Source: Halorubrum sp. CSM-61
GTDB taxonomy: Archaea; Halobacteriota; Halobacteria; Halobacteriales; Haloferacaceae
Reading direction: 5' to 3'
Length of the DNA: 64,000 nucleotides
NCBI RefSeq assembly: GCF_003781945.1
Contig: NZ_RJJW01000007.1
Coordinates: forward strand, 165,422 to 229,421
Numbering within the stretch: the stretch's first letter is position 1; the number at the start of each line of letters is the position of its first letter. The translations under genes were made by a program, and so were the position numbers. This document shows, in pieces, positions 1-64,000 of this stretch. A model generated the notes under the pieces. That model ran no database searches, was not told the DNA's origin, and saw only the letters and a list, made by a program, of their open reading frames with translations.

Positions 1-24
1 ACGTATTCTGACACAGCGATTCAC

Positions 25-2025
25 ATGGAGCGCTCTCCAACCACCCTTAGTAGGTGGCTCTACCGTGTCGGTCGCCGTCTTCGCCACCGAAAGTCTAGGG
101 ACTCAACAGAAACCTCCGCAATGGAACCGTCGACGTCATCCAGCATCCTCTCGGCCAAAATTCAAGACCGTCTCTTGGGTATCGCACCTACAGCTCAACA
201 AACCGTTTCCTCCACTGCGGCGATGGCTGCCCTCCCGATCATTCCGCTATTTAATCCCCTTGACCCAGAGGATTGGTTCGAGGGGATCGTCAACACGCTC
301 GCGACCGGCTTGACGAACGTCCTGGGCGAGGTTTTCGTGGGAATGGTCCAGGAGTTTCTCGTTATCGACCCGTTGTACTACCAGGAAGGAGCGAATGCAA
401 CTTTTATACAGAATCTCCAGTACTCGCTGATTCTCTTTCCGACCGTCATCGTCCTCGGAACGATCGCGGCACTCTTTTCGGAAGCCCCAGAGGGCTCCTA
501 TTTACGGCAGGGAATCCGTATTGTTAAAGCCCTCTTCGCACTCGCTCTCATCCGTCCATTCCTCCACGTCGCTGTCGTCTTCACGAATAGCGTTACGAAG
601 CTCGTGATGCCCGAGACTTACGCGGTCTCCCTCGCCGGCCCCGCCCTCAACAACGCCATCGGCGATTTGATGGGCTCGGCTATCGCCGCTGTGCTCGTTT
701 ACCTCGCCGCCGGTACAATCTCTCTCATCGCTATCGCTCTCGTTGTGATGATCCTCTTCCTCCGCATCTTTATGATCCATCTCGTCTACACCGCTTTCCC
801 GATCCTGCTTGTTATGTGGTACACCGACTGGGGACCACTCCGGTACGCGAACGACGTCGCTATGTTTGTCTTCAAGGTCACAGCGTATCTCCTCCTCGCG
901 GGGCCGCTCATCGCGCTCGCTCTTCAGACCGGCTGTAGTATGTCTGCCCCGGACATCTGTGTGGCTAACGCGAGCGGGGCTCACGGCCCGGAAGCACTCA
1001 CTGCCGGAATTGACCCATCACAGAATAAGCTCGTCCTTTGGAAGCGGTTCCTCGGCTGGCTTTCCGGCCTCGGTCTCGCCGGTTTCGTCGGGATCCAGGC
1101 CCTGTCGATGGGTGGGAGTTCCGCCGGTCATCTTCTCGGGTTTAGTGGCCTGAGTGCGTTACGCGGCGGTGGCAGCGGTAGTCCGTCTTCGTCCGGAGGT
1201 AGTGGTGGTGGAGGAGGTGGCGGTGGACCGACTCCGTCCGGTGGCGGTGGCGCCGGACAGCACACCCTCCGAAACTTCGGCGGCGGTAGCGGAACCGGCC
1301 CAAAGGCGTATGGAGCGACTGGCTCAGCAAAACCCGAATTCCACCCCCGACAGGCAGCTAGTTCGGCGAAAACTAATCTGAAACAACGTGTCTCATCGGC
1401 ACGGGATACTGCACGGAGTAACGCGCAGCGCGCCTACCGTGGCGTAAAATCACGGAAAGAATGGATGAGTCAGGCTACGTGGGGACAGGGCGCTCGAGCT
1501 GGGGCCGGATTAGCTGGCGGTGGCGTGGCGCTCGGTGCTCGCGAGGCAAAAGCGGGTGTGAGCCACGTGAAAAATAATCTCAACGAGCCGATTGCGAATT
1601 GGCCCGGCCACGCCTATCGGCGGGCGAAGAACGGCAATTGGAACCCACCGAATGACGATCTGGGTGCAAGTACGGACAGCGAAGTCACAGCGGATAATGA
1701 AGTGTTGGCACTACCTGAGGGGGATCCGCCTCTCCCAGAGGGTGAGACTCTGACCCCAGAGTATGAAGACAGAGCACTCGATCCCAAGGAAGCTCAAGCG
1801 GTTGCTGGCGGGTCCGACATCGAAGACGCGAATCCGCATTCGGTCAACGAACCAGTCCAAGCTTGGTACGACCGCGTGAAGGCAAAGGACCAGCAAAAAG
1901 TGGAGGCGATGCGCCCTGACCTCATCAATCGAGATGTCTCCCCGCCTTCCTCCTCACCATCGGAGGAACAAATCCAGGAGTCCGTCGACGACTACGTCGA
2001 TAGAACCCGCAACACAGACTCATAA
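25..2025 (+). CDS. VirB6/TrbL-like polytopic membrane protein of a conjugation apparatus
   Basis: A 666-residue protein with a basic N-terminus, then hydrophobic segments at about residues 127-150, 162-185, 208-260, 288-306 and 348-376. A very Gly/Ser-rich linker follows (about 380-430), then a long hydrophilic, acidic C-terminal tail. Many membrane spans followed by a glycine-rich stretch and a cytoplasmic tail is the layout of VirB6/TrbL channel proteins. The position upstream of PrgI-, VirB4- and VirD4-like genes supports an inner-membrane channel role in DNA transfer. There is no diagnostic motif, so family membership is inferred from topology and context. An alternative ATG lies at 121. 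The upstream gene, if any, is outside the window. Confidence 0.6.
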   Translation: MERSPTTLSRWLYRVGRRLRHRKSRDSTETSAMEPSTSSSILSAKIQDRLLGIAPTAQQTVSSTAAMAALPIIPLFNPLDPEDWFEGIVNTLATGLTNVLGEVFVGMVQEFLVIDPLYYQEGANATFIQNLQYSLILFPTVIVLGTIAALFSEAPEGSYLRQGIRIVKALFALALIRPFLHVAVVFTNSVTKLVMPETYAVSLAGPALNNAIGDLMGSAIAAVLVYLAAGTISLIAIALVVMILFLRIFMIHLVYTAFPILLVMWYTDWGPLRYANDVAMFVFKVTAYLLLAGPLIALALQTGCSMSAPDICVANASGAHGPEALTAGIDPSQNKLVLWKRFLGWLSGLGLAGFVGIQALSMGGSSAGHLLGFSGLSALRGGGSGSPSSSGGSGGGGGGGGPTPSGGGGAGQHTLRNFGGGSGTGPKAYGATGSAKPEFHPRQAASSAKTNLKQRVSSARDTARSNAQRAYRGVKSRKEWMSQATWGQGARAGAGLAGGGVALGAREAKAGVSHVKNNLNEPIANWPGHAYRRAKNGNWNPPNDDLGASTDSEVTADNEVLALPEGDPPLPEGETLTPEYEDRALDPKEAQAVAGGSDIEDANPHSVNEPVQAWYDRVKAKDQQKVEAMRPDLINRDVSPPSSSPSEEQIQESVDDYVDRTRNTDS

Positions 2026-2135
2026 CGATTCAACCTGAATCCCTCCACTGGTACCGAGTCCCCTCCAGGATCACATTAGAACCAGTAATTGACCATTCTA
2101 TGCTGTTGCTCGAGGGGCGTGCTTCCCGGCTGATA

Positions 2136-2143
2136 TTTTAAAT
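2136..2143 (+). promoter_or_regulatory. TATA box for the 2181 gene
   Basis: TTTAAATA sits about 38-45 bases before the ATG at 2181. That puts the transcription start near 2165 and gives a leader of about 15 bases, typical for haloarchaea. Confidence 0.55.
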
Positions 2144-2180
2144 AGCAGAACGCGGTAGATTAGTACAGAAACACAAACAC

Positions 2181-3359
2181 ATGGGTTCCGAAACGACCAC
2201 CGCCCGTCGCGTGCTGGCGACTCTCCCTAGGCACCCACTCTCGATTTCGGATTTCATCAGCCTCCAAGCACCCGATAGTTTCGAGTCCCCCTCCACCTTG
2301 AACGGAACCGACATTCACACCCGAGTCGACAACTCCAACATCCAAAATCTGGGCGGCGTCGTCGCTATCGGTGATGACTGGGTCGATCGTGAGGGCATCG
2401 TTGGCTTCCGCTTCATCGCCGGAAACGCTTGGTTCGGTGTCGGCTTCGAACCAGAGACTGGCTGGACTATCCTCACCGAGGACTCCATCGACGAGAAGTT
2501 CTCGCAGGCTATAGATGATCGTATCGCGACTTGGGCGACCACCTTCTACGAGGAGGAAACCGCCCGGCCGTCGTTCTATGATACTTTCGCGGCCGCCTGT
2601 GTGTCCCAGCTTCCACCGCGCCCGCTCCAGCACGGTGAACTCGGGGAGATACTCACCCCTGGGGGGATTTACCAGGAGTCCTTCGTTGAGGTGGTTCCCG
2701 TTCCCATCATCCAGATCGAACACACCGACAAGGTCATCGCCTTTTTGATGAAGGTTACTGCCCCTGATCGGTCCGGTCACGTCGTTGAGTATGGGTACCG
2801 CCTCCACACCGACGGCGTCTGGCGCAAGGTATGGGCTGACATCATCCCCGGCGAAGCGACCGAGGAAGTCGGTCTCCGTGATCGGCCAGTCGCCACTCTC
2901 ATCGATGACGCCAATCAGGATTACTTGAATGAGATTGACTTGCTCGTGGAGCCTCCGGCCGATCACATCCAGATTGAGGTCTACATCGATGTGATGTCAC
3001 CAGAGCCAGCACCCGGTGGTATGTGGACTGCGGCATCTGACTGGTTCCCATCTATCGAGTACGGTGCTCCCATCGTGGGCCTAAATACTGATGAGAATCC
3101 GGGCGAATTGACTGTCGTCGGCTACCTCGAGGGAACGGAGACCGCCGTTTATGTCGGTCTCAACCGCCAGGATGACACGTGGGAAGAGATCATCTCTTTC
3201 GACCGCCCCGCCGACAAACGACAGGACACGGAAGTTGTCAATACTATCGACGGCTGGCTTCAAAGCCAGTACGGCGCGCTCGTTGGGCCGTCGCACCACC
3301 CGCTCATCCAGCTCACCGACTGGGAGTCGAAGGTTCCCGACCTCTTCGCGTCCGATTGA
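2181..3359 (+). CDS. Conserved-looking acidic protein in the conjugation block, function unknown
   Basis: A 392-residue acidic soluble protein without signal peptide, membrane segment or cysteines arranged for metal binding. I do not recognise a family. Several aromatic-rich beta-like stretches recur (for example VGFRFIAGNAWFGVGFEPETG near residue 80), suggesting a mostly beta fold. It has its own TATA box 40 bases upstream and lies between the VirB6-like gene and the toxin-antitoxin pair, so it may be an accessory transfer protein, but this is context only. A long antisense ORF overlaps it and looks like a codon-bias shadow. Confidence 0.6.
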   Translation: MGSETTTARRVLATLPRHPLSISDFISLQAPDSFESPSTLNGTDIHTRVDNSNIQNLGGVVAIGDDWVDREGIVGFRFIAGNAWFGVGFEPETGWTILTEDSIDEKFSQAIDDRIATWATTFYEEETARPSFYDTFAAACVSQLPPRPLQHGELGEILTPGGIYQESFVEVVPVPIIQIEHTDKVIAFLMKVTAPDRSGHVVEYGYRLHTDGVWRKVWADIIPGEATEEVGLRDRPVATLIDDANQDYLNEIDLLVEPPADHIQIEVYIDVMSPEPAPGGMWTAASDWFPSIEYGAPIVGLNTDENPGELTVVGYLEGTETAVYVGLNRQDDTWEEIISFDRPADKRQDTEVVNTIDGWLQSQYGALVGPSHHPLIQLTDWESKVPDLFASD

Positions 3360-3474
3360 CCTATCCGAGCGTAACAACTTCATCGTAGCCGCGATCGGAA
3401 GGGAGCTACTGAGCAGTCGGCGCGTCAGAGATGTGGTGTTATGGGGTGATATCCTGTATCAGAACTAGGCTGTC

Positions 3475-3816
3475 CTACCCCTTGAGAACCATTGCTGCGA
3501 ATGCTTTTGCGAGCCGTCTCATAGTGTCTTCACCGAATCTGGCGTGGACATCGCGGATATCGCTATGGTCGACTTGTTTGGTCGCCCACGGTTCTACATA
3601 GGAGCGTTTCAATAACTCCCCGACTTCAGGTTCATCTTGTTCAACGGTGACGGCGTAGCGATTCTGTCCGTATTGTTCGCTTCCGGTCATTGCTGCGACC
3701 GTATAGAGCTCACCGTGGTCAGGACAGTCTTCGTCGGAGATGATAACGACTGGACGAGATGGCCGCCTCTCGTATGGATCTGAAATAGATACAACGTGTC
3801 CGTGTTGATAGCCCAT
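3475..3816 (-). CDS. PemK/MazF-family toxin (putative endoribonuclease)
   Basis: 113 residues. The N-terminus reads GHVVSISDPYERRPSRPVVIISD, which fits the MazF/PemK opening (G-x-V followed by a P...RP-hhhhS segment); MazF toxins usually cut mRNA. Length is typical for the family. It is the second gene of a two-gene - strand operon: its ATG lies three bases after the stop of the HTH protein at 3820-4287, the usual antitoxin-first order. The target and whether it is active cannot be read here. Confidence 0.75.
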   Translation of the reverse strand: MGYQHGHVVSISDPYERRPSRPVVIISDEDCPDHGELYTVAAMTGSEQYGQNRYAVTVEQDEPEVGELLKRSYVEPWATKQVDHSDIRDVHARFGEDTMRRLAKAFAAMVLKG

Positions 3817-3819
3817 CGA

Positions 3820-4287
3820 TTACTCCTCTACGGCATCCTCTTCAAGCTCTGCGATGATCTCTCCTGCTTCGTCTTCGGCAGTTGGTTCGTGCGTTTCGTC
3901 AGTTCCTGACTTTCCGTTCGGGTCAATGCTTGGAACTTTTTCTTCCCATCCTTCTTCAGCGTAGGCGTCATCGGTAGGCGCAGACTCGAAGAGCTGAACG
4001 ACTGAGTCGAGAGATTCGAGCCGCTGCTTTAGCTTCTCGGCTCGGTCTGGGTCGACGTAGTAGGCACCTTGTGACCGTTCGACGAGCCCCTTCTCGAAGA
4101 GCCGCGTCATCGTCTTCGATGCGCTTGATTTACTGATATCGGTCTGGTCTGCGATTTCGCTTGGCGTGAAACCGTACTCACGGTGAGAGAGCAAGAAGCG
4201 CAGCGCTTCGTACTCATTCGTCTCTGGTTTCACGGGGAACGGTTCGTCGTTTGTTAGTTCACGGACGTGGATTGGCATCGTTGTCAC
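3820..4287 (-). CDS. Winged-HTH (MarR-like) antitoxin/regulator of the MazF pair
   Basis: 155 residues. Residues 25-75 form a winged helix: FLLSHREYGFTPSEIADQ, then ISKSSASKTMTRL as recognition helix, then FEKGLVERSQGAYYV as wing. The C-terminal 50 residues are acidic and disordered, a likely toxin-binding tail. It precedes the MazF-like gene with a three-base gap. Its start faces the conjugation gene at 4419 across 131 bases, so binding there to control its own operon could also touch the PrgI/VirB4 promoter; that is inference. Confidence 0.72.
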   Translation of the reverse strand: MTTMPIHVRELTNDEPFPVKPETNEYEALRFLLSHREYGFTPSEIADQTDISKSSASKTMTRLFEKGLVERSQGAYYVDPDRAEKLKQRLESLDSVVQLFESAPTDDAYAEEGWEEKVPSIDPNGKSGTDETHEPTAEDEAGEIIAELEEDAVEE

Positions 4288-4375
4288 TACTTGTCACCGA
4301 GTGTCATTAAGACTTTCGCAGGACGCGCCGCATTGACGTCGTCTTCTAAGTACTCTTCAATCCCTATTGGGGAGA

Positions 4376-4383
4376 GAATTTTT
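4376..4383 (+). promoter_or_regulatory. Candidate TATA box for the PrgI/VirB4-like operon
   Basis: An AT-rich element (AATTTTTA) lies 36-43 bases before the ATG at 4419, in the divergent space shared with the HTH antitoxin gene. Confidence 0.4.
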
Positions 4384-4418
4384 AGGCATTCACCACACGT
4401 ATTCACACAAGACGTCCC

Positions 4419-5696
4419 ATGAAACGGTACCCAGTAGCCGGCCAGTTACTCGAGCATCGCCTCTTCTTCGGACTCAGCGTCAGCGATCTCGAAGTCGGCG
4501 TAATCCCACTCGCCGCTATCATCCTTGCGTCTGGTATCAACAACGTCTTCGAGCCCTCGTTCAGTGGGCTACTTACTATCGGAAGCGGGATTCTCGGCCT
4601 CATTGTCGGCTTGTACGTTCTCTGGCGAACACCTGCCGGTCAGACCCCTCGCGAGTGGCTCATCGGGGCTGCAAAACACAGCGTGGCCCCGGATCGCTAT
4701 CTCTGGCAACCCGTCGAACGCGGTCTCGTTTCTGGACAGCACCTTGACGACATCTGCACCCTCCATTCTAAGGATTCCGACCCCTCGGACGACAACAGTG
4801 ATCCGGACCCAGAATCCTCGTCCTCGAGTGCCCCCCAGCAGTCCGCCTCAGATGATAACAGCGGTCAGCAAATCGTCACTGACGGCGGGCAGATGCACTC
4901 TCGCGAACGCCCACAGCGCGACCCGAGCCAGTACTACCACCAGCTCACGCAGGAGGAAACAACAACGCAGGCGCAACTAGCTTTCGAGTACGTTCGCGAA
5001 GACGGTATTATAGTCACCGAGAGCGACAATGCGGAACCCGCGTACGTCGGCCTTGTTCACATCACCCCGACGAGTTGGCTTTCCCTCGACGATGAAGGAC
5101 GCCAGTCTACGATCAACGCGTACGCTGATGTTCTCCGTGGAATCTCTTACCCCTTCCAAGTGCTCGCCCTTCCTCGTGAATTTGACCTGACGACGCACTT
5201 CGAGGAGATCGAACGTGCAGCCTACGAGGCTGAGGATCCGCCAGACATTATGCAGCTTGGTCGGTCGACGTACATCGACTGGCTCAACGAGTCGGTCGGT
5301 ACCCGGCGAGTCAAAGTCCGTGATTTCTACATCGCCGTTAGGGTTGAGAGCTCGCACGTCCGAGAACAGTCTTATGGCCACTCTACAGACGTTGTTTCGG
5401 GATCTCTCTTCCAGCGAATTGTCGGCTGTGTCAATTCTGTCACCTCCTCAGTTCGTTCTCGGATCGGCTCGAATACCGACGACGACGTCATCGAACGACA
5501 GTGTATTTCTGAAGTTAGAAGTCGGCAACACGAGTTTGCCGAAGCACTCCCCAGGACCGGTGTTCAGACCGAAGTGATGGACGACCGGGCAGACGTTCTG
5601 GACGTCCTCTACCGCTACTACAACCACGCCGACTCACCACTCGACGAGTATTCTCCCAAATCCTACGCGGAAGTTCTCCCACCTCGCCGGCCGTAG
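4419..5696 (+). CDS. PrgI/VirB3-like membrane protein of the transfer machine
   Basis: 425 residues. The N-terminus (MKRYPVAGQLLEHRLFFGLS) leads into two close hydrophobic segments at about residues 26-45 and 48-68, the topology of PrgI/VirB3 proteins that dock to VirB4. A Ser/Asp-rich linker (about 110-150) follows, then a soluble domain (about 180-300) resembling the N-terminal non-ATPase part of VirB4/TraC-type proteins (LAFEYVREDGIIV..., then a segment on bullying lateral contacts such as FQVLALPREFDLT). VirB4 lies 220 bases downstream in the same direction, as in Gram-positive and archaeal transfer loci where the PrgI gene precedes VirB4. Start chosen at the ATG after the putative TATA element. 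Confidence 0.6.
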   Translation: MKRYPVAGQLLEHRLFFGLSVSDLEVGVIPLAAIILASGINNVFEPSFSGLLTIGSGILGLIVGLYVLWRTPAGQTPREWLIGAAKHSVAPDRYLWQPVERGLVSGQHLDDICTLHSKDSDPSDDNSDPDPESSSSSAPQQSASDDNSGQQIVTDGGQMHSRERPQRDPSQYYHQLTQEETTTQAQLAFEYVREDGIIVTESDNAEPAYVGLVHITPTSWLSLDDEGRQSTINAYADVLRGISYPFQVLALPREFDLTTHFEEIERAAYEAEDPPDIMQLGRSTYIDWLNESVGTRRVKVRDFYIAVRVESSHVREQSYGHSTDVVSGSLFQRIVGCVNSVTSSVRSRIGSNTDDDVIERQCISEVRSRQHEFAEALPRTGVQTEVMDDRADVLDVLYRYYNHADSPLDEYSPKSYAEVLPPRRP

Positions 5697-5916
5697 TGAT
5701 TCCCGACCATCCCAGCATCTCTACTTCCATCTTCTCGACTGTTCCTGCGGCACTTGAGGTAGGACCACTGCCAGCGTTACCCCACGAGTGAATTATCTCT
5801 GTAGTTTGTGGGGTAACTCGCTGCCCTCCCTCAACCCACTTGTCGAAACGCCTTCTTTGCGGAAAGCTATCAACGGGCGAAACCATTTACCGAGGCACTA
5901 CGTATCCCACGATAGC

Positions 5917-8556
5917 ATGAGTAGCGTCCCAGTAGCCTGGGTACTCGGAATAGCATCTGCTACCGGGCAAGTGCAACAGATCATTCAGACGATCCAGCGA
6001 GCGATCCAAGGCGGCCCGAACGCTCCGTCACCATTCATTCTTGTCGGCGTCGCTGTCGGCGTCGCCCTCCTCCTCGGTCTCGGTATTCTTGCGTCACGTC
6101 GATTTGTTGGTTCGGCTCAACATCCATCTACAAACGCAATGAAAGGCGCACCTGAGACGGAGGCCAACAGCGGCGTTCTGAATCGTCTTCTCTCTCGGCT
6201 TCCCGGTAGTTTTGGATCTATCCCTGGTGCCGGTACCTCCGCCCGAACAGATCCAGCCAACGTCAACCTCGAGGAAATCGACGACGAAACCTTCGACCGC
6301 GCCGTCAGCATCCTCGAACAGGAAGGCCGGGAGACGAGTCGGGCAAACATCCGTGAACAGGTTGCCCGCCTCATCGACTTCGAGGCCGCCGACCCCGACG
6401 AATTCCGCCTTGGACTCATCCAAGACGCCGACAGCCAAGCCCAGATCGACCAAGCGAGTGTCGCCCCACCAAGTATCGTCCCCGAAGATCCAACCACTCT
6501 CTACCGGAACGGCGAATTCGTCCGTATCCTCACTCCCGCAAGTGCTCCCGAGAGTGTCTTCGGTGGCTGGCTTATCAACCTCACCACGACCAATCTTGAC
6601 GTCCGCGTCAGCTACCATCACTCTCCCCGCGATCCCACAACGATCCGCGGTGCCCTCCAGGACCGTCTCACCGAACTCCAGATCGCCCTCTCTCGGAAGG
6701 AGGAAAAGGGCGCGACAGACTATCACGAAGACCTCAACCGCCGAGAAGAACTCGATCGTCTCCTTCGTCGCCTCACCGAAGGGACGACTCGACTCTACGA
6801 CATCGGTATCTACATCGAAGTCGCTGGCAGTACCCGCGATGAACTCGAAGAGACCGCTCGGAAGGTCCAGCAACTCGTGGCTGACCGCGACGTCGAACTC
6901 GTTCCCCTTGAATTTCGCCAACTTGAATCTCAAGACGCGATCGCACCTGTCGTCTCCGACCCCATCCAGAACACGGACCTTATGGAACACGACGCGGCGG
7001 CCACCCTCTTCGGCTTCGTCGAGCCCGCCATCGCTCACGAGGACGGTGTCCTCTATGGCTTCGATGAGACCGGAAACCCTGTCATCGTCGACCGATACAG
7101 CCTCTCCGGCTTCTCTAAAGTCATCACTGGGAAGATCGGGTCCGGAAAAACGTTCGCCGCGAAACTTTCTCTCTGGCGCCGTCTCCTCATCGACCCTGAA
7201 TTCACCGCTATCGCATTCGACCCCACCGGTGACGACTTTGTCGACTTCTTCGAGACCCTCGGTGGCGATGTCGTCACCTTCGGTGGCGACGTCACAATCA
7301 ACCCGCTCGAAATCCACCGCGGTACGGGTGAGGCCGAAGACCCCTATAAGGACAAACTCCGTTCCTTGACGGGGATGGTGCGGACGTTCTACGATCAGAG
7401 CGGCGACAGCCTGAGCGCCGAACGTGCTGGCCTCATTCAGCAGGTCTTCCACCTTGCATACCTTATGTACGGTATCACTTCCGAACCCCGCACCCACGAA
7501 CGCGAAAACCCCACTATGGAAGACGTCCTCGACATCCTCAAGGCCCTTGCTGATGGTGAGGATCCACTTGAATTCGTCAGCTACCAGGGAGACGCCACCG
7601 ATCTTCACCGTGAGGAACGCGACGAGCTCGATGAACGCGTCGACGAAGTCACCTCCCGACTTCAGTCGAAGGACGACAGCAACCTCAAGTCCGAAGCCAA
7701 CAGCCTCCTCCGCTCGCTCGAAGCCTTCCAGCCAGGTGGCGTCGCTGCGAACCTCTCTGGGAAGACGACCGTCGACCTCGAGGACGAGCGGCTCATCGTC
7801 TTCGATATGAGTGCCTTCCAGGATACCAATCAAGCCCCTCTCCTCCAGCACGTTATGCTTGATTGGAGCTACCAGCGGGCTCGCGAGAACTCCCGCCGGA
7901 TGGAGGTCATCTTCGAGGAGGTTCACTACCTGCTCAGTCAGAAATCTGCCCGCTCGCTCATCGGCCTGTTCACCCGCCATTCCCGACACTTCAACGCTGG
8001 CTTGACGCTCATCTCCCAGACTGCAGAAGAATTCATGCAGGAGACTGACGATGTCCACTCACCACGCGCGATCTACGACCAGTGCGACATCAAGCAGCTG
8101 TTTTACCAGGAATCAATTTCAGACGAGGTAATCGACTACTACGACCTCTCCCCAGCTGATGTCGAGGCCATCCAGAGCTTTGCACGTGGACAGGAATCCG
8201 AGTTCAGTGAATGTCTCCTGAGCGTCACCGGAATCGCGCGTCGACATCTCGAAATCCACGCGAGCGAGCTCACGGTTGATCTCCTTACTGAACCTGAGAC
8301 GGCCGCCGCAACCGCTCAGTTGGTTGAACAGCGTCGCCAGCAGGCTGCCACCGCTCGCAGTGAACAGACTACCACCCAACCAGAGGAGAGCGCTGATATT
8401 GCCGGTGGTTTAGGCGAAGAAGTTGCTGAGAAGGAAACTACTGACTCCAGTACGAAATCCAGCGAAACTAGTGAGCCTCCAACTGACCCCATCACAGACG
8501 GAAGTGGGGGGTCACCCTCCTCTGGGGACGCTGCTGACGACACTAACTCCGAATAA
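5917..8556 (+). CDS. VirB4/TraC-like conjugation ATPase
   Basis: 879 residues from the ATG at 5917; the open frame extends upstream to 5788, but the extra 43 residues are low-quality. One membrane span lies at about residues 35-55. Walker A is GKIGSGKT at about 405. The Walker B-like strand is MEVIFEEVHYLL near 660, with Glu in place of the usual first Asp, followed by FTRHSRHFNAGLTLISQ, which matches the sensor region of VirB4/HerA-FtsK ATPases. The C-terminal 90 residues are a disordered acidic tail. VirB4 ATPases energise pilus and channel assembly. Neighbours (PrgI-like before, small membrane protein after, VirD4-like downstream) agree. Confidence 0.85.
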   Translation: MSSVPVAWVLGIASATGQVQQIIQTIQRAIQGGPNAPSPFILVGVAVGVALLLGLGILASRRFVGSAQHPSTNAMKGAPETEANSGVLNRLLSRLPGSFGSIPGAGTSARTDPANVNLEEIDDETFDRAVSILEQEGRETSRANIREQVARLIDFEAADPDEFRLGLIQDADSQAQIDQASVAPPSIVPEDPTTLYRNGEFVRILTPASAPESVFGGWLINLTTTNLDVRVSYHHSPRDPTTIRGALQDRLTELQIALSRKEEKGATDYHEDLNRREELDRLLRRLTEGTTRLYDIGIYIEVAGSTRDELEETARKVQQLVADRDVELVPLEFRQLESQDAIAPVVSDPIQNTDLMEHDAAATLFGFVEPAIAHEDGVLYGFDETGNPVIVDRYSLSGFSKVITGKIGSGKTFAAKLSLWRRLLIDPEFTAIAFDPTGDDFVDFFETLGGDVVTFGGDVTINPLEIHRGTGEAEDPYKDKLRSLTGMVRTFYDQSGDSLSAERAGLIQQVFHLAYLMYGITSEPRTHERENPTMEDVLDILKALADGEDPLEFVSYQGDATDLHREERDELDERVDEVTSRLQSKDDSNLKSEANSLLRSLEAFQPGGVAANLSGKTTVDLEDERLIVFDMSAFQDTNQAPLLQHVMLDWSYQRARENSRRMEVIFEEVHYLLSQKSARSLIGLFTRHSRHFNAGLTLISQTAEEFMQETDDVHSPRAIYDQCDIKQLFYQESISDEVIDYYDLSPADVEAIQSFARGQESEFSECLLSVTGIARRHLEIHASELTVDLLTEPETAAATAQLVEQRRQQAATARSEQTTTQPEESADIAGGLGEEVAEKETTDSSTKSSETSEPPTDPITDGSGGSPSSGDAADDTNSE

Positions 8557-8716
8557 TACTCTTCCATTCTCTTCTCGCTCCGTCTACCTTGCCTCTCGTC
8601 ATTTCTCACCTCCCCTGTAGTCCACCAGCACAGTCGGAGAGAGCGGGTTTTCGCCTGTACTCCCCGGTGGAGTTAAGTGTTAGACCAGCATGGTTCAAAC
8701 TAACCGGGAGACAGAT

Positions 8717-9175
8717 ATGACCAGCGTACTCCTCGGTGTCCAGCTCGTAGCTTTTGCCATCGCGGATGCCCTCCCTGGTGGCCTACGCGGGCTTGGACTC
8801 CTCACGGCTGCCCGCGCACAGTTCGCGACGATAAAAGCCGACCTGATGGCTCAGGCCGCGCCGATTTGGACTCGGCAGATGAGTGTGATCTTGCAGGCAG
8901 ACTGTCCAGATGGGACTGAGGTTAGCTCAAATGAAGTCATCCAGTCCATCCACAACATCAACGACTTCATCTTCCTCCTTGGGTGGACGCTCGTCCCCGG
9001 AGGATTCGTCCTCGGAGGTATCCTCTACTTCTACGGCTGGAACCAGTCTTGGAAAAAGCGGGGCCTCCGGCTGATGGTTGGCGCGGTCGCGATCGCCGGC
9101 GTCATCCTCCTTTGGGGCGCTATCGCTAACCTCATCCAGTGGGCGACCGGCGGCACTTGTGCGCCCACCACGTAA
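8717..9175 (+). CDS. Small two-span membrane protein, possible pilin/VirB2-like subunit
   Basis: About 152 residues from the ATG at 8717 (an alternative ATG at 8690 adds nine polar residues). The N-terminal half is mildly hydrophobic. Two clear spans lie near residues 96-116 and 124-146, separated by a short basic turn (NQSWKKRGLR), and the protein ends with a Cys a few residues from the C-terminus. Two spans with a short basic loop resemble VirB2/TrbC pilins in topology, but the protein is longer and no family motif is visible. It directly follows VirB4, which supports a transfer role. Confidence 0.5.
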   Translation: MTSVLLGVQLVAFAIADALPGGLRGLGLLTAARAQFATIKADLMAQAAPIWTRQMSVILQADCPDGTEVSSNEVIQSIHNINDFIFLLGWTLVPGGFVLGGILYFYGWNQSWKKRGLRLMVGAVAIAGVILLWGAIANLIQWATGGTCAPTT

Positions 9176-9270
9176 CGGCGTTGAGTGGATCACTGGCGCT
9201 GGCAGACTACCGCCTTGCCGTCCCCACCTTCTCGGCGTCATCAGTAACTACAACCTTGACCACGCTCTTG

Positions 9271-10719
9271 CTAACGCGAGCTGTCACACCCCTGTCGCTC
9301 TCGGAGTACCGCAATCCTGTCCTCGACTGAGGGGTGAACTCGAAGGAACCACTCGATAACAAACGGAGCCCCCCACGGAAGGGACGACGTCCCGGTCTTC
9401 TTCGAACTCTCCTTCGCTCGGAGATCGGCAACCGACTGCAATGCGGTTATCGCAGTCTCACTTCCCACCCGTTGTCGTTCGTATTCGTCGGCAGCCAACT
9501 CAGCTCGGCGAACCCACCGTACGAGGCCGAACCGGAACCCGAACGCGAGAATGCCCATCACCACACCGAGTGTCTGCATCGATGGCGAAACAACCGCGAG
9601 TATCCCACCGACACCACCGAAGAAAATCAATCCGGCCCCAGCAGCGAGGCGAAGATGTCCAAGAACGTGATGCCCGTGCTCGTGGTGGAGGATTGCGCGG
9701 AGTGATTCTGGCGAAATACTGTCATCTTCGAGGAGGGTCTCGCCAACGAAGACCCGGCGAAAGGGCCAGACACCCGCCGCCATCGCCGTCGACCGAAGCC
9801 CCACCGTGGCAACCCAAATCGACGTGTGGGGGTCAGCATCGATCTCCTCTGGTACGATCGCTGCGTATTCTTCAGGTGTGAGCGGCCGCGCCATATTCAG
9901 AAACGGCAAGAGCGTGATTGCGAAGAACAGGTAGGTGAACGTGAGCGCCCAGGTCACCGGCATTCTGAGCTCAGATGGAATCGGCAGCGCCGTCCACGGG
10001 GCTACAACTAATATAAAGAGTCCACCAACGACCAACGCAACCCGGAGAGCGTGATCGTGGCGCGCCTCCGGCGTCTCAAGATGACTTGTCGTCTCCCTCC
10101 AAAACATCGAGATGAACGGCGCACCTGTCACCGCCAAACACCCGAAATAGCTCGCAAGGATGAGCATCGGAAAGAGTCCTTTGACGACGACATTCGGTGA
10201 GGGCATCGGATATTCTGGCGTTAGTCTAACAAAGAACACCCAGACCAGAGTGGTGAATCCACCACTGACGATAGACCCCCCTAAGAACAGCACGAAGAAG
10301 TTGTTCAAGTGATCTGGAAGCCAAGAGACCCACCGAAAGCCTTCGGACACTTCATATTCTTCCGAGGCGGTTTGATCCGTGTTTTCCGATGATTCCGTCG
10401 ACGCCGATGCCTCTTCGCGGTTCAACCTATACTCATCGTAACGGTTTACCACAGCACCGATCTGCCAGCCAAGTCCCACTGCGATAAGCATCGGGACCGT
10501 CACCCCGACGAAGAGCAGCGCCGTCGCCGATGTAACCCCAAACACGAATCTGACCAGAACATAACTGAAGCCCGCCACTATGGGGGCAGTAAGAAACACA
10601 CCCAGCCCCCACCAGACCAACGTATCGACCGGCGAAGGTATCCACGCAAGCGACGAACGAGCCTCGGATAGGACTCGTCGCCACCGTGGACAGGGGCTTG
10701 AGTCGCCATTCGAGGTCAT
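9271..10719 (-). CDS. M48-family (HtpX/Ste24-like) membrane metalloprotease
   Basis: 482 residues. The zinc site is HHEHGHHVLGH (HExxH) at about residue 345, and the third ligand lies in RRAELAADEYER, the ExxxD helix usual in M48 peptidases. About six hydrophobic segments flank it (near residues 28-50, 56-78, 148-170, 188-208, 230-252, 262-284), with another pair after the zinc motif. HtpX-type proteases degrade damaged membrane proteins. It is transcribed against the transfer genes around it, so it is probably a separate cargo unit. Start at the ATG whose complement is at 10717-10719. Confidence 0.85.
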   Translation of the reverse strand: MTSNGDSSPCPRWRRVLSEARSSLAWIPSPVDTLVWWGLGVFLTAPIVAGFSYVLVRFVFGVTSATALLFVGVTVPMLIAVGLGWQIGAVVNRYDEYRLNREEASASTESSENTDQTASEEYEVSEGFRWVSWLPDHLNNFFVLFLGGSIVSGGFTTLVWVFFVRLTPEYPMPSPNVVVKGLFPMLILASYFGCLAVTGAPFISMFWRETTSHLETPEARHDHALRVALVVGGLFILVVAPWTALPIPSELRMPVTWALTFTYLFFAITLLPFLNMARPLTPEEYAAIVPEEIDADPHTSIWVATVGLRSTAMAAGVWPFRRVFVGETLLEDDSISPESLRAILHHEHGHHVLGHLRLAAGAGLIFFGGVGGILAVVSPSMQTLGVVMGILAFGFRFGLVRWVRRAELAADEYERQRVGSETAITALQSVADLRAKESSKKTGTSSLPWGAPFVIEWFLRVHPSVEDRIAVLRERQGCDSSR

Positions 10720-10865
10720 CTTTTACCGTAGATCATGCTATCTGAACCCAAAAATTGTCCGGGGGCTCCAGTCCCTCGACCCACAACTGGCTATGAAAAC
10801 GAGTGCTTAGGAGACACCGCGCCTCGACTGAGCGAGCAATCAATCGGCCCAAAACTCCCGAATAG

Positions 10866-10894
10866 TATTTTACGCTGAGCAGATGAAATATCTG
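10866..10894 (+). promoter_or_regulatory. TATA box and inverted repeat before the giant VirD4-like gene
   Basis: TATTTTA at 10866-10872 lies about 45 bases before the ATG at 10913. It is followed by the inverted repeat CAGAT-GAAAT-ATCTG (10880-10894), close to the expected transcription start. The repeat could be an operator. Confidence 0.45.
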
Positions 10895-10912
10895 TAGAGG
10901 CCACTACTGGCT

Positions 10913-13900
10913 ATGCCGACGCTCCCAGCCTTCACTCGAGCTTGGCTCTCGCCGGCCCCGCTCACCGATGACCATACCCAGTCGCCGCCCGATACAAGGA
11001 CAGATCGCACTTCGCATCCGTCGCGGTCGGTAGAGCCGACCCAGACGTCTCGGTCCCCTCGCTCAGGCCGTCCGAGGAACCGACGTCCCCTCTACGGTGT
11101 TCTGTTGACCCTCAGCGTCATCGGTATCCTACTCACGGCGGCCACTGGCCCAGCTATCGCAGCACACCCCGCTGACTCCACGAGTACCACAGAGAGCCAG
11201 AACCTCTCTTCTACTTCGCTGCAATCCACGAATGTAACCTCGCCGTGCCAAACTCAGAACAATAACTCGTACGGATGGACGGAACACTACGCGTGTATCC
11301 AAGTTCATCTCTACCAGCAGGATCAGGATCTCTCGATCTTCCCAGAAGACGCAACACAGGCCCGGGAAGCTGCGAAGAACGGAGAGTCGGCTGAAACCAT
11401 CGAGGATTGGCTCTTCCGATACTATCGTACGGAGCAATACCCCGACTGGTGGATGCCGTCAGAGGAACAGATTGAGCAAACCCCGAAGCTCAAGCTCTAT
11501 CCACTCACGAACGAAACAGTTCACGAGTACGAGACCGCTCAATCTCTCTCCGTCTTTCCGGAGGATGCTCGAGCCGTCCGGTTTGCGGCAACTCATAACG
11601 CGACGGTAAACGAACTCCGGATGGCCCTCCTCAACTACTACGCCGTTCAGTGGGATCAGGGCTGGCGGCCGAACTCAGAATCATCCACGACTACCACGAC
11701 CAACGCAACCGCAGGAGGGGGCTCAAACGGAGGGGAATCGGAGAGTACCGCCGAGTCGAGTTCAAGTAGCGCTTGGTATGCTCCGTATCTTAGTGGGATC
11801 GTCGACGCCGCAAATCAATTTCGTGGATGGATGAGTGGAGTGCAGGAGTTCATCGGTGGGCTCCTCATTTGGAGCTTCAAGAATCCCATTATCGCAGGGA
11901 TTGTCATCTTCACGTCTCTCGTCGTGTTCCTCCTTCTCGGAGTCGCCCGTCGGATGCGGCGGACGTGGACGGCGATGCTTGCGGTCTGGTCTCGATTCGT
12001 CCGCGCGATCGTCTGGGTGGCCGATACTATTGGCATCGGAACGCTCCGGCGAACACAAATCAAATTCTTCCGATTCCGTCGCACTCTCAACGTCTATGCT
12101 CACGCGCTCGCAGCGATAACAGGCTGGGCAATCCGCGAAGGGTTCCACCGTGTCGACCGTACGATCACAGACTACGTCACCGACGAAGACTCCAGCACGT
12201 GGTCGTATATCGCACCACCCGCTCACGCAAGCGCCAGTAGCACAGCTGATGCCGCCGTCTCGGAGACAGCGTACGCGAAGAGCAAGCGCCTCCTCGATCC
12301 TCTCGATGCACCAGCCGTGTACGAACTCGATGAGGATGAACCACCGCGACCAGGAGACGACCTCTGGTACCGCATTACGGCCTCCGATCAGCCGGCCTCA
12401 CCGGAGACAATCACCAAACAGATCGAAGGTCTACCCAATCTCACTGACGGGCTAGAAGTCATCATCCGATCGGCACCTCACGACCCCGAGATCGGAGGAG
12501 AAGAAAGCGAGCTTCAAACTACTGAAGGCGATGGCAACCGACTCGCAATCGAGGTTCTAATCCACTTCATCGAGGACGGCCAGACGAGCACGCTCGACCG
12601 GACGAAACACAACTGGGTACGACAAGCCTTCGGTGGTCCCGACTACGACGTCACACCCGTCTCGACGACGCTCCAGCGACTCCTCCGCGCCCGGCCGTAC
12701 CGGCGGTGCAAGCATCTTCTCGGGAATGATGCGACCCCATCAGCGACGTTCCCTTGGAGTAACGCGCAATCATCGGACGCCGCGACAGACGGTGGGCGGA
12801 CTCTCGACGAGGACACGCCCACACCGAGCGAACGTGCAGCTGCAGCCGAGGCGATTCCTCAACGGTACTTCCGAGAGCATCTTGAGGATCAGTTCACTGC
12901 GGTTTGCCCGGAAGCGCCCGTGAGCTATCCACTCGGTTCCCGAGGAACCCGCCGTTGGGACTTCCTCCAGCGACTCAACGTCTTCGACGAAACCGCTGCC
13001 GAAGAAGCCCCTCCGATGGAAGCCGCTCTCGATGCACTCCTCGAGACCGACGAACCTGCACTACTCCGTGCCCGGATTACATCCGCAGGCGACCTCAGCG
13101 ACATCATTCGGCAGAAACTCGACGTCATCGAGGGTGAGGAAAGCACCCAGTTCGACAAACGAACGAATCGCCGTGGGCGTAGCCGTGCGACACCAAGCTC
13201 GGGAGAGAATACCACCGAGGAAGACCGGGCTGCTGCTCGAGAACGAGAGAGTAGTCGGGTCCGTGGGGAAGTCGCGAGCGCGGAAGGGACACGGAACGAA
13301 GAACTCCAGAACAAGGGTGTGACTCGGAGTTTCAAAGTCACGATGGATGTCTTCACCCAACCCACACCCTTCTTGAACGACGCCCTCGAAGAGACTGCTG
13401 GAGGGTCAGTTGAACCCTCCTCAGAGGCCCACCCCGTCCCCTCCCCCCTCTTCCATTCAGACGAGGACTCCACCTCTGCCTCGACAAATACGGCGAGTGA
13501 CGGGGGCGTCTTCACCGAAGAACAGCCCGATCTCAACGAGATAGACAGTACTGCCGATCTATCTGGTTCCGACACCGACATCGAGACCTTAGCGAGTCGA
13601 GGTGACACTCTCCGAGTGACTCCCGAGACGCTCGCTAAAGCCGCAGCCAGCCAGCGGACTACGGCTCGCGACGACGCCTGGCGGCTCGCAAAAACGTGGG
13701 CGACTGCTGCTGACGGCGAGTTCAACAAGCTCACTGAACCACCAGAGAACAGCCGCCTCGCAAAGTGGGCACGGCAGTTTGGGTGGCGGAGACATACGCT
13801 CGGACAGCTCCGTGACTCGTACCGTTTTCACCGCGCTCAGGAGTATGCTGGTAGGGCACCCACATTCGGCCTACACTACTCTCTCCGTCGCCGCTGGCCG

Positions 13901-16900
13901 ATCGTCCTCGCCGCCGCCGACGAACTCCCTTCGTTCACAGCACTCCCGAGTACCAGCGCTGTCTCGGACGACCTCGCAGCCCATATGGAACGCCAACTCT
14001 CCCACACAGCCCCACTCTCTGAACTCTCTCCTGCCGAGGACAACGAAATCATCGGTACGGACATTGACGGGGCCACGCTCGGCTATGCGTTCGATCGTCT
14101 CCACGCTAGCGACCTCACTCGTCCCGTCAAACATCGCACGGACTATATGGACCGGTCGATCCTCCACCAAGGGCTCCCCGGCTCCGGGAAGTCTGTCGAC
14201 CAAGCTCACGAGATCGTCGAGCGTCGGAAGGCCACGAACGGCCCCATTATCATCTACGCCGGCCCCGGCGCAAACGTCGGTGAACTTGCTGTGCGCGGTC
14301 TCTTGGATGAATTCGGCGGAGACTGGGTGCGCGAGCACGTCCACTGGTTCGATATGCCTGAGGTCCTCCCCGGACTAACGGTCTTCGACACACGACCCGC
14401 CCAACAGGCTGACGACGCCCACGGCAACCCCCAGGCTGCAGAGAGCGTCGCGACCGACGACACCCCTCCCCAGCGCCCTGATATCGCTTCCAAGGACACC
14501 AGCTGGGAGACACACGGCTCACAGGTTATGCAGACTGTCCGGAAGATAGCCGAACTTCTGATGGGTGAGAGCGACTTCCAGAACGCCCGCGTGTCTCGTG
14601 ATGTCCTTCGGGCCCTCGGGACGGCTGGCTTTTCACCACACACATATCCGACAGGCGTCGATGGCACGCCTGCGTACAAGCGGAAAGGCGGTGATACCAG
14701 CAATAACACGCTCCCAACTGCCGACGACCTCGTGAGCGGCGGAAATCGCTCCAACGATGAAAACGAGGACGATTCAAGATCTCGACAGCCCACCGTGATG
14801 CCGTTCCGCTGGGGGTACGACGCCAGCCCGAACGTCTATCCCCTCTGGCAGCTCCAAGAGCAGACCCAGCAGGTCACCGAACTGACGAGGTTGATGGATC
14901 CGGATATTCCGATCAATCCTAAGGATTTACTGCCTGATCCGGGCTCGCACGCAGTCAAGCGGAATATGGAGACGCCGTTCAACAATCAACAGCACACCGC
15001 CCAGCAGATCCTCGGCGGTGTCACCAACCGTTTGAACGCGCTTACGACGGACGCCCGTCTCGCGCCCCTCTTCAATAACACGACCCGGCGGTTCTCCTTT
15101 GCCGACTTCCTTTCTGGCGATCGCCAGAACGACGTCCTCATTTTCGACGTTGAGGATCTCGATCCGGACGCCCAGCGTGACTTCGTCCTTACACACGAAC
15201 TCCTAATGCAGTACGAACTCGAACTCTACAAGTCCTTCCTCAAAGAGGAGGCAACTGCGGACGATTACTACGTCAGCGTCTTCATCGACGAGGCCGGCCG
15301 CCTCGTCGAGCCGGATGACCTTGCAAAGATGATCGCCGTCGCCCGCAACCACTCTGTCTCCCTCTCACTTGCCGTCCAGACGCCCGACCAGCTCTTCGAC
15401 GCCGACACCGACAACAGTGTTGGCGACGACCCGACGTACGCCGAGATCATCGGTAATATTCAGACGACCGTCGTGCGTGCCGGTGAAATCACGCGTCAGC
15501 AGGCAAAGGCGCTTTGTCCGGCCGACCTCGAGGTCGAGGACTTCATGGATCACGTCCGCGATCTCCCCGTCGACCACCGGCTCGTCCAGTATCCGACACC
15601 TTCCGAAGGAACACGGTCTCAGACCATCGAAATCGCCCGCATTCCCCTTCCGAACTGGCATCAGGATGCCGAGGAAGCCCCCGAAGGATACGATTCTCGC
15701 GAAGATTTCGAGGAGGCCTTCCGAGAGGTTCGCGCCGATGTCATCGACCAGACGAACGAAGAGTACGGAATCCCCGACGACGAGTCAGAATCGGCTGTCC
15801 GTAACCGGGCGATTCTCAACATCCCCGAACTCGCCCACCATCTCACAATAGACGACCCACTCCTCCCGGTTGTCCTCGCGTGGGCGACTTGGATAGTCGC
15901 TCGTGACCCACCCAACGGGCCCGGTGAAGAAACTCTGCACAGCGTCTCCAACACCGACAGCAAGCTCCCTGACCTCGAAGACCCAGTTGAACCAAATAAT
16001 GATTCGACGATAGAGGACTCCCCGGCTGAGGAAGTCAGCGCGATAGATGTCCTATCGGACGATGCAGGACCCGATGAATACACAGCTGAATCGGTATCTA
16101 CCAGTCGCGAGAACGATTCTCCATCCACTACGAGCGAGCAGCCAGATACGCTGTTCGACTCAGGTGGGTGGGCTCGCGACCAGTGGGATGAGGCGAAGAC
16201 CGAGCTCACCCAATCCAATACCGAGCGCCAGACTCCTCCCTCGGCCGCTGAGAGCTCAGGCCCTGCGTCCAGTCTTCATCACGTCCTGAAGGGCAGTATG
16301 ACGACTGACGAGTGGGAGGAGCTTACCGACCTCCTCGAGAAGGGGAAGTCGCTTTCCCCAGAAGAATGGGCGATTCACACCGACCTCCCGACGTACCGGA
16401 AAGATGAGGAATCCATCCAAGCCCGTGCGCTCAACAGCCGTGTCGCGACTCTCCTCAACCAAGGTATCCTCACCGAGGATGAAGTGGCCCGGATTCAGGA
16501 ACTCATCGATCTCGCACGGGATACCGGGAACTGGCCACCGACTGCGGTTCGTGATCGTCTCGACACGGAGTCCGAAACTGCGCCAGCAGACAAATCGTTT
16601 CCCGAACAGCAAAGCGCCACTGTGGATAACGAGAGTGTGTCCGCGGCGATCGAACGCCGCCGGACCAGTGAGAGAAATTCTGTTGGGATCGACCCGTTCG
16701 ATGGGGAGGAACCACGACCCGGAACGTACCGCTGGGTGCGCCTTGACGAGATGTACCGCCGGCTTCGCCTCGAAGTCGAGAAAGTCCTCGCCACAGAGGG
16801 CCTCAACGAGGGAGAACGTAATCGTCGCCGCGATGCCCTCCCCTCGCTCAAGGCGTGCGCCGATGAGATCGAGGCGTTAGGCACCATTATGACCCATCGG

Positions 16901-18949
16901 GGCGTCGCTGGCGACACTCCCATCCCGGAAACAGACGGTATCTTCGAGATTGAACTCGCGAAGCACCGTGACGACGTCCCCGGCGACGAGGGCTACGCCA
17001 TTCGGTTGACTCCCGAGGGTGCTCGTCTCCTTCTCGAAAACGTGTTTTCGACTGGCTGGGTCGCAACCGCTGGGACCGATACTCACGATACCGGCCTTCG
17101 AGACGCTATGACGGCACTCGAAGACGCAGTCCCCACCCGAGTCAGTGGCCGGATCATCGACCAAGACACCGGGGACATCCCGGACGCCGTCCTCACAGTC
17201 TTCGCCAGCGAGCCTACGGAGTGCTTCGCTGACGACATCATCTCATGCACAGTCGAAGAGGAGACCGACCCACGTCGACACCCCACGAAGAAACTCCGTA
17301 ACCTCAAGAAGGCGCTTAACACTACTACGAAGAGTGGCGAATGTCGCCTCCCCATCTTCGTCGCCGAAACGCCGTGGGACGAAGACGCAGGGGCCCCCGA
17401 CCTTGGACCTGCCACCGCATTATCGAACATCCTCCGTGATCCGATGAACACTCAGTGGTCGGGTCGCCGGTTCTACTCGCAATCGAACACGCCAATCGAA
17501 TTCGACGGCGGCGCCCGCGACGGCGGTGTCACCGCTGTCGTCCCCCGATCGGACACAGAGAGCGCCGGCACGTCGATCTGGATTCGCGACCCGGACCCCG
17601 ACTCGGACGACTGCCTCCTCGTCGCCCCGACCGCCGACAACATCGGCCATCCCGATGACGAGGATATACACCTTCGTATCGCTCCCGGTGACTTCCAGAA
17701 CCTCACTCCCTCGAGCATCCCGTACCGGGCGACATGTCCCCCGAGAAGTGCAAACGAATCAGCTCGCTATATCGTCGAGACTCCGGGTAGCGAACAGACG
17801 TACAAGTACGAGACGGAAGAGCGGTTCCGTGAGGATTGGGTCCGCGTCAACAAGCCATTCGTACCCGACATCGAATTCCGGCACCAGGACTACCCAGAAA
17901 CCGCATATGCCACCCTCGTCCGATACGAGCCGCCCCGCGCCGGCGACGACGCACAGGCACGTATCGCCTGGTTCGATCATCGGACCTCGGGCGACGAGGA
18001 GATGGGGACGCTTCGGCCCGTCGAGGACCTCATCGAAGCGATTCAGACGGGCGAACTCAAGCCGGCGTCCGCTGACCCCGGAACGGCACCCGAATGGACT
18101 CACGAAGACGAAGTCTCGACCGACGAAGCACAAGACTCTGAAGTGGATGAGGAAGACACTGGCGCGTCATCATCGACGGACGAGGCACCAGACGAATCCA
18201 CTCCCGAGCCATCCGACAACAAGGACGAAGAGCTTGACGGCGATGATACTGACACAACGCAGTCCGAGGAGGGAGAGACAGACGATACTTCCGAACCACT
18301 CCAGGATGAGGGGAAAGCAGCTACCGCCGCGTTCATCGCGGCTTACCTCCGTCCTGCACCGAACAACGTCGTGGACGTGGATATCGCCTTCGACCGTTGT
18401 CAGGAATTCGCGAGCACGCACAACCTCGTCTCACCAGAATCAGAGGACGAGTTCGCAGAAACGATCGATTCCCTCTTCGATGCGTTCGACACGGACACCG
18501 GAATCGACGGAGACCTCTTCGACATCGATCGCGACGTCATCAGTGCCCTCGAAGAGGGATTCAATATTGTCTCAACGTCAGGTGGAAACGAAGACAGCAC
18601 TCGAACCGTTATATTGGGTGTGAAGATGGTTGATCCCACAGAAGAAGACACGTCGTTCTTAACGGAAGCAGCGCCCGAGCAGTCGGCAGGTGGTGCGGCG
18701 TTCATTGCGAACCAGCTCACGTCCGACCCTGACGGAGCGCTTCCGAGTTCGGAAACCTATGACGAATACGTCGACACCGTCACCGACTGGGGATTCGAGT
18801 CTCTCCCTGACCGAGGTTCGAGTGTGACGTTCAAACGGTTCCTCCAAATCTGGGGTGCGGTGCTGTTCGGCGTCTCGGTCGAACGGAAACGCCGGCGGAT
18901 CGACGGGTCGCCTACGCGGTGCTATACGCACCTCGAGTGGCGCGAGTAG
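10913..18949 (+). CDS. Giant VirD4/TraG-like coupling ATPase fusion protein (2678 residues)
   Basis: Residues 58-90 form a signal/anchor (VLLTLSVIGILLTAATG). Two related extracellular repeats follow, at about 139-185 and 211-255 (LSIFPEDA...W-x-x-W-x-P and LSVFPEDA...GWRP). A Ser/Thr linker leads to a strong membrane span near 325-345. Walker A (GLPGSGKS) lies at about 1088 and Walker B (VSVFIDEAGRL) near 1455, followed by VARNHSVSLSLAVQTPDQ, the pattern of VirD4/TraD motors that feed DNA into the channel. The remaining 1100 residues carry acidic linkers and at least two unrecognised globular parts. Normal coupling proteins are 500-800 residues, so this is three to four times the usual size. 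It closes the transfer block; the next 3 kb is non-coding. Confidence 0.78.
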   Translation: MPTLPAFTRAWLSPAPLTDDHTQSPPDTRTDRTSHPSRSVEPTQTSRSPRSGRPRNRRPLYGVLLTLSVIGILLTAATGPAIAAHPADSTSTTESQNLSSTSLQSTNVTSPCQTQNNNSYGWTEHYACIQVHLYQQDQDLSIFPEDATQAREAAKNGESAETIEDWLFRYYRTEQYPDWWMPSEEQIEQTPKLKLYPLTNETVHEYETAQSLSVFPEDARAVRFAATHNATVNELRMALLNYYAVQWDQGWRPNSESSTTTTTNATAGGGSNGGESESTAESSSSSAWYAPYLSGIVDAANQFRGWMSGVQEFIGGLLIWSFKNPIIAGIVIFTSLVVFLLLGVARRMRRTWTAMLAVWSRFVRAIVWVADTIGIGTLRRTQIKFFRFRRTLNVYAHALAAITGWAIREGFHRVDRTITDYVTDEDSSTWSYIAPPAHASASSTADAAVSETAYAKSKRLLDPLDAPAVYELDEDEPPRPGDDLWYRITASDQPASPETITKQIEGLPNLTDGLEVIIRSAPHDPEIGGEESELQTTEGDGNRLAIEVLIHFIEDGQTSTLDRTKHNWVRQAFGGPDYDVTPVSTTLQRLLRARPYRRCKHLLGNDATPSATFPWSNAQSSDAATDGGRTLDEDTPTPSERAAAAEAIPQRYFREHLEDQFTAVCPEAPVSYPLGSRGTRRWDFLQRLNVFDETAAEEAPPMEAALDALLETDEPALLRARITSAGDLSDIIRQKLDVIEGEESTQFDKRTNRRGRSRATPSSGENTTEEDRAAARERESSRVRGEVASAEGTRNEELQNKGVTRSFKVTMDVFTQPTPFLNDALEETAGGSVEPSSEAHPVPSPLFHSDEDSTSASTNTASDGGVFTEEQPDLNEIDSTADLSGSDTDIETLASRGDTLRVTPETLAKAAASQRTTARDDAWRLAKTWATAADGEFNKLTEPPENSRLAKWARQFGWRRHTLGQLRDSYRFHRAQEYAGRAPTFGLHYSLRRRWPIVLAAADELPSFTALPSTSAVSDDLAAHMERQLSHTAPLSELSPAEDNEIIGTDIDGATLGYAFDRLHASDLTRPVKHRTDYMDRSILHQGLPGSGKSVDQAHEIVERRKATNGPIIIYAGPGANVGELAVRGLLDEFGGDWVREHVHWFDMPEVLPGLTVFDTRPAQQADDAHGNPQAAESVATDDTPPQRPDIASKDTSWETHGSQVMQTVRKIAELLMGESDFQNARVSRDVLRALGTAGFSPHTYPTGVDGTPAYKRKGGDTSNNTLPTADDLVSGGNRSNDENEDDSRSRQPTVMPFRWGYDASPNVYPLWQLQEQTQQVTELTRLMDPDIPINPKDLLPDPGSHAVKRNMETPFNNQQHTAQQILGGVTNRLNALTTDARLAPLFNNTTRRFSFADFLSGDRQNDVLIFDVEDLDPDAQRDFVLTHELLMQYELELYKSFLKEEATADDYYVSVFIDEAGRLVEPDDLAKMIAVARNHSVSLSLAVQTPDQLFDADTDNSVGDDPTYAEIIGNIQTTVVRAGEITRQQAKALCPADLEVEDFMDHVRDLPVDHRLVQYPTPSEGTRSQTIEIARIPLPNWHQDAEEAPEGYDSREDFEEAFREVRADVIDQTNEEYGIPDDESESAVRNRAILNIPELAHHLTIDDPLLPVVLAWATWIVARDPPNGPGEETLHSVSNTDSKLPDLEDPVEPNNDSTIEDSPAEEVSAIDVLSDDAGPDEYTAESVSTSRENDSPSTTSEQPDTLFDSGGWARDQWDEAKTELTQSNTERQTPPSAAESSGPASSLHHVLKGSMTTDEWEELTDLLEKGKSLSPEEWAIHTDLPTYRKDEESIQARALNSRVATLLNQGILTEDEVARIQELIDLARDTGNWPPTAVRDRLDTESETAPADKSFPEQQSATVDNESVSAAIERRRTSERNSVGIDPFDGEEPRPGTYRWVRLDEMYRRLRLEVEKVLATEGLNEGERNRRRDALPSLKACADEIEALGTIMTHRGVAGDTPIPETDGIFEIELAKHRDDVPGDEGYAIRLTPEGARLLLENVFSTGWVATAGTDTHDTGLRDAMTALEDAVPTRVSGRIIDQDTGDIPDAVLTVFASEPTECFADDIISCTVEEETDPRRHPTKKLRNLKKALNTTTKSGECRLPIFVAETPWDEDAGAPDLGPATALSNILRDPMNTQWSGRRFYSQSNTPIEFDGGARDGGVTAVVPRSDTESAGTSIWIRDPDPDSDDCLLVAPTADNIGHPDDEDIHLRIAPGDFQNLTPSSIPYRATCPPRSANESARYIVETPGSEQTYKYETEERFREDWVRVNKPFVPDIEFRHQDYPETAYATLVRYEPPRAGDDAQARIAWFDHRTSGDEEMGTLRPVEDLIEAIQTGELKPASADPGTAPEWTHEDEVSTDEAQDSEVDEEDTGASSSTDEAPDESTPEPSDNKDEELDGDDTDTTQSEEGETDDTSEPLQDEGKAATAAFIAAYLRPAPNNVVDVDIAFDRCQEFASTHNLVSPESEDEFAETIDSLFDAFDTDTGIDGDLFDIDRDVISALEEGFNIVSTSGGNEDSTRTVILGVKMVDPTEEDTSFLTEAAPEQSAGGAAFIANQLTSDPDGALPSSETYDEYVDTVTDWGFESLPDRGSSVTFKRFLQIWGAVLFGVSVERKRRRIDGSPTRCYTHLEWRE

Positions 18950-19120
18950 CCTCTTGATTTTCTCTCTCAGTCTACCGCCTCGATCTCCCGTCTAATACTA
19001 TGAAATCAAACTGATATTTCCGATAATTTCCCTTCTGACGGTGTCCCTTAATCCTCGATTTTCTAGAACTATTACTGAATAGCATATTTTGGATAAACCA
19101 CCGGACGGAACGGTAATACA

Positions 19121-19468
19121 ATACTGGAACGGTAAATCGGAACGCGAATCTCTGAGGACTCACAAAATCACCATATAGCGTCGGGATGGTAAACTGGAAC
19201 GTCAATCATTAGCATACACTCCCGAAAGGACCGGATCCTTTTGCAAACTGGAACACCGTGCAGTCTTGCGGTTTTCACCGGAAACCTGGACACATCTACG
19301 CACCACCACACACCAGCATCTCGATAAACTGGAACTCCGCGCAGTCTTGCGATTTCGGGCCTATAGTCAACTCCGTGCTCAGAACACCCTTCGAGCGACT
19401 CTCCGCACTCTCGAAACTGGAACGCTACGCAGTCTAGTGATTATCCCCGGCTATTGAGAAACTGGAAC
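19121..19468 (+). repeat. Iteron-like array, core AAACTGGAAC
   Basis: Six near-identical cores lie at 19121-19130 (one mismatch), 19191-19200, 19245-19254, 19326-19335, 19414-19423 and 19459-19468, all in the same orientation. The copies at 19245, 19326 and 19414 extend to about 30 bases, sharing GCAGTCT and a G/T-rich end. A weaker motif, GGAACGGTAA, occurs twice at 19107 and 19126. Spacing is 45-88 bases, irregular. Such arrays mark plasmid replication origins or regulator-binding regions. No initiator gene lies adjacent, so the role is open. Confidence 0.65.
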
Positions 19469-20239
19469 ACCCCCTTTCCCACTAGTATAGAGGGGGCAGA
19501 TTCGTGTGAAAGGGGGGTACCGATGTGTTCCGGCGAGCGGGTACCCTGGCAGCGGGTACAGGCTGGCCCCCTGGGCGGTCGTCGAAGACGAGTGTCTGAT
19601 GCGTATCAGATTGTGGAGAAGTCGGTAGCCGAAGCCGAGGTGAATAGCCGTTGTGTGTCGCGTGGAGAGCGCGGCCTGTCGTAACGTAGGAGCTGGTGGG
19701 TGGCGTCGAGGTGTAGCATCGAGCGCGCGTGGGGAACATACGGCTTTGCGTACGAGCGAGTGGGAGTGGATGGTCGTGTCGCGGTGGTGCCTACACTAGG
19801 GTCTGCTGGCTATCGCACGGGGACGTCAGGGTGCGTATCTCAAACAGGCTAGGGACGTGCTGCGTATCGCGGCTCTCGCCTCGTGGTTCGTTCTCAGCGT
19901 GAGGATTGGGCACGGTGACGTCGACTTCGCGAGGGGCTGTCGGCTGTACTCGAGGCGGGGGGTCGCGCCGTCGTGAGACGCCGTGGGCTGTCGATAGAGC
20001 ATAGTGGTGTGGCCTCGGCGGCCGAGTGGTCGCTGTCGCCACCGCGTTCCGGCGTGACGGCCGTCGGCTCGCTGCTCTGGCGCGTATGGATGCCCAATCG
20101 GTGTGTCTCGAGAAGGGTGCCGCGCGCGTCGGGGTCGCGCGCGCTTTGGATCGAGACCGCCGCGACGAGCAGAGCTCGTCGGACGGTCTCCGTGGGTGAA
20201 TTAGGACCGCGTCGTAGCGGCGGCTGATTTCCGGGACCT

Positions 20240-20337
20240 GCTCCACACGCTCTGGCCGCTGACGGCGGGCCACGATTTCGGGGAATCGCGTAGCTTTCCC
20301 CGAAATCGGCCGCCTCACCGGCCAGTCCGTGGGAGCC
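20240..20337 (+). repeat. RNA hairpin domain 1 (simplified apex)
   Basis: Nested helices: CTGGCCG 20252-20258 with CGGCCAG 20319-20325; then TGA/TCA; GGCGG/CCGCC; CC/GG after a single bulged G; and GATTTCGGGGAA 20274-20285 with TTCCCCGAAATC 20296-20307. An outer GCTC/CACG segment (20240-20250) can pair with 20328-20337. The lower and middle helices match the other domains, but the conserved internal loop is replaced by continuous pairing. Confidence 0.6.
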
Positions 20338-20374
20338 GATGTCGTCCACTCACCCGCCGAAGTCCGCGGATTGC

Positions 20375-20469
20375 GCGGTCACGAGACACCGACGCGAACC
20401 GGACCCTACCCGCGAGCGCAACCCGCTCGCGGGTCCCTTCCAGTCCGCGACGGCGCCTCGTAACACCGC
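20375..20469 (+). repeat. RNA hairpin domain 2
   Basis: GCGGT 20375-20379 pairs with ACCGC 20465-20469, ACGAG 20381-20385 with CTCGT 20457-20461, then CCG/CGG and CGGAC/GTCCG. The apex holds the shared module: CCTA, helix CCCGCGAGCG with its complement, then TCCCTTCCA. Confidence 0.6.
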
Positions 20470-20577
20470 TCATCGAGCGGATTCGGCGGCCTCGGGAGAC
20501 ATCGGGTCGTGCTACGACCAGGTTTCCTCACTCGGTCGCCCCCCTTGCGCTGGCGCGTGCAGTAGCGCGCGCCGCGC

Positions 20578-20691
20578 ACTCACCGGGAGGGGCCGCCGGA
20601 GCCACCAGCGATTTCCGCGGACCCTACCCGCCCCCACCGGGGCGGGTCCCTTCCACGGAAATCGGGCGCCTCTGTCGGCCTCCCGGCGAGT
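20578..20691 (+). repeat. RNA hairpin domain 3
   Basis: ACTC 20578-20581 pairs with GAGT 20688-20691, CCGGGAGG 20583-20590 with CCTCCCGG 20679-20686, and GATTTCCG (from 20610) with CGGAAATC (to 20664). The apex is GGACCCTA, helix CCCGCCCC/GGGGCGGG, then TCCCTTCC. Confidence 0.65.
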
Positions 20692-20760
20692 CGGGGCGAA
20701 GCCGGGCACGGGGCCTGCCGAGCCGAAGGCACGGGAGATCGCGTCGCTCACTCCGTTCGC

Positions 20761-20896
20761 CTGAGTCATACGTCGCCAGCACGCTGAACCGGACCGGGTC
20801 ACGATTTCGCGCGGATACCTTCCCGCGCTCGCAAGCTCGCGCGGGCCCCTTCCACACGAAATCGACCGGTTCAGCGCGCGGCGACGCACGACTCAG
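20761..20896 (+). repeat. RNA hairpin domain 4 (136 nt)
   Basis: Four successive helices: CTGAGTC 20761-20767 with GACTCAG 20890-20896; CGTCGCC 20771-20777 with GGCGACG 20880-20886; CGCTGAACCGG 20782-20792 with CCGGTTCAGCG 20866-20876; and GATTTCG with CGAAATC. The apex carries GGA-TACCTT, a CCCGCG helix and CCCCTTCC. This is the longest nested helix set in the region. Confidence 0.7.
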
Positions 20897-21045
20897 CCCG
20901 GCCATATGCGGCCGATTCATCTGCGTTCACCGACCCGCACCCGGACCTCGATTCCGGCAGACACTACCCGCCTTCGGCGGGTCCCTTCTCCCGGAATCGG
21001 CCGTGCGCGGCTGGTTCACGTTGTTCATCGGCCGCATCTGCCGGG
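20897..21045 (+). repeat. RNA hairpin domain 5
   Basis: It begins at the base after domain 4. CCCGGC 20897-20902 pairs with GCCGGG 21040-21045, ATGCGGCCGAT 20906-20916 with ATCGGCCGCAT 21027-21037, and GATTCCGG 20950-20957 with CCGGAATC 20991-20998. The apex is CAGACACTA, helix CCCGCC/GGCGGG, then TCCCTTCTC. Confidence 0.7.
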
Positions 21046-21054
21046 TTCGCGACT

Positions 21055-21129
21055 CCCGTACCTCGGCGGGCAGGGCCCCGCACCGGGCTTCGTTCTGGCG
21101 GTACGGGCCACCCGCCAGAAGCCGCCGAG
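21055..21129 (+). repeat. RNA hairpin with possible pseudoknot
   Basis: CTCGGCGG 21062-21069 pairs with CCGCCGAG 21122-21129. Inside, TTCTGGCGG 21093-21101 pairs with CCGCCAGAA 21112-21120. The loop of that inner hairpin contains GTACGGG (21101-21107), complementary to CCCGTAC at 21055-21061 just outside the helix, so a pseudoknot is possible. An A/T tract (21131-21142) follows, probably single-stranded. Confidence 0.5.
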
Positions 21130-21205
21130 CAAAAATTAATTTCTTTCCTCTTAAGCGTCCACGGGACGGGCGGGGGAAGCCGCCGTGCCGTTCCTGACCT
21201 GGCAC

Positions 21206-21265
21206 GATCTCAGCGGACCCTACCCGCGCTCACACGTTCGCGCGGGTCCCTTCCACTGACATCGG
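21206..21265 (+). repeat. RNA hairpin domain 6
   Basis: GATCTCAG pairs with CTGACATC; the C:C mismatch sits inside otherwise complementary arms that differ in sequence from the other domains, a paired change. The apex is CGGACCCTA, helix CCCGCG/CGCGGG, then TCCCTTCCA. It lies inside the 15-bp long-range helix 21144-21158/21463-21477. Confidence 0.6.
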
Positions 21266-21302
21266 CCAGCTCACGACGGCAGCCGGCTCCCCTGCCGGTA
21301 CC

Positions 21303-21342
21303 CGACGGCGCTCGCGCTATCACACACGCGCGAGCGCCGTCG
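21303..21342 (+). repeat. Perfect 15-bp RNA hairpin
   Basis: The arm at 21303-21317 and its exact complement at 21328-21342 enclose a 10-base A/C-rich loop. A smaller CCGGC/GCCGG hairpin at 21283-21298 precedes it. Both lie between domains 6 and 7. Confidence 0.6.
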
Positions 21343-21361
21343 TTCCGACAAGCTCGAGACC

Positions 21362-21439
21362 CTGACGCGGGCCGCGATTCCGCGGAGATACTTCCCGCGC
21401 TTCGCGCGGGCCCCTTCTCCACGGAATCGGCCGCCTCAG
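21362..21439 (+). repeat. RNA hairpin domain 7
   Basis: CTGA 21362-21365 pairs with TCAG 21436-21439, GCGG with CCGC after a mismatch, CC with GG after a bulged G, and GATTCCG with CGGAATC. GGAGA pairs with TCTCC around the internal loop TACTT/CCCCT. The upper helix is CCCGCGC/GCGCGGG with a TTC loop. Confidence 0.65.
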
Positions 21440-21547
21440 TACCTCTCGCCGTGTCGGAAGGAACGCTTAAGAGGAAACCATCCCCCCCACTTGTCGGATA
21501 TGAACTGCACGTCTTGGGGAGACCACTTGCCGGATGCCTCTGGCGCG

Positions 21548-21635
21548 TGCATTCCCCTGATCGCGGCCGCCTTCGGCAGACACTACCCGCCTTCGGCGGG
21601 TCCCTTCTCCCGAACGCGCCCGCGTCAGGGGTGCA
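21548..21635 (+). repeat. RNA hairpin domain 8
   Basis: TGCA 21548-21551 pairs with TGCA 21632-21635, CCCC with GGGG, TGA with TCA, CGCGG with CCGCG, CG with CG and TTCGG with CCGAA. The apex (CAGACACTA, CCCGCC helix, TCCCTTCTC) equals domain 5, while the lower helices differ completely. Confidence 0.65.
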
Positions 21636-21654
21636 CCCGCCGGACGCCTTCCAG

Positions 21655-21762
21655 CTTGTGGCGCTGGGCGCGGGCCTCGATTCCGGCAGACACTACCCGC
21701 GGCGCATCCGGTCGGTGCGCCGCGGGTCCCTTCTCCCGAAATCGGCCGCGCCAGCGTCCAAG
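21655..21762 (+). repeat. RNA hairpin domain 9
   Basis: CTTG pairs with CAAG at the base, CGCTGG 21662-21667 with CCAGCG 21751-21756, CGCGG with CCGCG after a bulged G, and GATT with AATC. The same CAGACACTA/TCCCTTCTC internal loop is capped by a longer helix (CCCGCGGCGCA and its complement). Confidence 0.65.
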
Positions 21763-21902
21763 ACGCACAGTCCCTTCCAACTGTTGAGGGGGATTGAAAT
21801 CATAGAGTCAGGTAGCCCGTGACAGGGCGTCGGGCCGTCGGCAGGCGGCGCCGGGCGGTCGGCGTGCGGAACGTCGGCCGCTCAGGCGCGCCCCGCGGTG
21901 GG

Positions 21903-21945
21903 TTTGTTCGCCCCTCCGCGCGGTGAAGGGTGTACGAATACACCC
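21903..21945 (+). promoter_or_regulatory. Shared leader motif (TTTGT, C-run, GGTGA) plus hairpin
   Basis: TTTGT at 21903, a C-rich run, then GGTGA at 21922-21926. This is the first copy of a motif found before about ten genes downstream. It is followed by the hairpin GGGTGTA-CGAA-TACACCC (21928-21945). It precedes the OB-fold gene at 22016. Confidence 0.5.
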
Positions 21946-22015
21946 GTCGGTCGGCGGTCAGAAGGCGGGCGCGGTGGAGCGCGCCCAACAGGGGATCACT
22001 CCCCGTGAAACAGCA

Positions 22016-23446
22016 ATGTCTAGTTTCAACTCAGGGCAAAAAAGCCCATCGGCGGTTGGACAGCCTGACAAGTACGACGAACTCGAGATGGATCTGCTCT
22101 ACAGCAGTCCCCATCTGGAGAACGGCGATAACGTGGTCGGTGTGGACATCGACAAACGCCCCCCGACCCCGAACGACGAACCGGTCGAGGACAGCCGGGG
22201 GCAGGAACTCGTTCCTGGAAACTATGCGCGAGAACGCTCGGCGCGGATGGACGCGCAGTACCGGGCGGCTGCCTCACAGCACGAAACGTCGGACGAGGAC
22301 GACCAAGAAGACGAGACGGGGCTCCCCCACAGGCGCGAGATGACCGGCCGCGCAGGTGGCACCTACGCGGATGTTCAGGCAGTGATGCACGGCCAGCAGT
22401 TGGGCGACGTCGTTGAGGGCGATGTCGGCGAGCTGGTGCGCGGCGTCTCCACTGGGGTCTACTGGGAGCAGGCACTCGCGGAAATGGACATCCCCGAGCC
22501 TCGACGCGACCTGCAAGCGCCGTTCGCGGAGGTGTCCCCGGAGCACTACACGCTAGCGACTGAAGAGCGAATGCGCGGCGAGTTCGAGGCCGATGAGCGG
22601 AACCGCGCGAAGGCGATCGCGGCAGAGGTGGCGGGCATCGACCGAGCGGCGCGGTCGCGAGACGATATGCGGACGCGGGTGCCGATTCGCCACTCCGTCT
22701 CAGAGAGCGACGACCCGTGGGAGGGCCCGCCGGCAGAGACGGTCGGCGTCAAGCGCGTTGATCCGGCAGACGACGAACCGGTCACGACGACGTCCGTGAG
22801 TGACGGCCCTGACCCGCGGGCGTCACTTGACCAGGAAACGCTCGCCCAGGTGAACAAGGGCGCGGCGCGGCTGGCCGAGCACTTCCAAGGCGAAGCAGCG
22901 ATGTCCAGAGCGACGTTCGGGAAGTGCATCGCCCGGCACATCCAGGACGGGTCGGACGTGATGAACGCGACGATCGCCGTCAAGGAGACACTCGAGCGGA
23001 TGTTCGAGATCAAGCAGCCCATCGGGTCGATCGATCCCTACGAGCAGTGGGAGACGACGGTCGAGGCGGAGGTGACCACGCTGTGGACGCCGAAGCATCG
23101 GTCGCAGTACCAGGTGGGACTGGTGCAAGACGAGGCCGGCGACACGGCGAAGTTCACGGTCTGGTTCGCGGCGGGTGACAAGCCGACGCTCGCGGTGGGC
23201 GACCGGATTCGGGCGGAGCGGGTGCGTGTCAACGCCTACAAGGGTGATGCGACCCTGGCAGTCGTCGGTGATACGGACCTCACCATCCTCGACCGGGGTG
23301 ACGGCCCGATGACGCGGCGGAAGCGGCAGTCGGATGATCCGACAATCGCTCCGTGGTCGGCCGATAGCGACCAGCACGCGTGGATCAACCACATCGATAT
23401 GGAGCGGGCGATCGAGGTCACGCTCGGACGGCGGGACGACGAGTAG
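22016..23446 (+). CDS. OB-fold (RPA-like) single-strand DNA-binding protein
   Basis: 476 residues from the ATG at 22016; the frame is open to 21923, but the preceding leader hairpins make the later start more likely. The N-terminal 290 residues are acidic and low in recognisable motifs. Residues 345-450 hold an OB-type domain: EQWETTVEAEVTTLWTP, then YQVGLVQDEAGDTAKFTVW, then AVGDRIRAERVRVNAYKG. This is the strand pattern of haloarchaeal RPA-like proteins that coat single-stranded DNA. It lies at the head of a + strand replication cluster and is directly preceded by the giant RNA region. Confidence 0.65.
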   Translation: MSSFNSGQKSPSAVGQPDKYDELEMDLLYSSPHLENGDNVVGVDIDKRPPTPNDEPVEDSRGQELVPGNYARERSARMDAQYRAAASQHETSDEDDQEDETGLPHRREMTGRAGGTYADVQAVMHGQQLGDVVEGDVGELVRGVSTGVYWEQALAEMDIPEPRRDLQAPFAEVSPEHYTLATEERMRGEFEADERNRAKAIAAEVAGIDRAARSRDDMRTRVPIRHSVSESDDPWEGPPAETVGVKRVDPADDEPVTTTSVSDGPDPRASLDQETLAQVNKGAARLAEHFQGEAAMSRATFGKCIARHIQDGSDVMNATIAVKETLERMFEIKQPIGSIDPYEQWETTVEAEVTTLWTPKHRSQYQVGLVQDEAGDTAKFTVWFAAGDKPTLAVGDRIRAERVRVNAYKGDATLAVVGDTDLTILDRGDGPMTRRKRQSDDPTIAPWSADSDQHAWINHIDMERAIEVTLGRRDDE

Positions 23447-23669
23447 GCCATCGCTCGGCCGCTTTTTTGCGTGTGCCGCGAGTAGTCCTCAGGTAGGCAT
23501 CGCAACCGGCTGGTTAGTGTGTGGCTCCCGGCACCCACTACCCACCGCCCCGCCCACCGCTCCGTGCTCGCGACGCGAGCGTCGCTGCGCGCGCAGCCAC
23601 AACCTCGACAGCACCGCGTGGCCCGTGGGGGCGCTCGGCGACGCCATCACCCGTGGCGACCGACGTGAG

Positions 23670-23698
23670 TTTGTCCCTCCCAACAGGGGGTGAGGTGA
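23670..23698 (+). promoter_or_regulatory. Shared leader motif copy
   Basis: TTTGTCCCTCCC, then GGGGGTGAGGTGA, ends nine bases before the ATG at 23707. The GAGGTGA part can serve as a Shine-Dalgarno site. Confidence 0.5.
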
Positions 23699-23706
23699 CT
23701 TCACAG

Positions 23707-23859
23707 ATGTCCAGCGCAGCAGCTCCCCGTGAGCGATCGCGACCGCGTCAAGCACAGCTGTCCGACTTCCGTCGGCGACCCCGCGAACCGGGGCTCTACG
23801 AGCCACCGACGATCGAGGACGACGACTGGTGGCCTGGGAAGGCAGGTGAAGATCGATGA
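23707..23859 (+). CDS. 50-residue protein with PIP-box-like motif
   Basis: A short, basic protein beginning MSSAAAPRERSRPRQAQLSDF. The segment QAQLSDF matches the Q-x-x-L-x-x-F core of PCNA-interacting peptides but lacks the second aromatic residue. The start follows a good GAGGTGA site, and the stop overlaps the next start by four bases, so it is probably translated and coupled to the 23856 gene. A PCNA gene lies 3.3 kb downstream. Function beyond this is unknown. Confidence 0.5.
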   Translation: MSSAAAPRERSRPRQAQLSDFRRRPREPGLYEPPTIEDDDWWPGKAGEDR

Positions 23860-24482
23860 CCGAACGGACGCTTCGCATCGAACGGGCGGTCAACGAGCTG
23901 ATGAACGACCTTCCGGCTGACGTCGCGTCCGAGGACATCGTCGACCAGCATATGCAGCGACTCGTCGCGGACTACGGCCTCTCTGTAGATCGTGCACAGA
24001 CAGCCACTCGGCAGTACCTCACTGCGTCCCGCGAGGGAGTGGCGGAGTACCTCGTCACCCACCTCGCTCGGACGACTGAGACGCCGCCGACCCGTGACGC
24101 GGTCGTCGAGGATCTCGAATTCCTCGCCAACTGGAGTGTCCCTCTTGAGGACGCCTCTGCTGTCGTCCGCCGGAAGTACGACCCCGCGGACCCGGCCGAT
24201 CCCGACTCTGGCCTCGACTCGGCAACGGGCGTTCCAACGGGTGCAACCGATGCTGAGGTCGCGGCCGCGATCCCCAGTCTTGACGACCACGAGTGGTCGT
24301 CCACATCCGACCGCGCCCACCCTGGCCCCGACGACTCAGATATCCTTGACGCCGATTCGCGGGAGACAGATGACGGCACCGCCGCCTCTACCTACAGACG
24401 CATTTGGAGGACACGGATTGTCGCCCGTCTCGCCTCGACGATCCGCACCGCTCGCCGGAGGCTGGCCGAGCATCGCCTCTGA
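23856..24482 (+). CDS. RPA-associated helical-domain protein without OB fold
   Basis: 208 residues. The first 50 residues (IVDQHMQRLVADYGLSVDRAQTATRQYL) resemble the N-terminal domain of the RPA gene 250 bases downstream (IAERFSMLVDEYRVPKDEAVRTTRNYF), but no OB-fold strands follow. The rest is helical, then a disordered acidic stretch, then a basic, Arg-rich C-terminus (RRIWRTRIVARLASTIRTARRRL) that could be an amphipathic or DNA-binding helix. Start codon overlaps the preceding stop. It may regulate or partner RPA; this is inference. Confidence 0.55.
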   Translation: MTERTLRIERAVNELMNDLPADVASEDIVDQHMQRLVADYGLSVDRAQTATRQYLTASREGVAEYLVTHLARTTETPPTRDAVVEDLEFLANWSVPLEDASAVVRRKYDPADPADPDSGLDSATGVPTGATDAEVAAAIPSLDDHEWSSTSDRAHPGPDDSDILDADSRETDDGTAASTYRRIWRTRIVARLASTIRTARRRLAEHRL

Positions 24483-24508
24483 CCAACGACCGAACGCACC
24501 GCACGCGG

Positions 24509-24535
24509 TTTATCCCCCCGCGGGGGGTGAAGGGG
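24509..24535 (+). promoter_or_regulatory. Shared leader motif copy with CCCCCC/GGGGGG arms
   Basis: TTTATCCCCCC, then GGGGGGTGAAGGGGG. The C and G runs are complementary and would hide the GGTGA. No convincing gene starts immediately after; a second copy follows at 24617. Confidence 0.5.
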
Positions 24536-24616
24536 GACTCACGACTATGCAGGTAATGAGCCGAATCCCGGCGCGCGTGGCGACACCCACCACCCGCGTT
24601 CCCGTCGCAACGGCGG

Positions 24617-24645
24617 TTTATTTCCCCCGGATTGGGGTGCAGGGG
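24617..24645 (+). promoter_or_regulatory. Shared leader motif copy before the RPA gene
   Basis: TTTATTTCCCCC, then GGGGTGCAGGGG, about 85 bases before the RPA start at 24731. The distance is longer than for other copies. Confidence 0.45.
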
Positions 24646-24730
24646 CGTGAGCAGGAAGGCGCGCAGGGCGTCGACCTGACTCGAGACGTCCCACCAGCCG
24701 ATTCCCGAACGCGAATCGGAGTGACCAACG

Positions 24731-26296
24731 ATGGCAGTAGCTAATTCCATTCCCGACGAAGCGGCAGAGCTCGCTGACCAATTCCCGGACGACGTCGAAG
24801 TAGACGAAGCAGAGATCGCCGAGCGATTCTCGATGCTCGTCGACGAATACCGCGTCCCGAAGGACGAGGCCGTCCGCACCACGCGGAACTACTTCCTCGA
24901 CGCGTACGGACTCGACTACGACGATTTAGACGGTCAGAGCGGTTCCAGCGGTCCGGCCGACGAGCGCGAGATCGCGACCGTCGAGGGTCCGAACGAGTGG
25001 CTCTCGGTCACGGCGAAGGTCGTCCAGCTCTGGGACAACGACGTCGACTCCATCGCTCAAGTCGGCCTCATCGGTGACGAGACCGGCACCATCAAGGTGA
25101 CTGTGTGGGAGTCCGCCGACGCACCGACCATCGAGGAAGATGGCGTGTACCGATTCGAGAACGTCGTCTCCGACGAGTACCAGGACCGACTCAGCGTCCA
25201 GGTCAACTCCGCGTCCGACATCATTCCCGTCGACGACGAGGACGCCGCCGACCTCGAAGTCGGCTCGACCGATGTCGAGGCCGCTGGCGCAGTCGTGGCT
25301 GTCCAACCCGGAAGCGGCCTCGTCAAGCGATGTCCCGGCGAGGACTGCACGCGCGTTCTCCAGAACGGGCGCTGCTCCGAACACGGCGAGGTCGACGGCG
25401 AGTTCGATCTCCGCGTGAAGGCGGTCATCGACGACGGCCAGACGGCCTACGACGTCCTCTTCAATCAGGAAGCCACCGAGGATCTCACCGGCATCACCAT
25501 CGAGGAGGCCAAGCAGATGGCGATGGACGCTCTCGACACGAGCGTCGTCGCCGATGCCGTCGAGGAGGAGATCCTCGGACATTCCTACACGGTCTCAGGG
25601 CCGGTCATCGGCAACTACCTCGTGGTCAACGACTGTGAGGCGGGCAACACTCTCTCCGAAGACGCTGTCTCGCCCGGGAGCGCAGCGAATGGTGACCGCG
25701 AGGTCGCCAAGCGCGTCTTCGCCGAGGAGTTCAACAACGCAACAAGCACCTTCACCGAATCCGACGAAGACCGTGCGCCCGTGTACTCGCTGCTGCCGTC
25801 GGGTGAGAAGGCCAATCGTGTCTTCGTGGTCGGAACGCTGACCGAGACGACGGACGTCGGCAACGACTCCGAGTACTGGCAGGCCCGCATCGTGGGCCCG
25901 ACCGGGACGTTCTTCGCCTATGCTGGGCAGTACCAGCCCGAGGCCGCCAGCGTCCTGCGGAATGCGGAAGCCCCGGCGTACGTCGCAGTGGTCGGCAAGG
26001 CGCGCACCTACGAGACCGACGACGGTGACATCAACGTCTCCATCCGCCCCGAGTCGATCAGCATCGTCGACGGTGAGGCTCGGGACGCGTGGGTCGCGGA
26101 AACCGCCGAGCAGACGAAGGCACGGCTCGAGGCGTTCGACCCCGACGACCCCACCGAGAACGACGACGAGCGCAACTACGATGCGATGGCTGTCGACCTC
26201 TACGACCCTGATCTCGATGCCTACGAGGCGATGGTCAGCAACGCTCTCGACGACCTCGAGGCCGGCGAGATCAACGAAGGAGAGGACGACGAGTAG
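24731..26296 (+). CDS. Replication protein A (RPA) with OB folds and zinc finger
   Basis: 521 residues. Residues 1-55 are the helical N-terminal domain also seen in the 23856 protein. An OB fold (about 75-165) reads WLSVTAKVVQLWDNDV...IAQVGLIGDETGTIKVTVW. A zinc finger follows with CPGEDC and C-x-x-H (about 196-215). A second OB-like domain sits in the C-terminal half (VFVVGTLTE...YWQARIVGPTGTFFAYAGQY, about 355-410). This is the usual layout of haloarchaeal RPA, which binds single-stranded DNA during replication and repair. It is followed by a 334-base gap. Confidence 0.85.
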   Translation: MAVANSIPDEAAELADQFPDDVEVDEAEIAERFSMLVDEYRVPKDEAVRTTRNYFLDAYGLDYDDLDGQSGSSGPADEREIATVEGPNEWLSVTAKVVQLWDNDVDSIAQVGLIGDETGTIKVTVWESADAPTIEEDGVYRFENVVSDEYQDRLSVQVNSASDIIPVDDEDAADLEVGSTDVEAAGAVVAVQPGSGLVKRCPGEDCTRVLQNGRCSEHGEVDGEFDLRVKAVIDDGQTAYDVLFNQEATEDLTGITIEEAKQMAMDALDTSVVADAVEEEILGHSYTVSGPVIGNYLVVNDCEAGNTLSEDAVSPGSAANGDREVAKRVFAEEFNNATSTFTESDEDRAPVYSLLPSGEKANRVFVVGTLTETTDVGNDSEYWQARIVGPTGTFFAYAGQYQPEAASVLRNAEAPAYVAVVGKARTYETDDGDINVSIRPESISIVDGEARDAWVAETAEQTKARLEAFDPDDPTENDDERNYDAMAVDLYDPDLDAYEAMVSNALDDLEAGEINEGEDDE

Positions 26297-26424
26297 GGCG
26301 GCGCACTCCCCGCTGACGCTGTCTCTCCCTCCGTCGTTCGACTCGTCTCACGCACTTCCACATCCACGCTTCGGGGGGTTTCTCCCCGACAAGATTTTTT
26401 CGCATACGCTCCCGACCCCACCCC

Positions 26425-26556
26425 GAGCTCGGTCACGATGTAGAAGCGGCTATCAACGCCGCGAACAACTGGCTCATCGACGAAGCGCAGTCCCTCGCAT
26501 CTGTCGACGAAAAAGAATCGATCGTGGACTACTCAACCTCCGTCGAGTACCTCTAA
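26425..26556 (+). pseudogene. Short coding remnant in a 334-base gap
   Basis: The gap 26297-26630 holds one reading frame with protein-like composition (GHDVEAAINAANNWLIDEAQ, then a Ser/Asp-rich end, stop at 26554) but no convincing start. It looks like the 3' end of a broken gene of unknown family. Confidence 0.3.
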
Positions 26557-26596
26557 TCCTCTAGAGCCGTCCGCTCGCGTATCGGACAGGCAGTAG

Positions 26597-26623
26597 TTTG
26601 TTCTCCCCTGCCGAGAGTGAGGG
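26597..26623 (+). promoter_or_regulatory. Shared leader motif copy
   Basis: TTTGTTCTCCCC, then GAGAGTGAGGG, ending eight bases before the ATG at 26631. Confidence 0.5.
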
Positions 26624-26630
26624 ATTTCCT

Positions 26631-27005
26631 ATGACCGACAATCGTGACGGACAGTCTCCGAACCAGCACTCGGATAACTCCGTGCTCGCCGATGAGGAGT
26701 ACGACCCCCTCGCGGAGTACAAACCGTACGCCGTCACTTCGCCGAGCTCGGATGGCGTTGCTCATCACGTGCATACGAGTCGCCGTCCGGACTGGAAGCC
26801 GGGGCAGCCGTGCCCGCACTGTGGGTCGAGACTGATCGTGTCCTCCTTCATCGAGACGGAAATTGCGCGGCATCGTGGCGGCAAAGTCACGCCGCTCGGC
26901 GGAGGTGACCGGCTCGGCGCCGTCGAGTATCAGTGCGCGGACTGCGAGACTGTCCTCTACAAGGACGCCGCGTTCGATCTCTGGACGACCCTCCACTTGG
27001 ACTGA
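26631..27005 (+). CDS. Zinc-ribbon protein, function unknown
   Basis: 124 residues with two cysteine pairs, CPHC (about residue 65) and CADC (about 104), about 36 residues apart, forming a probable zinc ribbon. Between them lies a basic stretch (IARHRGGKVTPLGGGDR). The N-terminal 50 residues are acidic and disordered. The start directly follows a shared leader motif. It lies between RPA and PCNA genes; zinc ribbons in such clusters often mediate protein or nucleic acid binding, but no specific role is visible. Confidence 0.6.
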   Translation: MTDNRDGQSPNQHSDNSVLADEEYDPLAEYKPYAVTSPSSDGVAHHVHTSRRPDWKPGQPCPHCGSRLIVSSFIETEIARHRGGKVTPLGGGDRLGAVEYQCADCETVLYKDAAFDLWTTLHLD

Positions 27006-27180
27006 CCGTCGAGACTACGATGCCTCCACCAAGGACTCACAGGTCCGTCCAGTACGGCCGTTTTTCGCACTCCACGGGAGATGTAAGCTCGAGTGAGACG
27101 CCCCACACCACCCTCGAGAACAGTCTACTCGCGTCTACCGATAATCACGACGACACCAACGATCACAATCCATCACACCT

Positions 27181-28140
27181 ATGGCAGAATCCACACCCGA
27201 ATCACCCAACGGTACCGACACCGACCCAAATGAAGAGCCCGACATCGACGTCGAGGCCGATACTGAGGTTGACGCCTCTGACACGGAGGCCGAAGCCCCC
27301 GACGCTGACGGGACGGAAGTCGAGAAAGCAGATGACGCAGAGACCGATAGTGACGGCAGCGATGAGGAGTCGCCGTCCGACACCCGCCCACCCCAGGCGT
27401 TCTCGGCGATCATCGCGGCTGACCGCCTCGACCAGACGATCACCACGCTTAGCGTCCTCGTCGACGAATCCCGTGTCCACCTGAACGATCTCGGCCTTCG
27501 CCTCGCCGCTGTCGATCCCGCGAACGTCGCGATGGACGAGACGAACATCACCGAAACCGCCTTCGAGTCTTACCAAGCCGATGGTGGCGTCCTCGGCGTC
27601 GACCTCACCAAGCTCGCCGACGTCGTCGGTATGGCTGATGACGACGACCTCATCCAGATGTCGCTCGACCCGGAGACCCGCAAGCTCCTCATTGAGTTCG
27701 GCGGTCTCGAGTACACGCTCGCACTCCTCGACCCCGACACGATCCGCCAAGAGCCCGACATCCCCGACCTCGACCTCCCAGCACGCGTCGTCCTCGAAGG
27801 TCGCGACATCGACCGTGCTGTTCGGGCCGCCGATATGGTCTCCGACCACGTCGAACTCATCGTCGATCCCGACGACGAGGCCTTCCGCGTCCACGCCGAA
27901 GGCGATACCGACGATGTCGACCTTGAACTCGGTCGCGACGACCTCATCGACCTCGAGGTCGGCGCTGCCGACTCGCTCTTCTCGCTGGACTACCTCAAGG
28001 ATTTCAACAAGGCCATCCCGAAGGACGCCGAAGTCGAAATTCTCCTCGGCGAGGACTTCCCCGCGAAGTTCAACTACGAGTACGCCGACGGCGCCGCTAC
28101 TGTCACTCAGATGCTCGCTCCCCGGATTCAAAGTGACTGA
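27181..28140 (+). CDS. pcn: PCNA, DNA polymerase sliding clamp
   Basis: 319 residues. The first 70 form an acidic, disordered extension (repeats of D-T-E-A type) not present in ordinary PCNA (about 247 residues). From residue 72 the PCNA fold is clear: [43 protein letters not shown], a domain linker near [22 protein letters not shown] and the C-terminal MLAPRI. PCNA rings tether polymerases and other factors to DNA. A clamp on a mobile element suggests its own replisome or clamp competition with the host. The stop overlaps the start of the next small gene. Confidence 0.9.
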
Positions 28141-28346
28141 TGTCTCCAGAATTTATGACGTCCGATTCGACTCCACCACTCGATCCTGAACTCGAAACGA
28201 GCGCCGAACAGACTGGCCTCGATGATTCCCAGCTCGTCGAGGGTGAAGCCATCGTCGACCTCAACATCCCCGACGACGTTGCCTACGATGTCGACGATCT
28301 CGGCAACGGCCGCCTCGCCATCCAGTACTGGGAAGCCGATCCCTGA
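28140..28346 (+). CDS. Small acidic protein coupled to PCNA
   Basis: 68 residues, very acidic, no cysteines or membrane segment. The ATG overlaps the PCNA stop (TGATG), so translation is probably coupled. The C-terminal half (AIVDLNIPDDVAYDVDDLGN) looks like a short beta structure. Function unknown; an alternative internal ATG lies at 28155. Confidence 0.5.
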   Translation: MSPEFMTSDSTPPLDPELETSAEQTGLDDSQLVEGEAIVDLNIPDDVAYDVDDLGNGRLAIQYWEADP

Positions 28347-28425
28347 TCCCCGCTCTCGTACCGCCCGGCCCCGGCTGCACCCCTGAGGTTAAACGTCCGG
28401 GCAACGCACTTTTGATTGATTGCCT

Positions 28426-28758
28426 GTGAAACCCTCTGCTGCTGCCCCCGCTGGTCAGATCCTCGCGTACAGCTGCCCCCGTTGCGAGCACAAGGGGGTC
28501 TACTACTACACCGATCTCGCCCTCTACGACAACGACCGCGATCCTGGTGAGGACAGCATCCTCCCTGAGCACGCGCCCGCCGTCCCCGGCAGCGCGATCG
28601 ACGCCGACGCCGATGCCATCGTCTGTCCGAACGAATCGTGTGGGCTCGTGCAGTTCCGCCATGTTGCGTTCGAACTCCTTCCCTCGACGGCTGTCCGCGC
28701 ACGTCGCTCGACATCGGCGGACGACGAGACGAGCACGCTCGTTGAGGCTACTCCGTAG
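28426..28758 (+). CDS. Zinc-ribbon protein, function unknown
   Basis: About 110 residues from a GTG at 28426 (TTG at 28420 is possible). Two cysteine pairs, CPRC near residue 18 and CPNESC near 68, form a zinc ribbon with an inserted acidic loop. It resembles in layout the zinc-ribbon proteins at 26631 and 36433, so the element carries a small family of these. No promoter motif of the shared type precedes it; AT-rich GTTAAAC lies at 28388. Confidence 0.5.
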   Translation: MKPSAAAPAGQILAYSCPRCEHKGVYYYTDLALYDNDRDPGEDSILPEHAPAVPGSAIDADADAIVCPNESCGLVQFRHVAFELLPSTAVRARRSTSADDETSTLVEATP

Positions 28759-28830
28759 TCGGCCTCGGGAACACCTCACTACGCTCGTCGAAACACCGTC
28801 ATCCACGGCTCTCTGAGGTCTCGCACGGCA

Positions 28831-28858
28831 TTTCTCTCCCTCCACTGGAGGTGAAGGA
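28831..28858 (+). promoter_or_regulatory. Shared leader motif copy with strong Shine-Dalgarno
   Basis: TTTCTCTCCCTCC, then GGAGGTGAAGGAAG. GGAGGTGA lies about eight bases before the ATG at 28863 and fixes that start rather than the upstream GTG at 28851. Confidence 0.6.
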
Positions 28859-28862
28859 AGTT

Positions 28863-31481
28863 ATGACGAAGGAGTCACCACCGTCAGAGTCGGACGTGTC
28901 GCGTGCCGGCTCGAAGAGTCGCTCAAAGACGAACGCCGACGCGTCTGTCTCTCAGTATGTGGAGCTCGAAGCGGGGACACGCGCCTTCGATGGATCAGCC
29001 GGCGAACGCCCCTCGATCCACGATACTGTCGACTGGCTTGCCGAGAACGAGGCCACCGTCGGTGGAACCCTCGTGAACCACCGCGTGATGACTGGACGGT
29101 CAGCGCAGACTACGGATGTCCCTCTGCGCCCGGAGCTTTCCGAGGCGATCCGCAAGAAGGGCATCGATCAAGTCTACGACCATCAGGCGGAAGCGATTCG
29201 GCACGCTCGACTCCGCAAACACGTCACCCTCGCGACCCCGACCGGGTCGGGGAAATCACTCCCGTATTCGATTCTCGCCGCCGAGCGCGCCCTCGTCGAC
29301 GACGGCCGCACTCTCTATATCGCACCGACGCGCGCTCTCATCAACAACCAAGCCGACGATCTCTACGACTTCCTCCAGAACGTCGACCCCCATCTTGACG
29401 CAGGGCGCTACACGGGCGGACTCTCTCGACACCAGAAACGTCGCGTCCGCGAGCGGCAACCGCACGTTCTCGCGATGACGCCTGATATGATCAACTACTC
29501 CATCCTCCCGTTCGCCCACAAACTCTGGGGCTGGTTCCTCTCCAACTTGGACCTGATCGTCATCGACGAACAGCATCAGTACCGTGGCGTCTTTGGTAGT
29601 CACGTCGGCGTCGTCCTTCGACGACTCCGTCGGGTCGCAAAAACCTTCGACGCTGACCCGACAATCGTCGCCTGCTCAGCCACCATCGACAACCCTCGCC
29701 AGCACACTGTCCAGCTGACTGGCGTCGACCCAGCCGACGTTCACGTCGTCGACCAGGACACAAGTGCTGGCGGCTCAACGCACTGGCTCTTCTGGCAACC
29801 ACCCCGCGGCCAGCAGGGGCAAGCTCGATCGACACACCGGACAACTGCACGTCTCGCAGCGGCGCTCGTCGAACGCGGTCTCCAGACTATCGTCTTCACG
29901 CGAAGCCGACAAGCGGCCGAACAGTACGCTCAGGTCACCGCTCGCCGCCTCCAGCGTGACGGTTATCCCAGCCTCGCCGACGACGTGGCCGCGTATCAGG
30001 CCGCACTCTCGGACGAGCGGCGAGAAGAACTTGAAGCCGGGCTGCATTCCGGCGACATCCGCGTCGTCTGGAGCACGAACGCCCTCGAGGTCGGGATCAA
30101 CATCGGGAACCTCGACGCCGTCCTCGTCGACGGCTATCCGGGAACACGGATGGAACTCTTCCAGCAAGCCGGCCGTGCCGGCCGGGGGACCGACCCGAGC
30201 ATTGTCGGCCTCGTCGGCGGCGCAGATCCGCTCGACCAATACGCACTCGACCATCCGGACGATCTCCTTGACGGCAGCGTCGAATCCGTCGAATGCAACC
30301 CCCAGAACCCACGTGTCCTTACCGAACACCTTCCGGCAGCCGCCGCCGAAGCCCCCCTTACCACCGACGACAACACTTGGTTTGGCGATGATCTCCCGAA
30401 GTACGTCTCAGCACTTACCGACGCCGGCGTCCTCGACCGCTCGCTCACCTCGACAGATATCACGTGGACGTACGTCCCCAACGGGGGACCGCCGCCGAGC
30501 CAGCACGTTTCCCTCCGGTCGATCAACTCGCGCTCGCTCCGTATCGTTGTGACACCGGACAACCAGTCCTCCCCGGACATTCCCGCGAGTAACGAGCTCG
30601 ACGTCCTCGGTGAACTTCCACTCGCCTCCGGCCTTCGCGATGCCCACCCCGGCGCGATCTACTTCCATCAAGGCCAGCGGTACCGCGTCATCGACGTCGA
30701 TCTCGATCCGGAAACCCCGCCGGGAGCATCCGGCTCCGCCTCGCCAATCGCGTGGGTCGAGCCTACAAACGCGACCTACACGACCAGCGCGGTCACAGAC
30801 CGCACGCTCACGCTCCAAGACGCCGACGAGACACGCGGCCTTCCCGGCACAGCCGACCCCAAGGTCGCGACTGATGGCGGTGCCGCGAGCGCCGACACAG
30901 CACCCCCCGCCGTCCAGCTCACCGAGTTGACCGTCAGCGAAACCGTCGTCAGCTACTACACCCACCAGTCCGGGAGCTTGAATGGACCTGTTCCGATCGA
31001 GACCGACCTTCCGGAAACCGAACTCTCCACGGATGGTCTCGTCATCACCATCCCGCCCGCCATTCGGGATGCCTTCACCGAGGAGCATCCCAACGCCGAT
31101 GACCCTGACGCGCCATCGCCGTCCTTCGAGGGGAGCCTCTACGCCCTCACGAACGCACTGCTGGGCGTCCTTCCAGCAACCGTCCTCTGCGACCGCAGCG
31201 ATATGCGCGGGCTCGCAATCTCGCGTCTCGACACAACCGGTCACCCTACGATTGTCCTCTACGACGACCATCCTGGTGGTGTCGGCCTCGCTCGTAGCGT
31301 CTTCCAGCACCTCGAGGATGCCCTCGAATTCGCACAGACCCGTGTTGCCGACTGCGAATGTGATGAGGGATGCCCGGCCTGTATCCATCACCCTCACGAC
31401 GCCTCGAGCAACCAGACGCTCAACAAGGTCGGCGCGCGCCTCCTTGCGGAACTCCTCCTCGATGATACGCAGGCAGCCTGA
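28863..31481 (+). CDS. DEAD/DEAH-type helicase with C-terminal DUF1998-like zinc domain (MrfA/Hrq1-like)
   Basis: 872 residues. Walker A is ATPTGSGKS near residue 125. The Walker B box reads VIDEQHQY (DEQH in place of DEAH). SATIDNP is motif III. TNALEVGINI and QQAGRAGRG are motifs V and VI. The C-terminal 120 residues carry ILYDDHPGGVGLA-type sequence and the cysteine set CECDEGCPAC, the hallmark of DUF1998 proteins. Relatives such as MrfA and Hrq1 are 3'-5' DNA helicases in repair. Within this cluster it could act in plasmid replication or repair. The start is set by the GGAGGTGA site. Confidence 0.85.
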   Translation: MTKESPPSESDVSRAGSKSRSKTNADASVSQYVELEAGTRAFDGSAGERPSIHDTVDWLAENEATVGGTLVNHRVMTGRSAQTTDVPLRPELSEAIRKKGIDQVYDHQAEAIRHARLRKHVTLATPTGSGKSLPYSILAAERALVDDGRTLYIAPTRALINNQADDLYDFLQNVDPHLDAGRYTGGLSRHQKRRVRERQPHVLAMTPDMINYSILPFAHKLWGWFLSNLDLIVIDEQHQYRGVFGSHVGVVLRRLRRVAKTFDADPTIVACSATIDNPRQHTVQLTGVDPADVHVVDQDTSAGGSTHWLFWQPPRGQQGQARSTHRTTARLAAALVERGLQTIVFTRSRQAAEQYAQVTARRLQRDGYPSLADDVAAYQAALSDERREELEAGLHSGDIRVVWSTNALEVGINIGNLDAVLVDGYPGTRMELFQQAGRAGRGTDPSIVGLVGGADPLDQYALDHPDDLLDGSVESVECNPQNPRVLTEHLPAAAAEAPLTTDDNTWFGDDLPKYVSALTDAGVLDRSLTSTDITWTYVPNGGPPPSQHVSLRSINSRSLRIVVTPDNQSSPDIPASNELDVLGELPLASGLRDAHPGAIYFHQGQRYRVIDVDLDPETPPGASGSASPIAWVEPTNATYTTSAVTDRTLTLQDADETRGLPGTADPKVATDGGAASADTAPPAVQLTELTVSETVVSYYTHQSGSLNGPVPIETDLPETELSTDGLVITIPPAIRDAFTEEHPNADDPDAPSPSFEGSLYALTNALLGVLPATVLCDRSDMRGLAISRLDTTGHPTIVLYDDHPGGVGLARSVFQHLEDALEFAQTRVADCECDEGCPACIHHPHDASSNQTLNKVGARLLAELLLDDTQAA

Positions 31482-31561
31482 CCATTACATCGTCCTCTTC
31501 GCGACACCCTCCCATGGACTAAAGTCAGAGAACTGTATATGTTCTGGCGAGTTGACTGCTC

Positions 31562-33121
31562 ATGGCGAGCGATCTCCCCGCCCCACCGACCGAGTCAGGC
31601 GTCTATCCCGAGGACCGTATGAAGGTCTCACGATGGCTGACCTGGAAGGAAGCCGACGACGGCCGCAAGATTCCCCGTGCACCCTATCACAACTCGAATC
31701 AGCCAGATCGGTACGTCTCCGCGCAGGACCCAACCATCTGGACGGACTTCGAGACCGCAGCAGAGTGGGCGGATAAACTTCCCCATCACCAACCTGCGTA
31801 CGTCATTCCCGACCGCAACGACTTCGAGACCGACCTCGTCGTCATCGACTACGACGACGCCCGCGACCCCGACACGGGTGAAATCCATCCCCTCGTCCAC
31901 GATCATCTTGCTGACGCCGAATCCTACGCCGATGTCTCTCCGTCTGGAACCGGCGTTCACATCCTCTGCCGCGGTCAGCTCCCCGAGCGCGTCAAGACCA
32001 TCTCTGACGACCTCTCCGAACACCAGGCCTTTCCCGAGGCGTCGATCGAGGTCTATGAATCCGCGCGTTTCATCACGATGACCGGCAGACACATCGCCGG
32101 TACACCCACCGAGACGCGCGACTGCCGAGCCTTCCTCGATGGGCTCGTCGAGGACTATGCGACTGTCTCTGCAGCAACCCCCGATGAAGTCGCCTTTGAA
32201 CCGGATACCACTCGCGAGGACATCGAAGACGTCGAGACCACGAGCGACATTCAGGACGTCTTCGACGCTATCCAGCACGTCCGACCGAGAGACATCAGCC
32301 TCCGCTCGACTGTCACTGAGGAGCGCGCTGACGGTACGCAGTCACTGGATCCATCCTGGGCGAACTCTTCGTCTGGCACGCGCCTCGCCCAACTCGATGA
32401 AGGCTGGGTGTACCGTGATGGTCTCATCGGCCTCGACGCTCTCCAAGTCGTCGCCCTTGAGGAAGGCATCATCACCGACGAACGAGATTATCCCTCTGGG
32501 GAGGACTTCTGGGAGGCCGTCGACGAGCTTCGTGCTCGCGGCGCGCACATCCCCGAGTACGAGGAGGACAAGTCGGAGGCCGCCCCATCGGCAAGCGACT
32601 GGTCGCCTGCTCCCGACTCTGCCCCCGACTACACCCCTGACCGCGACGCCGACGCCCAGGCGACGGGCAGTTCATCACCGTCCGACCCGGGGTCATCCCA
32701 CAGCAGCGGTCGGACGCGTGGCCGCGATTCTCCCCGACGCGGCGAGGGTGCAGAATCACTCTACAAGGCAGAAATCGACCGCCTTGAAGCCGAACTCGAA
32801 GCTCGAGAGGAGCGGATAGACGAACTCGAAGCCGAACTCGATGAGCGAACAAAGAAACTTCGGCGTATCCACGTCCGGAACTCCCAACTCGAAGACGCCC
32901 TCAAGAACGACGCCGAAGTCCAAGTCCATGCCCTCGACACTGACACGCTCGTCGACATCTTGGATGAACAAACGCTCGTCGCGATCGTTGAATATGTCGC
33001 CGACACCCACGCTGACGACGATGGCAATCTCGAGCACTCCACAGCCGACGACTCAGGTGGACGTCTCGCTCGTCTCAAGTCCTTGCTTCGCTCGGACTCC
33101 TCGTCCTCAACTTCCCGCTGA
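31562..33121 (+). CDS. PrimPol-like (AEP-type) replication protein with coiled-coil tail
   Basis: 519 residues. Residues 25-190 look like an archaeo-eukaryotic primase/polymerase core of the type seen in phage and plasmid replication proteins: an early RWLTWKEADDGRKIPRAPY, the acidic motif VVIDYDDARD, the SPSGTGVH motif and ARFITMTGRHI. A second conserved region around 270-335 (NSSSGTRLAQLDEGWVYRDG, SGEDFWEAVDELRARG) is shared with the 35093 protein. The C-terminus (about 395-480) is a coiled coil (EIDRLEAELEAREERIDELE). Such proteins make primers or copy DNA; activity is inferred. Confidence 0.7.
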   Translation: MASDLPAPPTESGVYPEDRMKVSRWLTWKEADDGRKIPRAPYHNSNQPDRYVSAQDPTIWTDFETAAEWADKLPHHQPAYVIPDRNDFETDLVVIDYDDARDPDTGEIHPLVHDHLADAESYADVSPSGTGVHILCRGQLPERVKTISDDLSEHQAFPEASIEVYESARFITMTGRHIAGTPTETRDCRAFLDGLVEDYATVSAATPDEVAFEPDTTREDIEDVETTSDIQDVFDAIQHVRPRDISLRSTVTEERADGTQSLDPSWANSSSGTRLAQLDEGWVYRDGLIGLDALQVVALEEGIITDERDYPSGEDFWEAVDELRARGAHIPEYEEDKSEAAPSASDWSPAPDSAPDYTPDRDADAQATGSSSPSDPGSSHSSGRTRGRDSPRRGEGAESLYKAEIDRLEAELEAREERIDELEAELDERTKKLRRIHVRNSQLEDALKNDAEVQVHALDTDTLVDILDEQTLVAIVEYVADTHADDDGNLEHSTADDSGGRLARLKSLLRSDSSSSTSR

Positions 33122-33200
33122 GCACCTGGTGATTTTCACTCTGTACCAGGGGTGTACACCCTATCCTAAAGCCATATCCACCGTCTTACCTCTCGGTTCC

Positions 33201-33230
33201 TGTTTTTCACCCCCGACGTGAGGTGGCGGG
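33201..33230 (+). promoter_or_regulatory. Shared leader motif copy before the TFB gene
   Basis: TGTTTTTCACCCCC, then GAGGTGGCGGG. The ATG at 33262 lies about 30 bases beyond, further than in other copies; the in-frame GTG at 33223 is inside the motif. Confidence 0.45.
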
Positions 33231-33261
33231 AGTCATCACCGATCCCTCTCCGTCCCTCACT

Positions 33262-34293
33262 ATGACCGAGAACGATTCATCCACTCCCGATAGCAGCCGG
33301 ATTCGGACTCGCAAGATACCCGACTCGGAGCGTACGACTGGACCATCCGAGACCACTGACGCCGCCGTCGCTGCTAGGACCGCTACGTGTCCCGAGTGCG
33401 ACGGAGATCTTCACGTCGACCACGTTCATGGAGAAACCCGGTGTGCTGACTGTGGACTCGTCGTCACGGAGAATGCTATCGACCGCGGCCCCGACTGGCA
33501 GGCCTTCTCTGCGGACGAACGCGAACAGAAGTCCCACACAGGGAGCCCACTCACGCCAACCCAGCACGACTTTGGCCTCAGCACCGAGATCGACTGGCGC
33601 AACAAGGATGCCCACGGGAACACCATCTCCTCACAACGGCGAGCGCAGCTGACCCGACTTCGCACGTGGCAACAACGGTCCCGGACCGGGAACTCGAAGG
33701 AACGCGGCCTCAAGGCGATGCTTTCAGAAATCCAGCGTATGGCCGCCGCTCTCGATCTCCCCGACGATGACTACGACATCGCCGCCGTCATCTGCCGCCG
33801 GGCCAGTAATCAGGACCTCCTCCCCGGTCGGAGTTATGAAGGCGTCGCGACTGCAGCCGTCTACGCCGCAATCCGGCAAGCTGGCCTTCCACACGATCTC
33901 GAAGCCCTCACGCAGGTCAGTCGAATCGACGATAAAATCCGCATCAAGCGCACCTACCGGTATCTCGTCCGTGAACTCGAGCTCGAAGTCCCGCCGCCCG
34001 ATCCACGGGACTATCTCTCTCGCCTCTGTTCGGAACTCGATCTCAGCCAGGAGACCAAGCGGTTTACGACGGAACTCCTCAAGGACGTTATGGAGGCAGG
34101 CATCCACTCCGGGAAGCATCCCGTCGGGATGGCCGCTGCGGCCCTCTACGTCGCCACGCACCACTCAGATTTGCCTTCCAGTGACTCATGTACGCAATCC
34201 GAACTTGCGGAGGCCGCGAACGTGAGTGTGGTTACGATCCGCAACCGCTACCACGACATCCAGGAAACCTGTCACCCGATGGTCAAAATCTAG
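33262..34293 (+). CDS. tfb: Transcription initiation factor IIB (TFB)
   Basis: 343 residues. The N-terminal zinc ribbon CPECDGDLHVDHVHGETRCADCGLVV (cysteines near residues 45-68) is followed by the B-reader region (DRGPDWQAF) and two cyclin repeats (about 155-250 and 255-340; VCRRASNQDLLPGRSYEGVATAAVYAAIRQ, then GKHPVGMAAAALYVATHHS). TFB recruits RNA polymerase to TBP-bound promoters. Haloarchaea have many TFB paralogues. Together with the TBP at 52495 it may give the element its own basal transcription set, perhaps acting on the shared leader motif; that link is inference. Confidence 0.93.
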   Translation: MTENDSSTPDSSRIRTRKIPDSERTTGPSETTDAAVAARTATCPECDGDLHVDHVHGETRCADCGLVVTENAIDRGPDWQAFSADEREQKSHTGSPLTPTQHDFGLSTEIDWRNKDAHGNTISSQRRAQLTRLRTWQQRSRTGNSKERGLKAMLSEIQRMAAALDLPDDDYDIAAVICRRASNQDLLPGRSYEGVATAAVYAAIRQAGLPHDLEALTQVSRIDDKIRIKRTYRYLVRELELEVPPPDPRDYLSRLCSELDLSQETKRFTTELLKDVMEAGIHSGKHPVGMAAAALYVATHHSDLPSSDSCTQSELAEAANVSVVTIRNRYHDIQETCHPMVKI

Positions 34294-34517
34294 CCTGTCT
34301 CTCGAATGCGCCGTTCACACCTCCAGCAAAGACCGGCAAGCCTAGGCAGCCTCTCTTCCCTGTCGGCACCTTAGAGTTACTCCACACGGCTGTTGATGCC
34401 CTGTTTTGCCCCCGGAGCCACTGCGTTCTGACTCCAATGCCGATCATCAACATGTCGTGCCCACCAGTAGCAGATTCTACTACACTGACATCTATTGGCC
34501 TATGGATCTATATATGG

Positions 34518-34525
34518 TATTTATT
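34518..34525 (+). promoter_or_regulatory. TATA box for the GIY-YIG gene
   Basis: TATTTATT about 25-32 bases before the ATG at 34550, in a locally AT-rich stretch. The message would be nearly leaderless. Confidence 0.5.
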
Positions 34526-34549
34526 TGGTTACAACCACGGCATTTGATT

Positions 34550-34924
34550 ATGGGTCTCGAAGACTTCCACCCGGATGACGTTCTTGAATATGCTGATAAG
34601 CTGCAGGATGAGCCAGTAGAGAGCACTGTGTATCCCGGAGTCTATGTCCTCTATGATGGCATATCCGGAGAACCATTGTACGTAGGGGAAACCAAGAACG
34701 TGTATCAGCGATTATATGATCACCACTGCCGATTGAAGCAAGAGAGCAAAACTGTCCGAGAACTCGTTGAAGACGATTCAAAGTTGGAACGTGAGACGGA
34801 ACAGGGGCGAATGTGGGAGTGGACCGAGTGGAGTTGGGTCAATATTGAAGAGGACAAGACTAAGCGTCAAAATGTCGAGCGAGTCGTTGAGAACAGGCTC
34901 AAACCTAGGTACCCGTCTGATTAG
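34550..34924 (+). CDS. GIY-YIG domain nuclease-like protein
   Basis: 124 residues. The signature GVYVLYDG...EPLYVGETKNVYQRLYDH (residues 29-58) is the GIY-YIG core, with Tyr residues and the following Arg in place; E near residue 105 (RVVENRLK) may be the metal-binding Glu. Small standalone GIY-YIG proteins are often homing-type or repair endonucleases. The gene and its upstream region are more AT-rich than the neighbours and use less GC-biased codons, suggesting recent acquisition. It sits between two related PrimPol-like genes. Confidence 0.75.
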   Translation: MGLEDFHPDDVLEYADKLQDEPVESTVYPGVYVLYDGISGEPLYVGETKNVYQRLYDHHCRLKQESKTVRELVEDDSKLERETEQGRMWEWTEWSWVNIEEDKTKRQNVERVVENRLKPRYPSD

Positions 34925-35092
34925 AGAATACGATCTAGACAGTAGTGTTGCGCCCGTAGACCATGATCTGGTCATCTGCTGGTTTGTCCTGCGCTACTGG
35001 CAGCAGACGCGCAGACACTCTCGTCGCTCCTTGCCTCCGAGAACGGCGAATACGGTCCTGCGAACCGACAGAGCCGACCCTTAATCTCCACT

Positions 35093-36322
35093 ATGCCATT
35101 CACGAGTCCCCCGACCCCCGCGCTTGAGACGGGCACCTATCCGGCAGACTGTCGTGACCACGACCAGTGGTTGACTTGGAAGCCAACCGACAACGACCGA
35201 AAGGTCCCACGAGCGCCCTACGCTCATCCGGACTGGCCCAAGCGGTATGTCGATGCTCAGAACCCCGCGGTCTGGACGGACTTCGACACCGTCCAAGACT
35301 GGGTCGAGAAGCTCTCAGCCGGCTTCGCGCTTGCGTACGTCATCCGCAACCGTGACGGGTACCCCGACGAAGACTTCGTCGTCGTCGACTACGACGATGC
35401 TCGTGATCCGGGAACTGGCTATATCCACCCTGTCGTCCACGAGCACTTGCAGACTGCAGATTCGTACGCCGATGTCTCCCCCTCTGGAACAGGCGTCCAC
35501 ATCCTCTGCCGCGGTCAGCTCCCCGATGACGTCACAACTGTTGCCGACGATCTTCCCACCCACGACACCTTTCCGGACGCCTCTATCGAAGTCTACGACT
35601 CCGCCCGCTTCGTCGCGATGTCCGGCCAACATCTCGTCGGGACGCCCACCGAAACGCAGCCGGCGCAGGCGTTCATCGACGACGTCGTCGACGCGTTCAC
35701 GACCCCGCAGCCCCAGGGGGATACCTCATTTGAGGTCTCAGAGCCGCCCACGGACACGTTGCCTGAGGCCCCCTCGTCGTCTCCATCTCAACGGTCACCG
35801 CCAACATCCACGACCAACATCGAAGACGTCTACCGGGCGGTCGAGACGACGCGACCGTCCGAAATCCGCCTCGACTCGCCAATTACGGAAACTCGTAGTG
35901 ACGGCACGAAATCACGGAACCCCTGTTGGACGAACTCGGACTCCGGGACCCGCCTCGCCGAAATGGATGACGGGTGGATCTATCGGGACGGACTCATAGT
36001 TCTCGACGCCCTCCAGATCGTCGCCCTCGAGGAAGACATCATCACGACCGACGGTGAGTATCCATCCGGGAAGGACTTCTGGGAGGCCGTCGACGAACTC
36101 CGCGCTCGTGGCGCGGACATCCCCGAGTACGAAGCCGACCCCGACCACGAGGAGGCGTCCGACCATCCTGCCCCCTCCTCCCCATCCCCGACATCCGACC
36201 GGTCGCTGCGGGACCTCCACCGCGAACTCAGAGAGAAAACCATCGAGCGAAACCAACACAGAGACGAACTCGTAACTCTTCGTCGAGAACTTGCCGCTCG
36301 AATCCGTGACGTCCGCTCGTGA
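35093..36322 (+). CDS. Second PrimPol-like protein, paralogue of the 31562 gene
   Basis: 409 residues. It repeats the layout of the 519-residue protein: QWLTWKPTDNDRKVPRAPY, VVVDYDDARDPGTGYIHPVVH, SPSGTGVHILCRGQLP, ARFVAMSGQHLVGTPTET, then NSDSGTRLAEMDDGWIYRDG and GKDFWEAVDELRARGADIPEY. Acidic and His motifs of the AEP core are kept. The coiled-coil tail is much shorter (about 45 residues). Two diverged copies in one cluster suggest duplication followed by specialisation, for example primase and polymerase roles or heterodimer formation. Confidence 0.7.
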   Translation: MPFTSPPTPALETGTYPADCRDHDQWLTWKPTDNDRKVPRAPYAHPDWPKRYVDAQNPAVWTDFDTVQDWVEKLSAGFALAYVIRNRDGYPDEDFVVVDYDDARDPGTGYIHPVVHEHLQTADSYADVSPSGTGVHILCRGQLPDDVTTVADDLPTHDTFPDASIEVYDSARFVAMSGQHLVGTPTETQPAQAFIDDVVDAFTTPQPQGDTSFEVSEPPTDTLPEAPSSSPSQRSPPTSTTNIEDVYRAVETTRPSEIRLDSPITETRSDGTKSRNPCWTNSDSGTRLAEMDDGWIYRDGLIVLDALQIVALEEDIITTDGEYPSGKDFWEAVDELRARGADIPEYEADPDHEEASDHPAPSSPSPTSDRSLRDLHRELREKTIERNQHRDELVTLRRELAARIRDVRS

Positions 36323-36390
36323 CTCGGCGGCCCCCGTGTGTGACTCCGAGAGCGAACCCGACGACAAGAATTTTCCATCATTCCGTCGGA

Positions 36391-36415
36391 TTTCTCTCCG
36401 GCCATTACAGGTGAC
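36391..36415 (+). promoter_or_regulatory. Shared leader motif copy (weaker)
   Basis: TTTCTCTCC, then ACAGGTGACCC, ending 17 bases before the ATG at 36433. The C-run is shorter than in other copies. Confidence 0.4.
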
Positions 36416-36432
36416 CCGCGAGATAACTCAGT

Positions 36433-36900
36433 ATGACCAACACCAGACCACGGGCCTTCACAGTACTGACAGAGCACCCACTCCCACTCGACGAAAACGA
36501 GGTCGCGGCGTTCGCCGAAAACCATCCCCAGCTTGACCCGGACATCCACGCCGATGCACTCCACGAGGACTACATCACTCTGCTCGCGAAAACTTCCGAA
36601 TGGCGTGTCTTCACCATCGATCTCTACGGCTTTGATGGTCGCATCTACCTCTGGCACGGTTCTCTCGGCGAAGGCCTCGCCGTCCCAACGGACGAGTGGA
36701 GAGCAGGGAACCTCGCTGAAGCCTTCACTCTCTACCGGCAGGCCATCGCCGACAACGTCAGTCGTGACGACCTTCCCAGCACGCCCGATGACGACGCTGA
36801 GTGCCCCTACTGCGGGGGTGAAATCTCATCCTCGTCGAGGCCAGCAGGTTCGGTTGACCAACGCTGTACGAGCTGCGGCGAGCATCGAAGCATCGGGTGA
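36433..36900 (+). CDS. Zinc-ribbon protein, function unknown
   Basis: 155 residues. A mixed alpha/beta N-terminal domain (TLLAKTSEWRVFTIDLYGFDGRIYLWHG near 55-80) precedes a C-terminal zinc ribbon with CPYC near residue 124 and CTSC near 147. No family recognised. It follows the second PrimPol-like gene by 110 bases, has its own leader motif and is followed by another short gene of the same kind of arrangement. Confidence 0.6.
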   Translation: MTNTRPRAFTVLTEHPLPLDENEVAAFAENHPQLDPDIHADALHEDYITLLAKTSEWRVFTIDLYGFDGRIYLWHGSLGEGLAVPTDEWRAGNLAEAFTLYRQAIADNVSRDDLPSTPDDDAECPYCGGEISSSSRPAGSVDQRCTSCGEHRSIG

Positions 36901-36966
36901 CTGGCTTGCCATCTTGACTACAAAACACCGAACCGCCTACTGACTAATCTCGACGCTTCCCTCCGG

Positions 36967-36996
36967 TTTTCTTTCCCCCCACGAGAGGTGAGGGGT
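36967..36996 (+). promoter_or_regulatory. Shared leader motif copy
   Basis: TTTTCTTTCCCCCC, then GAGAGGTGAGGGG, ending about ten bases before the ATG at 37005. The C and G runs are complementary. Confidence 0.55.
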
Positions 36997-37004
36997 ATTC
37001 AAAA

Positions 37005-37301
37005 ATGTACTATAGAGTCCGATTTCCCGACGTCGGCGCAGGCGCGACGCGGCTTGCGTGCTTTATCGAAGGCGAGAGCGAAGCCGCGGTCCGCGAGCTG
37101 GCAGCCGACCACCCGCACTTCCGAGGCTGGGACGCTTCAAAGGGAAGTGTCCGGAAGACGAACCTCGCGAACCGGAAGTCACTCGAGAACCGAATTATGG
37201 ACGTCACCAACCCGAACGCGGCCGTCCTCGAAGACGGCACCGTGCTTCGTCGGTCTCTGGAGCGCGACGAGGTCGTCGAGCACCACCCCGAACGGACGTA
37301 G
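37005..37301 (+). CDS. Small alpha/beta protein, function unknown
   Basis: 98 residues, starting MYYRVRFPDVGAGATRLACF with a strand-loop-strand look, then an acidic helix (EAAVRELAADHPHF) and a hydrophilic C-terminus. No catalytic or metal-binding pattern. Reading frame and start follow the leader motif closely, which argues that it is a real gene. Possibly a small nucleic acid or protein adaptor; no function is claimed. Confidence 0.55.
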   Translation: MYYRVRFPDVGAGATRLACFIEGESEAAVRELAADHPHFRGWDASKGSVRKTNLANRKSLENRIMDVTNPNAAVLEDGTVLRRSLERDEVVEHHPERT

Positions 37302-37366
37302 GCGCTCCACGACCGACCGAACCCCCACCGCCCCGCCCCCTGCACAGCACCGCACGACGTAGGCAG

Positions 37367-37397
37367 TTTTCTTCCCCCCGATCGGGTGGCAGAGGGC
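37367..37397 (+). promoter_or_regulatory. Shared leader motif copy
   Basis: TTTTCTTCCCCCCG, then ATCGGGTGGCAGAGGG, about 70 bases before the ATG at 37469. A separate Shine-Dalgarno (AGGAGGT) lies five bases from that start. Confidence 0.45.
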
Positions 37398-37468
37398 GGT
37401 GCAAACGCCCGTCCACACACAGGCGGGCAGCCACCACCCCACGCAGACCCTAATCCAGGAGGTCATCC

Positions 37469-38986
37469 ATGATGTCAGCTGAAACTCACCCCAGCTCAGA
37501 GCACCGCGAGACGCCACGGAGCGACCGTGACTTCGCAGTCGACGAGAGCATCGACGTCCGATCACTCATCGCGAAGGAGCAGACACTACCCTTCCTCGGG
37601 CTCACCCCCGCGGACGCGACAACAGCCGACTATCCGGACGGTATCGAGCCCACTGGTCGCCGCTTTCTCAACACGGACGCAAACGAGTCCCGCTCCCTGA
37701 AGGTCGTCATCAAGGCGCTCCCGCAGGCCAGCAGCGGAGAACTCCACGCGGTCAACGAATTCGTTGATCCAGCGGACGAGACGGTCGACCCCGAAGAGAT
37801 TCGTGATGTCGACGGCCTCAACGCTGACCTCCTCGAAGCTGCGACCGGCCAGTCCATCGAGGAGCTCGCCGCGAACGCGCCAAGTGACCGTCTCCTTGAC
37901 GTCACCGATCACCAGGACATTATCGACCGCCGTCGCCTCGCCCTCGCAGCACTCGGCTACCCCGTCAAGTTCCGCTGGCAGATCGCGACCTCCACGTACT
38001 CGATCGTCAACCCCGAGGAGGCCTACCTCCCACTGATGGGGGCGCTCCAGAAACACGGCGCTGACGAGGCGTTCGGATGGGCGGATATGCGGGACTGGGG
38101 TGGCGTCGCGAAACTCACCGTCATCGTCCCGGGCTTCCGCCGCGAACTCGATATGAGCCAGTCGGATGGCTCGACGAAGGCCGCTATTCGCGAACACGAT
38201 GCGCTTGCCGATGTCGACCCCGCGATGAGCGATGGTAGCGACGAGGACGACGAGACGGCGACCGTGACGGTCTACGGCGGCATCCAGACCGGATACGACT
38301 TCCGTGGCTCCCAGACGATGTGGGCGAAGCCCCTCCTCTTCTTCCCGGGGTCGGGCACGGTTATGTACGGTGTCGGTCAGCGGTACTCGCGGAGACACGT
38401 CGGCGATGTCACGAACGCTGCGCACGAACGCGCTCACGACCGCGTCCCCATTATGGAGTGGTGGGGAAACATCTACGACGATCTCGACGAGCGAACGACC
38501 ACCGTTGACGATGTCCTCGTTCGCGCCCGCTCGGTTGCGATCGACTTCAAGAAACTCCCTTTCGATCTCGACGACTTCTACGTCTATCTCGGTATCCCCA
38601 GCACGTACGCCGAGAGCGCGAGTACTCGAGCTGCGCGCATCGCGATGCCTGACTCCTGTCCCACACTCTGGAATCTCCAGTTGTCGCTCCTCGTCGCCCT
38701 CGGTGAATTCGAGGGCGCCCGAGCCTCCGACACCTTCCAGGCTTACAATGAGGTTGCCCGCGACATTCTATTTTCACCCGGCAAATCCATCCAGCTTGCC
38801 GTCCGCGAGCATGACCTGCAGGCCGATGACGACGAACCGAGCATTGCGCCCGACCAGCAGACGCTCAGTGATGCTCTCGGTGAGGCATTCGCTATTCCCG
38901 GCGTCGAAGTCGCCTCTGAGCGCGACCTCTCAGATACTGACGCCCAGCGCGTCCAGAACACCATCCAAGAATCGCTCGATTCGTGA
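37469..38986 (+). CDS. Large plasmid protein, possibly DUF932-like
   Basis: 505 residues (start 37469, or the next ATG at 37472). The segment FRWQIATSTYSIVNPEEAYLPLM near residue 170 resembles the phage/plasmid DUF932 pattern, in which a strand ending in Y-x-I-V-N/Q-x-x-E-A leads into a helix. Later parts (TVTVYGGIQTGYDFRGSQTM, FPGSGTVMYGVGQRYSRRH) fit a beta-rich core and a basic loop. DUF932 proteins are common on plasmids and viruses and have no established function. It ends the leader-motif-bearing gene series; the next 290 bases are AT-rich and non-coding. Confidence 0.55.
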   Translation: MMSAETHPSSEHRETPRSDRDFAVDESIDVRSLIAKEQTLPFLGLTPADATTADYPDGIEPTGRRFLNTDANESRSLKVVIKALPQASSGELHAVNEFVDPADETVDPEEIRDVDGLNADLLEAATGQSIEELAANAPSDRLLDVTDHQDIIDRRRLALAALGYPVKFRWQIATSTYSIVNPEEAYLPLMGALQKHGADEAFGWADMRDWGGVAKLTVIVPGFRRELDMSQSDGSTKAAIREHDALADVDPAMSDGSDEDDETATVTVYGGIQTGYDFRGSQTMWAKPLLFFPGSGTVMYGVGQRYSRRHVGDVTNAAHERAHDRVPIMEWWGNIYDDLDERTTTVDDVLVRARSVAIDFKKLPFDLDDFYVYLGIPSTYAESASTRAARIAMPDSCPTLWNLQLSLLVALGEFEGARASDTFQAYNEVARDILFSPGKSIQLAVREHDLQADDDEPSIAPDQQTLSDALGEAFAIPGVEVASERDLSDTDAQRVQNTIQESLDS

Positions 38987-39245
38987 CATCTACGAGATCA
39001 CGCTTGTTCTCCGTAATAAATAAAACCGCCCTCCGAGTTCGATATCTGTATTTGATTTGGTCGCGTTATCTTCCTCTACAATGTCTTATGGCTCAATATT
39101 ATTTATAGGATTAGATTATTGGCTGATCTACAAGAGGTATCCGAAATAATGAGGTCTCGAAGGCGACGAGGGCGGCGGATATCACAGAGGAGAGATCTTG
39201 ATGTACTATCCTCGGGCGCAGTCGAGAGGTGAAAGGCACAAACCC

Positions 39246-39251
39246 TTATAT
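39246..39251 (+). promoter_or_regulatory. TATA box for the 39275 gene
   Basis: TTATAT is 24-29 bases before the ATG, the spacing expected for a leaderless transcript. Confidence 0.55.
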
Positions 39252-39274
39252 GGGGTAGGGAGAAAATCAACCAT

Positions 39275-39514
39275 ATGGTAACCATCAGTGAGGAAATCGA
39301 CGTTAGCAATATTCCGCGAAATGATGTTGAGAACGTTAGCTACTCCGCTGAGAAGAATTGGCTATATGTTCGCCTATCGGGAAATGAATACTATTTTGTG
39401 ACAGTTAATGGGGAGAGAATCACTGAGGGGGAAAGTATAGACCAGAAGGCATTGGATTCGTCGGAAGCAAACGACAGATTAGATCAGCTCATCTCGGACG
39501 CAGACGATGACTGA
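39275..39514 (+). CDS. Small acidic protein of an AT-rich insertion
   Basis: 79 residues (MVTISEEIDVSNIPRNDVEN...). A beta-hairpin-like centre (NWLYVRLSGNEYYFVTVNGE) is flanked by acidic helices. Codon use is AT-rich and unlike the neighbours. The stop overlaps the start of the next gene (TGATG), so the two form one operon. No family recognised; it could be the soluble partner of the membrane protein that follows, such as an immunity or toxin-control protein, but nothing shows this directly. Confidence 0.6.
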   Translation: MVTISEEIDVSNIPRNDVENVSYSAEKNWLYVRLSGNEYYFVTVNGERITEGESIDQKALDSSEANDRLDQLISDADDD

Positions 39515-40083
39515 TGTCAGTTGATATCATAGTAGAGATTACTCAATACTGGGAGGCTATCATAGCCGCCTTTGCTCTCTTAGTCTCAATAATTTCCCTT
39601 CGAAGAGATAAGCGGTCTCGTCAAATGGATATGCTACACGATGTTTTTCGGAAAATTGGCGAACTGAACACACAGCTACTCAACTACAATCCAAATGATA
39701 AGGACGAAGAACAGCAGAATCAAGATGGAATGATACTACTTCAAGAGAAGTTCAAAGAATTTGATTATCTGTGTTATCTAATGAACCGAAAGAAAGTAAA
39801 AGAGCGCGATGTCTATGAACTGGGAGGTTCAGATTTAAAAGACTTCTACGAAAGATATGGCAATCATATGGATAATGATAAATATTCAGATATAGAGCCC
39901 GTCGTTACCCGGTGGGAGACTCATCCACCGACTTCTAAATGGAACCGTTTTGTGATATGGTGGAAGAAGACGATGCCCTCTCTGCGTAGAGGTTTGTCTG
40001 ATAATGGGAACGACGAGGGGGAATCGGAGTCGAGCGACGATGGAGAATCCTCGGAGGGAGAGGTAAAGAAGGCCGAAACCTAA
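39514..40083 (+). CDS. Single-span membrane protein of the AT-rich insertion
   Basis: 189 residues. One hydrophobic segment at about residues 10-28 (YWEAIIAAFALLVSIISL) is followed by a basic turn (RRDKRSRQ), placing the large C-terminal part in the cytoplasm. The middle is helical (MLHDVFRKIGELNTQLLNY) and resembles the short anchored proteins often found with accessory or defence genes. A second weak hydrophobic patch (RFVIWWKKTM) lies near 150. Acidic tail. Codon bias is AT-rich, like the 39275 gene, suggesting joint transfer. Confidence 0.6.
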   Translation: MSVDIIVEITQYWEAIIAAFALLVSIISLRRDKRSRQMDMLHDVFRKIGELNTQLLNYNPNDKDEEQQNQDGMILLQEKFKEFDYLCYLMNRKKVKERDVYELGGSDLKDFYERYGNHMDNDKYSDIEPVVTRWETHPPTSKWNRFVIWWKKTMPSLRRGLSDNGNDEGESESSDDGESSEGEVKKAET

Positions 40084-40190
40084 ACGTGGAGCTGATTTCT
40101 GAAAAGTTCTGGGCAACTTACGTCCCACTACGCTCGCATCCCCCTGTCTGACCGTGTACTTAACCGCTTACCTTCCCACCTACACTCTGC

Positions 40191-40319
40191 CATCATTCGA
40201 TTGCATTTGTTCGAATCCATGACTCATTCAAAAGGGACCTCACAGAACACATCCTCGTCAAATACGCTAATCTGTGGAAATACGATGAAGACACCCACGA
40301 TAACGGTATAGTAAATTGA
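40191..40319 (+). pseudogene. Broken-gene remnants in the 40084-40675 gap
   Basis: The 590-base gap has no intact gene. One frame shows protein-like sequence (SFKRDLTEHILVKYANLWKY, stop at 40317) without a start, and a second open stretch follows near 40490-40600. These look like decayed remnants of a mobile or accessory gene; family not recognised. Confidence 0.35.
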
Positions 40320-40675
40320 TGCTCCACTGTCTCGAAGCTAACCTGAACGATCGTCGCATCGGCTAGCATACCACGACACTTTAGACAGAATCTACGATGA
40401 CGTGAGAATCGAGGTGGTGATGGTGGCATCTGTTGGGGAAAACCTCATTGGTAAGCTCGACTCTCTGATTAAGTAGATACGCCCTTAGTTCGAGAATTCG
40501 AAGCGTTTGCCGTCTACCTCTGTCTACAGAAGACTATCGCCGTTTTCAGGAACTGTAAGAGGGTGTCCAGGATAGCCTCGACTAACCAGCGCGCCAACTG
40601 CGACCACCATCCTGTTACGGGCTCACAGTCGAACGTTTTTCCCGCACCTCAGTCCGTGAACGCGATTGACCAGTT

Positions 40676-42202
40676 ATGTCACAAGTAGCCCCACAGTCCA
40701 TGAGTACCGACGACCAGCAACGGTTCCTCAGCCACCTCGCTGCCGGCCTCATCAAAGAAACCGGCGGAGATCTCCCAATCGAGACACTTCACCTCCGCGC
40801 CAGCGATTATCTCGACCTCAAGGGCGACACCGTCACGCAGCTCGCCGAGGAGGGGGCTAGCAACGGGATCTACACGCTCGACCGCGACAGCGACGGCGGT
40901 CAGCGTATCACGAGCGTTTCCCCAGAAGGCGACTGCCCGACCGAACTCGCCGCACACGTCGACGCTCTCACTGCCTCTGCCGACAGTATTGATTTCACCA
41001 TCCTGGACGGTGTCGGCGAGAGCGTCGAGCAGAACCTCATCGACGCGGGGTACACCACGTTCGGGGAACTGCACCGTGCAGACCCTGAGGAACTCACGGA
41101 CATCCCGACGCTTACGGGGAGTAAAGCTCAACTCATCGTCCAGCAGGCCGGCCAGCACGTCCAAGCCGAGACAAAGATCGCCGAGGACGCCCTCGCTCGC
41201 TACCGTGAACGCCTCGGGGACGACACCTCGGGCTCGGCGACCGTCTACTCCATCACTGACGTCGAACAGGATGTCGGCGACCCGCTTGCCATCGTCGACT
41301 CCTCGATGCCAGTCGAAGAGGGAACCTTCTACGGGCTCCCTATTCTCGAGGACAACGACCACCCGCATATCGTCCGAAAGCGCGATATGCCCACGCGGGC
41401 CGGTGAGGTAATCGCGCCGAAGACGACGACGATGGAGGATGTCCAGCTCGACACGCTTGAAGCGACCGCGATGAAGCTCGCTCGCGGCAACCGCGGTCTC
41501 CGACTGGTCGGCCCCCACGGCGCCGGGAAGAACTACCTCCTCAAATACCTCCACTACAAAACAAATCGCGTCCTCGTGTGTGTCGACGCCGACGCCTCGA
41601 TGCTCGCCCAGGACCTCCTCGGTATCTCTACGGTCAACGAGGACCGCATCGTCGTCTTCCGCGACGGCATTCTCACGAAAGCGATGAAGCACGGCTACAC
41701 GATCGTCATCAACGAGGTGAACGCCGCGCCGGCGGGTGTGATGATGGCACTCCAGAAGGTTCTCAATCAGAACGTCCTCACCGTCAAGGAATCCGGCGAG
41801 AAGATCATCCCGCACCCGGCCGCTCGGATTGTCGTCACGATGAACCCACCAACACGCGAATACCGAGGAAGCGAACCGATGAACGCCGCGACTCGTGACC
41901 GCTTCCAAACCATCTTCTTCGACTATATGGACCCCCAGGACGAGATCGACTTTCTCGATCAAAAGTACAACACAAGTCGCCAGCGTATCGACCGAGACAG
42001 CCTCCATCGGATGGTCGAGTTCGCGAACGCCACCCGTGACAACGAAACCTGGCCGACGCTCTCCACCCGGAAGCTCGAAGATGCCATCGACTGGTACGAT
42101 ATGGGGGCGAGCGTTCGCGGTGCCCTCAAACACGTCGTGAAGGCGAGCGCCGAACCCCACCAGAACCCCGACGATACCTACGACAAACTCGAAGACACCT
42201 GA
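40676..42202 (+). CDS. MoxR/CobS-like AAA protein with helix-hairpin-helix domain
   Basis: 508 residues. Residues 105-165 contain a helix-hairpin-helix DNA-binding type domain (LDGVGESVEQNLIDAGYTTF). The AAA core follows: Walker A-like GPHGAGKN near residue 283 and Walker B-like TIVINEVNAA near 345, then VVTMNPPTREYRGSEPMNAATRDRF. Both Walker motifs deviate: the Ser/Thr after Lys is Asn and the first acidic residue of Walker B is Asn. The next gene encodes a VWA protein, the usual partner of MoxR/CobS/CbbQ ATPases, which remodel or insert cofactors into target complexes. Confidence 0.75.
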   Translation: MSQVAPQSMSTDDQQRFLSHLAAGLIKETGGDLPIETLHLRASDYLDLKGDTVTQLAEEGASNGIYTLDRDSDGGQRITSVSPEGDCPTELAAHVDALTASADSIDFTILDGVGESVEQNLIDAGYTTFGELHRADPEELTDIPTLTGSKAQLIVQQAGQHVQAETKIAEDALARYRERLGDDTSGSATVYSITDVEQDVGDPLAIVDSSMPVEEGTFYGLPILEDNDHPHIVRKRDMPTRAGEVIAPKTTTMEDVQLDTLEATAMKLARGNRGLRLVGPHGAGKNYLLKYLHYKTNRVLVCVDADASMLAQDLLGISTVNEDRIVVFRDGILTKAMKHGYTIVINEVNAAPAGVMMALQKVLNQNVLTVKESGEKIIPHPAARIVVTMNPPTREYRGSEPMNAATRDRFQTIFFDYMDPQDEIDFLDQKYNTSRQRIDRDSLHRMVEFANATRDNETWPTLSTRKLEDAIDWYDMGASVRGALKHVVKASAEPHQNPDDTYDKLEDT

Positions 42203-42291
42203 CTCCCCGGCCTGCCGTCGCCAGCAAGGGTTTCTCTCGCGCGATGGCACGTAGCCGCGTCCAACCGTCTTCATCAGAGGTGATTCCAGTT

Positions 42292-45200
42292 ATGCCATCA
42301 CTCACAGCCGCGTCGAGCGGCGCCGACACCGCACGGTCCGTTCTCCCCGACCGTCCAGCGCAAGCCCGCCGCTCCCAACAGCGAACCCGACGGTTGACCG
42401 AGTACATCCAGGCTCACACCGGCGAAAACATCGAAGTCGTCCTCACATCACACGTCCAGACTGCGTGCGTTCTCCCGGCAGACGCCGATCGCCTAATCGA
42501 CGCCGATGCGACCGACTTCGACCAGCAGGCCGCCCAGCAGCTCGTCGAGGCCGTCGACGGCGACTACCTCGTTCTCATCTCCACCAATCCGGCGAATCTC
42601 GATAACCTCCCACTCGACGACCAGCTCACGGCCGACCGCGCCCAGCAGTTCGGCCTCTCACTACACGAACTCGGCCACATCCGTTACACGAACATCTCGG
42701 TCGTCGCCGATCATCTCAACGAGCGCGTCGACGAGGAGTACCAGGAGTTCGTCCACGGCCTCATCAACTACGCCGAGGACGCCGCGATCGAACACCAACT
42801 CCGAGCGGCACAAAGTCAGCTCGCCGCCGACCGCCTCGAACTCGTCAACCGAAGTCTCACTCAGATAACGAGCGATCTCCCCGACACCGCTACCATAACC
42901 TTCACCTACCGGGACGCGATCCAGTCCTACCTCTACGACCACGGCATCTACGACTCTGAGAAGAGCGACGCCCTCCTCGACCCGGACGACCCCCGGCTCA
43001 CCTTCCAGTCCCAGGATGACGCGGCGGCCTTCGCGCAGACACAGGACGCGCTCGATGACCTCCTCGCGACCGTCCTCAGTGAACCCGACTCCGTGAAGCG
43101 TGGGGATGCCGTGCTCGACTGCTGGGAACAGACTATTAAGCCGCTCCTCAACCAGATGGACGAGGACAACCACCAGCAGGGTCGAGAAGACGAAGACACC
43201 GCCGCAACGGGTGGCAGTAGTCCGAACACGCCCCTTTCGCCCTCTCAATCCGACTCGTCGACGTCCGACGAGTGCGAGCAGCACGAGTCGTTCGAACCGT
43301 CCGCTGACCCCGACACGGACGCAGAGGCACCCGATGAGTCGCCGGAGGATGCACCCAGTAAGGACGGCGCCGCAGACGCCGACCCGATTGACGTCTCGGA
43401 GTCGCCAACCAGCGACAGTCCGGAGACGTCCGGAGACACTCCTAACGGCGAGCAGGGTGAGTCGCCCGCTGACGGCGACCCTTCGGAGGCATCGAGTGAC
43501 GACGCTTCCGCGGAGCCGCCGGCGGACTTCGACCCAGAGAACGTCTCCCTCGAGCAGACTCAGGACGGGCACTCCACAGACGTCCTCGCCTACCCGGACA
43601 TCGGGACGGCAGACACCGCTGACGAGCTCGCTACCGACGACGCCGAGTCCACTGATGTCGACGTCGGAGCTGCGTCTGAAACCGCGTCCGATGTGGAGTC
43701 CGATGCCGAGCCTAATCCCCAAGCCGAGTCGATGGTCACCTCCCCTGACGAGGGCGAGAGCGACGATCCGTCGGACGAGCCGGGGACGGGTGCTGGTGGT
43801 GCAGACTCCGTGGACGGAGAACGTGACAGTGGTGTTGGAGCGTCCGGCGGCGACGATCTTGAGTCCACGTCCGACGAGGTCGGAGAGCCGGCGGCCGAAG
43901 AGAGCGGCATCGAGGAGCAGGGAGACGGAGAGGCCACCGAGGGCGCCGCAGACAGTAGCGGAGCATCCGATGCGTCGAGTGCCCCGTCGAACGGGCAGGC
44001 GTCGCTTTCGGACTTCCTCGGCGGTGACCGCGCCGAGCGCGACAGCGGTGAGGCCGCGAGTACCGCCGAGGAGGCGACCCCAGATGGCTCAGATACCTCA
44101 GATACGTCCGACACTACCGGTGGAGACACGGATGGCGCAGGAGCGCCCGACGACCACGCTGACGGCGTTCCATTTGGAGACGATGGAGTGGCCGGAGACG
44201 CGGCTGGCGGCACGGACGGCGGCGACACAGACGCCACGGAGAACGAAAGCACCGGCACGGCAAGTGAGGATGAAGCGGACATCGACTCAGACACGCTCGA
44301 CGACCCCACCGATGACGGCACTGTGCAAGACGGCGAGATGGACAACACCGGCAAGCTGGCCGAGGAAGCCGCAGCGCCGCTCGCCGAGCCAGCGTACGAT
44401 GATTCCCTCGACGAACGAGCCGACGCGCTCAGCACGGACCACGACGCCGCTCACGAGGAAGCTGACCGCGTCACTCCCGATCAGGACGCGCTCGAACGCG
44501 ACCTCGAAGAAACCGTAGCCGCCCTCGAAGATCTCGCGAACGACGGCGACACCGACGAAAGCCCCGACACAACGACCGCACGGCGACGTGGCGGCGCCGG
44601 CGCAGAAAAGGGGAGTCTCGACTCGCTCTCGATCCTCCCACAGATCGGTGAGCAGGCACCTCCCGCGAGGTGGCAAGCCGCGACCGCGGGTGCAGACGCC
44701 GTCGGTGGCACCCTCCGGATGGCGCTCCGAGAGAGTCGCCGCGACCAGACCCGCAGCGGTGTCACCAGCGGGAGCTTCGACCGGCGCCGCGCTGGCGCCC
44801 TCGCCCGCGGCGACGTCGACGCCTTCAGCGTCCGCCAGCAGGGCGACGAGAAACAGTACGACCTCGTCCTCGTCCTCGACCGCTCCAGCTCGATGAGCAA
44901 TCTCATCGACACTGCCGAAGACGCTGTTGCACGGTTCGCCCTCGCCTGTGAGGACCTCGGCATCAACGTCGCCATTATGGACTTCGTCCACGGGGACGCC
45001 CGCCTCATCAAACCATTCAGCGTCGAAACCGATCACGTCCAAGCGAGTCTGATGAGCGGCGAGACGGCTGGCGGGACACCTCTCACTGATGCTCTCGGAC
45101 TCGCCCGCCGCCTCCTTGACCAGCGCCGCGACTCCCCCCTCGTCATCATCATCACAGATGGTAAACCCGGCTCCGCAGACGACTACCAGCAGGAGCTCCA

Positions 45201-45375
45201 GCAGACGTACGCGCCTGTTTGCGGACTCACGCTCGCTCTCGACACTCCCCACGGACAATCTCCGGAGCGAGCGAAGGATGTCGAGCAGTTCTACGACCGC
45301 CACCTCTACGTCCACGACGCTATCGACCTCGACCGCCGCCTCGACCAGTTCGCCGTGATGTTTGACGGGCTGTGA
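42292..45375 (+). CDS. VWA-domain protein with HExxH-like motif, partner of the AAA gene (CobT-like layout)
   Basis: 1027 residues from the ATG at 42292, chosen because GAGGTGAT lies eight bases upstream; the frame is open to 42244. Residues 120-200 hold a helical domain with LSLHELGHIRYTNISVVADHL (HELGH). The middle 500 residues are a disordered acidic region. The C-terminal 200 residues form a VWA domain with a full metal site: DRSSSMSN, GGTPLTDAL and IITDGKPG. Large acidic linker plus C-terminal VWA resembles CobT. The linker includes QASLSDFLGGD, similar to a PCNA-binding peptide. Confidence 0.75.
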   Translation: MPSLTAASSGADTARSVLPDRPAQARRSQQRTRRLTEYIQAHTGENIEVVLTSHVQTACVLPADADRLIDADATDFDQQAAQQLVEAVDGDYLVLISTNPANLDNLPLDDQLTADRAQQFGLSLHELGHIRYTNISVVADHLNERVDEEYQEFVHGLINYAEDAAIEHQLRAAQSQLAADRLELVNRSLTQITSDLPDTATITFTYRDAIQSYLYDHGIYDSEKSDALLDPDDPRLTFQSQDDAAAFAQTQDALDDLLATVLSEPDSVKRGDAVLDCWEQTIKPLLNQMDEDNHQQGREDEDTAATGGSSPNTPLSPSQSDSSTSDECEQHESFEPSADPDTDAEAPDESPEDAPSKDGAADADPIDVSESPTSDSPETSGDTPNGEQGESPADGDPSEASSDDASAEPPADFDPENVSLEQTQDGHSTDVLAYPDIGTADTADELATDDAESTDVDVGAASETASDVESDAEPNPQAESMVTSPDEGESDDPSDEPGTGAGGADSVDGERDSGVGASGGDDLESTSDEVGEPAAEESGIEEQGDGEATEGAADSSGASDASSAPSNGQASLSDFLGGDRAERDSGEAASTAEEATPDGSDTSDTSDTTGGDTDGAGAPDDHADGVPFGDDGVAGDAAGGTDGGDTDATENESTGTASEDEADIDSDTLDDPTDDGTVQDGEMDNTGKLAEEAAAPLAEPAYDDSLDERADALSTDHDAAHEEADRVTPDQDALERDLEETVAALEDLANDGDTDESPDTTTARRRGGAGAEKGSLDSLSILPQIGEQAPPARWQAATAGADAVGGTLRMALRESRRDQTRSGVTSGSFDRRRAGALARGDVDAFSVRQQGDEKQYDLVLVLDRSSSMSNLIDTAEDAVARFALACEDLGINVAIMDFVHGDARLIKPFSVETDHVQASLMSGETAGGTPLTDALGLARRLLDQRRDSPLVIIITDGKPGSADDYQQELQQTYAPVCGLTLALDTPHGQSPERAKDVEQFYDRHLYVHDAIDLDRRLDQFAVMFDGL

Positions 45376-45517
45376 GCTACCCCTGCTACTTGCTCGCTGA
45401 CGCTCGCTCTTTGGGGCAGGGACTTCCTGTTTCAAGGACGCGCTTTGCAGGCACAACTACAGTGTCCGCAGGAAGCGCAGTCTTCACAGGCGTTAATTCG
45501 GAGTATTCAACTCCTAG

Positions 45518-45796
45518 GTTGTCTTCCACGACGCAATCGAGTTTGGTCAGGACGACGTGACTGTGAGAGTTGGCCGTACAAGAGACGGCTTCTACGTTGA
45601 GGACACTGGACCTGGTATTCCTGAAAATGAACGTGACGATGTATTAGATAGCGGGTACACGACGAAACGAGAGGGAACCGGATTTGGACTCGCGATTGTC
45701 AAGCGGATCGTTGAGGTCCACGGCTGGGAGATCTATGTGACCGAAGGCAGTGACGGCGGTGCACGGTTCGAAATTATCGGTGTCGCCCAATCCTAA
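45518..45796 (+). pseudogene. Truncated histidine kinase (HATPase C-terminus)
   Basis: About 92 codons, in frame after a TAG at 45515, encode only the end of a sensor kinase ATPase domain: FYVEDTGPGIP (N/G1 box), then GYTTKREGTGFGLAIVKRIVE (G2 box) and the final strand GGARFEI. The sensor, His-phosphorylation domain and N box are missing, so it cannot work alone. It is a decay product. It ends four bases inside the convergent gene at 45793. Confidence 0.75.
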
Positions 45797-46068
45797 GCGC
45801 CACCAACGCCTTCATCGTCATCATCTCGCGAGAGAAGGAAGCCGACCCCACCACCTATTACCGCACCTATCGGTCCGCCAGCAGCGAACCCCATTGCAGC
45901 GCCACCACCAGTCCCAATGGCCTGGCGCTGGCCCTGTGTCATTTTTTCGTGCATCCCCAGGCTGACTGTCCCCGTGCCGTCGCACTTCGGACAGTCCCCA
46001 AAGCCTGTTTGCGGATCGGTCGTTGCGCCACTCCCGTTACAGGAGGGGCACTTCTTCGTCTCGCCCAT
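45793..46068 (-). CDS. Small membrane protein with two DnaJ-type zinc repeats
   Basis: 91 residues. The N-terminus contains CPSCNGSG and CPKCDGTG, the two CxxCxGxG motifs that bind one zinc as in DnaJ. A glycine-rich hydrophobic segment (IGTGGGAAMGFAAGGPIGAVIGG, residues 50-75) follows, which could insert into membranes as a glycine zipper. No J domain is present. It lies next to the CBASS effector gene on the same strand but separated by 38 bases; a link to it is only positional. Confidence 0.65.
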   Translation of the reverse strand: MGETKKCPSCNGSGATTDPQTGFGDCPKCDGTGTVSLGMHEKMTQGQRQAIGTGGGAAMGFAAGGPIGAVIGGGVGFLLSRDDDDEGVGGA

Positions 46069-46106
46069 GCACCATGATGGTCGTCAGAACGGCAAAGTTG
46101 TTCCGG

Positions 46107-46751
46107 TTACTCAACCCGCTCAAAATACATGTGCCCGTTGTTCTCACGGCCTGGCCCGGTGTAGTAGAGGCCTTCGAGTGTCTCTGTGTCCCCCTCGTCG
46201 CGGTACTCGAGAGAGGCGGTGCCGAAGTGCATGTCCAGGCCCTCGACCAGCGTGGAGCCCTCGTTCTCGTACTGGTAACTGATGCTCGGCCACTTTCCCT
46301 CCTCGGTCAGCATGGTCGCACCGTTACTGTCCGAGCGCGACTGTGTGGTCCTGAAGTGGACGTTGATCTTACGCCACGTCTGGTCGATGTCGAGCCACGC
46401 CTTCAGTTTCTGGCCGTCCTCGCTGGGATTGTCGTCGGAATGGAGCGCCTCATCGTCGATGTCTCCCTCATACGACGTGACGATCCAGCCCTCCCACTCC
46501 CCGTTGAGGTTCGGAACACGAGTGATGCCCAGCGCTCGCGCAGGCCAGGTCTTCCAGAACCACCCTACATGGGCTTTCCAGACGACGGCGAAGGCGAGAC
46601 CCCACGAGACAACGAATCCAGCCGCAAACGGAAGAACAGTCGAAAGCTCCGAGGTCATAAGCTCGACGAGGATCGTGAGCCCGTATGCGAGCAGTGCCAG
46701 GACGCCGTAGACCTTCGGGCGGAGGTCGTTGTCCGTGGAGTACGTGTGCAT
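46107..46751 (-). CDS. cap15: Cap15-like CBASS effector (two-span membrane plus beta domain), copy A
   Basis: 214 residues. Two membrane spans (about 15-35 and 40-60) precede a beta-rich domain: NLNGEWEGWIVTSYEG, then LDIDQTWRKINVHFRTTQ, YQYENEG and LYYTGPGR. This matches the known S-2TM-beta/Cap15 design, in which the barrel senses a cyclic nucleotide and the spans disrupt the membrane. It starts three bases after the stop of its CD-NTase gene, so the two are one operon. The N-terminal MHTYSTDNDLR and the beta domain closely match the second copy at 48657. Confidence 0.8.
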   Translation of the reverse strand: MHTYSTDNDLRPKVYGVLALLAYGLTILVELMTSELSTVLPFAAGFVVSWGLAFAVVWKAHVGWFWKTWPARALGITRVPNLNGEWEGWIVTSYEGDIDDEALHSDDNPSEDGQKLKAWLDIDQTWRKINVHFRTTQSRSDSNGATMLTEEGKWPSISYQYENEGSTLVEGLDMHFGTASLEYRDEGDTETLEGLYYTGPGRENNGHMYFERVE

Positions 46752-46754
46752 GGC

Positions 46755-47630
46755 TTACCAATTGTCCCAAAGGTTGATCATCGCGTCGACGTACTGGTCC
46801 GCGTACCGGGTGTTCCACTCGGCAGGTCCCGAGCCGAATATGTCGGTGATGCCGTTCTGGCAGGTCCAGTCGCTGTAGTTGGTCTCGTTCAGGTAGCGGA
46901 TAATCTTCAACACCCGATCCTGCTTGTCGTACGTGTAGCGCCCATCCGGGACGTTGTACAGCAGATTCTCGATGAAGTACGACGGGACGTTCTCCTTGTC
47001 CAGCGTGTTGTTGTCGACGAGGTAGTTTCGGGCTCGCTTGAAGATCCGGACGGTCTCCTTGAAGCGGTTGTTCGTGCTCGACTGCTTGGTGCTCCCCTTG
47101 TCGATGTGCTGCTTCGGGTAGTTGACGATCTTCGTATTGCTGAGGTCGAAGAACGCGATCCCCGAGTGGTAGCCGTTCGGGTAGTGATAGTAGTCCCGGT
47201 GGTTCGCGCAGACGAGCACGTCGGCGTTGAAATTGCTCGTGTCGACCTCGATGGCCTTCCCGACCGGGTCGATAGCCGCGGAGCCGAATCGGGACTCCAG
47301 CACGTCGACGACATCGGTGCGGAACTCGTTCCAGCTGTAGTCCGGGTCGCCGGAGGTTCGTCGCCATCTGTCTCGCTCGTCTGGACTGAGCGCAGATACA
47401 TCGGCATAGTACATGTCCGTGAGCTGGACAACGATGTCCACGTCGCTGCTCGCCCGCACGATGGTGTAGTTCGCGTAGGAGCCCTGCAGATACGTGTCAA
47501 AATCTGGGTCGGCGAGCGTATCACTCGACTGTAGCTCGTTCTGAATTCGGTTCTGAGTGCGTTTCGCCGATTCGATGGGGCCGTTATCGTATTGGGACCA
47601 CGATTCGAGCGTCCCTGGGTCGATAGCCAT
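46755..47630 (-). CDS. cdn: CD-NTase (cGAS/DncV-like nucleotidyltransferase), CBASS copy A
   Basis: 291 residues. The nucleotidyltransferase core is GSYANYTIVRASSDVDIVV at about residues 49-67 (GS then D-x-D), with a third acidic residue in NADVLVCANHRDY near 135. A C-terminal helical domain (FKETVRIFKRARNYL, IENLLYNVP) fits the OAS/CD-NTase fold. CD-NTases make cyclic oligonucleotide signals on phage infection that activate the effector encoded next. Only two genes are present, as in type I CBASS. The neighbouring divergent operon carries a close paralogue. Confidence 0.85.
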   Translation of the reverse strand: MAIDPGTLESWSQYDNGPIESAKRTQNRIQNELQSSDTLADPDFDTYLQGSYANYTIVRASSDVDIVVQLTDMYYADVSALSPDERDRWRRTSGDPDYSWNEFRTDVVDVLESRFGSAAIDPVGKAIEVDTSNFNADVLVCANHRDYYHYPNGYHSGIAFFDLSNTKIVNYPKQHIDKGSTKQSSTNNRFKETVRIFKRARNYLVDNNTLDKENVPSYFIENLLYNVPDGRYTYDKQDRVLKIIRYLNETNYSDWTCQNGITDIFGSGPAEWNTRYADQYVDAMINLWDNW

Positions 47631-47764
47631 AGGTCGGGTATGGTATCTTCCCCGTGGACGGGCAAAGACTTCCCGGTAACACTTTCACCCCGCTGTGCGA
47701 ATCATTAAAAGCCGGTAAGCATTACCTACGTGTATGAACGACACGCTTTCTCTCAGAGGCTCCC
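47631..47764. promoter_or_regulatory. Divergent promoter region between two CBASS operons
   Basis: 134 bases separate the two CD-NTase starts. ATTAAAA near 47703 could be the TATA element of the + operon and, on the other strand, TTTTAATGAT of the - operon. The short inverted repeat GGTAA-GCA-TTACC (47714-47726) follows, a candidate shared operator. Confidence 0.45.
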
Positions 47765-48679
47765 ATGGCCATTGATGAGGACACCCTCGAAAGCTGGACG
47801 GACCCGAAACGAGCCGCCCTCCAGTCCGCGCAGGACACCCACACGAAGATCCGGAACGCGCTCAACGACAGCGATACGTTAGACGACATCGACTTCCACG
47901 ACTTCCTCCAGGGCTCGTATGCGAACAACACGATCATCCGCGACTCAAGCGACGTCGATATCGTCGTTCGCCTCGACGAGTTCGAGTACTTCAATCTCCA
48001 CGACCTTGACCCGGAAGATCAGGAGGACGTGGACGTCGAGGATTTCGACTACGGCTACGACGAGTTCCGCGACGACGTGCTGAGCGTTCTACAGGATACA
48101 TATCCCGAGGGGACGTTCGACCCGTCCGGGAATGCGATAGAGGTCTCCGCGCCGGGGCTCCCACTCGACGCCGACGTCGTGGTCTGCGTCCAGTACAAGC
48201 ACTACTACAACTATCCGCAGGGTTACTACGAGGGGATCGTCTTCTGGCCGACCGACTCGATCTCCTCGGTCGTGAACTACCCGACGCGCCACCGAGACCA
48301 CGGGTCGGACAAGCAGGACGACACCGACGACCGGTTCAAGGAGACGGTGCGGATGTTCAAGAACGCCCGCAAGGAGATCGTCGCGGACGGCTACATCACT
48401 GACGATATCGTTGCGTCCTATTTCATCGAGTGTCTCCTCTACAGAGTGCCACCGGGCCGGTACGTCGACGACCTCCAGGAACGGTATCTCAAGATCGCCT
48501 CCTACCTGCAGGAGACCGACTACTCCGACTGGCGGTGCCAGAACGGCGTGACCGATCTCTTCGGCAACGGGTCGACGAAGTGGGACACCTGGCACGCCAA
48601 GCTGTTCATCGATGCTCTGGAAACGTACTGGGAGAACGCCGAGTCCAATAGCATGAATGCACGTCTATTCCAGCGATAA
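47765..48679 (+). CDS. cdn: CD-NTase, CBASS copy B
   Basis: 304 residues, a paralogue of copy A from end to end (MAIDEDTLESWTDP compared with MAIDPGTLESWSQY). The active-site segment GSYANNTIIRDSSDVDIVVR lies at residues 51-70, the third acidic residue in LDADVVVCVQYKHYYNYP near 140, and the C-terminal domain (FKETVRMFKNARKEI, IECLLYRVPPGRY) is conserved. The last 23 bases overlap the start of the effector gene, indicating translational coupling. Acidic residues needed for catalysis are all present, so it should be active. Confidence 0.85.
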   Translation: MAIDEDTLESWTDPKRAALQSAQDTHTKIRNALNDSDTLDDIDFHDFLQGSYANNTIIRDSSDVDIVVRLDEFEYFNLHDLDPEDQEDVDVEDFDYGYDEFRDDVLSVLQDTYPEGTFDPSGNAIEVSAPGLPLDADVVVCVQYKHYYNYPQGYYEGIVFWPTDSISSVVNYPTRHRDHGSDKQDDTDDRFKETVRMFKNARKEIVADGYITDDIVASYFIECLLYRVPPGRYVDDLQERYLKIASYLQETDYSDWRCQNGVTDLFGNGSTKWDTWHAKLFIDALETYWENAESNSMNARLFQR

Positions 48680-49343
48680 CGAGTTCCGGTCGACGTTCCT
48701 GGCGATCCTGGGCGTGATCGCGTTCGTCATCGTGTTTGTATTGAACGTCTATGTCTTCCCGTGGCTCTACCAGCAGGTTCCGTTCGAGATCCCGCCGCTG
48801 ATCGTTCCGGGGCTGGCCTTCGGAGTCGTACTTGGGCTGATCCATCGAGTGTTCGACCGGCGGTTATGGAACAAGCCCTGGATGCCCGATCTCATCGTCG
48901 CCGTTCCCGATCTGACCGGTCACTGGGAGGGCGAAATCAAATCCAGCTACGATGGCGAGATTCCGGACGACTACCTCGCTGACGGCGGGCACCAGCCGAT
49001 GTCGGCAACCCTGGATATCGAGCAGACATGGAGCAAGATCATTGTTCACTTCGAAACCGAGCGGTCACCCTCGGTCAGCACGGGTGCCAGTTTCCAGACC
49101 GACGGAACGCTACACACAAAACTCGCCTATCTATTCGAAAACGAAGGTGCAGACGTCGATGAGCAGGCGGAAGATGAAGGGCCATACGACGGAACGGCGC
49201 GACTCACATACCGGGAGTCAGAGGACCGTTTGGCGGGTTACTATTACACTGGCCCTGCCCGTGCTTCTGAGCAGGGTGGTAGCCAGAAAACGACGTATGG
49301 CACGATGGTGTTCACTCGCGAGAGCGACGAACCCCGGAAGTGA
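48657..49343 (+). CDS. cap15: Cap15-like CBASS effector, copy B
   Basis: 228 residues. Two hydrophobic spans (about 13-33 and 42-62) are followed by the beta domain DLTGHWEGEIKSSYDG, LDIEQTWSKIIVHFETER, YLFENEG and YYYTGPAR. It shares the MHxYSxDNxxR start with copy A but has longer loops near residues 165-180. It overlaps the CD-NTase reading frame by 23 bases. It should respond to the signal made by its own cyclase; whether the two systems cross-talk cannot be read from sequence. Confidence 0.8.
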   Translation: MHVYSSDNEFRSTFLAILGVIAFVIVFVLNVYVFPWLYQQVPFEIPPLIVPGLAFGVVLGLIHRVFDRRLWNKPWMPDLIVAVPDLTGHWEGEIKSSYDGEIPDDYLADGGHQPMSATLDIEQTWSKIIVHFETERSPSVSTGASFQTDGTLHTKLAYLFENEGADVDEQAEDEGPYDGTARLTYRESEDRLAGYYYTGPARASEQGGSQKTTYGTMVFTRESDEPRK

Positions 49344-49625
49344 AACCGATTATCCGGACTATCGGTCAGCCGCCGACGCGACAGCTCCGTCTTCGATCAG
49401 CGTTGCTCGACCGTTACCGACGACTCATCACAACAGAACAGGTGGCTCAGGTCAGGCTAACTGGCGATGCCTTGTGAGGTACTGAGTTTCTTTCCCACAG
49501 CTGTCTTAATGACTAGGCCAAGAACCGCCTATCCTCGTATTTCTCCTCGCCCACACTGAGTCGAACGGTGCGATCGAACTATGTCCACACACCTCCCGAC
49601 GAAGATCTTCTGCCACTGGTCGACG

Positions 49626-49997
49626 ATGGTCGACACTACGACCAACGTCGCCATCGACTCGAACGACCAGTCCCATCGCGTCGTCATCCGCGAATGGCCC
49701 GACCGCCTCCAAACCGACGTCGTCCACGAGCAGCGCGTTGGCGCAGGCGACGACTGGCAGGCCGCGGATCTCGAGGAAGTTCACCCACTCGTCCATCGAG
49801 GCGAAACCACGCTCTGTACGTGGACAAAAACGCGCTACGACCGAGGGATCGCGATGGCGAGCCACCGGAACGACACCGAGCATCGCATCGTTATTCGTAC
49901 TATTGAAGCCGACAACGGCTTCGAGGTTGTTCACGAGCGTCGCGGGTCCAGCGAGGACACCTGGACGGCTGTCGACGACCATCAGATCACAGCCTAG
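49626..49997 (+). CDS. Two-repeat beta protein, function unknown
   Basis: About 123 residues from the ATG at 49626 (the frame is open to an ATG at 49581). It consists of two similar halves: HRVVIREWPDRLQTDVVHEQRVGAGDDWQAAD and HRIVIRTIEADNGFEVVHERRGSSEDTWTAVD, so an internal duplication of a roughly 55-residue beta unit. No family recognised. It begins 280 bases after the CBASS effector, in the same direction, and is followed 14 bases later by another short gene, so those two probably form an operon. Confidence 0.5.
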   Translation: MVDTTTNVAIDSNDQSHRVVIREWPDRLQTDVVHEQRVGAGDDWQAADLEEVHPLVHRGETTLCTWTKTRYDRGIAMASHRNDTEHRIVIRTIEADNGFEVVHERRGSSEDTWTAVDDHQITA

Positions 49998-50011
49998 CCA
50001 CACCCAGACAG

Positions 50012-50368
50012 ATGCCACGAGACAGATTCATCGGCAACAGCCCTGAGGACGCCCTCGAAGCGTTCATCGACGGGTGGTGTCGCGAGCACGAACGAGACAG
50101 CTACAGTTACGCGTACAAGCACAAGCGAATCACCGAGGATCCAGAGGATAAGCCGAACACCGACGCGAAGTTCCGATTCACGCGAACAGAGACTTTCTAC
50201 TCGCCGACCTATCGGACGTACAAAGGCTACATCTACGAGACACACGACGGTCGGTACGCGGTCGAGCACTGGGACAGTCATGTCGATCGTAACACGCCGC
50301 CGCCGAAGCCGCCAGGGAAGACACCGGGCCGCCTTCGCGGGCGGCGACCGCGCGACACGCGATACTGA
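50012..50368 (+). CDS. Small basic protein, function unknown
   Basis: 118 residues. It is rich in Tyr, Arg and Asp (ERDSYSYAYKHKRITEDPED; ETFYSPTYRTYKGYIYETHDG) with a Pro-rich, Arg-rich C-terminus. The aromatic beta stretch suggests a small barrel. It follows the two-repeat protein by 14 bases. Nothing identifies its role. Confidence 0.5.
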   Translation: MPRDRFIGNSPEDALEAFIDGWCREHERDSYSYAYKHKRITEDPEDKPNTDAKFRFTRTETFYSPTYRTYKGYIYETHDGRYAVEHWDSHVDRNTPPPKPPGKTPGRLRGRRPRDTRY

Positions 50369-50464
50369 TCGAGGCTGATATCATCGAGTTCGATACCGAC
50401 GGCCAACGTAGAATCCCCCGCCTCAAGCGCGAGATAGTCGTGGCCGAACCCATCGCGTAGCGAC

Positions 50465-50938
50465 CTACGGACTCGGGCGAACGCTGTCAGGGAGACTCGG
50501 GACACGGTCGCGAAGCTCAGTGAGGCAGGTTTCGAGGATTGCCATCGGATTCGAATCTGTGAAGGATGCAGACTCACGGTGCGGTGCTGGCCACGCATCG
50601 TGGTCAACTTGGAAATGACTTGGGCCGAGCTTTTCGTGGGTTTTGTCCTGATGCCAGCCACATGACCACGGGGTCCCGGGTTCATTATACTGAATGCGGA
50701 ACTCATCGCGCTTGGAATTGGGGCGCCACTCGAATTCAAGTGTCGCGTCGCCAGCGTCCGTGTTCTGGTCAAAAAAGACCGCGCGATCGAGGGTCGATAC
50801 GAGACGGACTGGCCGCATCGGACTTGGTTTGGCTTCTACGGTCGTCACGCCAGCTTCCCGTTGAAGTCGATTTGTGACTCGTTTGTGGACCTCGTATCGG
50901 TGGAGATGCGTGTCTCCAGAAATCGGTGGATTTCCCAT
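50465..50938 (-). CDS. Possible TumE-like toxin paired with an HTH gene
   Basis: 157 residues. The part FRIQYNEPGTPWSCGWHQDKTHEKLGPSHFQVDHDAW (around 90-120) resembles the TumE/DUF6516 pattern of a beta strand rich in Tyr/Trp followed by a histidine-containing H-x-x-D/H turn. It starts 15 bases after the stop of the HTH protein at 50954, giving regulator-first order. The resemblance is weak, so the toxin call is tentative; an unrelated partner protein is possible. Confidence 0.4.
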   Translation of the reverse strand: MGNPPISGDTHLHRYEVHKRVTNRLQREAGVTTVEAKPSPMRPVRLVSTLDRAVFFDQNTDAGDATLEFEWRPNSKRDEFRIQYNEPGTPWSCGWHQDKTHEKLGPSHFQVDHDAWPAPHRESASFTDSNPMAILETCLTELRDRVPSLPDSVRPSP

Positions 50939-50953
50939 TTTACTGTCACCGAG

Positions 50954-51472
50954 TCAGTTGGCGGAGGCAATACGACTCTCACGAGTCGCCTCAATCGTAT
51001 CATAGAGCTGAATCGCTTGCTTAATGAGCATCGCTTGGTGCTCATAGTAGTCCCAATCCTCCGCGTCGTGGCGCCGCTGCTGGCGTTCGGATGCCGGAAG
51101 ATCATCACCGACGGTCGCCCGAAGTTCGTCAGCGGACTCCACATCGTACTCCTCTTTCCACTCGTCGATATCGTCCCGGATTGCATCTAGTTCAGCCGTG
51201 AGTTCGTCTTTTCGATGGTCGTTGACGAGGTCACGGATCTGATCGAAATACTGGGTGACTGGATCTGGATAGTAGCGGGTCTCGCGGCCCCGCTGGATCG
51301 TCGCGAGTTTATCCGCTTCGACCAGTTGCGTGAGATACTTTTCAGCCGTGTTTCGGGCAACCCCAGCAGCCTCAGCGATCTCTCCCGCATTTTTTGGTTC
51401 ACGAACCGTCATCGCAACCTCCCGAATCCGGGCGACCTTTGCCGTGTGATCCGTGGTTCCAGAGTCGCTCAT
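50954..51472 (-). CDS. Winged-HTH regulator of the putative TumE-like pair
   Basis: 172 residues. Residues 15-65 read IREVAMTVREPKNAGEIAEAAGVARNTAEKYLTQLVEADKLATIQRGRETRYYPD, a winged helix of ArsR/MarR type. The remainder is a long acidic helix pair (coiled coil). It is the first gene of a two-gene - strand operon with the 50465 gene, with a 15-base gap. An inverted repeat at 51505-51522 lies upstream. It probably represses its own operon. Confidence 0.65.
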   Translation of the reverse strand: MSDSGTTDHTAKVARIREVAMTVREPKNAGEIAEAAGVARNTAEKYLTQLVEADKLATIQRGRETRYYPDPVTQYFDQIRDLVNDHRKDELTAELDAIRDDIDEWKEEYDVESADELRATVGDDLPASERQQRRHDAEDWDYYEHQAMLIKQAIQLYDTIEATRESRIASAN

Positions 51473-51504
51473 ACACGTATTCGGATCTCCAGCACCATTA
51501 CTGT

Positions 51505-51522
51505 TTTGAATCCTAGTTCAAA
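51505..51522. promoter_or_regulatory. Inverted repeat in the divergent promoter
   Basis: TTTGAA-TCCTAG-TTCAAA is an 18-bp palindrome in the AT-rich space between the HTH gene and the Cas4-like gene. It is a candidate operator for the HTH protein at 50954. Confidence 0.45.
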
Positions 51523-51610
51523 ATATTGAATTAGTCTTGTTTTTCGCCCGCATACCGACGAACGGGCCTCGCATCCATCGCTGCGACGCCGTTCGAAGAG
51601 GAGATTCACT

Positions 51611-52420
51611 ATGATCGACTTCGAGTCCGCAATCCAGTCAACACTCATCCAGCTCAACGACGAGCATAGCCACACCGAGCTCGACCCCTACACTTTCCAC
51701 CCGAGTCAGCTCGCGAAGTGCCCCCGCCAATGCTACAACTCAAAACTCGGTCTTCTCGACCATACCGACGCGCTTGGCACCTTCCACACGGGAACCACCA
51801 TCCACGAGTTTATGGAAAACGAGGTCATCCCAGACCTCGACGTCGAAACCCAGCGCGAAGTCGCAATCGAGATAGAGGTGGACGGGCTTACGATCATCGG
51901 CCATGCCGACCTGTACGAGCCCGGCACCAACACTGTCTACGACTACAAGTCGCGAGCCAACTGGTATCGGTTCAATCCACCCATCGAGCGCCATCTAGAT
52001 CAGATCAATCTCTATATGAAGGCGCTTGGTGCGTCTCAGGGCCAGATCGTGTACCTCGCGAAGTCCGATCTCGAAGTTCGGACGTGGCCACCGGAGAGCG
52101 CCGGCATTGATGCCTTCGGTCCCGATCCGGGGCGCGTCCAGGACCTTCTCGAGAAAGGCAAGCACATCGCAGCCACAATTATCGACGAAGGCTACCCGAC
52201 GAGCAAAGAAAATATTCCCTTCAAGACGTGCGACTGCTGGCTCTGCGAGAAGGAATCCCTTCGCTTCGATCATCTCCAAATGGATGCTGATTCGACCGAC
52301 GCGTGCAACGCACTCGGAGTAGAAGGCGACGATACAACGGACTTTGAATCGGCTGAGGAAGACAACAGCGGGGACGCCACAAGTAGTAGTGGAGTCTCCC
52401 AATCTCCTGCTGACGTCTGA
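51611..52420 (+). CDS. Cas4/RecB-like PD-(D/E)XK nuclease
   Basis: 269 residues. The catalytic motif GHADLYEP...VYDYKS (about residues 98-116) gives the D...(D/E)-x-K core. The N-terminal PSQLAKCPRQCYNSKLG and C-terminal CDCWLCEKE clusters provide four cysteines for an iron-sulphur or zinc site as in Cas4 and AddB. The tail is disordered. Standalone Cas4 homologues are exonucleases common on archaeal viruses and plasmids. No CRISPR array or other cas gene lies nearby, so a role in repair or replication of this element is more likely. Confidence 0.75.
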   Translation: MIDFESAIQSTLIQLNDEHSHTELDPYTFHPSQLAKCPRQCYNSKLGLLDHTDALGTFHTGTTIHEFMENEVIPDLDVETQREVAIEIEVDGLTIIGHADLYEPGTNTVYDYKSRANWYRFNPPIERHLDQINLYMKALGASQGQIVYLAKSDLEVRTWPPESAGIDAFGPDPGRVQDLLEKGKHIAATIIDEGYPTSKENIPFKTCDCWLCEKESLRFDHLQMDADSTDACNALGVEGDDTTDFESAEEDNSGDATSSSGVSQSPADV

Positions 52421-52494
52421 ACACTATCATCTACCGCCCCAATTCTCATCTGCCTCCGGCCGACCACTTCGATGAATTCTATCGAGAACTCAGA

Positions 52495-53055
52495 TTAGCT
52501 CAGTAATCCAAGATCGTTGAGTCGATTTTCGATGTTTACCAGGGCTTTTTCAGCGTCATCGAGTTGTGTTCCACCAGTGATGACGAGTTTCCCACTTCCA
52601 AAGAGGAGTGCGACCACGTCCGGGTCATCGAGTCGGTAGACAAGCCCCGGGAACTGTTCAGGTTCGTATTCGACGCTTTCGAGGCCCAGACCGATCGCGA
52701 TCGCATTCAAATTGAGTGTGTGGTCGAGATCCCCACTCGAGACAATATTCTGAATTTCAATCTTCGGCGATGCTGCGACATCGACCCCCAACTCGCGGAG
52801 TTCGTCGAAGACGTGCTTAAGCGCAGTCGTCACGTCATCAACGCTGTTTGCTCCCGTACAGACGACTTTTCCCGAGCGGAAGATGAGTGCTGCGGCTTTT
52901 GGATCGTGCATCCGATACACGAGTCCCGGGAAGTTATCGGGGTCGTAGTCGGTCGCTCCTAAATCCCCAGAGAGCGTTTCGAGGTCGAGTTCTTGACCGA
53001 TATCGGACGAGGCAACGACGTTCTCGACTTGAATTGACTCCGTTGTCATACTCAT
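52495..53055 (-). CDS. tbp: TATA-binding protein (TBP)
   Basis: 186 residues. The two direct repeats of TBP are obvious: IQVENVVASSDIGQELDLETL...FPGLVYRMHDPKAAALIFRSGKVVCTG and IEIQNIVSSGDLDHTLNLNAI...FPGLVYRLDDPDVVALLFGSGKLVITGG. TBP bends promoter DNA and recruits TFB. Haloarchaea often carry extra TBPs on plasmids. With the TFB at 33262 the element could switch host promoters or favour its own. Confidence 0.95.
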   Translation of the reverse strand: MSMTTESIQVENVVASSDIGQELDLETLSGDLGATDYDPDNFPGLVYRMHDPKAAALIFRSGKVVCTGANSVDDVTTALKHVFDELRELGVDVAASPKIEIQNIVSSGDLDHTLNLNAIAIGLGLESVEYEPEQFPGLVYRLDDPDVVALLFGSGKLVITGGTQLDDAEKALVNIENRLNDLGLLS

Positions 53056-53133
53056 AGGGATATCTACCAGTCACGAGTGTCTTAAAAACAGGTGGGTGAA
53101 TTCGAGCGATGGGGGTAGTACTTTCTGACCGAG

Positions 53134-53301
53134 CTAGAGGTCGCGGGGCTGGACAGTTTTTCGATCGTTTTCCTCGGCACGCCGGGCTGCATCTTCGAGT
53201 ACTTCAGTTACTTCGTCGTCCAGTGCTTCGTAGAAATCCGCCGAGACGTTGTGGTCGTTGAGCGCTTCTTTCACGGCCGATTTGACAATCAGGTCTGCCA
53301 T
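53134..53301 (-). CDS. Histone-fold protein, DUF1931-like
   Basis: 55 residues starting MADLIVKSAVKEALNDHNVS; the frame extends upstream (to 53409), but the extra residues are not conserved-looking and the MADLIVK start is standard. VSADFYEALDDEVTEVLEDAARRA and RKTVQPRDL fit the three-helix histone fold of small archaeal DUF1931 proteins. It probably binds DNA as a dimer. It is divergent from the PadR gene, with 129 bases between them. Confidence 0.75.
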   Translation of the reverse strand: MADLIVKSAVKEALNDHNVSADFYEALDDEVTEVLEDAARRAEENDRKTVQPRDL

Positions 53302-53407
53302 ACGCTCGGGTTGTTCTCTCGTCCTCTGTATAAACATACAGATATCTGACTCGGTTCCTCTAGGAGTGTTCACGGCCACTTTCAGGGCAACAGACGTATT
53401 CAATAGC

Positions 53408-53424
53408 ACTACGTATCAAGTAGT
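53408..53424. promoter_or_regulatory. Palindrome before the PadR gene, likely operator
   Basis: ACTAC-GTATCAA-GTAGT lies 7-23 bases before the ATG at 53431. PadR proteins bind such ATAC-containing palindromes next to their own genes. Confidence 0.5.
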
Positions 53425-53430
53425 AGGACG

Positions 53431-53724
53431 ATGCACGATCTGACTGGATTCCAACGGGACCTCCTGTACGTGATCGCTGGCCTTGATGAGCCCCACGGCC
53501 TCGCCATCAAGGAGGAACTCGAAGACTACTACGAGAAAGAGATCCATCACGGCCGACTCTACCCGAACCTCGACACGCTTGTTGAGAAGGGACTCGTCGA
53601 GAAAGGCGAGAAAGACCGGCGAACGAACGTCTATACGCTCACGCGTCGTGGCCGTCGTGAAATTCAAGCTCGACGCGAGTGGGAGTACCAGTACGTCGAA
53701 CCCGCAGAGTCCGCTCCTGCATAG
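53431..53724 (+). CDS. PadR-family transcription regulator
   Basis: 97 residues: FQRDLLYVIAGLDEPHGLAIKEELEDYY, then IHHGRLYPNLDTLVEKGLVEKGEKDRRTNVYTLTRRGRREI, the PadR winged helix with its Arg-rich wing. No C-terminal effector domain, which is usual for the short archaeal form. A palindrome directly upstream suggests autorepression. The signal it senses is unknown; neighbours are the histone-fold gene and a protein of unknown function. Confidence 0.85.
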   Translation: MHDLTGFQRDLLYVIAGLDEPHGLAIKEELEDYYEKEIHHGRLYPNLDTLVEKGLVEKGEKDRRTNVYTLTRRGRREIQARREWEYQYVEPAESAPA

Positions 53725-53792
53725 ATACGCTTAAACAGCCAATCAAACCTATCGAACGAAGTTTACTCCCCTCCACCATTATATCCATTCAG

Positions 53793-54695
53793 ATGCACGA
53801 CGAGGCGTTCTTCGAACAGCTACGGTCAATCTGTTCAGATGCTGTTGATGCGTACCGGAAGGAGTACCCGGACGCACCACCCCTAACCGAGTCACTCCTA
53901 CAGAGTTCCGATGATCCTCTCGCAAGCGAGGCTGACCTTCACGAACGCTTCGATGAACTCACGCGATTTTACGACGATCTTCTCGATGTCGATTCCACAC
54001 CGTACCGCGAGATGTGGCGTGAACATCTTGTGTACGACTGTTCGCGTAGGGAGCGTCTCGCACTCCTCACGAGCGATCTGCCGGCCTCATTGACGCTCGT
54101 GTTCATCGGCGGGCGATATTCCGCGCGGACGGGCAGAATCGGCGTGAGCCCCGGGCAGCTCCCCGAGACGACGGCGTACACGTATTTAGCGTCGGAGTTG
54201 TGCCACGCGTATCAGCACCAGTTCGACTCACCAACGTGGAAACACCCGTACCTGCAGGAAGGTTTCGAGCAGGCAGTGTCAGTCCGTACGCAAGCACATT
54301 TCGCCACTGAGCTACAGTACGACTTCTTGACTCATCTCGCGGAGAGACAGCATACGAAGACGCTCTTGGAGGGCGTCCTTGCCCACGGAACGCGTCGAGG
54401 CGGGATCACACCGGCAGCTGTTCGTGAACTCGGTGTTACCGACGAGGAGCTGGCTGCACTTCGATCTCATCGTTTGTGGCGACCTCTCGGATATCTTCGC
54501 CCACGGTACTTGTGGAGTGATGTTGCATTCCTCCCCGAATACGCCCTTTTCGGCTCATTGCTCCTTGTGAGTGAGGCAGCGGACATCTCGGCTCCCTATG
54601 CCCGGGCGTTCCACGGCAACCACCCGTGGACATCAGTTATCGACGAAATCACTGCCTCAACACCCGGCTGGCTCTGGCGTCTCTATCATCAATAA
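53793..54695 (+). CDS. Protein with H-x-x-x-H motif, possible metallopeptidase
   Basis: 300 residues from the ATG at 53793 (the frame is open to 53679, inside the PadR gene, so the later start is preferred). Near residue 140 it reads ASELCHAYQHQFDSPTWKHPYLQEGFEQAV: two His four residues apart, then E 19 residues later. The pattern resembles gluzincin-type sites, but the Glu of HExxH is replaced by Ala, so either a ligand-only site or a degenerate protease. The C-terminal half is helical. Function unproven. Confidence 0.5.
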   Translation: MHDEAFFEQLRSICSDAVDAYRKEYPDAPPLTESLLQSSDDPLASEADLHERFDELTRFYDDLLDVDSTPYREMWREHLVYDCSRRERLALLTSDLPASLTLVFIGGRYSARTGRIGVSPGQLPETTAYTYLASELCHAYQHQFDSPTWKHPYLQEGFEQAVSVRTQAHFATELQYDFLTHLAERQHTKTLLEGVLAHGTRRGGITPAAVRELGVTDEELAALRSHRLWRPLGYLRPRYLWSDVAFLPEYALFGSLLLVSEAADISAPYARAFHGNHPWTSVIDEITASTPGWLWRLYHQ

Positions 54696-54890
54696 CAACC
54701 ATCCTGACGGACGAAGGCGAGTCTTCAGCTAGCTTATCGACCTGTTCAAGGTCCTACTCCTAGGGACCAGCGGCTGTCCTCAATAGGTTTCATCGTGGCG
54801 TAATTCCGATGGGGATCATAGCGTGACTGATCGAGAAACCAATTCCAGGAGAGCAATTATGCTCGACTCGCTCTGTTACTGTGGATACTG

Positions 54891-56051
54891 TTATCGGTAT
54901 GGATTCCACTCGTAGACAGTTTCACCATCATCTGTCTCGGAGGCTTGATAATTGACTGAGTGGTCCCAGCCACCATGTCGCCAGAGCTGATCGAACGTCT
55001 TCCGCATCACATCCGGGACATCGACATCTGGATTGTCGATTTGGACGCGATTTAACCGTATCTCGTCCTCGGTGAAAGGTCGCACATTGCTGGGTGGTCG
55101 GTTTGATCCACTTGGTCGGGAAAGTGTGTACCCCTCGGCACCCAGTATGCTGACGTACACATAGTAGGGCGGGTAGATGTCTGCTTCGTCAAACGTCCCG
55201 AGAGCAGTGTGGACGAAGTTCGCTATGAGTCGATCAATAGATGTCCGGAGTTGGGGGTTGTCGCTGGGATACAGAGCTGTGAAGATACCTTCAGTCCACC
55301 CGTCCCGATGGATAGCAGTGTATCGCTCCCTGTCGGTGCCATCATGGAAGCGTCGATTATTTTCGGTGATCTTCACCTTCGGTCGTGTTACAGCGTATGC
55401 ATCACGTTTTTCGAACTGAGGTGGATGGGGGAGGTCGCCTGCATACCGGTCGTGATGGTCGTCAACGGCTTCCTGAGGAATGACATGGACGACAACCAAG
55501 GCAGGGTCCTCGACAATTGTCCCATCGGGAGCTTGTCGGCGCTTCACACGATCCAGCAAATCCTCATAGAGATCATCTACTTCTGACTCAATGTCTACGA
55601 ACGGTCGATTGGGGTCGACACGGAGGTGTTCCCGGATCAGATCGTTGTTCTCACGATCGCCCACCAAGCTATTCCGGATTTTCGAGAAGTCCCAAACCGT
55701 CGTGGGGATTCCCCATTCCTCGTGGAGCTCCTCTTCAACCCGATCCCGTTTGGTCGTACTGGGGTCTTGTGTTGTGGCGAAAATGTAGAAGTCAAAGTCA
55801 CGATCGAAGTTCTCAACAGCTGTTTCGATGTCGTCGTGGGCTTTCCCGACCCAATTGTCTTTCTGCACAGAGCAATGAAGGATCCCGTCTCGGTCACCAT
55901 CTAGGAGGAAGGCGTCGCGACCGCCATCGGGACCGCTTGTCCCCGTTGGATCCACTGTGTACCCTTCCCGCTCCAATAAATCATGCATCAACCGCTCAAA
56001 CCGGTCACTGCCTAGTGCTTGAAGAGCGACCTCAATTCGGCTGTTCGACAT
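54891..56051 (-). CDS. Mrr-like restriction endonuclease domain protein
   Basis: 386 residues. The N-terminal 110 residues hold the Mrr-cat PD-(D/E)XK fold: FERLMHDLLEREGYTVDPTGTSGPDGGRDAFLLDGD...LHCSVQKDNW (D-G-G-R-D then Q-x-K). The C-terminal 270 residues form an unrecognised domain (VKRRQAPDGTIVEDPALVVVHVIPQ; Arg/Asp-rich, no membrane span). Similar proteins act as effectors in restriction or abortive-infection systems. It stands alone on the - strand, next to the partition locus, so it is probably a single-gene defence unit or a former member of a larger one. Confidence 0.7.
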   Translation of the reverse strand: MSNSRIEVALQALGSDRFERLMHDLLEREGYTVDPTGTSGPDGGRDAFLLDGDRDGILHCSVQKDNWVGKAHDDIETAVENFDRDFDFYIFATTQDPSTTKRDRVEEELHEEWGIPTTVWDFSKIRNSLVGDRENNDLIREHLRVDPNRPFVDIESEVDDLYEDLLDRVKRRQAPDGTIVEDPALVVVHVIPQEAVDDHHDRYAGDLPHPPQFEKRDAYAVTRPKVKITENNRRFHDGTDRERYTAIHRDGWTEGIFTALYPSDNPQLRTSIDRLIANFVHTALGTFDEADIYPPYYVYVSILGAEGYTLSRPSGSNRPPSNVRPFTEDEIRLNRVQIDNPDVDVPDVMRKTFDQLWRHGGWDHSVNYQASETDDGETVYEWNPYR

Positions 56052-56312
56052 AGTTGTGTATCCTCTTTGTTTTGGTTAGTTGTATAGACTTCTTTGAGGA
56101 TATCGACTTGAACGCTGTTTCCGAGCTGAAGACGCCGTTATATTCATTTGTAGGGCCATGGATCTACGGTATTCCCCTGCTGTAGCAGCTCTTCTCGTTC
56201 AGTCATACGTGGATGCTAACTCGGGATGCACCTATTTGTTCTATCGGTAGAAATTCCCAGTCAATTGGAATTTCTAACCCGACTACTATTCACACACCCC
56301 ATTCTTCCCTCC

Positions 56313-56680
56313 TCAGATACATCAGATATCGCAGTCACCACAGAGCCGTCACGTGGGGAACATCAGCAATCTCAGATATGGCAGATATATCAGTATGGGA
56401 AGTCGGCCATCATTGAGCTATCTATCTCATTTTCAGACACCTCAGATATATCAGTTATCTCAGTTACACTACTTACGGACCAGCTATCAGTTATCTCAGA
56501 TACCGTAGTGAGATGGCGTGTTTACGGGAATAGTGTTAGATGCGTCAGATGTCTCAGATACACCAGCTAGGTTTCTCCCGAGAACTTCTCAACCTGTCTT
56601 ATCCCTCGATCAGTCTTCTCAGATACGTCAGATACAGCAGGTACGTCTGACAAACAATTATATCAGACGCCTCAGATACA
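56313..56680 (+). repeat. Partition-site-like array of TCAGATAC repeats
   Basis: The motif TCAGATAC/T with one spacer base (9-bp period) recurs in pairs or triplets at about 56313, 56372, 56442, 56487, 56545, 56619 and 56663, with variants TCAGTTAT and TCAGACGC. The last cluster lies between the TATA element (56658) and the parA start, so it overlaps the promoter. A centromere (parC-type) plus operator is the simplest reading. The rest of the 637-base gap 56052-56688 holds no gene. Confidence 0.7.
56658..56663 (+). promoter_or_regulatory. TATA box of parA
   Basis: TTATAT lies 26-31 bases before the ATG at 56689. The repeat cluster at 56663-56680 sits between them, suitable for repression by the partition proteins. 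Confidence 0.5.
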
Positions 56681-56688
56681 TAGGTCAT

Positions 56689-57489
56689 ATGACGCAGATA
56701 ATCGCCATCTCAAATCAAGCAGGTGGGGTCGGAAAGACCACTACCACTATTAACCTCGGTGGTGCGCTCGCGAACCAAGGCCACGATGTCCTCCTCATCG
56801 ATGCCGACCCGCAGGGAACCCTCACCGAAGGCACGGGCTTCCGTGACCTCTACGATCAGAAGATCCCATCTCTCCACCAAGTGATGGTCGAACCAACACG
56901 CACCGAGGAGATCAATGAGATTATCGAGCATCACGACGAATTCGACGTCATTCCGTCCAACAAAGCAATGGACGGGCTCAAAGATATGCTCGTCACTCAG
57001 GTCGCAAACAGCGAAATGCGACTTAAAATTGCCGTCGACGAGCTTGACCACGACTATGATTTCATCCTCATTGACTGCCCGCCTGATCTCAGCCAAATCC
57101 TTGATAATGCCCTCCTCACCGCCGAACAAGTCCTCATCCCCGTCGAGCCAACCCGACGTTCCATCCGTGCGATCGAGAAGATGAACGAGGAGATTGCCTA
57201 CCTCTCAAACAGTTTCCCGGGCCAAATCGACACCATCGATATCCTCGGGATTGTCATTAACGCCGTCGAGAGCGTCCAGAACAACGATACTAAGCAGATG
57301 ATCGAGTTCTTCAATGACGCTCCATATGACGTCTTTCAGGTGCCTGAGCGCGTCGCCATCCGGCGTGCTTGGAACAACGGCGTCTCCATCTTCCTCCACG
57401 AGGACGACGCGAAGACTGAGGACGCACGCGAAGCCTACACCGAGATAGCGAAAATGCTCGAACGTCATACTACGGAGGTGGAAGCATGA
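56689..57489 (+). CDS. parA: ParA-type partition ATPase
   Basis: 266 residues from the ATG at 56689 (the frame is open to 56518, but that stretch is repeat DNA). Deviant Walker A is QAGGVGKTTTT at residues 10-20, Walker A' DADPQGTLT follows, Walker B is ILIDCPPDL near 127, and the C-terminal part (IDILGIVINAVESVQNND) fits ParA/Soj. It lacks an N-terminal HTH, so it is the short type that relies on a partner for DNA binding. The stop overlaps the partner start by four bases. Confidence 0.9.
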   Translation: MTQIIAISNQAGGVGKTTTTINLGGALANQGHDVLLIDADPQGTLTEGTGFRDLYDQKIPSLHQVMVEPTRTEEINEIIEHHDEFDVIPSNKAMDGLKDMLVTQVANSEMRLKIAVDELDHDYDFILIDCPPDLSQILDNALLTAEQVLIPVEPTRRSIRAIEKMNEEIAYLSNSFPGQIDTIDILGIVINAVESVQNNDTKQMIEFFNDAPYDVFQVPERVAIRRAWNNGVSIFLHEDDAKTEDAREAYTEIAKMLERHTTEVEA

Positions 57490-58058
57490 GCAGCAACGAC
57501 GGCGACGATGACCTCGAGGAGCGGAAAAGCGACGTTTGGAGTATGGACGAAGTTCGAGGCGGCGGTACAGAGACGAAAGACACAGAAGATACCTCAGATA
57601 CAGCCGACGAAGAATCGGCATCCACTACGTCCGACACCGCAGAACCCGCAGATATCTCAGATACCTCAGAAATGGGAGATACCTCAGATATATCTGGTGA
57701 CGAACCCGCGTCCACTACGTCCGATAGCGGTAGCGACGAAGACACAGCAGATACGTCAGATACATCAGACACGTCAGATGAGATCGACGACACCGCTGTT
57801 GAAGCCGACGGAGAGACCGTCCGGCAGATGGCACTCGACGCAGACGCGAAGGGCCTTGTTGTTCGCGACCTTCACAACGTGAACGTCTACCTCTACGAGA
57901 GCGTCTATCAGGAGATGCGTGTGAAGTACAAGGAACTCGATACCGAGTATTTCGCCGCACACGGTGAAGATCTCTCGAAGAACAAGGACTTCTTCAACGC
58001 CGTCTTTCGGGCTGGGCTTCAGAGCCCTCAGCTGAAAGAAGAACTCGAGATCGACTGA
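57486..58058 (+). CDS. ParA partner protein with DTS-repeat region, candidate centromere binder
   Basis: 190 residues. Residues 30-105 are disordered and full of Asp-Thr-Ser repeats (DTSDTADE, DISDTSEMGDTSDIS, DTADTSDTSDTSDE). Residues 120-190 form a compact helical domain (VRQMALDADAKGLVVRDLHNVNVYLYESVYQEMRVKYKELD). The start overlaps the parA stop, the normal position of the centromere-binding gene. It has no ParB-type HTH and may be of a small ribbon-helix-helix or novel type. The DTS repeats are encoded by the same TCAGATAC DNA motif found upstream of parA. Confidence 0.65.
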   Translation: MSSNDGDDDLEERKSDVWSMDEVRGGGTETKDTEDTSDTADEESASTTSDTAEPADISDTSEMGDTSDISGDEPASTTSDSGSDEDTADTSDTSDTSDEIDDTAVEADGETVRQMALDADAKGLVVRDLHNVNVYLYESVYQEMRVKYKELDTEYFAAHGEDLSKNKDFFNAVFRAGLQSPQLKEELEID

Positions 58059-58144
58059 CTGCTCTCGTCGGATCTATTCCCCAAAATTCGAGAGAAGGAG
58101 CTCGTATTCCTCTGTTTCAGGTCTTAGCGTATCCGAACCCTACG

Positions 58145-59428
58145 TCACTGGACACCGGGTTCTTCTCTGAATAAGCCCTCAAGATCCTCTCGGATCTCCT
58201 CACGGCGATGCCGGCGCTTCTCCGCTTCTGAGAGGTAGTTATCCAACACGACCTCCGCTGACTTCGACCCCTGCTCCTCAGCGACATCTGCAAACCGCTC
58301 GGCCACACGACGCACCGCCTCTCCGTACGCCGTGTACCAATATCGTCGCCCCATCTTTGGCGTCGGGACCTCCCCATCGACAGTCACTCCAGCGCGTTCT
58401 GCAAGGTTCTTGAATCGACGTCGAACCGTCGACGTCGATAGGTGCCCGCTCTCCGCAGATGAAGACGGGAACACAGCGCCCATCCAGTCGTCGCCCGCCT
58501 CCTCAACGACGGTGTCGATCCGTGCGGTTGCATCTTCAACACCCGTGAGGAGTGCGACCGTCCCGGGTCCGTTCTTCCGCTCACTCCCGAATTCGATGTA
58601 CGGTCCGGCCTCCGTGTCGTCTTCTGGTGGATCGAGAACCAGCTGATCAACGCGTAGCGACGCAACCTCGCTCGGTCGAAGCCCCCACCCGCAGACCCCG
58701 ATCACGATGAGGCAGTCGACCGGATCGGTGGCTGACTGATAGAGTGTTCGTATCTGATCAGCCTCAAGAGCCTGATTGTCCCACTCAGGCGTCGAATCCC
58801 ACCCAAAGCGACGTTCCAGCTGGTCGGTCGGGTTGTGACGTGCACCCTTGAACGTCACCTGATGGGTGTAGAACTGCCGAACTTCCTGGACGTACTTCCG
58901 TCGCGACGCGTGCGTTGTCAGCGTATCCTCGCGGCGACGCAGGACGTCGAACGTATCCGCGACGCGATCCATCTCGTCGGCCCGCGCAGCGTCGTCGTGA
59001 AGCGGTCCTAGCAAATCATCGGTGCCATTGACGTCCTTGTACGTCCGGACGTACAGGCGGAGCGCAGAGCGGCGTGTGGCGACCGTCGACTCCGCCCGTC
59101 CTTGCCGTTCGCGTAGCTCGACGAGGTAGTCTTCGAGGGCGGTACGCGTCTCATCGTCGTCGACGAAGTCAAACGGCCCCTCCTCCGGCTTGGACTCAAT
59201 CGGAACGTCGATCCTCTCGTAGAAGTCACCCGGTGAGAGGTCGAATCGCCGCGAGAGATGTTTGATGAATCCCGGAAAATGCGATTCGATCCACGAATAG
59301 GTGGGGGTTTCGTGCTCAGGAGCGAGTCCCTCGGCGCGCATCTGCGGCGTAATCTCGTCGTGGTAGAAGGCCTCGGCGTCCTCGAGGTCCATCGTGCTGT
59401 AGCGTGGAGTGTCGGTCGTCTCGGTCAT
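58145..59428 (-). CDS. Tyrosine recombinase/integrase (XerC/D-like)
   Basis: 427 residues from the ATG complementary to 59426-59428; the frame runs further upstream but into non-coding DNA. The N-terminal SAM-like domain (ALEDYLVELRERQGRAESTVATRRSALRLYV, about 90-130) is followed by the catalytic domain with GVCGWGLRPSEVASL (Arg), FGSERKNGPG (Lys), TPKMGRRYWYTAY (box II Arg) and VVLDNYLSEAEKRR (Tyr nucleophile). The usual first His of box II is Lys here. Such enzymes integrate the element or resolve multimers. Confidence 0.85.
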   Translation of the reverse strand: MTETTDTPRYSTMDLEDAEAFYHDEITPQMRAEGLAPEHETPTYSWIESHFPGFIKHLSRRFDLSPGDFYERIDVPIESKPEEGPFDFVDDDETRTALEDYLVELRERQGRAESTVATRRSALRLYVRTYKDVNGTDDLLGPLHDDAARADEMDRVADTFDVLRRREDTLTTHASRRKYVQEVRQFYTHQVTFKGARHNPTDQLERRFGWDSTPEWDNQALEADQIRTLYQSATDPVDCLIVIGVCGWGLRPSEVASLRVDQLVLDPPEDDTEAGPYIEFGSERKNGPGTVALLTGVEDATARIDTVVEEAGDDWMGAVFPSSSAESGHLSTSTVRRRFKNLAERAGVTVDGEVPTPKMGRRYWYTAYGEAVRRVAERFADVAEEQGSKSAEVVLDNYLSEAEKRRHRREEIREDLEGLFREEPGVQ

Positions 59429-59648
59429 AGTGTTCGTGTAGTCGTCGCGGTCGGTGAGAGACTCGAATGTGAGCGCGAGGGAAATCGCCAGCAGGAGCGG
59501 ACGTGCTCCGTGCAGTAGCGATTCTAAGTCTGGTGGTTTCGGTGGATAGAGCGTTTCGTTCGACTCACTTATAGGTTGTCCCTTACTGTTTTCCACGTGA
59601 GAAAACGGCAACCGGACAATACTCGTCACAATAATACACCACGGGAAT

Positions 59649-59782
59649 AAACTGTATAGCGCTATATCCAAATTTGACTCTGTGGTTCCCACAGTTTCGG
59701 AGGATAGGCCAGTTTTGGAGTAAATCTGCGTTGGCTCGTGGTTTTCTCGGCGGTCAACGGCCGATATCGAATCGATATAGGC
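59649..59782. other. Palindrome-rich non-coding gap, possible recombination site
   Basis: The 449-base gap 59429-59877 between integrase and transposase has no gene. It holds three palindromes: TATAGCGCTATA (near 59655), CTGTGG-TTC-CCACAG (near 59680) and a 23-bp imperfect palindrome at 59760-59782 (arms GCC-ATATCGA and TCGATAT-GGC). These are candidates for recombinase binding or a hairpin terminator; transposon ends could also lie here. Confidence 0.4.
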
Positions 59783-59877
59783 GTAATTCTCGGATAAGCG
59801 TGAGAAATTGCGTGGATTCTGGAGATGCAAAGCAGCGTTGCCACTCCCGAACAGCGGACTCAGCGGGAGTCAACCGG

Positions 59878-61503
59878 TTAGTCGGGCGGGATCAACGCCG
59901 AGACGACGATCTCGACGCATTCGCCCGCGGTCAACACGGGCGCATACTCCATCTCGCCATCGACCCCCGCTTTCAGCAGGAAGTCCGTGAGTCGCCAGAT
60001 ATTGTACAAGAGTACCGCGAACACGAAGTAGAACAAGCGAACGCGGTAGTCCTTCGAGGACGTCTTCGCGAGGAAGTCTCCCTTGATGCTCTTGTACTCG
60101 TTTTCGATCTGCCAGCGACGACTGTACCGGCGACAGAACGTCTCGGCCTCATCCGGCCCGACTCGGAGATTCGTCGCGAAAACGGTCGTCCCCTCGCCGC
60201 TCGTCGACGGCGCGTACAAGAATCGCATCGGGTGTGAGCCTGCTTCGACGTGCACGGACGCCGATTCTACAGCTACATCTTGGTCGTCTTCGTCCATTCG
60301 CTCGATTACTTCGCGTTCGGAGCTGGTGACCCGTTTCGGGATGAGGTAGTTCACACCGAGGTTCGAGAGGGTCTGGAAGACACGCATCGAATCAAATTCA
60401 CGGTCACAGAGGACCGTCTCGATCGGAACGTGTTCCTTCGCCCGTTGAACGAGTCGCCGCACGGTACGATGGATCTGATTCGGCGGGTTCTTATCCCACG
60501 CTGAACTCTCGCGCACTGGCTCGACCGCAAGGACAAGTGGGATGTTCCGCCCGATGATCGAGAGGGTCGCAAACTTGAACGCCCGCCCCTCGCCGTCTTT
60601 CGTGCCGCTCACCATTGGCATCTCCTCGACATCCCCGTAGTAGGGAACAGTCGTGATGTCGATCGCAGCGGTCACTGGCCGGCGGAACGAGGATTCGGAG
60701 GCGATGACCGAGAGTAAGCGATCAGTCGTTTCATTAAACCCATCCACAAGTTCTTCAGGTTCGAATTGTTTGACAGCGCGGAGGTGAGTGTCCCCATGCG
60801 GCCCATACTCCTCACCGCGTCGATACTGAAAGCGTGCGGCTCCTTGTGCGGTGCCGCACCGAACCATCCCCATGAAGGTCTGCAACTCGAAGAACTGTGT
60901 GTCCTCGTAGGACGCGTTCGCACCACGCCCAGAGTCGAAGTAGCCAAAAGCGTGATCGCGCGCGAGCCGTGTCGTCTGAAGAATTTCGTCCTGGGAGAAC
61001 AACTCTTCTTTTACTGAGTCTTCCTCTACTGGAGCTTCTTCGACGATCTCCTTCTTAGGGCGCACTTCGTGCGCAGGGATGTCGAAATCATGGACTTCTT
61101 TGACGACGAAGTGAGCTGCAGTCTGCACGAACTCCTGGACAGCGTCGTCGAATCGATTCCGCCACGCTCGCGAGAACGCTGATTCGCCGGGCACGCGACT
61201 GAAGCCCAAGCTGGAAGCGACTTCGGGGTGCCGCGTCAGCCGTCGAGTGAATGCGGCGTACGACTCACCCGTAATCTCCATGAAAACGAACGAGAGAACC
61301 ATCGCACGAAAGGAGAGCGGGCCAGGGTGCCACGCCGGATAGCCATCTTCAACTGAATCAATCGAATGGTCTAGGTTCTCGAACGCGGTGACGAGGTCGG
61401 ACTCATGGAGATCGTTTCGAATGGCTATCCCGAGCTGGTACGCTTCACACAGATAGCGCATTCGCGGACTCTCACGAGAATGCGAACCGCTAGAACCACT
61501 CAT
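59878..61503 (-). CDS. DDE transposase, IS4-superfamily type
   Basis: 541 residues. Acidic residues of the DDE triad appear in AAIDITTVPYYGD, in VLCDREFDSMRVF and in YSRRWQIENEYKSIKGDF, the last being the Y(2)R(3)E(6)K signature of IS4-like enzymes. Length is greater than usual, with an acidic insertion (EEAPVEEDSVKEELFS) near residue 165. Terminal inverted repeats could not be found by eye, so the insertion-sequence borders are unknown. The reading frame is intact. Confidence 0.8.
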   Translation of the reverse strand: MSGSSGSHSRESPRMRYLCEAYQLGIAIRNDLHESDLVTAFENLDHSIDSVEDGYPAWHPGPLSFRAMVLSFVFMEITGESYAAFTRRLTRHPEVASSLGFSRVPGESAFSRAWRNRFDDAVQEFVQTAAHFVVKEVHDFDIPAHEVRPKKEIVEEAPVEEDSVKEELFSQDEILQTTRLARDHAFGYFDSGRGANASYEDTQFFELQTFMGMVRCGTAQGAARFQYRRGEEYGPHGDTHLRAVKQFEPEELVDGFNETTDRLLSVIASESSFRRPVTAAIDITTVPYYGDVEEMPMVSGTKDGEGRAFKFATLSIIGRNIPLVLAVEPVRESSAWDKNPPNQIHRTVRRLVQRAKEHVPIETVLCDREFDSMRVFQTLSNLGVNYLIPKRVTSSEREVIERMDEDDQDVAVESASVHVEAGSHPMRFLYAPSTSGEGTTVFATNLRVGPDEAETFCRRYSRRWQIENEYKSIKGDFLAKTSSKDYRVRLFYFVFAVLLYNIWRLTDFLLKAGVDGEMEYAPVLTAGECVEIVVSALIPPD

Positions 61504-61653
61504 GCGAGGTACTGAGAAAGATTACAAAATCAACGCTTCGAGAGCTTGGTAAGGGTTTGCGGGTGGTCTGTAACTGAGCGTTTCAGGTCATCACATACCT
61601 ATGGGCGAGACGGATTGCAGAAATGAAAAAGAATCATTCGTGTGATGGTACCC

Positions 61654-62154
61654 TCAGCAAGTGATGTTCGGGTTGAACTTGGCAAACTGTCCGTTAGGAT
61701 TCTCGGAGAATAACCAACCGTGGAGTCCGTAATGGCGTGGTTGGTCTGGGTAGTGGCCTTCCATTGGCCCCTTGAGGGTCATCCGATCTTCCTCACCGAA
61801 CAGTTCCGGAGGCTCATCGGTCGATTCAGCCGGTACAAACCACTCTGCACCGGCCAGTTCAAGTTCTCCGCTGGTAGTCTTTTGGTAAAAGAGAACTTGA
61901 GGTTGGTCGTAGGAGAGCTCCGTAAATTCAGGATTGACAAACGGTTTTCCTAATTTGTCTATACACACATCTAAATTCTGATAACCATCATCTAACGCTT
62001 TCTGGGAAGACTGGTACTTCTCCAGAACAGATTTGGTGGTCTTGATGTTCACACCTGAACCGCTTTGGGCATTACTATTCGAAGCATCAGTACATCCAGC
62101 AAGGCTAGCAGCAACTGTACTTCCGATAACACGTAGGACGTTTCGACGCTTCAT
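61654..62154 (-). CDS. Tat-type lipoprotein
   Basis: 166 residues. The signal MKRRNVLRVIGSTVAASLAGC has a twin-arginine start and a lipobox (LAGC, Cys at residue 21), so the protein should be exported and lipid-anchored outside the cell. The mature part is soluble with two further cysteines (YQNLDVCIDK and the very last residue) that could form a disulphide. No family recognised. It is the third gene of a - strand set of exported proteins; 89 bases separate it from the next. Confidence 0.75.
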   Translation of the reverse strand: MKRRNVLRVIGSTVAASLAGCTDASNSNAQSGSGVNIKTTKSVLEKYQSSQKALDDGYQNLDVCIDKLGKPFVNPEFTELSYDQPQVLFYQKTTSGELELAGAEWFVPAESTDEPPELFGEEDRMTLKGPMEGHYPDQPRHYGLHGWLFSENPNGQFAKFNPNITC

Positions 62155-62243
62155 GATTAGAGTATCGTATCGCTGTTCAAAATAATGTTGGAAACCACAA
62201 GAGCGGTTTTAGTGATGAAAAGATGAGGGGCGTTACTGGTAAA

Positions 62244-62879
62244 TTAGCACTCATTAGTCATGTAGTCGTTGATCGTTGACACCGCACAATTAGAATACGT
62301 AGACACGGATTCTTGTGGAGAACCGGAGTCCTCACACTGAGGGCCTTCGTTGTCAAACATGTAGGTCACGAGGCCGTCCACAGTGTTCACGGAATCTTCC
62401 GGGTGTTTTGCACCGTAGATATGTCCCGGTTCCATGCCGAGGTAATGTCGGATACCGATTCCGTTGGTGTCGAAGGAAGGAAGATGACCGCCGGTCGCAG
62501 CCTCGTAATCAACGAGAGCCGTTTTGTTGTCCTCGGTCCATCCATTAATGCCACCGACGAAGGCACACCCATAGTAATCGCCATCCCAGTAGTGATCTAG
62601 GACGACACACCCATCGTTACTTCCGTAGTAGTCGAAGTTGTTCTTGAGCCACTCGTCAGCCTCCACGAGCCGGTCACCCGACTGTCCGCAGGTAGTGGTA
62701 GCGCTGACTGGAACCTCGAGGTTCCACGTGTTTGCTACGGGATCGGTACTGACCTCGTTCCAGACGTTGTTCTTGAACCACGCAGCTTCTTGATCAAGCT
62801 TTGACTCAGCGTTACTTCCGTAGTGATTGTAGAAGTCATCCGTGCCGAAGAAATCCCAGATGCAGGTCATTATTGGCAC
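62244..62879 (-). CDS. Cys-rich protein with metzincin-like motif lacking the first His
   Basis: 211 residues. The segment LGMEPGHIYGAKHPED (near residue 148) matches the metzincin zinc site HExxHxxGxxH except that the first His is Met. Seven cysteines, including the final residue, suggest an extracellular fold with disulphides. It has no signal peptide of its own. The start lies inside the end of the upstream Tat-exported protein in another frame, so the two may be one secreted protein split by a frameshift or joined by programmed slippage. Catalysis is doubtful with a missing ligand. Confidence 0.55.
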   Translation of the reverse strand: MPIMTCIWDFFGTDDFYNHYGSNAESKLDQEAAWFKNNVWNEVSTDPVANTWNLEVPVSATTTCGQSGDRLVEADEWLKNNFDYYGSNDGCVVLDHYWDGDYYGCAFVGGINGWTEDNKTALVDYEAATGGHLPSFDTNGIGIRHYLGMEPGHIYGAKHPEDSVNTVDGLVTYMFDNEGPQCEDSGSPQESVSTYSNCAVSTINDYMTNEC

Positions 62880-63757
62880 CTCCTCTGACCGAAGAGCGGA
62901 CCATGGTCGTAATTACGATGCACGACGAACAGATCGCTGTTTGGGACGGATTCGACTTTCATATTGTCTGCTGCGATGTTTCCTTTGAGAATCCCGAGTA
63001 TCGGATACTCCGGGATGTCCGGTATGACGGCTACCTTCGGCGCTCCGAACAGATCAAGAGTTCCGTTATTTCGAACGGTAAGCTCGGGAGTTACTGTGGT
63101 CTTTTCGGTCCCAACGACAGGACGGACTGTGTAAGTCCCCTCATGGCCGGGACGTTTGATCTCTCGTTCTACCGGATCCCCGTATTTCTTGACTGTCACA
63201 GTCTGTTCAGAAAGTCCCTGAGTTGCTTCCGACTCCGGGGAAACACGTAGGACTGGATTGCCATCCTGGGACACGACTGCGGTCCCTCCCTCCATCTTGA
63301 CGTCGAATGTGAATGGAGTGTAACCTTCGACGGGCTGAAGCTGAGTTACGCTTTTGCCGTCGTAGTCGCTCTGCTGGTAGAGCATCTCTGTCTGTTGGAA
63401 CCCAGTCTGATCAGAGAACCGGGTGATATTCAACGGACTTCGGAGGAGGGCGTTGTGGGGGCCTCGAAGCTCCGCTGGATCGACTCTCAGAAGGAAAAGC
63501 CGATTCTTGTGCGTGTACGTGTTTGGAACCGCATTCGCAGGACTAACTCTCGGGATTCGATCTGATGCCGCAGGGTGGTTGATCTTTAGGTCAACCACCG
63601 TTTTCTTGCCTTGCTTAAGATCGGATTTACTCCGATCACCCTCCCGAAGGTCGAACATCGGTAAGGTAGCGAACGCGCCGGCCATCCCGGACTTCTTGAG
63701 AAAATCACGGCGTGTGTTTTCTCTATTGCCTTTCATTGGTGTAGATTGCTGTGTCAT
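62870..63757 (-). CDS. Tat-exported protein, function unknown
   Basis: 295 residues from the ATG complementary to 63755-63757, chosen because AAGGAG lies seven bases upstream; the frame continues further upstream. The signal NTRRDFLKKSGMAGAFATLP is a clear twin-arginine type. The mature part is beta-rich (HKNRLFLLRVDPAELRG, VEGYTPFTFDVKMEGG, VTPELTVRNNGTLDLFG). It ends ten bases inside the metzincin-like gene. Together they could be a pro-domain and catalytic-type domain of one exoprotein. Confidence 0.65.
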   Translation of the reverse strand: MTQQSTPMKGNRENTRRDFLKKSGMAGAFATLPMFDLREGDRSKSDLKQGKKTVVDLKINHPAASDRIPRVSPANAVPNTYTHKNRLFLLRVDPAELRGPHNALLRSPLNITRFSDQTGFQQTEMLYQQSDYDGKSVTQLQPVEGYTPFTFDVKMEGGTAVVSQDGNPVLRVSPESEATQGLSEQTVTVKKYGDPVEREIKRPGHEGTYTVRPVVGTEKTTVTPELTVRNNGTLDLFGAPKVAVIPDIPEYPILGILKGNIAADNMKVESVPNSDLFVVHRNYDHGPLFGQRRCQ

Positions 63758-64000
63758 GTCTGTGTCTCCTTTCCCGGTTATGAGTTGGTGTCGGACCCAA
63801 CTGTGGGCGGACTTCAGTTTCGTTGTTTGAGGGTTGTGCGTGCACGTGGTTGTCATCTGGCATGTGGACACACCACACCCGGCACATAACCGGCGGTTGT
63901 ATTCATCTCACCGACTGATGAATTCTTCATGAGATGAGGGGTGCCCCCAGTTGATTGTACCCCCTCCCAATCCATACCCCCCTCCCCCACAGGTTGACCC

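Follow-up and report, generated by a model that had tools for sequence, protein, structure and literature searches.

With moderate confidence, we read positions 20220–21815 of the 64,000-nt stretch of haloarchaeal DNA analysed here (the window) as a conserved gene for a giant noncoding RNA on the minus strand, and as the predicted scaffold of a plasmid ribonucleoprotein (RNP) containing the OB-fold protein encoded at 22019–23446. An initial annotation had proposed that an archaeal mobile element encodes a giant structured RNA of 2.3 kb at 19480..21790; such an RNA remains the best reading now that covarying homologues have been found, although the extent is shorter than claimed: the structured core measures 1.6 kb (1.8–1.9 kb in two relatives), while the first 0.7 kb folds no better than shuffled controls. 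The element lies downstream of a gene for a 2678-aa protein, whose TraG/TraD match falls just below the Pfam cut-off, and has an OB-fold-type gene and PCNA on its downstream side, so that its placement between a transfer and a replication module was right in outline. The iteron-like array reported ahead of the structure is present as degenerate AAACTGGAAC repeats at ~19120–19470, but Tandem Repeats Finder detected no tandem array there.

Folding of 20170–21830 gave minimum free energies (MFE) of −998.7 on the plus and −1135.9 on the minus strand, against −756 and −821 for six dinucleotide shuffles (z −24 and −38). When the whole window was scanned with 400-nt segments (ten shuffles each), those starting at 20201–21401 reached z-scores of −5.4 to −13.8, whilst the 309 segments starting outside 20001–21901 never fell below −6.2 (plus) or −4.2 (minus). 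The dense, nested, long complementary segments described earlier are therefore a property of ~20220–21815, which folds better than shuffled sequence on both strands, and not of 19480–20169, where folding is shuffled-like (z −0.3 and +2.0). The latter region does not align to the distant relatives, and its part from 19837 onward is kept in Natribaculum. The earlier statement that there is no believable protein gene is borne out by comparison with Natribaculum breve: all five indels in the core are of 1 nt and the substitutions are spread over codon positions, which rules out a protein gene, whereas the adjoining gene displays 3-nt indels and a third-position bias. The two sequences differ at 104 of 1593 core positions and at 183 of 1422 positions of the OB-fold gene, and in the matched plasmid records that carry annotation nothing is annotated over the element.

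The core has full-length homologues in five lineages of haloarchaea, with identities ranging from 99.8% to 60%; 12 full-length copies are known, carried by plasmids and by one chromosome (Halosimplex pelagicum). The element possesses a conserved, covarying secondary structure with both local and long-range helices. In an alignment with one representative per lineage, from which columns gapped in more than three of the five rows had been removed, 217 pairs were changed on both sides, compared with 77–106 in ten column-shuffled alignments folded on the plus strand only. When pairs were defined independently of the strand, 199 of 527 were changed on both sides, against 86 on average and at most 103 after row shuffling; among the 99 pairs more than 250 nt apart there were 40, where shuffling gave 16.7 on average and at most 24. 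Two of the outcomes that the initial annotation had named as refuting it, a lack of covarying homologues and equally good folding of shuffled sequence, thus did not occur. Such conserved structure with covariation, long-range helices included, is expected of a giant structured noncoding RNA, as is the lack of a protein gene. The order of elements is colinear across the lineages, single-stranded blocks are conserved and the junctions are both purine-rich and conserved. The domains and helices are collected in Table 1.

Table 1. Predicted features of the giant RNA and its neighbour, in window coordinates.
Feature	Position	Strand	Basis or remark
Predicted giant RNA core	20220..21815	-	alignment, covariation, folding z, strand evidence
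RNA ends	5' near 21815 or up to ~21880; 3' near 20220	-	
5'-terminal domain	21480..21794	-	helices within 21480-21517 / 21758-21794, covariation analysis
Domain closed by 17-bp helix 21144-21160/21461-21477	21144..21477	-	8/17 pairs covary
Long-range-closed domain	20531..21129	-	helices 20531-20538/21123-21129 and 20697-20706/21083-21092 covary in 2/7 and 4/9 pairs; further helices 20709-20719/21069-21080 and 20722-20728/21061-21067 in 4/10 and 2/6 pairs
3'-side domain	20336..20505	-	closed by 20336-20346/20495-20505 and 20354-20361/20482-20489
Long hairpin	20241..20335	-	18/37 pairs covary in its two stretches
3'-terminal 7-mer	20225..20231	-	could form a closing helix with the complementary 21796-21802 close to the 5' end; by eye
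Hairpin module 1 (RNA order)	21678..21744	-	
Hairpin module 2	21568..21618	-	
Hairpin module 3	21377..21427	-	
Hairpin module 4	21205..21264	-	
Hairpin module 5	20949..20999	-	
Hairpin module 6	20805..20862	-	
Hairpin module 7	20609..20664	-	
Hairpin module 8	20391..20451	-	
Weak TATA-like AACAAA, possible promoter	21903..21908	-	by eye; may serve the OB-fold gene instead
OB-fold (SSB/RPA/SOSS-B-like) gene	22019..23446	+	faces the RNA head-to-head; inferred start codon

The initial annotation named no strand. From the G:U exchanges and the purine-rich unpaired positions, the minus strand is most likely that of the RNA. Single exchanges between the window and Natribaculum produced G:U pairs on the minus reading in 21 cases and on the plus reading in 6 (others 7); addition of a third sequence gave 48 versus 10, with shared changes counted repeatedly, and in the five-lineage set the excess was moderate (89 versus 56), whilst two further sequence pairs contained no informative exchange. 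Invariant unpaired positions in the minus reading comprise 59 G, 34 A, 10 C and 7 U. The MFE was lower on the minus strand in all four sequences, as were those of the minus shuffles, and the z-score was stronger on the minus strand in three of the four; several 400-nt segments showed the stronger z on the plus strand. UUCG-type loops appear on both strands and were commoner on plus among the loops inspected. The exchanges and the unpaired purines make the plus strand the less likely one. The candidate minus-strand promoter is weak in the window, and two relatives have GTAAAAAC and GATAAAAAC at the site of its AACAAA.

Two features that the initial annotation had missed are a repeated module and a linked protein gene. 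One hairpin module is present in eight copies in the core, and most copies display 4-by-4 internal loops with AGGG opposite AGGG or AGUG (minus strand). Copies for the module alignment were selected with a small set of loop words, among them a CCC in the 3' loop of the module (plus), with borders set by folding; the alignment took 29 of the 33 listed copies (omitting L069:2697-2747, L026:3544-3594, L026:4046-4098 and L081:5626-5703), with one base trimmed from four L020 copies. It contained 39 double-changed cells, compared with 13.2 in controls. The number of modules per locus varies from 1 to 8, and the listed matches fall in a single place in every genome. The covariance-model search suggested earlier was carried out with a model (R1) of the module rather than of whole domains; it was built without G225, G194, G315, G068 and G316 and with Salinibaculum among its seeds, and found these five further loci. 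Relatives with just one or two modules hint that such RNAs form a wider superfamily among the plasmids of haloarchaea.

The OB-fold gene starts ~200 nt from the structure (an annotated relative starts ~70 nt later) and is arranged head-to-head with the RNA in 12 of 12 full-length copies. All five loci found by R1, which belong to four lineages, likewise have their matches upstream of an OB-fold gene in the same orientation. Of nine lineages found through the RNA, eight carry the gene; the exception is Salinibaculum, where the module is matched at two places but an OB-fold gene is lacking within 12 kb. Halorientalis was left out of this count because it had been retrieved through the gene. The reverse link is weak: of 21 loci chosen for their OB-fold gene only the one in Halorientalis was matched by the module, twice and both times weakly (E 0.0025 and 0.0083), and the OB-fold locus of pNG500 has no module match. 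Some loci lacking a module match contain single 300-nt segments with z below −5 upstream of the gene (for example G331, the second copy in G194, and G402; 8 shuffles). No other gene recurs in all pieces and lineages compared, and the other neighbours differ, which removes other plasmid genes as candidate partners; this comparison covered unevenly cut pieces of 15–49 kb, with the G225 and G315 contigs ending close by and G068 and G316 omitted. The OB domain matches MM0293, POT1, Teb1 and SSB folds within a protein model of mean pLDDT 60, usable at about residues 261–430 and of low confidence in its N-terminal half. As the solved relatives of this domain bind single-stranded DNA, RNA binding by the protein is a guess.

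Searches for known identities returned none. Rfam 15, which includes the GOLLD and ROOL families, gave no match at the gathering cut-off across the whole window, so that a known RNA family was rejected; scans of the window detected no homology to GOLLD, ROOL or OLE RNA. With E up to 1, positions 19000–22200 yielded only short sub-cut-off pieces of 6C (E 0.061, 33.8 bits against a cut-off of 47) and VA RNA (E 0.31, 25.5 bits against 62). The window holds no tRNA or tmRNA. A phage origin was discarded: a search of 50,697 phage records gave no match, the module had no hit (E up to 0.01) in the four IMG/VR contigs that each contained a single pattern match, TTGGGGAGACCACTTG was absent from all viral contigs searched, and viral contigs yielded no confirmed OB-fold relative. 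A 130-nt hairpin, GAAAGCCCC...CTTTCAGTCCCACC, which both Halosimplex pelagicum and Halohasta have on the 3' side of the RNA, was rejected as a domain: it is a dispersed intergenic repeat carried by 5 of 20 genomes. One genome contains 30 exact matches to its 16-nt core and another contains 7, whilst the window's own has none. Neither the Rfam scans of the window nor the open-access literature searched contained a giant ornate archaeal RNA, and that literature held no giant RNA of haloarchaeal plasmids.

An RNA-only particle, in which the internal loops mediate self-assembly into a cage or fibre and the OB-fold gene is a neighbour or encodes a DNA binder, appears unlikely, though well short of negligible. 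Eight equal modules would lend themselves to self-assembly, OB-fold genes are often found at loci that lack the module, and the style is that of ROOL and GOLLD, very large and conserved RNAs of mobile elements that form RNA-only cages (PMC12286853). That eight of the nine lineages found through the RNA carry the same kind of protein gene beside it would nevertheless be unexpected for such a particle, and the paper states that ROOL has no known protein partners. A serious rival, albeit a rather improbable one, dispenses with RNA: the minus strand could enter the recipient first during conjugation, fold as single-stranded DNA in the manner of Frpo, and drive or guard early expression of the OB-fold protein. 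The structure indeed sits directly upstream (~200 nt) of an SSB-like gene, whose early-gene status is putative, on the strand that is its template; bacterial Frpo elements may adjoin SSB genes and be stimulated by SSB (PMC11541004), and the upstream protein is TraG-like, with its match below the cut-off. The G:U bias could also be a G:T bias, G:T being a milder mismatch in DNA as well. Against this stand the length of 1.6 kb, the long-range helices with their nesting, the conservation of purine-rich junctions, and the chromosomal homologue of Halosimplex pelagicum; inspection by eye showed no AT-rich stem within 200 nt of the OB-fold start. Frpo and ssi promoters of conjugative plasmids are bacterial, short and equipped with −10 and −35 boxes, in contrast to the 1.6 kb and long-range covariation seen here. 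The Frpo BLAST set used regions of 50–350 bp (PMC11541004).

That the region acts only in cis, as a long leader, antisense or copy-control RNA for the OB-fold/replication operon, is improbable: it is divergent from and adjacent to that operon, yet does not overlap the OB-fold gene as read here, varies from one to eight modules and is far larger than any cis-regulatory RNA that we know of. A set of palindromes or REP-like repeats that act at the DNA level, with no function as RNA, is very improbable; many near-perfect hairpins in GC-rich DNA would fit it, but covarying pairs more than 250 nt apart already largely refute it, and colinear order, conserved single-stranded blocks and strand bias point the same way. 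REP-type repeats are local and dispersed, whilst the listed module matches lie in one place in every genome.

Returning to the plasmid RNP, we infer that the RNA is transcribed and acts in trans. Divergent promoters in the 0.2-kb gap would serve the RNA and the OB-fold mRNA, and the RNA would fold into several domains whose 4-by-4 internal loops may provide equivalent docking sites, binding several copies of the OB-fold protein (or each other). The resulting particle might hold a single-strand-binding protein in the service of plasmid replication, maintenance or transfer. Going further, it is a tentative and somewhat doubtful proposal that giant archaeal RNAs of a new class are represented here, in which the SSB/RPA-like protein docks on up to eight identical modules to build a dedicated plasmid RNP, with the smaller relatives making up a wider superfamily. 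Among known systems, OLE RNA of Gram-positive extremophiles is likewise large and structured and acts as a ribonucleoprotein, although it is bacterial and of ~600 nt. To our knowledge, none of its partners is an SSB-like OB-fold protein. GOLLD and ROOL resemble the present element in being very large, ornate, conserved, borne by mobile elements and without known function (PMC12286853). They belong to bacterial phages and prophages, whereas the element described here occurs on archaeal plasmids, has no Rfam match, carries its module eight times beside a linked protein gene, and has no tRNA in the window; at ~1.6 kb, against slightly more than 800 nt for GOLLD, it has about double the length of the largest bacterial RNA of this sort that is well studied, and is longer than any ornate mobile-element RNA met in the literature searched. 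If the proposed RNP is real, the linked protein and the repeated module would offer a testable handle on what the giant RNAs of mobile elements do, and cultivated hosts exist in Halobellus, Halorubrum, Halosimplex and Natronomonas.

The many inverted repeats for which the initial annotation had proposed a 2.3-kb RNA at 19480–21790 are present in the sequence, but the structured element measures only about 1.6 kb, because the folding signal is localised: the stretch 20170–21830 folds 24 (plus strand) to 38 (minus strand) standard deviations below dinucleotide shuffles, whilst 19480–20169 folds much like its shuffles (-0.3 and +2.0) and two coding controls gave z-scores between -3.8 and +0.2 (six shuffles each). 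Sequence of equal composition thus folds far worse than the element. Across the whole 64 kb, scanned in 400-nt windows, the strong signal was confined to windows between 20001 and 22000, outside of which just two fell below -4.5. Isolated strong plus-strand folding was seen at 51801–52200 (z -6.2) and, inside the gene of the 2678-aa protein, at 14801–15200 (z -5.7). The lack of a believable protein gene is borne out in the core of the element (20220–21815): between the window and Natribaculum it differs by 104 substitutions over 1593 positions and by five indels, each of 1 nt, and the even spread of substitutions over codon positions (5/4/9 and 8/10/9 for two of the longer frames on the plus strand) together with these indels rules out a protein gene. 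For the adjoining SSB/RPA-like OB-fold gene (22019–23446, plus strand) the same comparison gives two 3-nt indels and codon-position counts of 31/36/116.

Near-identical copies (97.7–99.8%) occur in Halobellus rufus, Halobellus clavatus, Halorarius halobius, Natronomonas marina and Halosimplex salinum, copies of 91–92% identity in Natribaculum breve and Natribaculum longum, and pieces aligned at 72–76% in Halosimplex pelagicum (chromosome), Halohasta litorea and Halorubrum laminariae. In a scan of species genomes, 52 stretches had any match to the hairpin pattern, and the eight with at least four exact matches are all haloarchaeal. A fifth lineage, genome G225, was found with R1, the covariance model of the repeated hairpin module, and its RNA is colinear over the full length. 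Excluding gaps, core identity to the window is 93.5% in Natribaculum breve, 70.6% in H. pelagicum, 69.0% in Halohasta and 59.7% in G225. Genomes with the module number 9/391 in the class, 6/170 in the window's own family and 7/146 in the family of genome G194, these draws overlapping and being subject to stricter filters. Four loci (L018, L022, L054 and L067) are 97.7–99.8% identical to window 18901–22100 though their hosts belong to different families, and such closeness suggests that the plasmid has moved recently.

The eight hairpins of the core share a common plan of outer stem, mismatch, 3-bp stem (RGA/TCY on the plus strand in most copies), 4-by-4 internal loop, GC stem and variable loop; between loci, the number of modules varies from one to eight. 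Over 29 module copies, 39 cells show double-sided changes, compared with 13.2 after shuffling and 7–12 with the pairing partners slid. RNAalifold on the five-lineage alignment (window, Natribaculum, H. pelagicum, Halohasta and G225) found double changes in 217 pairs on the plus strand or 238 on the minus strand, against 77–106 in ten column-shuffled alignments folded on the plus strand, and energies of -1257 and -1381 against about -685 in column-shuffled alignments. Among the pairs common to the folds of both strands, 199 of 527 are double-changed (36–46 when slid; row-shuffled mean 86, maximum 103), and hence the homologues of the initially annotated RNA do covary. This extends to pairs more than 250 nt apart, with 40 of 99 double-changed (6–14 when slid; row-shuffled mean 16.7, maximum 24). 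Palindromic DNA repeats do not yield such nested long-range helices.

Features of the predicted RNA and its flank (window coordinates)
Feature	Position	Remark
17-bp long-range helix	21144–21160/21461–21477	eight covarying pairs
Long-range helices closing a domain	20531–21129	example of long-range covariation
Long-range helices closing a domain	21480–21794	example of long-range covariation
Degenerate AAACTGGAAC / GCAGTCTTGCG repeats	19120–19470	irregular spacing, iteron-like; between TraG-like gene and RNA
2678-aa protein	10913–18949	C-terminal TraG/TraD match just below Pfam cut-off

The minus strand is the better, not a proven, call for the RNA. Among pairs shared by the folds of both strands, single changes from the window to Natribaculum give 21 that are G:U on minus, 6 that are G:U on plus and 7 others; with a third sequence the pairwise G:U counts are 48 and 10, shared changes being counted repeatedly, with zero such change in two other sequence pairs of this count. 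The five-lineage set has 89 G:U cells on minus and 56 on plus. Invariant unpaired columns, module loops included, read 59 G, 34 A, 10 C and 7 U on minus. Energy is lower on minus in all four folded sequences, as it is in the minus-strand shuffles, and three of these sequences have their stronger z on minus; UUCG loops are present on both strands. By eye, UGAUUUC near 21802 forms a candidate end pairing with GAAAUCA near 20225. Minus-strand TATA-like words lie upstream of the RNA in H. pelagicum and Halohasta; those of the window are weak.

The predicted RNA 5′ end faces the start of a homologous OB-fold gene in all five lineages, and the gene lies beside 12 of 12 full-length copies, the Halobellus rufus locus stopping inside it. 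R1 was seeded with copies from the window, Natribaculum, H. pelagicum, Halohasta and Salinibaculum only; at each of its five matches beyond these (G225, G194, G315, G068 and G316) an OB-fold gene follows within about 0.1–1.2 kb downstream, oriented like the match. These loci represent four lineages, since G194 and G315 are close relatives, whose proteins end shortly past the OB domain; the proteins of G068 and G316 are remote relatives (26–38% identity in the best stretches). Eight of nine lineages found through the RNA therefore carry the gene (the five giants, G194/G315, G068 and G316), Salinibaculum being the exception; Halorientalis marina, with two weak module matches (E 0.0025 and 0.0083), was fetched through the gene and thus stands outside this count. 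No other gene was common to all compared pieces. The gene does not in turn predict the RNA: among 21 loci selected by their OB-fold gene, a module match is seen in Halorientalis alone and not in pNG500, and such an RNA is absent from the second Halohasta gene copy, G145 and the G225 paralogue. Of the 391 class genomes, 377 have OB-domain relatives at E up to 0.001, mostly remote ones. The frequent occurrence of the gene on its own implies a protein that is independent of the RNA; the RNA may in turn depend on the protein.

Pfam returned sub-threshold matches only, to DUF7513 for the window protein and to OB-fold families for the H. pelagicum, G225 and pNG500 proteins, and none for three others. 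When 17 relatives were combined into a profile, it hit the MM0293 OB domain (2kbn/2ken; E 9e-12), with a weak second match to archaeal-type SSB (E 0.017). Overall the AlphaFold model is of poor quality (pLDDT 60), but it is good from about residue 261 to 430, where it shows a helical segment followed by an OB fold, the nearest folds being MM0293, POT1, Teb1, SSB and HIN domains; ahead of it, a conserved arginine/glutamate-rich helix (~179–214) is modelled with modest confidence.

The TraG-like protein is unusually long for a coupling protein. The array that the initial annotation called iteron-like exists as degenerate repeats, albeit irregularly spaced, and these do not align in more distant relatives. 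A dispersed haloarchaeal hairpin repeat of ~130 nt, starting GTGGGACTGAAAGGGG on one strand (L026:2104–2250, L078:6001–6126, L080:5001–5138), lies close to OB-fold genes in some plasmids of Haloarcula; exact copies of GTGGGACTGAAAGGGG number 30 in genome G064 and 7 in G059. Upstream of the OB-fold gene, pNG500 (L078:5374–6617) and Halorientalis have a noncoding stretch of ~1.2–1.3 kb, the Haloarcula and Halorientalis plasmid loci of this kind being L078, L196 and L211. By eye, Halorientalis repeats GGCGGUCGAU...AUCGUGACCCGCC-like modules, pNG500 and G389 carry the TATA-like words TATATAAAACC and CATATAAAAGCC on the strand opposite the gene, and these stretches are possible smaller relatives of the giant RNA. 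The Salinibaculum sp. KK48 plasmid holds several kilobases of GC-rich, hairpin-rich sequence (L081:4740–9260) in which few genes are annotated and one module match falls, perhaps another kind of large RNA; a second match lies at L081:2179–2250, and the plasmid piece is without an OB-fold gene.

No Rfam family matches the element, and no description of such a haloarchaeal RNA turned up in the open-access literature searched. Of the three ornate classes that PMC12286853 treats, GOLLD is the largest, with many members above 800 nt; the core is about twice that length. By analogy, the predicted RNA may work like these classes, although it is not a member. From the observed anatomy and gene linkage we infer, as the most economical reading, a two-part unit of giant RNA and OB-fold protein, transcribed divergently. 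One main rival is a particle of RNA only; another is a DNA element, since a Frpo-like structure formed by the strand that is transferred, directly ahead of an SSB-like gene, would share the observed place and strand. RNA is favoured by the size, by the covariation over long distances and by the copy on a chromosome. In the two-part unit, the modules would be repeated docking sites, an idea suited by an internal loop that is kept while the stems drift, with the caveat that module copies were chosen by loop words, and by holding the single-strand-binding protein the particle would serve the plasmid in its replication, maintenance or transfer.
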